DNA of 21,360 bases, from IMG/VR virus record IMGVR_UViG_3300033571_002526, positions 1-21,360 of that record, one strand, 5' to 3'. Shown here piece by piece: positions 1-21,360 of this stretch. A program made the position numbers and the translations under genes. This DNA is from a virus. The notes under the pieces are model-generated. The model was not told the origin of the DNA, made no database searches, and saw only the letters and a program-made list of their open reading frames with translations. The number at the start of each line of letters is the position of its first letter. Within the stretch, counting starts at the first letter, position 1.

Positions 1-2
1 AC

Positions 3-257
3 GCTGAGGTGGTCGAGCGATGGGTGCCTGTTGTGCGCATACGGCGCGACTTCGCAGGCGTGATCGATATTCTGGCGTTAGGCGACGCCTGCGTGATCGG
101 CGTGCAGGCGACCAGCTACAGCAACACGTCCGCCAGGGTGCGCAAGATCGTGGAACACGAGAATTGGCCGATCCTGCAGCGGGCTGGCGTCAAGGTGCTG
201 GTTCATGGGTGGCGGAAGGTTAAAGGCAGATGGGAAGTCAGGGAGGTGGAGCTGTGA
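3..257 (+). CDS. Partial phage protein, possible PD-(D/E)XK nuclease fold (3' end only)
   Basis: The reading frame is open to the left edge of the window, so the true start lies upstream. A GTG at position 9 could be an internal start, but Ala-Glu before it continues the frame. The visible part has the pattern RRDFAGVIDILAL, then IGVQAT, a basic helix (SARVRKIVEHENWPILQRAG) and a final VHGWRK...WEVREVEL. A similar layout (D-hydrophobic-G-x-x-D, short loop, VQAT strand, helix, W..RE) recurs in small phage proteins that I associate with a Holliday-junction-resolvase or VRR-NUC-like nuclease fold. The usual acidic plus lysine pair is not clearly present here, with Gln in the VQAT strand, so catalysis is uncertain. 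It overlaps the next gene by 4 bases (GTGA), so the two are translationally coupled. Coding status is well supported; the function is a tentative inference. Confidence 0.6.
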   Translation, partial: AEVVERWVPVVRIRRDFAGVIDILALGDACVIGVQATSYSNTSARVRKIVEHENWPILQRAGVKVLVHGWRKVKGRWEVREVEL

Positions 258-583
258 TTGAGTACACCCGCGTGCGCTTGAGCCGATGGGGCCAGTGGTG
301 CCGGCACGGTAGCGCCCATCTTGGCTACCCAGCCAGCGCCGCATTTACCCACGCCGACGAGGGCGACCGCTGCGAATGGCAGGGCAAGGACATGCCGCCC
401 GACATTGCCGAGGTGGAGGAAATCGTCAGCCGCATGGCCTGGCCGCTGCGTCAGCCACTCGTGGTCGTCTACGCCAAGCCCGGCCCGCTGTGGCTGAAAG
501 CCGCATGGATGGGCATATCTCGCCGCACGCTCAAGCGACGATTGGCGACCGCCGAGAACTGGGTTCACTTGCAGTTGACTTAG
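254..583 (+). CDS. Q-like late antiterminator (Phage_antitermQ-type)
   Basis: The protein has 109 residues. The GTG at 254 was chosen because GGGAGG at 241-246 lies 7 bases upstream and the start overlaps the previous stop as GTGA; an ATG at 230 would lie before this ribosome binding site. An N-terminal LSRWGQWCR resembles the LxxWGxW opening of Q82/Q21-type antiterminators. The C-terminal half has a helix (AEVEEIVSRMAWPLRQPLVV), then VYAKPGPLWLKAAWMGISRR and TLKRRLATAENWV, the helix-turn-helix and AExWV tail typical of that family and also reminiscent of sigma region 4. Such proteins bind at the late promoter, load on paused RNA polymerase and make it ignore terminators. Context agrees: a promoter-like sequence overlaps the gene's 3' end, a terminator follows, and then the virion genes begin. 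Assignment rests on motif and context only; a generic HTH or sigma-like regulator is the alternative. Confidence 0.62.
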   Translation: MIEYTRVRLSRWGQWCRHGSAHLGYPASAAFTHADEGDRCEWQGKDMPPDIAEVEEIVSRMAWPLRQPLVVVYAKPGPLWLKAAWMGISRRTLKRRLATAENWVHLQLT

Positions 584-603
584 TGCCCCGTTTTTGGTAT
601 GAA
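575..603 (+). promoter_or_regulatory. Putative late promoter (pR'-like), extended -10
   Basis: TTGACT at 575-580 (5 of 6 to the -35 consensus) is followed after exactly 17 bases by TATGAA at 598-603 (4 of 6 to the -10), preceded by the extended -10 dinucleotide TG at 595-596. Transcription would start near 610. TATTGT at 610-615 is -10-like and sits at +1 to +6, where lambdoid late promoters carry the element that induces the sigma-dependent pause needed for Q loading. The -35 box lies inside the last codons of the Q-like gene. The hexamers are directly seen; promoter activity is inference. Confidence 0.6.
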
Positions 604-642
604 AGCCGCTATTGTGGTCTAGCTGTCACTACAGCGACACTG

Positions 643-670
643 CGCCCGCCTTGCGCGGGCGTTTTTGTTT
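643..670 (+). terminator. Intrinsic terminator after a short leader (tR'-like)
   Basis: The stem CGCCCGC (643-649) pairs perfectly with GCGGGCG (655-661) across a 5-base loop and is followed by TTTTTGTTT (662-670). It lies about 33 bases downstream of the predicted start at 610, so unmodified polymerase would make a leader RNA of about 60 bases. A smaller hairpin, GCTGT (622-626) with ACAGC (631-635), precedes it. The first virion gene begins 84 bases further on, so late expression would need read-through. The remaining gap up to 753 contains only a small palindrome, GGTAATTTACC at 701-711, of unknown meaning. Confidence 0.85.
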
Positions 671-753
671 CTACGCCCGCCCCGGCACACACTGCGTATC
701 GGTAATTTACCCAGGCCGGTATAGCGGGCACCTATTCACTGGACGACCGTTTA

Positions 754-3700
754 ATGCCAGCAAGCGTATTCCACGTACTGACGGCGACGACGCCGGACGA
801 TCCGTCGTTCGAGATTCGTCCGCAAGCGCATTGGAATGCTGCGCACGCCGTTACGCTGAACCTCAGCGGGACCGACATCTCGCAGGCATTCAGCAACGCG
901 GGCAACGTCAGCTTTGCGCTGGAGACCAACGGCCGCATTACCGCGTCGGCCAACGTCACCGCCGCGCCGTCGCCGGTCAATGTCACGGCAGGCACGACGA
1001 GCGGCAATCTTCAGACGATTGCCTTCAGCAACAGTAACGGCGTCAGCTTTGGCCTGAACGGCTCAACCGTCACGGCCAGCCACAATGGCATCACGTCGCA
1101 ATCCGTTCAGACGCAGAATCTTGTGTCGGTGCTCGGCAGCACTGGCAACATCAGTTTCGCCAACAGCAATGGGATCACGTTCGGCGGCAACGCCAGTACC
1201 ATCACGGCGTCGCACAATGGCCTGACCACGGCGGCTCAGTCGGATCACAGCCACGGCAACCCGACTCTCAATCTGACGAACCTGAGCGGCACGACCGCGA
1301 GCAACAGCGCAGGATTGACGCTTTCGCTGTCGGCAGCCGCACAATCTGTCCAGACTCAGAACCTGGTCAGCGTTCAAGGCTCGACCGGCAACATCAGCTT
1401 TTCCAACTCGAACGGCATTACGTTCGGGTTTAACGCGAGCACGATCACCGCTTCGCATAACGGGTTGACGACCGCCGCGCAGTCAAACCACAGCCACGGC
1501 AACCCGACGCTTGCACTCACCAATCTGTCAGGGACGACGGCCAGTAATAGCGCCGGCCTGACGCTCTCGCTTTCTGCCGCTGCGGGGGGCGGCGGTGCAG
1601 ATGGCTACAACATCCTTGCCGCGGGCACTCAGACCGCAGGCACCGCTACGACGGTCAACTTTGCGAACAGCAATGGCGTTACGTTTGGCATGTCGGGATC
1701 GTCGCAGATCACGGCATCGCACAACGGCATAACTTCACAGACGGCGCAGACGGTCGGCATCTACGGCACGTCGAACACAACGGGCCAGTCATCCAGCAGC
1801 ACGTATGACGCGCGCTCGCTGACGATTCGCGGCTATGGCGTGCTGTCGGTCGGCAACAGCAACGGGTCCATCCTGCTGTCTACGCCGGACCCGGTTGACT
1901 TCACGCAGCTTTCGGTTGGCGCGAGCAATGTCGGCAACACGGCAGGAAATACGGGCGTTGTCACGGGCCGCCTTGTGCTGGCGGGCGGCAACAATGTCAC
2001 GCTGAGCGGCAGCACCAATGCCGGCAGCATGACGCTGACCGTTTCTGCCGCCAACCAGACCAATCAGACGCTCGGGCTGTACCACAGCAACAACACCACA
2101 GGTCAGTCCTCAAGCAGCACCGTCGATGCACGCTCGATCACGTTTGTCGGCCAGGGCAACGTGTCGGTCGGCATGTCGGCTGGCAGCGTGCTCATCAGCG
2201 GCGGTACTGCTGCGGCAGCACCTGTCCAGATCAGCGCAGGTACGACCAGCGGCAACCTGTCTAACATTGTTTTCTCGAATTCAAACAACGTCAGTTTCGG
2301 TCTGAACGGCTCGACGATCACAGCGAGCCACAACGGGCTGACCACGGCTGCGTTGTCTAACCACTCGCACGGCGACCCGCAACTCAATCTCACCAACCTG
2401 TCGGGAACGACCGCATCGAATTCGGCTGGGCTGACACTGAGCCTGTCCGCTGCGGCTCAGTCGGTGCAGACTCAAAACTTGGTGAGCGTGCAGGGATCGA
2501 CGGGCAACATCAGCTTCTCGAACTCCAACGGGATCACCTTCGGGTTCAATGCCAGCACCATCACTGCGAGCCACAATGGCCTGACGAGCCAGAGCAACCA
2601 GGCTGTCAGCGCGGCCAACGGCTCCTATGCGTTCCAGACGTTAAGCTTCAGCAACGCGAACGGCGTTTCGTTCGGGACATCGGCGGGTTCGGCCATTACG
2701 GCAAGTCACAACGGCTTGACGACTGCGGCCCTGTCCGATCACTCGCATGGAAACCCGACGCTGAATTTGACTAACCTCTCGGGGACTACGGCGAGCAACA
2801 GCGCGGGATTCACCCTGTCCCTGTCGGCCGCTGCGCCAAGTGGTGGCGGCGTTGCGGTATCGGCCAACGGATCTTCGCAGAACGCGGGCACGGTGGTTTG
2901 GAGCAACAGCAACAACGTGTCGTTCGGCATGAACGGCTCGACGATCACGGCAACGGTCACGGTTCCCGCGCAGAGCAACCAGACGGGCGGCATCTATGCG
3001 GTCGGCAATACTACTGGTCAGTCTAGCAGCAGCACTTACGATCTACGTACCCTTAGCGTTGATGGGGCTGGCCTTGTCAGTGCTGGCTGGAGCAACGGTA
3101 CTCTCCGCATTTCTGGCACTCAGTCTAACCAGGCTTTCAGCGCGTCTGGTGGTTCATCTGCATTCCAGACTCTAGGGTTTGAGAACGCCAACGGTTTCAC
3201 GTTCAGCAACGTCGGTGGTTCGGTGCGTGGCTCGTACACGGTGCCCAGCGTTACGCAGTTCTTCAGCGCGACCAACACGACGTTCAACGGGGCCAACGTT
3301 TCTGGCTCGATGACGCTGAACACCAACGGACTGCAACTGTCTCTTTCGGCCGCTGCAGGGGGCGGAGGCGTCACGCCGGTTGCCTCGGCGTCCAACGGTT
3401 CGTTCAGCTTCACGACGATTGCTTTCTCGAACGCCAACAACGTCACGTTCGGTACGTCGGCTGGCAGCATCATCACGGCCAGCGTAGCGGCTCCCGGCGC
3501 TGCGGCTGAGAACAACGCTATTGCCCTGCTTGGTGTCAACACCTCGGGCAACACTACTGCTACTGGATCGACCATCGGGTGGTCGGGTGTTAACGTCACG
3601 CTGTCCGGCACCAACAACAGCCAAGTTGTCATCAGCGCGCCCGCAACCTCGTCACTGGTCGGCGTCAGCGGCGTGTCGGTCTCGACTAATGGCAGCACGA

Positions 3701-4332
3701 TCAGCGTCTACGATAACGGAACGTTTTCTGGATATTTCGAGCCTTATCTTGATCGAGAACTTTTGGCGGCTCAGATTGGCAACGCACAGTTGTTTGTGCA
3801 GCCGATGCGGCTTAAAAATCACGTTCAGTTCAACGAGATCATCCAGCCGATCAATTTCTCGAACGCCTCAAACTCGTCGAACAGCGCAACGTTGTCACTG
3901 TTGGTGGGCTTCTACACCCGCAACGCGAGTACGTTGTCGCTGGTCACGAGCGCGTCAAGCAGCTATGCCGTTACGGCGTCTGGCACTGTTGGCAGCTACT
4001 CGATCTTCGGCGGCCCGAGACATTACCCAATCCCGTTCACGAGCACTCTCACGAAGGGCGATTACTTCATCGGGCTCTTGTCGCGCACGACCACGGGTGG
4101 CGGTGCTGGCATGACATGGAGCAACTTCGTTGCTACCAACATCAACAGCGCCTACTCGGGCCGGTTCTCGTCAGCCAACAATGCGACGAACCAGTTTGTC
4201 ATGGGTCAAGGCTCGTATGCCACGACGACGACGGCCATTCCGTCCAGCATTGCGTTGTCTCAGATCAACGGTTCTGCAGCCGCCAACTTGCGGCCTGTCG
4301 TATACAAACTTGTCAGCGGCGATTTGAACTAA
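754..4332 (+). CDS. Repeat-rich tail fibre / receptor-binding protein
   Basis: The protein has 1192 residues and is extremely rich in Ser, Asn, Thr and Gly. The N-terminus (about 1-45) has RPQAHWNAAHAVT, a motif frequent at the start of phage fibre proteins (RPsxWNAxH), probably the virion-attachment end. Residues about 70-985 are beta-strand repeats such as NSNGVSFGLNGSTITASHNG, QSVQTQNLVSV...GSTGNISF, HSHGNPTLNLTNLSGTTASN and NTTGQSSSSTYDARSL, separated by glycine linkers (AAAGGGG). From about residue 990 the sequence changes to a non-repetitive domain of about 200 residues (starting near SGYFEPYLDRELLAAQ, including GGPRHYPIPF), which I infer to be the receptor-binding tip. There are no cysteines in the repeats and no signal peptide. 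The start has only a weak ribosome binding site (GGA at 741-743). The repeats are near-identical in protein but strongly divergent in codons. It is the first gene behind the leader terminator. A tail fibre is the likely role; a trimeric adhesin-like decoration is the alternative. Confidence 0.8.
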   Translation: MPASVFHVLTATTPDDPSFEIRPQAHWNAAHAVTLNLSGTDISQAFSNAGNVSFALETNGRITASANVTAAPSPVNVTAGTTSGNLQTIAFSNSNGVSFGLNGSTVTASHNGITSQSVQTQNLVSVLGSTGNISFANSNGITFGGNASTITASHNGLTTAAQSDHSHGNPTLNLTNLSGTTASNSAGLTLSLSAAAQSVQTQNLVSVQGSTGNISFSNSNGITFGFNASTITASHNGLTTAAQSNHSHGNPTLALTNLSGTTASNSAGLTLSLSAAAGGGGADGYNILAAGTQTAGTATTVNFANSNGVTFGMSGSSQITASHNGITSQTAQTVGIYGTSNTTGQSSSSTYDARSLTIRGYGVLSVGNSNGSILLSTPDPVDFTQLSVGASNVGNTAGNTGVVTGRLVLAGGNNVTLSGSTNAGSMTLTVSAANQTNQTLGLYHSNNTTGQSSSSTVDARSITFVGQGNVSVGMSAGSVLISGGTAAAAPVQISAGTTSGNLSNIVFSNSNNVSFGLNGSTITASHNGLTTAALSNHSHGDPQLNLTNLSGTTASNSAGLTLSLSAAAQSVQTQNLVSVQGSTGNISFSNSNGITFGFNASTITASHNGLTSQSNQAVSAANGSYAFQTLSFSNANGVSFGTSAGSAITASHNGLTTAALSDHSHGNPTLNLTNLSGTTASNSAGFTLSLSAAAPSGGGVAVSANGSSQNAGTVVWSNSNNVSFGMNGSTITATVTVPAQSNQTGGIYAVGNTTGQSSSSTYDLRTLSVDGAGLVSAGWSNGTLRISGTQSNQAFSASGGSSAFQTLGFENANGFTFSNVGGSVRGSYTVPSVTQFFSATNTTFNGANVSGSMTLNTNGLQLSLSAAAGGGGVTPVASASNGSFSFTTIAFSNANNVTFGTSAGSIITASVAAPGAAAENNAIALLGVNTSGNTTATGSTIGWSGVNVTLSGTNNSQVVISAPATSSLVGVSGVSVSTNGSTISVYDNGTFSGYFEPYLDRELLAAQIGNAQLFVQPMRLKNHVQFNEIIQPINFSNASNSSNSATLSLLVGFYTRNASTLSLVTSASSSYAVTASGTVGSYSIFGGPRHYPIPFTSTLTKGDYFIGLLSRTTTGGGAGMTWSNFVATNINSAYSGRFSSANNATNQFVMGQGSYATTTTAIPSSIALSQINGSAAANLRPVVYKLVSGDLN
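1099..1224 (+). repeat. Tail-fibre repeat, Q-block copy 1 (42 codons)
   Basis: This encodes QSVQTQNLVSV through ITASHNGL. It differs from the copies at 1342-1467 and 2458-2583 at three residues (Leu for Gln, Ala for Ser, Gly for Phe) and at many synonymous positions. Confidence 0.9.
1246..1341 (+). repeat. Tail-fibre repeat, HSHG-block copy 1 (32 codons)
   Basis: This encodes HSHGNPTLNLTNLSG followed by TTASNSAGLTLSLSAAA. It is the first of four copies of this block. A glycine linker or another block follows each copy. Confidence 0.9.
1342..1467 (+). repeat. Tail-fibre repeat, Q-block copy 2 (42 codons)
   Basis: It encodes exactly the same 42 residues as 2458-2583, yet 27 of the 42 codons differ, all synonymously (29 base differences), including one Ser TCG/AGC switch. 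Confidence 0.95.
1489..1584 (+). repeat. Tail-fibre repeat, HSHG-block copy 2 (32 codons)
   Basis: This is the second copy of the HSHGNPTL...SLSAAA block, with Ala replacing Asn in NPTLNL and many synonymous differences. It is followed by a GGGG linker. Confidence 0.9.
2362..2457 (+). repeat. Tail-fibre repeat, HSHG-block copy 3 (32 codons)
   Basis: This is the third copy (HSHGDPQLNLTNLSG...). It uses TCG/TCC serine codons at several positions where copies 1 and 2 use AGC. Q-block copy 3 follows directly. Confidence 0.9.
2458..2583 (+). repeat. Tail-fibre repeat, Q-block copy 3 (42 codons)
   Basis: Its protein sequence is identical to copy 2 (1342-1467) but the DNA is only about 77% identical. 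All 29 mismatches are silent. Confidence 0.95.
2740..2835 (+). repeat. Tail-fibre repeat, HSHG-block copy 4 (32 codons)
   Basis: This is the fourth copy, with one Leu to Phe change (AGFTLSLSAAA) and again synonymous divergence from the other three. A PSGGG linker follows. Confidence 0.9.
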
Positions 4333-5804
4333 TGGCTCTCTATCGCCAAGGCTCAAGTCTGTTGCGATTCGCCGGAGGTGGGCTGTTGTCGTCTGGAAGT
4401 GGCGGCAGCAGCGAAGTCACTCCGGTGCTCTATGCTTCACGCACCTCAGGCCCGGCTCCGCTTGCGGTCTATTTCGACGGTCTTGCCACTACCGCTGTCG
4501 ATGTCAGCGATCCTTGGCGAAACCTCGGGTACTACTTCGACTTTGACGACACTGGCGCTGGAACATGGACTAATAACGGTCGCTCAAAAAACACTGAGTA
4601 TGGTGGGCCGATTGCAGGCCATGTGTTCGAAACGCCTGGCACATATGAAGTGCTCATGTCCGCGCGTCGCTCGGACGGCGAGTGGGCGCAAGACAGTATA
4701 GAGATAACCGTGACTGACCCGGACACGGTGTTCTCAGGCACCAACACTATTTGTATCTCAACCGACACTAACACAACTGGGGCGCCTGCTGGCGCAACGC
4801 TGCTGACCAACCAGACGAGTTGGCCGACATGGCAGAGTAACCGGCGTTACTTGATTCGTGCCGGAAGGGATTATGAGTCGTTCGGCGGCATCGATGTTCC
4901 GCGCGGCGTGTCGAACGTCCAGATCGCTGCGTTCGGCAGTGGCGCTGATCCGATAGTCGCGTCAGCAACAGCGGCCTCTAGCGGCCCATACTCGGATTTC
5001 GGTCTTGCGTATCCAGAGAACGTTGTGTTCTCAGATTTGGACTGCACGGGCATTGTAGCTGGGACTGGGCCATATCGGAATGTTTTGTGGTTGCGGTGCA
5101 AGTGGAACGGCACGGCTGAACCCGGCGAAGGCATCCAGTTCGCTTACGACGCGGGATATAACGCGACAAGCGGCAACGACCAGTTGTTCTGGCCGGAGTG
5201 CATCTTTTTCGTGGACTGCGGACCTTCGGTAGCAGGGGAAAACGCGGGACTCTATGGGCATGGGATCGGTTACATGGTCATGGGGCACACAGCTCCGCGT
5301 GGCCCGCAGCACACCATGCGTCCATACAACATGCGCAAGTCTCTGATCGCGCATTGCGACTTTACAACGTTCGGTGGAAACCTCGTCATCAAGATGCAGG
5401 GTATCGGGACCAACTTTAGTGATTTTGGACGGTACCTACACCAAGACAGCGGCGGTGACCCATACGCTTACTACAATATCATTCGCGCTAATCAAATTCG
5501 TGACGACGACAACGATGGCATATGGGCTATTGCCGTGGCCCCTGAAAATGATGAAATAGGGTCAGGCGCGCAGTTGGTGCGAGACATCATCACCGAGGGA
5601 AACACGTATCACGGAAGTTGGATTAGCTCTTACGTGCGTGCGGGTAATCGCCTGACTCGTCGTGGGGATGGCGGGGCTGGTTACAATGCTGCCGCCAACG
5701 CCAGCAATTTCAACGTGAGACTTCCGGGTGGGGCGGGTGGTGCGAATGATGGCCCGTACTACGACGACGAAGCCGCTATCACGACTCAGCCGCCGTCGAG
5801 GTAA
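4332..5804 (+). CDS. Tailspike: PKD domain plus parallel beta-helix
   Basis: The protein has 490 residues. The ATG at 4332 overlaps the fibre stop by one base (TAATG); the frame is open further upstream, but those codons are antisense-quality sequence inside the fibre gene. A short N-terminal Gly/Ser-rich segment (1-28) may anchor it to the virion. Residues about 30-128 look like a PKD immunoglobulin-like domain: SGPAPLAVYFDG, YYFDFDD, then GHVFETPGTYEV and SIEITVTD. From about 150 to the end, strands and turns of the type IRAGRDYESFGGIDVPRG, VVFSDLDCTGI and DIITEGNTYHGSW suggest a right-handed parallel beta-helix of the pectate-lyase type common in phage tailspikes. The likely role is binding or cleaving a host surface polysaccharide. 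No catalytic residues can be assigned by eye. Base composition is less GC-rich than in the head genes, consistent with an exchangeable receptor-binding cassette. Confidence 0.75.
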   Translation: MALYRQGSSLLRFAGGGLLSSGSGGSSEVTPVLYASRTSGPAPLAVYFDGLATTAVDVSDPWRNLGYYFDFDDTGAGTWTNNGRSKNTEYGGPIAGHVFETPGTYEVLMSARRSDGEWAQDSIEITVTDPDTVFSGTNTICISTDTNTTGAPAGATLLTNQTSWPTWQSNRRYLIRAGRDYESFGGIDVPRGVSNVQIAAFGSGADPIVASATAASSGPYSDFGLAYPENVVFSDLDCTGIVAGTGPYRNVLWLRCKWNGTAEPGEGIQFAYDAGYNATSGNDQLFWPECIFFVDCGPSVAGENAGLYGHGIGYMVMGHTAPRGPQHTMRPYNMRKSLIAHCDFTTFGGNLVIKMQGIGTNFSDFGRYLHQDSGGDPYAYYNIIRANQIRDDDNDGIWAIAVAPENDEIGSGAQLVRDIITEGNTYHGSWISSYVRAGNRLTRRGDGGAGYNAAANASNFNVRLPGGAGGANDGPYYDDEAAITTQPPSR

Positions 5805-5807
5805 GCC

Positions 5808-6449
5808 ATGCCATCATTCGTTCAAATCGTCGGCCCGACTGATCCCGGATTCGTAACGACGGCCAACATAACCGTCACTTCGACCACTGCTGGTAACGCC
5901 ATTTGCGCGGTCATCAAGAACGGCAACAACGGCGATCCGACCAGTGTGACCTGTGGCGGCTCGGACTCTCTTAGCCTCGTTGATAGCTTCACTGACAGCG
6001 ACGGTAACCGGATGAGCGTCTGGGAAAAGCTCGACATCGTCGGTGGAAGCACTACTCTTTCCGTCACATGGAGCGGCGGCACGTTTGGAATCGCGATAGG
6101 GTTCGCTGAGCTTAGTAGTGTCGATTCTGCTGGCCCTATCCTCAATGCAACTGGGACCGGTGCAGATGTCACGGAGTCGTTCACAACCACAGTCGATGCT
6201 GCCGCAGCATTCGGCATAATTACGCAAGACGTTGTTGCGTACACGCTTACTGGTGATGCGGGATACACGGTCACTCCCGGCAGCGCAGCGTTCCAACATT
6301 TGATGTACGACGCCGATGTAGGTAGCGCGGGATCAAAAGACTTTGGCGCTACTTGGGGCGGCGGCCCCGCATGGGAGTTGATCGGCAGGGTATACTACCC
6401 GGCCAGCGGCGGAGGCGGCGGAAATTCTATTGCGTGGATTAGGGCTTAA
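5808..6449 (+). CDS. Beta-sandwich tail-associated protein, function unknown
   Basis: The protein has 213 residues. The ATG at 5808 has GAGG at 5798-5801, six bases upstream. The sequence is almost entirely beta-prone: TTAGNAICAVIKNG, then SDSLSLVDSF, MSVWEKLDIVGG, TTLSVTWSGG, IGFAELSSVD, ending in a GGGGG linker and NSIAWIRA. The alternation (AGNxI...V...SDSxG...W...TVTWSG...ExS) is typical of jelly-roll or lectin-like phage proteins that accompany fibres. It follows the tailspike by three bases and shares its lower GC, so it is probably part of the same receptor-binding module. It could be a carbohydrate-binding accessory protein or a spike chaperone. I recognise no named family. Confidence 0.65.
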   Translation: MPSFVQIVGPTDPGFVTTANITVTSTTAGNAICAVIKNGNNGDPTSVTCGGSDSLSLVDSFTDSDGNRMSVWEKLDIVGGSTTLSVTWSGGTFGIAIGFAELSSVDSAGPILNATGTGADVTESFTTTVDAAAAFGIITQDVVAYTLTGDAGYTVTPGSAAFQHLMYDADVGSAGSKDFGATWGGGPAWELIGRVYYPASGGGGGNSIAWIRA

Positions 6450-6464
6450 CTAGAGAGAGAGGGC

Positions 6465-7202
6465 ATGAAACCAGAGATCATCACGACACACGATCCGGGT
6501 TATCACAACGCGGACATTGCCAAGTCAACGCTTCGCGTCATTGAAGGCGGGTCATGGAAGAAACAGCGCGTCGTTGTCGTGCTGCCGGCAGCGGACACGA
6601 TTCCGAGCAAGGTGGCGCTGTCGCATTGGTCCCTGTCGTTCCCGCCGAACCAGTCAGTGCATCGCATGCTGGCAATGGGCCAGGAAGTGGGCGATGCGTA
6701 CAGCAACTGCATTGCCGAGATCCTTGCGCATCCTGACCTGAGCCAGTGGGAGTACCTGCTGACCATTGAGCACGACAACGTGCCGCCCTACGACGGCGTG
6801 GTAAAGCTCATCAAGCAAATGGAGAAGCACACTGAGTTTGCCTGCATCGGTGGCTTGTACTGGTGCAAGGGCTACGAGGGCTGCGCGCACATCTGGGGAG
6901 ACATCAACGACCCGGTGATGAACTTCAGGCCGCAGGCGCCTCGAGCCGGCGAACTTGTCGAGTGCTACGGCACGAGCATGGGCTTCAACCTGTGGCGGCT
7001 GTCCATGTTCAAGGACGAGCGGCTGCGCCGACCGTGGTTCAAGACGCTCGACGGCAGTGAAGGCACTGGCATCGGAACGCAGGATCTCTATTTCTGGGGG
7101 GACGCCCGCAAGTATGGCTACCGGTGTGCGGTAGATTGCAGCGTCCTGGTAGGACATTACGATCACACGGGCGCATTCGGCCCGAGAGGGATGACATGGT
7201 GA
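6465..7202 (+). CDS. GT-A-type glycosyltransferase
   Basis: The protein has 245 residues, with a purine-rich ribosome binding site (GAGAGAGGG) before the ATG. After a short N-terminal extension, residues 35-60 give a VVVVLPAADTIPSK strand and loop. LLTIEHDNVPPYDG follows, with E102-H103-D104-N105 in the place of the DxD metal/nucleotide-sugar motif. Then come FACIGGLYWCKG, a central ECYGTSMGFNLWRL and GIGTQDLYFWGDARKYGYRC, the order expected of a family-2-like GT-A fold. It would transfer a sugar from a nucleotide donor to an unknown acceptor. It lies between the spike cassette and a methyltransferase, and its stop overlaps the methyltransferase start. Candidate targets are host surface glycan, the fibre or spike, or other virion protein. 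The fold is fairly sure; donor and acceptor are unknown. Confidence 0.72.
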   Translation: MKPEIITTHDPGYHNADIAKSTLRVIEGGSWKKQRVVVVLPAADTIPSKVALSHWSLSFPPNQSVHRMLAMGQEVGDAYSNCIAEILAHPDLSQWEYLLTIEHDNVPPYDGVVKLIKQMEKHTEFACIGGLYWCKGYEGCAHIWGDINDPVMNFRPQAPRAGELVECYGTSMGFNLWRLSMFKDERLRRPWFKTLDGSEGTGIGTQDLYFWGDARKYGYRCAVDCSVLVGHYDHTGAFGPRGMTW

Positions 7203-7768
7203 ACGCAGTAGCAGAAGCAGTGGTAACGCCGATCCGGCTGGACATCGGCTGTGGCAAGAACAAGAAGGCGGGTTTCCTAGGCGTCGATGCAATTTCTTTC
7301 GATGGCGTCGATGTCGTGTTCAACGCCGGCAAAGATCGGTGGCCGTATGAGGACAACAGCGTAGAGGAAATTCACGCTTCGCATTTCCTCGAACACCTGA
7401 CCAACCTTGACGGGAAGTTGGAGCGCGTTCACTTCTTCAACGAGGCGTGGCGCGTCCTCAAGACCGGCGCAAGTATGACGCTGATCTTCCCGCACTGGGC
7501 CAGCAACCGTTTCTACGGTGATCCGACGCACAAGGAGCCGTTCAGCGAGTTCGGCTTCTACTATCTCAGCAAGGAGTGGCGGGCGGCCAATGCGCCGCAC
7601 ACGGACGCTCAGTACCTGCCGGGCGGTTATACGTGCGATTGGGAATGCACTTGGGGCTATGCCATGCACCAGTCGCTGACGACGCGCAACGCTGAGTACC
7701 AGCAGCACGCCATGCAATTCTGGCTTGAGGCACGCCAAGACATTCACGCGAACTGCAAGAAGAAGTAG
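7196..7768 (+). CDS. Class I SAM-dependent methyltransferase
   Basis: The protein has 190 residues. The ATG at 7196 was chosen over an upstream in-frame start at 7124 because a GAGAGGG ribosome binding site ends 5 bases before it and residues before it are arginine-rich sequence read out of frame from the preceding gene. Motif I is RLDIGCGKNKK (residues 14-24), followed by LGVDAIS (motif II acidic loop), WPYEDNSVEEIHASHFLEHL (49-68) and EAWRVLKTGASMTLIFPHW, the Methyltransf_11-like layout. It ends with a lysine-rich tail. It overlaps the upstream glycosyltransferase by 7 bases, so the pair probably acts on the same product, for example capping a sugar by methylation. A small-molecule or protein acceptor is also possible. 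A strong terminator follows. Confidence 0.8.
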   Translation: MVNAVAEAVVTPIRLDIGCGKNKKAGFLGVDAISFDGVDVVFNAGKDRWPYEDNSVEEIHASHFLEHLTNLDGKLERVHFFNEAWRVLKTGASMTLIFPHWASNRFYGDPTHKEPFSEFGFYYLSKEWRAANAPHTDAQYLPGGYTCDWECTWGYAMHQSLTTRNAEYQQHAMQFWLEARQDIHANCKKK

Positions 7769-7816
7769 GTAGAAGGCTGACACCGGCGCTGTCCCTCTCC
7801 AGCGCGACAAGGTGGG

Positions 7817-7842
7817 ACGGGGCCTTGCGGCCCCGTTTTTTT
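7817..7842 (+). terminator. Strong intrinsic terminator between receptor-binding and packaging modules
   Basis: ACGGGGCC (7817-7824) pairs perfectly with GGCCCCGT (7829-7836) across a TTGC tetraloop, followed by a run of seven T (7836-7842). Upstream, GCGCTG (7786-7791) can pair with CAGCGC (7800-7805), and GTCCC (7791-7795) can pair with GGGAC (7814-7818), which would compete with the base of the terminator stem. No convincing promoter is visible between this site and the next gene, so the head genes probably depend on antiterminated read-through. Confidence 0.88.
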
Positions 7843-7855
7843 CTGAGGTACTGAC

Positions 7856-8287
7856 ATGGCGTTTCAACCTATAGCGTTCCAACCTGCGTTTCAGCAGGTG
7901 GTTGCTGTCAGTACGGGAGCGGGAAGGTCAAACCGCAAGCGTCGTCGATACGTTGTTGAGATCGACGGCCAGATATTTGAAGTCCAGAGCGTCGAACACG
8001 CGCAGGCGATTCTTGAACGAGCGCGTGAACTGGCGACCAGGACTGCGCAGGAAATCGCCGCCGAGGTGGTGCCTGCGAAGGTCGTGCGCAAGGTCGGAAA
8101 ACGGCCTGTTTCGCTGCCGACGCCAAAAATCAGTTCGCCGGACCCTGAATTGGCCGCTGCAATCAGCGACACGCGCAGGGCGATCAATGAAATTTACAAA
8201 CAAGCCGCGTTGCAGGCAGAGCTGGCTTATTGGCTTGCACGGCAGCGCGATGAGGACGAGGAAGAAGCGTTACTGCTTCTGATGTGA
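7856..8287 (+). CDS. Conserved-looking phage protein upstream of terminase, unknown function
   Basis: The protein has 143 residues, with TGAGGT at 7844-7849 as its ribosome binding site. The N-terminus has an internal repeat, FQPIAFQPAFQ, of the kind seen in small virion-associated proteins. A basic stretch (RSNRKRRR) precedes YVVEIDGQIFEVQSVEHAQA and a long predicted helix (ILERARELATRTAQEIAAEV). After a Pro-rich hinge, a second helix (DTRRAINEIYKQAALQAELA) ends in the very acidic DEDEEEALLLLM. It is the first gene after the terminator and precedes the small terminase by one base. An alpha-helical DNA-packaging or virion protein is plausible; I do not recognise a named family. Confidence 0.62.
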   Translation: MAFQPIAFQPAFQQVVAVSTGAGRSNRKRRRYVVEIDGQIFEVQSVEHAQAILERARELATRTAQEIAAEVVPAKVVRKVGKRPVSLPTPKISSPDPELAAAISDTRRAINEIYKQAALQAELAYWLARQRDEDEEEALLLLM

Positions 8288-8288
8288 T

Positions 8289-8579
8289 ATGGCCGCACCT
8301 TTAGGCAATAAACACGCTGCAAAAGACCGCTATGTTCGGAAGGCGCTGCTAGACGTAGCGGCCGAGTTCAGCCCGGACCCGACAAAACCCGAGCTGGCGT
8401 TCCAAAGTGTAGCGCGCGTAGTGTGGAATTTTGCGCTCGGTGGAGAGCGGTGGGCAATTGAGTTCCTGCGCGACACGATGGACGGAAAACCGAAACAGCA
8501 GATGGACGTGGATTATCAAGGTCCGCCCATCCTGACTGGCATGACCGTTACGCTAGTCAAACCAGAAGATGCACGTTAA
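8289..8579 (+). CDS. Putative terminase small subunit
   Basis: The protein has 96 residues. It starts MAAPLGNKHAAKDRYVRKAL, a basic opening (APxGNKxAAK-xRxVRxAL) that I know from small podovirus packaging proteins, then a helical middle (ELAFQSVARVVWNFALGGER) and AIEFLRDTMDGKPKQQMD, matching the IxxRxDGKP motif of that group. Small terminase subunits bind the packaging initiation site and hand DNA to the large subunit. The gene overlaps the large terminase by 11 bases, the usual order. It is short for a small terminase, so a DNA-binding accessory factor is an alternative. Its start has only a weak ribosome binding site. Confidence 0.6.
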   Translation: MAAPLGNKHAAKDRYVRKALLDVAAEFSPDPTKPELAFQSVARVVWNFALGGERWAIEFLRDTMDGKPKQQMDVDYQGPPILTGMTVTLVKPEDAR

Positions 8580-9831
8580 GGCGGAAATCCCTGAAAAGCT
8601 CGCGCCGCTGTTTGAGCCGCACCGATACAAGGTGCTTTACGGCGGGCGAGGCTCCGCGAAGTCGTGGAGCGTTGCGCGGGTTGCGTTACTGCAAAGCCTG
8701 AAGGAGCCGCTGCGCTGGTTATGCGCTCGTGAGATTCAAAAGACAATCGCAGAGTCGGTTCACCGTGTTCTGGCGGATCAAATCAACTTGCTGGGGCTGG
8801 AAGAATACTTCCAGGTGCAAGAAACGATCATTCGTGGGGTAAACGGATCAGAGTTCGTATTTGCGGGTATTCGCGGTCTGGATGTTGCCAAGATAAAGTC
8901 ATTTGAGGGCGTTGACCGCTGCTGGGTTGAGGAGGCGCAGGTCGTTACGCGCAAGTCGTGGGACATCCTGTTGCCGACCATCCGCAAGCCGGGGTCTGAA
9001 ATCTGGATCACGTTCAACCCGGAGCTGGACAGCGACGAGACCTATGCGAGATTCGTGACTTCGCCGCCTAGCGAGGCGGTTGTCATTGAAATGAACTGGC
9101 GGGATAACCCGTGGTTTCCCGAAGAACTGCGCAAGCTAAAAGACGACTGGTTCAAGCGCGACCCAGAAGGCGCGGAGACGATTTGGGAGGGCAAGTGTCG
9201 CCCGGCTGTTGAGGGCGCGATCTACCGGCGCGAGATCGAGGCGATGAATCGGGATCGGCGGTTGCGGCCTGTGCCGTATGACCCGCTGCTGAAGGTTCAC
9301 ACGATTTGGGATTTGGGCTGGAATGACAAGACCTCGATTATCTGCGCGCAGCGTGTGGGCGGAGAACTTCGCGTGATTGATTTCGTCGAAGATTCGCATA
9401 CCGGCTTGCCTGAATACGTGCAGGAACTGAAGTCGCGGAAATGGAATTGGGGCACTGACTTCTTGCCGCATGACGGCGCAAGCGGTCGGCTCGAGTCCTC
9501 CGGGTTGTCCGCAGAGGACATACTGCGTCGCCTGGGGCGCACGGTGCAGATCATCCCGCGCGGCGATGTGGAGGCCGGAATCAAGGCAGCGCGCATCACG
9601 TTCGCGCGGTGTTACTTCGACGTGGATCGCTGCACGCCGCTGGTCAATCACTTAAAGCGATACCGGCGACAGATCAACAGTGTGACAGGTGAGGCGGGAG
9701 GGCCGCTGCACGATGAGCATAGCCACGCGGCAGACGCTTTCCGTTATTTGTCGCAGATCGCTGATCGCATGACAAATGACGACGACAGCTGGAACAAGCC
9801 GCTGAAGTACGCAAATTTAGGGGTTGTTTAA
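8569..9831 (+). CDS. terL: Terminase large subunit (PBSX/Terminase_3-like)
   Basis: The protein has 420 residues, normal for this family. It is the ATP-driven DNA-packaging motor and headful or site-specific nuclease. The ATPase domain has Walker A GGRGSAKS (25-32), Walker B CWVEEA (118-123) with the catalytic Glu, and coupling motif ITFNP (147-151). The C-terminal RNase H-like nuclease domain shows the three acidic positions: D248 in TIWDLGWNDK, D302 in LPHDGAS and D389 in HSHAADAFRYL. All key residues are present, so it should be active. It overlaps the putative small subunit and abuts the portal gene without a spacer, consistent with co-translation. Confidence 0.95.
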   Translation: MHVKAEIPEKLAPLFEPHRYKVLYGGRGSAKSWSVARVALLQSLKEPLRWLCAREIQKTIAESVHRVLADQINLLGLEEYFQVQETIIRGVNGSEFVFAGIRGLDVAKIKSFEGVDRCWVEEAQVVTRKSWDILLPTIRKPGSEIWITFNPELDSDETYARFVTSPPSEAVVIEMNWRDNPWFPEELRKLKDDWFKRDPEGAETIWEGKCRPAVEGAIYRREIEAMNRDRRLRPVPYDPLLKVHTIWDLGWNDKTSIICAQRVGGELRVIDFVEDSHTGLPEYVQELKSRKWNWGTDFLPHDGASGRLESSGLSAEDILRRLGRTVQIIPRGDVEAGIKAARITFARCYFDVDRCTPLVNHLKRYRRQINSVTGEAGGPLHDEHSHAADAFRYLSQIADRMTNDDDSWNKPLKYANLGVV

Positions 9832-12126
9832 ATGGCCGATGATTTCGACGACCTGCTGAAAGCCATCGACGCAGCAGAAGAAAACGCCTACGGATCGGAT
9901 ACCGACTCGCAGCTTGCGTCTGAGCGTTCTGCGGCCATCGACGCCTTTCTCGGCCGCAATACCTTGCCCGCCCCGGACGGACGCTCGCAGGTCGTAGACC
10001 GCACCGTTTATGAAACGGTGCAATGGATCATGCCGTCACTCACGTCTATTTTTGCCAATGGCGATGATGTGGTGGAATTGCCACCACTCGGCCCAGACGA
10101 CGAGCCAGCGTCTAAGCAGGAAGCGGCGTATCTGAATTTCATTGTTTTGCAGAAAAACAACTGGTATCAGACATTCACGACGGCGGCAAAAGATGCGCTG
10201 ATTACCAAGGCTGGATACTTGTACGTATGTCGTGAGAAACGCACGCAGGTTGAGGTCGAAAAGTACGAGCGGCAAAGCGCGGACGGCCTCGCGTTGATCG
10301 TTACGGACGGTGCCGAGGTCGTCAACCTGAACGAATACCCGGACCCGGACGCGCAGCCGCAGGTGGACCCGGCAACCGGCATGCCGATGCCGCCGCCGAT
10401 GCTGTACGACGTTGAGATTCGACGCACGAAAGACGAACAGGTTTACCGCATCAAAGCGCTGCCGCCCGAGCGGGTGAAAGTGTCGGAAAACTGCCAGACG
10501 GTGCAGGTACGCGAGTCGGATTACTTCGAGTATTTTGATTTCATCACGATCAGCGAACTGCGCTCGATGGGCTATGACGTTCCAGACGACATCGGGGACG
10601 ATGGCGACGCAGACAGCGATACCGAAGAAGATGGCGCGCGGGATATTTACGGTGAATCTAGGACGGGCGAGGGCGAGGTAGAACCGTCCATGCGTCGCGT
10701 CAAAGTGCGCTGGGTCTGGATACGACACGACTACGATCAGGACGGGATTGCAGAAATGCAATACGTCGTCGTGGTCGGGCGCAAAGTGCTCTATCGCGAG
10801 GAAATCAACGGCGTTCCCGTGGGTGTGCTGTGCGCGGACCCGTTGCCGCATCGTCACGTCGGGCTGTCCATTGCCGATGTCACGGCAGATATTCAGTCGA
10901 TCAAAACGGCGATTTTGCGGCAGGGTCTCGACAACCTGTACCTGACCAACAATATGCGGATGGCCGCTGACCCGTCGATGGTAAACCTTGACGACCTCCT
11001 GAGCAGCCGTCCGGGTGGCGTTATTCGAATGAAGGGTGGCGTATTCGGTCAGCATCTAGCGCCGATTCAGGTGCCGTTCGTGTTCCCGCAGGCAATGGAA
11101 GCCTTCGGGTTCATGGAGCAGGTGAACGAGGGGCGCACTGGCGTTAATCGGTACTTTCAGGGAACGGACCAGAATGCACTGAATCGGACCGCGTCCGGCG
11201 TCGCACAACTGACGACGATGGCTGCGCAGCGAGTGCAGCAAATTGCCCGCAACTTCGCGAACGGCATTGAATCCGTGTTTGCGGTGCTGCACGAACTAGT
11301 GCTGAAGGGCGGCCATCAAACGGACGTTATCAAGCTGCGCGGCCAGTGGGTGCAGGTTGATCCGTCAACGTGGCGCAAGCGAACCGATTTCCGCATCAGC
11401 GTCGGATATGCGTCCGGCAACAAGGACGCAATGGTGCAGAAACTGATGATGATTGCCAATTTCCAGAAGGAAGCGATCATGGGCGGGCTTCCTATTGTGA
11501 ATGCACGCAATGTCTATGAAACGGCCATCGAATTGACGAAGGTGAGCGACTTCGCCGCCCCGGAGCGATTCTGGCAAGACCCGGAGCAGGCACCGCCGCC
11601 TGGTCCGCCGCGGCCTGATCCGACGGCGCTGGCGACCGAACAGCTAAAGGCGCAGACGCAGGTGCAGACCAAAGCGGCGGAACTGGAAACTGAAAAGCAG
11701 ACCACGGCCGCAAAAATCGACCTTGAAAAGTACAAGGCCGATCTGGACGCGCAAACGCGCTTGACCATTGAGCAATTCAAGGCGCAGCAGCAGCGCGAGG
11801 TCGAGCAGTTCCGTGCCGAGCACAGCGTCGGCATGGAGCAGTTCAAGGGCACGCAAGCCATGCAGATCGAGCGGGCGCGTGCTGCGGCCAAAAACGAGCC
11901 GGCCGTCGAAATGGGCCAGCAGGTGCAGGCGCTGGCGCAAAACCTCGAATCAGCCATTGATTCGCTACGCGACGCGCTGCAAACCGTTCTGACGGCCCGC
12001 CGAACCATTCGTCGCGGCCCAGACGGCAAGGCAGAGGGAGTGGACGTTGTGACGCCTGACGGCCAGGTGATCGCGTCGCAGTCTGTCGTGCGCGGCCCGG
12101 ATGGTCGCGCAGTGGGCACCGCATGA
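9832..12126 (+). CDS. Portal protein, P22-like podovirus type
   Basis: The protein has 764 residues, in the P22-like size range. It forms the dodecameric ring through which DNA is packaged and to which the adaptor and tail attach. An acidic N-terminus (MADDFDDLLKAIDAAEENAY) leads to VVDRTVYETVQWIMPSLTSI, characteristic of this portal group, then FVFPQAMEAFGFMEQVNEG and TGVNRYFQGTDQNALNRTAS in the wing/stem region. A Pro-rich hinge (PPPGPPRPDPT, about 586-597) is followed by a long charged helix (about 600-690: QLKAQTQVQTKAAELETEKQ onward), fitting the coiled-coil barrel of P22-type portals. The tail contains a duplicated short motif, RRGPDGKAEGV and VRGPDGRAVGT. Its ATG abuts the terminase stop, with AGGGG 8 bases upstream. 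Confidence 0.92.
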   Translation: MADDFDDLLKAIDAAEENAYGSDTDSQLASERSAAIDAFLGRNTLPAPDGRSQVVDRTVYETVQWIMPSLTSIFANGDDVVELPPLGPDDEPASKQEAAYLNFIVLQKNNWYQTFTTAAKDALITKAGYLYVCREKRTQVEVEKYERQSADGLALIVTDGAEVVNLNEYPDPDAQPQVDPATGMPMPPPMLYDVEIRRTKDEQVYRIKALPPERVKVSENCQTVQVRESDYFEYFDFITISELRSMGYDVPDDIGDDGDADSDTEEDGARDIYGESRTGEGEVEPSMRRVKVRWVWIRHDYDQDGIAEMQYVVVVGRKVLYREEINGVPVGVLCADPLPHRHVGLSIADVTADIQSIKTAILRQGLDNLYLTNNMRMAADPSMVNLDDLLSSRPGGVIRMKGGVFGQHLAPIQVPFVFPQAMEAFGFMEQVNEGRTGVNRYFQGTDQNALNRTASGVAQLTTMAAQRVQQIARNFANGIESVFAVLHELVLKGGHQTDVIKLRGQWVQVDPSTWRKRTDFRISVGYASGNKDAMVQKLMMIANFQKEAIMGGLPIVNARNVYETAIELTKVSDFAAPERFWQDPEQAPPPGPPRPDPTALATEQLKAQTQVQTKAAELETEKQTTAAKIDLEKYKADLDAQTRLTIEQFKAQQQREVEQFRAEHSVGMEQFKGTQAMQIERARAAAKNEPAVEMGQQVQALAQNLESAIDSLRDALQTVLTARRTIRRGPDGKAEGVDVVTPDGQVIASQSVVRGPDGRAVGTA

Positions 12127-12422
12127 GCCTAACCGATGAAATGGATCGCGGGAACAAAGCCCGCAAGCTGCTAGACGATCCGCTACTGACCGAAGCGTGG
12201 GAGCAGGTAGAACGGACAATTACGGAAGCGTGGGCCAATGCGCCAATCCGCGACCGTGATGGGCAGCACGAACTGAAGTTGATGTTGAAAGCCCTGCGCG
12301 ACGTGCGGGGCTGGCTCGAACAAACCGTAACAGACGGCAAAATCGCCGCTGCGGAATTCGAGCGTCTAAACCGTCGCGAAACAACGCCCGCAGAGATTCG
12401 GGCACTGAGGAAGTATGGATAA
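12123..12422 (+). CDS. Small helical protein between portal and scaffold
   Basis: The protein has 99 residues and starts inside the portal stop (ATGA overlap), so translation is coupled. The sequence is predicted fully alpha-helical and highly charged: DRGNKARKLLDDPLLTEAWE, then VERTITEAWANAPIRDRDGQ and LKLMLKALRDVRGWLEQTVT. Small helical proteins at this place in podovirus genomes occur repeatedly, but their function is not generally known to me. A head-assembly accessory role is inferred from position only. No catalytic motif is visible. Confidence 0.7.
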   Translation: MSLTDEMDRGNKARKLLDDPLLTEAWEQVERTITEAWANAPIRDRDGQHELKLMLKALRDVRGWLEQTVTDGKIAAAEFERLNRRETTPAEIRALRKYG

Positions 12423-13371
12423 CATGAGCGAACAATCGCCGGCACCGGCGAACTCGCAGCCGTCACTGGAGCAGCGGATCGGAAGCATCTTTGACCAGAC
12501 GCCCGACAACGCGCCCAAGCAGCCAGTGGCAGCAGAACCGCAGACCGATGACACCGCAGTAGAGACAGAAGCGACAAGCGAAAATGTTTCACGTGAAACA
12601 GAATCGCCCGCCGATTCCTACGAGGAAATCGAGTTTGAGGGAGAGCGTTTGCAGATTCCGAAGGGCAGCAAGCTGAAAGACGCTTTGCTGCGCCAGCAGG
12701 ACTACACACGCAAGACGCAGGAAGTCGCTGAACAGCGGCGGCTGTACGAGCAGTCCGTCGAGCAGGCGCGGCTGTGGCAACTGGATCGCGAATTTACGCA
12801 ATCCATCCAACCGCAGCAGGTGTTGCTCGCGCAGTTCGATGCCGCGCTGAAGCAGTACGAAGGCGTTAATTGGGCGCAGATGAGCACGGATGAAATCGTC
12901 CGTACCAAGCTCGAAATGGACCGCCTCAAGGAAGGACGGGACCAAGTTTCCAAAGACATTGACGGCAAGAAGGCGCAGTTTCAGCAGGCGATCTCGCAAA
13001 ACACGGAAAAGCTGGTACGACAGGGGCAGGAAATGCTGTCCAAGTCGATTCCCGGCTGGAACGAATCGGTTGCGAAGGAAGTCATGCAGCACGCTATCTC
13101 GGATGGGTACACCGAAGCGGAACTTCAGACGGTACTCGATCCACGCAACGTCACGACGCTTTGGAAAGCCATGCAGTACGACAAGCTGCAACAAAAAGCA
13201 AAAACCACGGTTCAGGAAGCTAAGTCTGTCAAGACGACGCCGACTAATCCGATGGACCCTAAAACAAAGGACTACCTGAACTACAGGAAGCAATTGCAGA
13301 AGGCACCGCCTAACAGCGATGTCCGCAAGAAACTTGTGCAGGATCGGGTAGCCTCGATCTTTGGTGGATAA
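12415..13371 (+). CDS. Scaffolding protein
   Basis: The protein has 318 residues from ATG 12415; ATG 12424 (MSEQSPAP) is also possible because GAGGAAG at 12407-12413 is spaced ambiguously for both. It lies directly before the capsid gene, as scaffolds do, and would direct procapsid assembly and then leave. The N-terminal 75 residues are acidic and low-complexity; then EIEFEGERLQIPKGSKLKDA begins an ordered part, and from about 95 to 215 long charged helices (QQDYTRKTQEVAEQRRLYEQ, RTKLEMDRLKEGRDQ) suggest coiled coil. The C-terminus is basic (KTTPTNPMDPKTKDYLNYRK), typical for scaffold-coat binding. Both ends carry a similar motif: QRIGSIFD near residue 20 and DRVASIFGG at the C-terminus. A perfect parS palindrome lies in the disordered segment at codons 57-62. 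Confidence 0.85.
   Translation: MDNMSEQSPAPANSQPSLEQRIGSIFDQTPDNAPKQPVAAEPQTDDTAVETEATSENVSRETESPADSYEEIEFEGERLQIPKGSKLKDALLRQQDYTRKTQEVAEQRRLYEQSVEQARLWQLDREFTQSIQPQQVLLAQFDAALKQYEGVNWAQMSTDEIVRTKLEMDRLKEGRDQVSKDIDGKKAQFQQAISQNTEKLVRQGQEMLSKSIPGWNESVAKEVMQHAISDGYTEAELQTVLDPRNVTTLWKAMQYDKLQQKAKTTVQEAKSVKTTPTNPMDPKTKDYLNYRKQLQKAPPNSDVRKKLVQDRVASIFGG
12585..12600. promoter_or_regulatory. parS: parS-type ParB-binding site
   Basis: TGTTTCACGTGAAACA is a perfect 16-base palindrome that equals the bacterial chromosomal parS consensus, the centromere bound by ParB. It lies in the coding sequence of the scaffold protein, in codons for Asn-Val-Ser-Arg-Glu-Thr within a low-complexity acidic segment where amino-acid constraint should be weak. 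The sequence match is direct; function as a ParB site in this phage is inference. Confidence 0.75.
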
Positions 13372-13376
13372 AGACA

Positions 13377-14390
13377 ATGGCTCAGATTTCCGGTACTACC
13401 TGGACAAACTCCATCGCGAATTCCCTCACGATGGCGACCAACATCCGCGAGGATGTCGAGTCGGTCATTTGGGAACTCGACCCGATGGATACGTGGGCGC
13501 TGACCAACCTTGACAAGGTGGACGCATCCAACACTTATCACGAATGGCTCAGCGATAACCTTGCTTCCGCCGCGTCAAACATTGTCCGCGAAGGCGATGA
13601 TGCGACGTTCTCGACCGCCGCGCCTGCGCAGCGATATGGCAACTACTGCCAGATTCTTAACAAGACCTTCATCGTGTCCGACACGCTCGAAGCAGTGGAC
13701 AAGGTGGGGCGTCGCACTGAGACTGGCCGGCTTGGCACCAAGCTGCTGAAGGAACTGAAGCGGGACTGGGAATTTGCTCTCGTCCGCAATCAGGCGTCGT
13801 CCGCAGGCGGTGCGGCCACGGGTCGCGCGATGGCTGGTATGGAGTCGTGGATTGCGGGTCCGACCGCCACTACGGCGAACACGGCCGCGAACGTCGTCAC
13901 TGCGACGACCAACTCAACGACCTCGACCACGCCGGGATTCTCGGGCGGCACGGTAGCGGCCCCGACTGACGGCACGACGGGCGCGCTTACAGAGGGTTCG
14001 CTGAAGGCGGCCCTTCAGGGTGCGTGGGAAGATGGCGGCGATCCGCGCGTTATCCTTGTCGGCGCGCGGCAGAAAAACGTCATTGATGCCTTCACTGGCA
14101 TCGCGACGCGATTCGTTGACAACTCGCGCACGCAGCAGGCGTCCATAATCGGCGCGGCGAATATGTACGTAACGTCGTACGGACAGCACGTCATCACGCT
14201 CAGCCGGTACGTTCGCGATACGGTCGTGCTCTGCCTTGACCCGGATTATTGGGCGATTGCGTTCCTGCGCCGGCCGCAGACGAAGGACCTTGCCAAGACG
14301 GGCGACGCGACCAAGAAGCTGATCGTTTCGGAAGGCGCGCTGGTGTGCCGTAATCCGAGCGCCTCGGCTAAGGTCGTGGGCTGCGCCTAA
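13377..14390 (+). CDS. Major capsid protein, SU10/DUF5309 type (HK97 fold)
   Basis: The protein has 337 residues, with GGTGGA 8-13 bases before the ATG. The family signature is clear: SIANSLTMATNIREDVESVI and WELDPMDTWAL (the IxxLDPxDTP-like motif), YHEWLSDNLASAASNIVREG, QILNKTFIVSDTLEAVDKVG, RDWEFALVRNQASS, then ALTEGSLKAALQGAWEDGGD with PRVILVGARQKN, and the C-terminal DYWAIAFLRRPQTKDLAKTG. This matches the SU10-like HK97-fold coat family. A Thr/Ser/Ala-rich insertion at about residues 160-205 (ATTANTAANVVTATTNSTTS) interrupts the usual pattern and is probably surface-exposed. It follows the scaffold by five bases and is followed by a strong hairpin. Confidence 0.93.
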   Translation: MAQISGTTWTNSIANSLTMATNIREDVESVIWELDPMDTWALTNLDKVDASNTYHEWLSDNLASAASNIVREGDDATFSTAAPAQRYGNYCQILNKTFIVSDTLEAVDKVGRRTETGRLGTKLLKELKRDWEFALVRNQASSAGGAATGRAMAGMESWIAGPTATTANTAANVVTATTNSTTSTTPGFSGGTVAAPTDGTTGALTEGSLKAALQGAWEDGGDPRVILVGARQKNVIDAFTGIATRFVDNSRTQQASIIGAANMYVTSYGQHVITLSRYVRDTVVLCLDPDYWAIAFLRRPQTKDLAKTGDATKKLIVSEGALVCRNPSASAKVVGCA

Positions 14391-14393
14391 GCC

Positions 14394-15038
14394 GTGATTG
14401 TGATTGTCGGTCACGGCCCCTCGATCCTTAGTGGTCGTGGGGCCGTGATCGACTCTCACACGGTGGTCAGGCTCAAGCGGGGACTAGCTAGAAAATTCGA
14501 CGATAAGCAAGACCCGCTCAATTGGGGGACGCGCACGGACTACCTCTTTGCGCGTTCCCTTATTTTTCAGGATTACGCAAACGGGGCCGAATTCTGGCTT
14601 TACCGCGATGAACGTGCGGATTGGTTCAAGACATTCGCTCCGAAAAACCCGAAGCCGAGCACCGGCTTATGTGCCGTGTTCGCTGCCGTGGAACGCTTCA
14701 AGCCCGACGTTATCGGACTGATTGGATACGACCGGCTGCTGTATCCAGGCGCGGAAACGCCGCGATGGGACGGCAGACATCATTGCTGGGGGCATGACGA
14801 ATTCGCCGAGCATCGCGCCCTAACCGCGCTCGGCGTGCGAATCGTGGATTTGGCTAAAGAGGATTTCAATGCCGACATTTCTGGATTACGACCCGCTGCG
14901 GGGTCTGGAACAGTGGCAAGACTCGACATACGGGGACAACCGCTTGCAAATCCATTACCGGCAGGATGTCGAGCCGGTGCTCGAGCTCGCAAAAACCGAG
15001 AGGATCAACGGGCTGACAGACAAGGGCATCAAGAATGA
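14394..15038 (+). CDS. GT29 sialyltransferase-like glycosyltransferase with overprinted C-terminus
   Basis: The protein has 214 residues with a GTG start three bases after the capsid stop. The N-terminus VIVIVGHGPSILSGRG, then AVIDSHTVVRLKRG, matches the VVGNGPSL...G..ID.h..VvRfN pattern of GT29-like proteins. GTRTDYLFARS (45-55), PSTGLCAVFAAVERF (88-102) resembling sialylmotif S, VIGLIGYD (106-113) and a late HDEFAEHRALTALGVRIVDL agree. A bacterial GT29-like enzyme would be expected to transfer sialic acid or a related sugar from a CMP donor; the real donor is unknown. Residues after about 158 (NADISGLRPAAGSG... to the end) overlap the next gene by 170 bases in another frame, look unstructured and Arg/Ala-rich, and probably arose by loss of the original stop codon. 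Confidence 0.68.
   Translation: MIVIVGHGPSILSGRGAVIDSHTVVRLKRGLARKFDDKQDPLNWGTRTDYLFARSLIFQDYANGAEFWLYRDERADWFKTFAPKNPKPSTGLCAVFAAVERFKPDVIGLIGYDRLLYPGAETPRWDGRHHCWGHDEFAEHRALTALGVRIVDLAKEDFNADISGLRPAAGSGTVARLDIRGQPLANPLPAGCRAGARARKNREDQRADRQGHQE
14407..14452. promoter_or_regulatory. Long perfect-stem hairpin just after the capsid gene
   Basis: TCGGTCACGGCCCC (14407-14420) pairs with GGGGCCGTGATCGA (14439-14452): 14 base pairs with a single G-T wobble and an 18-base loop. It starts 17 bases after the capsid stop and lies within the first codons of the GT29-like gene. No T run follows, so it is not a classic terminator. It could stabilise the upstream capsid mRNA, limit read-through, or lower translation of the glycosyltransferase. 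Confidence 0.55.
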
Positions 15039-15204
15039 TATGTGGCTGTATGCGCGTATCCCGCCCGTGGTGATTCTGAAACTGAAATACGAATACGGGG
15101 TAGACATCTTCAAGAAAGACCACATGAAGAAAGCGTTTGAGATCATCAACCGCGACTTCCCGTATTTGAAAACGACAAAGAAGCGGCATACGGTGAAAGA
15201 CTAA
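14869..15204 (+). CDS. Conserved phage protein of the capsid region, unknown function
   Basis: The protein has 111 residues. The ribosome binding site AAAGAGGA at 14856-14863 sits 5 bases before the ATG, supporting this start inside the 3' part of the GT29-like gene. The pattern FLDYDPLRGLEQWQDSTYGD, then LQIHYRQDVEPVLELAKTER, GIKNDMWLYARIPPVVILKL, EYGVDIFKKDHMKKAFEIIN and RDFPYLKTTKKR is one I have seen in many podovirus head regions: a short beta N-terminus, then QDVEPxLxxxK, ARIPxxVxxxL and a C-terminal helix plus F/YLKT. Its role is not established to my knowledge. It overlaps the following gene by one base (TAATG). Coding confidence is high because the family-like pattern is intact. Confidence 0.78.
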   Translation: MPTFLDYDPLRGLEQWQDSTYGDNRLQIHYRQDVEPVLELAKTERINGLTDKGIKNDMWLYARIPPVVILKLKYEYGVDIFKKDHMKKAFEIINRDFPYLKTTKKRHTVKD

Positions 15205-16619
15205 TGGCACTGGTAGCCGAAATCGGAGCCGGCAAGACGCTGCCAGAATCTGACAGCGGAACGCACCTGGTCGTGCAGAAAGCAATGCAATTGCAGGAAG
15301 CGGACAAGGTGCCGGAGTCGATTGAACTGCTCGAAAAGCATCTGCGAAAGTATCCAGACGACGCGCACGCATTGACGGCGCTATCTAACGGGTTAAAGAA
15401 AGTCGGGCGCGTGGCGCTCTCGTATTACGTCGCGAAACACTCGGTCAGTCTGCGGCCTGAGCGGCCGGAAACGTGGTGCGCGGTCGGGCACTCAGCGCAG
15501 AACCTGTGGCGATTCGATGAGGCCGTATCGGCGTATCGCAAGGCGATACAGCGCGCCAAGACTGACAAGCAGCGCGCTTTGTACCTGAACAACATGGGAT
15601 CGTTGTATCTCGATCACGGTCAGTTTAAGAAGGCCGAGCAGCCACTACAGGAGGCGTTAAAGATTGATCCGAGCGATCCGATGGCACTTCACAATTACGG
15701 GCTGTCGCTGTTGGCAAGACGCCAGTGGGCAGATGGCTGGAAGCATTACAGCGCATCGGTCGGAAGCAAGGCACGGATGCGGATAAAGTACCGCAAAGAC
15801 CCGGAGGAGCCGGAATGGGACGGCACGCCAGGGCAAAAGGTTGTCGTCTATGGCGAGCAGGGGCTAGGCGATGAAATTTGCGCCGCATCAATGATCCCCG
15901 ACGCCGCCGCAGTGGCGTCCGTGGTCATGGATTGCGACCATCGACTAGCAGGGCTGTTCCGTCGTTCTTTCCCGAACGCAAAGGTATACGGGACAAGATG
16001 GAAAAAGGAAGTTGTATGGGACGCGGAGGATCGCGAACCGGACGCATCGCTTCCAGCGTTTGAGCTGGGCAAATTCTTTCGTAACGCGGACGCGGACTTT
16101 CCCGGCACGCCCTATCTGGTCGCAGACCCTGAGCGGGTGTTGATGTGGCGGGCATTGTGGGCCAGCAAGGGCAAGCCGACTATCGGAATCGCCTGGACTG
16201 GCGGAACGTGGCACAACGCCGCCGCTTACCGGCAACTGCCGCTAACGGAGTGGCAGCCGATTTTCGATGCTGTGGATGCGACGTGGGTATCACTGCAATA
16301 CAAGGATGCGGCGGCCGAGCTCAAGGGAGCGCCTGTCGTGCAGTACCCGCACGCGACATTGACGGCGGACTACGACGACACGGCGGCACTGGTGGCGTCC
16401 TGCGATCTGGTCATCGGAATGCAAACCAGTGTCTGTCATCTGGCCGGTGCTCTGGGTGTGCCGGTATGGACATTGATTCCGTCCACGTCACAGTGGCGAT
16501 ACGGCGAATCAGGCGATACCGTGCCTTGGTATCAATCAATGCGGCTATACCGGCAGACAAAGGACGGATGGGGGCCGGCCGTTCAGCGGATCGCGGAGGC
16601 ATTGCGTGCTCATTTCTGA
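15204..16619 (+). CDS. TPR-glycosyltransferase fusion (GT9/heptosyltransferase-like GT-B domain)
   Basis: The protein has 471 residues. Residues about 20-190 form tetratricopeptide repeats, e.g. PESIELLEKHLRKYPDDAHA, FDEAVSAYRKAIQRAKTDKQ, and YLNNMGSLYLDHGQFKKAEQ with LQEALKIDPSDPMALHNYGL. From about 210 a GT-B domain begins: VVVYGEQGLGDEICAASMIP is the N-terminal glycine loop, IGIAWTGG the start of the second Rossmann half, and DDTAALVASCDLVIGMQTSV plus HLAGALGVPVWTLIPSTSQW the nucleotide-sugar-binding C-terminal motif of heptosyltransferase-like enzymes. TPR plus GT-B resembles the domain logic of O-GlcNAc transferases, where TPRs hold a protein acceptor, so protein glycosylation is a reasonable inference. 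It overlaps both neighbours (1 base upstream, 14 downstream), so it is firmly in the head operon. Confidence 0.85.
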   Translation: MALVAEIGAGKTLPESDSGTHLVVQKAMQLQEADKVPESIELLEKHLRKYPDDAHALTALSNGLKKVGRVALSYYVAKHSVSLRPERPETWCAVGHSAQNLWRFDEAVSAYRKAIQRAKTDKQRALYLNNMGSLYLDHGQFKKAEQPLQEALKIDPSDPMALHNYGLSLLARRQWADGWKHYSASVGSKARMRIKYRKDPEEPEWDGTPGQKVVVYGEQGLGDEICAASMIPDAAAVASVVMDCDHRLAGLFRRSFPNAKVYGTRWKKEVVWDAEDREPDASLPAFELGKFFRNADADFPGTPYLVADPERVLMWRALWASKGKPTIGIAWTGGTWHNAAAYRQLPLTEWQPIFDAVDATWVSLQYKDAAAELKGAPVVQYPHATLTADYDDTAALVASCDLVIGMQTSVCHLAGALGVPVWTLIPSTSQWRYGESGDTVPWYQSMRLYRQTKDGWGPAVQRIAEALRAHF

Positions 16620-17160
16620 CGAATACCGGGCGCAGCAGGCGCATTTGCACGAAACGACGAACTACGGCACGGCGTCGATCAAGTACGCCAAGCTGGTAAC
16701 GGAAATCATCGACCGGCTGGAAGTGCGGCACCTGCTCGATTACGGTGCGGGTAAGCAGATGAACTTGGGCAAGCACATTCGCCCAAAGCACGCGCTGAAA
16801 TATCAGGCGTATGAGCCGGCAGTGCCAGAAATGGCGGGTTCGCCGGTACCGGCCGAAATGGTCGCCTGTATTGACGTACTGGAACACATCGAGCCGGACC
16901 TTTTGGACAACGTGCTGGATCATCTGGCGTCGCTGACCGAGGCTGTATGTTTCCTGACAGTTCACTGCGGGCCGGCGTCAAAGGTGTTGCCCGATGGCCG
17001 AAACGCGCATTTGATTCAGGAGCCAATGGATTGGTGGTTGCCAAAGCTGACGAGCCGATGGGACATCCAGACCTGTCAGCGCATTCACGATCAGGCGTTT
17101 TACTTCATCGGCTACGCACGGCCTCGGGTTGAGGCGGTCGATGGCAGCAAGATGATTTAA
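16606..17160 (+). CDS. SAM-dependent methyltransferase-like protein
   Basis: The protein has 184 residues. The GTG start has a textbook GGAGG at 16595-16599, six bases upstream, and overlaps the previous gene by 14 bases. After an N-terminal helix (DEYRAQQAHLHETTNYGTAS), HLLDYGAGKQMNLGKHI gives a motif I-like glycine loop, KYQAYEPAVPEMAG the acidic strand, and VACIDVLEHIEPDLLDNVLD the D-x-LEHI motif of class I methyltransferases. AVCFLTVHCGPASKVLPDGR and NAHLIQEPMDWWLPKL are typical of a subgroup found in phage glycan clusters. It lies between two glycosyltransferases, so a sugar or modified protein is the likely substrate. It could instead be a non-catalytic family member. Confidence 0.72.
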   Translation: MLISDEYRAQQAHLHETTNYGTASIKYAKLVTEIIDRLEVRHLLDYGAGKQMNLGKHIRPKHALKYQAYEPAVPEMAGSPVPAEMVACIDVLEHIEPDLLDNVLDHLASLTEAVCFLTVHCGPASKVLPDGRNAHLIQEPMDWWLPKLTSRWDIQTCQRIHDQAFYFIGYARPRVEAVDGSKMI

Positions 17161-17163
17161 GCA

Positions 17164-17859
17164 ATGTCTGCCATTCCTGTATTTGTTGGCTACGACCCTA
17201 GAGAAGCGGCTGCGTATCACGTTTTCTGCCAATCGGTCATTGAGAAGGCATCGCGACCCATCGCGTTTTATCCGCTACATCGGCAGATGCTGGCGAACTT
17301 CGATGGGCAGCGCGACGGGACCAATGCATTCATTTTCTCGCGCTATCTGGTGCCTTACCTGAGCGATTTTCGAGGGTGGGCGATTTTCTGCGATGGCGAC
17401 ATGGCCTGTGTCGATGACATCGCGGAGCTGTGGGACCAGCGCGACGCGATGTATTTTAACAAAGCAGTAGCGGTAGTGCAGCACGACTACCGCACAAAAC
17501 ACCGACGCAAGTACATCGGCACGCCGATAGAGAACGACAACATTGACTACCCGCGTAAAAACTGGTCAAGCGTGATGCTGTGGAACAGCGGGCACTACGC
17601 AAACCGCATCCTGACACCTGACTTTGTTCGTGAAACGACGGGACAGTTCCTGCATCGGTTCGAGTGGTTACGGGATGAGCAGATCGGCAGTCTGCCGCGC
17701 GAGTGGAACATGCTTGCCGGCGAACAGGTGCTGGACGATCCGAAGCTGATTCATTACACGCTCGGCGTGCCTGGCATACCGAACTATGCGCAGTGCGATG
17801 GGGCCGAGCATTGGCACGCAGCACGGCGGCGTGCCATGCACATCATAGGGGTTGACTAA
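17164..17859 (+). CDS. GT8-like glycosyltransferase
   Basis: The protein has 231 residues. It opens IPVFVGYDPREAAAYHVFCQ (nucleotide-binding first strand and helix), then FIFSRYLVPYLSDFRGWAIF, with CDGDM at residues 76-80 as the DxD metal-binding motif (D77, D79). KNWSSVMLWNSGHYANRILT and GSLPREWNMLAGEQ follow, the acceptor-side motifs of GT-A family 8-like enzymes, and HYTLGVPGIPNY near the end supplies the late conserved His. The intact DxD suggests activity. It closes the glycan gene island, and its stop overlaps the adaptor gene by one base, so it is co-expressed with virion genes. The ribosome binding site is weak, suggesting coupling to the upstream gene. Confidence 0.82.
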   Translation: MSAIPVFVGYDPREAAAYHVFCQSVIEKASRPIAFYPLHRQMLANFDGQRDGTNAFIFSRYLVPYLSDFRGWAIFCDGDMACVDDIAELWDQRDAMYFNKAVAVVQHDYRTKHRRKYIGTPIENDNIDYPRKNWSSVMLWNSGHYANRILTPDFVRETTGQFLHRFEWLRDEQIGSLPREWNMLAGEQVLDDPKLIHYTLGVPGIPNYAQCDGAEHWHAARRRAMHIIGVD

Positions 17860-18461
17860 TGGCAATTGCGACGTATAGCGAACTGGTGACGGCGGTTGCC
17901 AGTCATCTGCACAGAACCGATCTGTCGTCCGTCATTCCAGACTTCATTACGCTGGCTGAAACGGAAATGAACACGCGGCTGCGGTTGAACTGCCAGTTGA
18001 CGGTGGCCGATCTGACGTGCAGCAGTCGTTACACCGCGCTGCCATCAAACTTGCTGGAACTCCGTACCGTCGAATACAACGGACAGCCGCTAGTGCTGGT
18101 GCCGTATGCGACGCCGGAATATATGGCGCTGGCGGCGCAGGAAAACGACTCAGGATCGCCGCGCCGTTATTCTGTTATCGGCATGAACATCGAGGTTTAT
18201 CCGGTTCCGTCGTCGGTCACTCTGACGCTGATTTATTACGCGCAGATTGGGCCGCTGACTTCCAACACGCCGACGACTACGATTTTGACCAAGTATCCAG
18301 ATATCTACTTTTACGGGACGATGCGACAGGCGGCGCTGTATACGCGGGACGCTGCGCTAGGCGCAGCCATGACCTCGGCATTCAATGCGGCTATCGTGCA
18401 GGCGCAGCAGGCCGGCGAATGGGCCAAGTATCCCGGCACACTTCAGATCAGGGCGGCATAA
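17859..18461 (+). CDS. Head-tail adaptor protein, SU10-adaptor-like
   Basis: The protein has 200 residues, ATG overlapping the previous stop (TAATG), with AGGGG 7-11 bases upstream. The N-terminal pattern ATYSELVTAVASHLHRTDLS, then SVIPDFITLAETEMNTRLRL, is that of podovirus adaptors (xYxELxxAxxxWLxRxDLxxxIPxFIxLAExxxxRxLR). A beta-rich centre follows (YTALPSNLLELRTVEYNGQP, PRRYSVIGMNIEVYPVPS, LTLIYYAQIGPLT) and a C-terminal helix (AAMTSAFNAAIVQAQQAGEW). Adaptors form a ring beneath the portal and receive the nozzle. The presence of an SU10-type capsid in the same operon supports the assignment. Confidence 0.82.
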   Translation: MAIATYSELVTAVASHLHRTDLSSVIPDFITLAETEMNTRLRLNCQLTVADLTCSSRYTALPSNLLELRTVEYNGQPLVLVPYATPEYMALAAQENDSGSPRRYSVIGMNIEVYPVPSSVTLTLIYYAQIGPLTSNTPTTTILTKYPDIYFYGTMRQAALYTRDAALGAAMTSAFNAAIVQAQQAGEWAKYPGTLQIRAA

Positions 18462-18911
18462 ATGGCACTCGAAACGGCAACCTATCTTTCGGAACTGAAC
18501 ACGTCCAACCCGGCCGCGTCAGACCAGAAGGCGGAAGGCGACGACCATATCCGCCTGATTAAGACTGTCCTCAAGACGACGTTCCCGAATGTCTCGGGCG
18601 CTGTGTCGCCGACGCATACGCAGTTGAATTATGTGGCGGGCGTCACGTCTGCGATCCAGTCACAGATTGATGGCAAAGCCCCGTCTGCGTCGCCCGCATT
18701 TACCGGGACGATTACGGGCGTGAACCTGTCCTTGTCAGGGACGCTTAGTGTAACGGGTATCGTTACGCTCACGACGTATGCCGTTGGCGTGACTGAGGCG
18801 GCTGACTCGAACAATACGCGGCTTGCCACGACCGAATTTGTTAAAACGGCTGTCGCGTCTGCGACGGGCGGCGCATCGCGCGCTGAAATGTATTTCTACG
18901 GGAGTTTCTAA
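18462..18911 (+). CDS. Short tail-fibre-like virion protein
   Basis: The protein has 149 residues and starts immediately after the adaptor stop. It carries signatures common in phage fibre bases: SDQKAEGDDHIRLIKTVLKT with TFPNVSGAVSPTHTQLNYV (DDHIRxIKxxLKxTFPN), then SAIQSQIDGKAPSASPAFTG and NNTRLATTEFVKTAV (the N/StkLATTxFV motif). There is no long repeat domain and no receptor-binding tip, so it may be a fibre adaptor or a truncated fibre. Its end (SRAEMYFYGSF) overlaps the next ATG by one base. Confidence 0.7.
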   Translation: MALETATYLSELNTSNPAASDQKAEGDDHIRLIKTVLKTTFPNVSGAVSPTHTQLNYVAGVTSAIQSQIDGKAPSASPAFTGTITGVNLSLSGTLSVTGIVTLTTYAVGVTEAADSNNTRLATTEFVKTAVASATGGASRAEMYFYGSF

Positions 18912-19234
18912 TGGCAACGGGCATCCTCGGCACTTCTACCCCTTCGGCGACTGCGTGGACTTCGGTTTATCAGGTGCCGACCGGGAAGGTGGCTACCTGT
19001 AACGTCTGCGTCGCCAACCGTAACGCTTCGACAGTGACGTTCCGCATTGCGCTGTCGGATAACACGACGCCGAGCAACGGGGAACATATCGTTTACGATT
19101 ACACACTTGCGCCGACTGGAACGCCGGCATCCATTTTCCAGTACACGGGGCTGGTCATGGACGCCGCTTCGCGCGTGACGGTGTACGCATCGGGTTCTGG
19201 CGTCGATTTCGTCGTGATCGGATACGAGGCTTAA
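18911..19234 (+). CDS. Small beta-rich virion-associated protein
   Basis: The protein has 107 residues, TAATG-overlapping with the preceding fibre-like gene. The sequence is beta-strand prone throughout: AWTSVYQVPTGKVATCNVCV, ANRNASTVTFRIALSDN, EHIVYDYTLAPTGTPASIFQ and MDASRVTVYASGSGVDFVVI-like strands near the end. This resembles small jelly-roll proteins with VPxGKxaxxxVxVxNRxxxxxxxRiALs, frequent near tail genes of podoviruses. A decoration or tail accessory role is inferred from position; no enzymatic motif is visible. Confidence 0.65.
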   Translation: MATGILGTSTPSATAWTSVYQVPTGKVATCNVCVANRNASTVTFRIALSDNTTPSNGEHIVYDYTLAPTGTPASIFQYTGLVMDAASRVTVYASGSGVDFVVIGYEA

Positions 19235-19238
19235 TCCA

Positions 19239-19697
19239 ATGGGCATCATGGCACCTTATACGCCGGCAGCGACGCGATCCATTGTTAATGGCTATTCGAG
19301 CGGCGGCGTCATATCTGGCGCAATGTCGTTTGGCAGCAACGCCGCCAAGACGACCGCATCGGGCGCGCTGACTGCCAATACCCTGGCGACGGTCGTGACG
19401 GTAACGGGGCAAGGCTATGCCTCAATGATTGCCGCGGTTGTAGACGATACGACCTCGCGCACTGTGCGGCTCGTGGTCATCGTGGATGGCGTGACGGCGT
19501 TTGATGCGACTTCATCGACCACCACAACCGCAAACACGGGACTGGTTGCGGTGGGCAGTATCACGACGGTCAACGGCTCTCCGGTACTGCTTGACGGCCC
19601 GCCCATTCGGTTCAACGCTTCGCTGGTTATTCGTGTGGCGTCAAGCCTGACCGAGACCGATAACCTTACCGTCTGGCATAAGGTCGTTACGGAGTGA
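19239..19697 (+). CDS. Beta-rich virion protein, unknown function
   Basis: The protein has 152 residues, with GAGG about 9 bases upstream of the ATG; a second ATG three codons later is an alternative start. It is Thr/Ala/Val-rich with a repetitive beta pattern: TASGALTANTLATVVTVTGQ, GYASMIAAVVDDTTSRTVRL, VVIVDGVTAFDATSSTTTTA and FNASLVIRVASSLTETDNLT. This resembles a jelly-roll decoration domain. It overlaps the nozzle-like gene by four bases (GTGA). I do not recognise a named family. Confidence 0.65.
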   Translation: MGIMAPYTPAATRSIVNGYSSGGVISGAMSFGSNAAKTTASGALTANTLATVVTVTGQGYASMIAAVVDDTTSRTVRLVVIVDGVTAFDATSSTTTTANTGLVAVGSITTVNGSPVLLDGPPIRFNASLVIRVASSLTETDNLTVWHKVVTE

Positions 19698-21262
19698 TCG
19701 TCCCTTTCGACAATCTCGGATCGCTGGGCGTTTCCAGAGACGCTTACGCGCACGAACTGGCTCCGGCCGCGTGGTCGGACGTTCGCAATGCGCGGTTCCG
19801 CGATCAGTTCGTCGGCAAGACGCTCGGACACGCCGCCGTGTACGGCACACCGACCGTTGCGCCCTATGGGATTTTCCCGTACTCGACCGCTACGGCGCGC
19901 GTATGGATTTACGGCGGGCTGGCGAAGCTGTACACGGCCAACGCGGCAGGCACGCAGACCAACATCACACGTCAGTCTACGGGCGTGGACGTGGACTATG
20001 CGGCAACAGCGGCCAAGCGGTGGAACGGTTGCGTCGTGGCCGGTGTGGCGTACCTGAACAACGGCGTCGATGAACCGCAAATATGGACCGGAACGGGACG
20101 CGCGGCGAACTTTTCTGCCACGCTATCGTCAGCCGGCTGGCCCTCGACGACGACGTGCCGCAGCTTGCGTGCGTTTAAGAATCACGTTATCGCGCTGAAC
20201 GTAAACAAGAATGGGACGGCATATCCGCACATGGTCAAGTGGTCGCATCCGGCAGACCCAGGCGCGGCCATCGACAATTTCGATCATACCGATGTCACGC
20301 AGGATGCCGGAGAGTTTGACCTTGCAGACAATCCCACAGTGGTCGTGGACGGCGCAACGCTCGGGGAACAGTTCATCGTTTACAAGGAGGGCGCTTACTA
20401 CGCCATGTCGTATATCGGCCCGCCTTACATCTTCAGCGTCCAGAAGATCAGCGAGGCGCAGGGAATGCTGGCGCATTCGTGCGCAGCGGAGTTCCCCGGT
20501 GGGCATTGCGTGCTTGGGCAGGGTGACGTTTACATTCACAGCGGCGGGCCGCCAACGTCGATTCTGGACGGCCGGATGCGTAAGTGGCTCGTGAAAAACA
20601 TAGACACGGCCAATTACGACCGCTGCTGGGTGGCGGCAAATCCAGTGGCGTCTGAGATTTGGGTCGGGCTGGTCGTGCCCGGTAGCACGTCCGCCACGAC
20701 GGCGCTGATCTGGAATTGGCGTGGTAACACCGTCACGCTGCGCGATCTGCCGTCCGTAGCTTATGCCAATACCGGGATAGTCGATTACAGCGCGACGGAT
20801 CCGTGGGCGGGCGATACGGAAGTCTGGAACGACGACACGGATGCCTGGAACTCGGCCGAGTATTCTACAACGGCCTCGCGTTTGGTCATGGCGTCGGCAG
20901 CCAATACGGCTATTTATCTTGAAGGCGTAGGCGAGACATTTGCCGGGACTGCGCTGACGTGCCAGATCACACGCGAGCGTCTGTCGCTGGACGACCCAGC
21001 CGCTGTCAAGCTGGTGCGTGGTATACGCCCGCTGATTGAGGCGGCTAACGGTACCGTCGTCAATGTCTACGTCGGTTCCGCAATGGATCAGATCGCTGAT
21101 ACGACGTGGCAGGGTCCATTCCCGTTCACGGTGGGCAGCGATCAAAAGATTGACTGCCTTGTATCCGGTAGATTTATCAGCGTGCGATTCGAGAGCACGT
21201 CCACGTATGCGTGGCGCATGAAGCGATACGATATGGATGTGGAAACGGTGAGTTACTTCTGA
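19694..21262 (+). CDS. Tail nozzle-like structural protein (beta-propeller type)
   Basis: The protein has 522 residues with a GTG start overlapping the previous stop (GTGA) and AAGG 10 bases upstream. The N-terminus IVPFDNLGSLGVSRDAYAHE, then LAPAAWSDVRNARFRDQFVG and KTLGHAAVYGTP, is the signature of a structural protein common in podoviruses (LGxxGxxxDxxxxELpxxaWsdaxNvRFrdg...k.xGh). Repeated blade-like strands follow (ARVWIYGGLAKLY, RWNGCVVAGVAYLNNGVDEP, CRSLRAFKNHVIALN, HMVKWSHPADPGA, GEFDLADNPTVVVDGATLGE, FIVYKEGAYYAMSYIGPPYI). That is compatible with the beta-propeller nozzle of short-tailed phages, which plugs the tail channel until infection. Position after the adaptor fits. A generic tail structural protein is the safe reading. 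Confidence 0.75.
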   Translation: MIVPFDNLGSLGVSRDAYAHELAPAAWSDVRNARFRDQFVGKTLGHAAVYGTPTVAPYGIFPYSTATARVWIYGGLAKLYTANAAGTQTNITRQSTGVDVDYAATAAKRWNGCVVAGVAYLNNGVDEPQIWTGTGRAANFSATLSSAGWPSTTTCRSLRAFKNHVIALNVNKNGTAYPHMVKWSHPADPGAAIDNFDHTDVTQDAGEFDLADNPTVVVDGATLGEQFIVYKEGAYYAMSYIGPPYIFSVQKISEAQGMLAHSCAAEFPGGHCVLGQGDVYIHSGGPPTSILDGRMRKWLVKNIDTANYDRCWVAANPVASEIWVGLVVPGSTSATTALIWNWRGNTVTLRDLPSVAYANTGIVDYSATDPWAGDTEVWNDDTDAWNSAEYSTTASRLVMASAANTAIYLEGVGETFAGTALTCQITRERLSLDDPAAVKLVRGIRPLIEAANGTVVNVYVGSAMDQIADTTWQGPFPFTVGSDQKIDCLVSGRFISVRFESTSTYAWRMKRYDMDVETVSYF

Positions 21263-21360
21263 TGCTGGTTTTACCGCGTTCCCCTCGGGATGAGTTCGAG
21301 CGGGCCATTGTCGAGGAGCTGCGCAAACTCTCAACTGTGACGGACCAACAGGCTGCACTG
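21262..21360 (+). CDS. Start of a phage gene cut by the window edge
   Basis: The ATG at 21262 overlaps the nozzle stop (TGATG), and the frame is open to the last base for 33 codons. The visible protein is MLVLPRSPRDEFERAIVEEL followed by RKLSTVTDQQAAL, a charged helical start. Too little is visible to assign a function; a further tail or virion protein is likely from context. Confidence 0.65.
   Translation, partial: MLVLPRSPRDEFERAIVEELRKLSTVTDQQAAL

Follow-up and report, generated by a model that had tools for sequence, protein, structure and literature searches.

A 16-bp sequence inside the head scaffolding gene of a podophage is well supported as a parS site by comparison with the bacterial consensus and with other phages, and it is very probably used by the phage rather than accidental. 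We consider it likely that these 16 bases are a loading site for the chromosomal ParB of the host, such that the phage would borrow the host ParABS system, a judgment that refers mostly to the recruitment of ParB. The DNA that we analyzed, referred to here as the window, is a linear IMG/VR fragment of 21,360 bp and represents about half of a genome, larger relatives having roughly 40 kb. The scaffold gene is flanked by the portal and major capsid genes, and the relevant features are as follows.

12585..12600, no strand assigned: parS-type site TGTTTCACGTGAAACA, a perfect 16-bp palindrome across which the scaffold frame reads (Asn)VSRET
12415..13371, + strand: head scaffolding protein gene that carries the parS-type site (PHROG phrog_3927, 1.3e-27, and 9013)
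12529..12633, + strand: acidic, low-complexity, hypervariable scaffold linker that contains the site (N-termini of relatives compared by eye)
8569..9831, + strand: terminase large subunit, for context (phrog_3717)
9832..12126, + strand: portal protein, for context (phrog_1216)
13377..14390, + strand: major capsid protein, the query for the family search (phrog_1328; relatives 43-79% identical)
16305..16349, + strand: loop within a TPR/GT9-like gene (15204-16619) at which the parS motif is found, in different reading frames, in other members of the family

The window site is a 16-bp palindrome matching the chromosomal parS consensus, which is given as TGTTTCACGTGAAACA in a paper that cites the original survey (Livny et al. 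2007, cited in PMC10197239). The initial annotation had described a perfect palindromic copy of this consensus inside the scaffold gene, and we confirmed it at 12585-12600. It is the sole match in a scan of the 21,360-bp window even when up to three mismatches are allowed, while dinucleotide shuffles of the window give 0.09 matches at three mismatches. Given the base composition, the exact 16-mer is expected 1.9e-6 times in the window, compared to 5e-6 in the initial annotation. In the scaffold ORF the site falls within the peptide ENVSRET, and the probability of the 16-mer given NVSRET and the codon usage of the window is 5.5e-5. As had been noted, the Ser TCA and Thr ACA codons of the site are not preferred ones, accounting for 10.5% of Ser codons and 10.2% of Thr codons in the window, respectively. 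The surrounding linker is acidic and of low complexity, and in relatives this linker is hypervariable and acidic. On sequence grounds, it is very unlikely that the 16-mer in the window is a product of either chance or the encoded peptide.

Relatives were gathered using the capsid protein, which yielded 29 related contigs, and using a 12-member alignment, which yielded 80; a search with the portal protein added little to this capsid-based family. The check proposed in the initial annotation, whether scaffold genes of relatives conserve the 16 bases, had an unexpected outcome. None of the scaffold genes that we read contains the site, their acidic N-terminal linker is hypervariable, and neither the bases nor the peptide are kept there. 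Many relatives do possess a parS-type site, but at other places that span several genes and reading frames. Scans of whole contigs allowing up to three mismatches gave matches for 7 of 29 and 10 of 50 contigs, nearly all with a single match, compared to 2 of 29 and 3 of 50 contigs for a reversed-pattern control. In 76 contigs of relatives, which total 1.06 Mb, the strict core GTTNCACGTGNAAC occurs 12 times, while 179 permuted palindromes of this core average 0.045 sites in the same contigs, with a maximum of 2. Allowing one mismatch to GTTNCACGTGNAAC gives 26 sites in 23 contigs, compared to a permuted mean of 2.35 and a maximum of 17. A set of 840 permuted 16-mers was also run against the first 26 contigs with up to three mismatches; the real word has 8 matches there versus a mean of 0.84, and a count of 8 is reached by 8 of the 840 words, counting the real one.

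Across the family, the sites are located in the scaffold gene, in the TPR/GT loop, in a virion protein, near the gp143/terminase region, and at the end of a small ORF. Certain of them reflect common descent, namely those of G128 and G111 and those of G018 and G119, the latter pair lying in a virion protein where both have the peptide FTWNG, and the TPR-loop sites may be partly shared by descent as well. Since some sites were inherited in common, the 12 strict-core sites represent about 9 independent ones at most. Many relatives, among them G002, G026, G103 and several large ones, have no recognizable site, and neither do eight distant cultured relatives identified through the capsid protein (phiM5, tf, phiGT1, RHph_N2, Venkman, ppBeUSDA76-2, PaP3 and Cronobacter Ss1). 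Therefore, the site is dispensable in the family.

The TPR/GT9-like gene, which sits downstream of the capsid gene, contains a hypervariable loop whose length varies across relatives. In the window, this loop is short and lacks the motif. Among 52 distinct loops, 7 contain the motif within one mismatch, and permuted motifs average 0.006. The peptide encoded over the motif is FHVEH in G093 and G129, FHVKH in G111/G128 and G025, and LHVEH in L322/L325, and a second reading frame is used in G107 (APRGT) and G109 (VSRGA), each of which has one mismatch to the core. Retention of a DNA word despite a change of frame points to selection on the DNA and is hard to explain otherwise. There are signs that selection acts on DNA rather than on peptide in this family, and the sequence is kept beyond coding need in the family, not at the exact position that it occupies in the window. 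An arrangement like that of the window is found in Microbacterium phage Quhwah, where VSRET lies in the acidic linker of an unrelated protein. The protein that hosts this linker (L394:806-1645) is an HTH protein.

The motif is also widespread beyond this family. The exact 16-mer is present in at least 120 IMG/VR stretches, compared to 1 stretch with a control palindrome matched in composition. It is found in 286 of 50,697 phage records, a count of records rather than of independent origins that includes some 'Listeria phage LM 4-11-1' contigs which are possibly host DNA, and two control palindromes are found in 0 and 0. Those Listeria contigs (OR846716 and similar) have up to four parS sites and may be host chromosome. 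In the same 50,697 records, TGTTTCACGTGGAACA occurs in 147 and its control in 0, and TGTTCCACGTGGAACA occurs in 58, most often in Pseudomonas phages. Carriers among the matches listed include Listeria phages P100 and A511, Herelleviridae of Lactobacillus, phi29-like phages, Gordonia, Arthrobacter and Microbacterium phages, microviruses, and inoviruses. Within the phi29-like phages the sites are differently placed and differ in number, with four in phi29, two in B103, three in Chedec 11, two in Voltaire, and one site plus a one-off in Athos. Together, the relatives and the wider phage record strongly support the initial reading of the 16-mer as a functional type of parS rather than a coding accident. 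The benefits that the initial annotation proposed (tethering, positioning, protection and condensation of the phage DNA) would be possible uses of such a site. To our knowledge, enterobacterial hosts lack this ParABS, and the presence of TGTTCCACGTGGAACA in Klebsiella RaK2-type jumbo phages is therefore a point against strict matching of site and host. Two further groups of phages were noted for the number or the placement of their sites. Bajarodino virus 6 (L397, PQ006149), a 5.9-kb inovirus from rodent faeces, has six perfect parS cores within 636-5642, and its sister records bajarodino virus 3, 7 and 69 have five or six sites each. In Pseudomonas phage phiPsa374 and its relatives, and in Vibrio phage phi 3, the direct terminal repeats contain parS-type sites, which places these at a genome end.

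Two known systems suggest how such a site might be used. Spo0J, the host ParB, is reported to entrap the phi29 genome in spores, according to a citing paper (Meijer et al. 2005, cited in PMC9437464). The window family, with no parB found in 79 related contigs, resembles phi29, a phage without parB, in carrying parS-type sites, of which phi29 has four, and in phi29 it is the host ParB that handles the phage chromosome. It differs in that phi29 is small, protein-primed and has a spore-forming host, whereas the window family comprises larger podophages that usually have one site whose position moves. In the second system, the parS mimics of SGI1 recruit the ParB of IncC plasmids, stabilize SGI1 and destabilize the helper plasmid (PMC10954446). 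As with SGI1, the window phage would be a mobile element using the partition system of another replicon; however, SGI1 copies a plasmid parS, while the window phage carries the chromosomal consensus.

If the 16-mer works as a host ParB loading site, host ParB would recognize it on the phage DNA after injection, close as a CTP clamp, and slide along the phage DNA. The phage genome would thereby become ParB-coated cargo of the host ParA/ParB machinery, and possibly also of SMC. The most likely gain would be that the phage genome is positioned and inherited while lysis is delayed, as in a carrier state or in starved or dividing cells. We favor positioning and inheritance because Spo0J is reported to trap the phi29 genome in spores and because SGI1 is stabilized by its parS mimics. 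Taken alone, this segregation benefit has somewhat less than an even chance of being correct.

ParB might instead be recruited for a different benefit. Copies of the site could titrate host ParB as decoys, or ParB and SMC could condense, shield, or re-organize the DNA before packaging. A single site per genome becomes many per cell once the genome is replicated, phages that lack an obvious persistent phase, Listeria P100 and the microviruses among them, carry sites too, and the destabilization of a helper plasmid by the SGI1 mimics is in line with such an effect. On the other hand, a decoy would favor several sites, and in the window family there is a single site in almost every case. We regard this explanation as possible, albeit unlikely.

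It is improbable that the resemblance to parS is superficial and that the site instead serves as an operator, bound by some other protein such as a Noc-like protein or a transcription factor of phage or host. In favor of this, the motif often falls between genes in other phages (63 of 146 exact sites among the IMG/VR matches listed), but the family sites are found inside various structural genes and in intergenic stretches alike, which is unlike an operator. Chromosomal parS varies at positions 4 and 11 and at the outer bases, and the variation of the phage sites at these positions matches that pattern. The window site is identical to chromosomal parS over all 16 bases, and relatives show the usual T/C and A/G variation. 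Chromosomal parS sites cluster near the origin, whereas the window site is on a phage.

Phage-plasmids such as P1, N15, and the RedRock-like mycobacteriophages encode ParA and ParB together with element-specific sites. The window phage would resemble them in having a partition-type site on a phage genome, and because the window covers about half the length seen in its larger relatives, a ParB or ParABS of its own could lie in the other half. A search for the ParB_N domain covered 79 contigs of relatives and gave no matches; many of these contigs are partial, and large ones of 37-48 kb are among them. A phage parB, which had been raised as something to look for, was not found in these contigs, and a phage-borne ParABS is not indicated. 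In contrast to phage-plasmids, no ParA or ParB of its own was found in what was searched of the window family, and we judge this explanation to be very improbable. ParB_N is also absent from 48 of 50 IMG/VR carriers, with one of the two matches above the cut-off, and from 12 of 13 named phages, the exception being Quhwah, with a gene at 49574 of its record. Least credible of all is that ENVSRET merely happens to use these codons, since although the sequence is compatible with the peptide and is missing from this position in relatives, the probabilities given above are minute, the motif recurs in other genes and frames of relatives, and it is enriched over controls in both collections.

Returning to host ParB loading, hijacking of a host or helper ParABS is a known kind of behavior, which would here be at work in a phage family not known for it. 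On parS in lytic phages, the open-licence literature gave nothing beyond phi29 and Spo0J, which was reached via a citing paper, and no report of the wider phage pattern was found in the open-licence papers searched. We see an even chance that unrelated phages of ParB-bearing hosts (window-like podophages, Herelleviridae of Listeria and Lactobacillus, phi29-like phages, actinophages, gokushoviruses and inoviruses) each gained a position-free parS to ride host ParABS/SMC, which would be a general, convergent strategy extending beyond spore entrapment. Should loading of host ParB take place on these phages, the centromere system of bacteria would be a common handle for phage genomes, with a bearing on carrier states, on phage inheritance without integration, and on DNA condensation during infection.

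Binding by host ParB, the presence of ParABS in the host, and the gain to the phage are what we infer from these comparisons. A host with ParABS is plausible; a search for the capsid protein in genome contigs returned only three weak or small MAG contigs. Integrase type and presence differ among family members, indicating that lifestyle varies within the family. Tyrosine integrases are found in G002, G003, G026 and G105 and serine integrases in G012 and G004, with none found in the others; L245:14611-16086 is an example locus. We considered an anticorrelation between parS and integrase, which looked clean at first, was weakened by the serine integrase of G004, and is not significant: a strict site is present in 4 of 7 genomes lacking an over-threshold integrase and in 1 of 6 genomes that have one (P = 0.18, one-sided Fisher test), a comparison that leaves out G119, which has a weak integrase match and two sites.

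Two minor observations concern the window itself. The hexamer CACGTG occurs once, compared to 6.6 expected, and the single copy is that of the parS-type site at 12585-12600. It is scarce in some relatives too, with 0 in G003 versus 5.0 expected, and its depletion in the window and these relatives perhaps reflects restriction-site avoidance. Between the capsid and tail genes, 14394-17859 forms a cassette conserved in relatives in which the TPR/GT9-like protein has methyltransferase-like and glycosyltransferase-like neighbors, possibly for surface or virion glycan modification.
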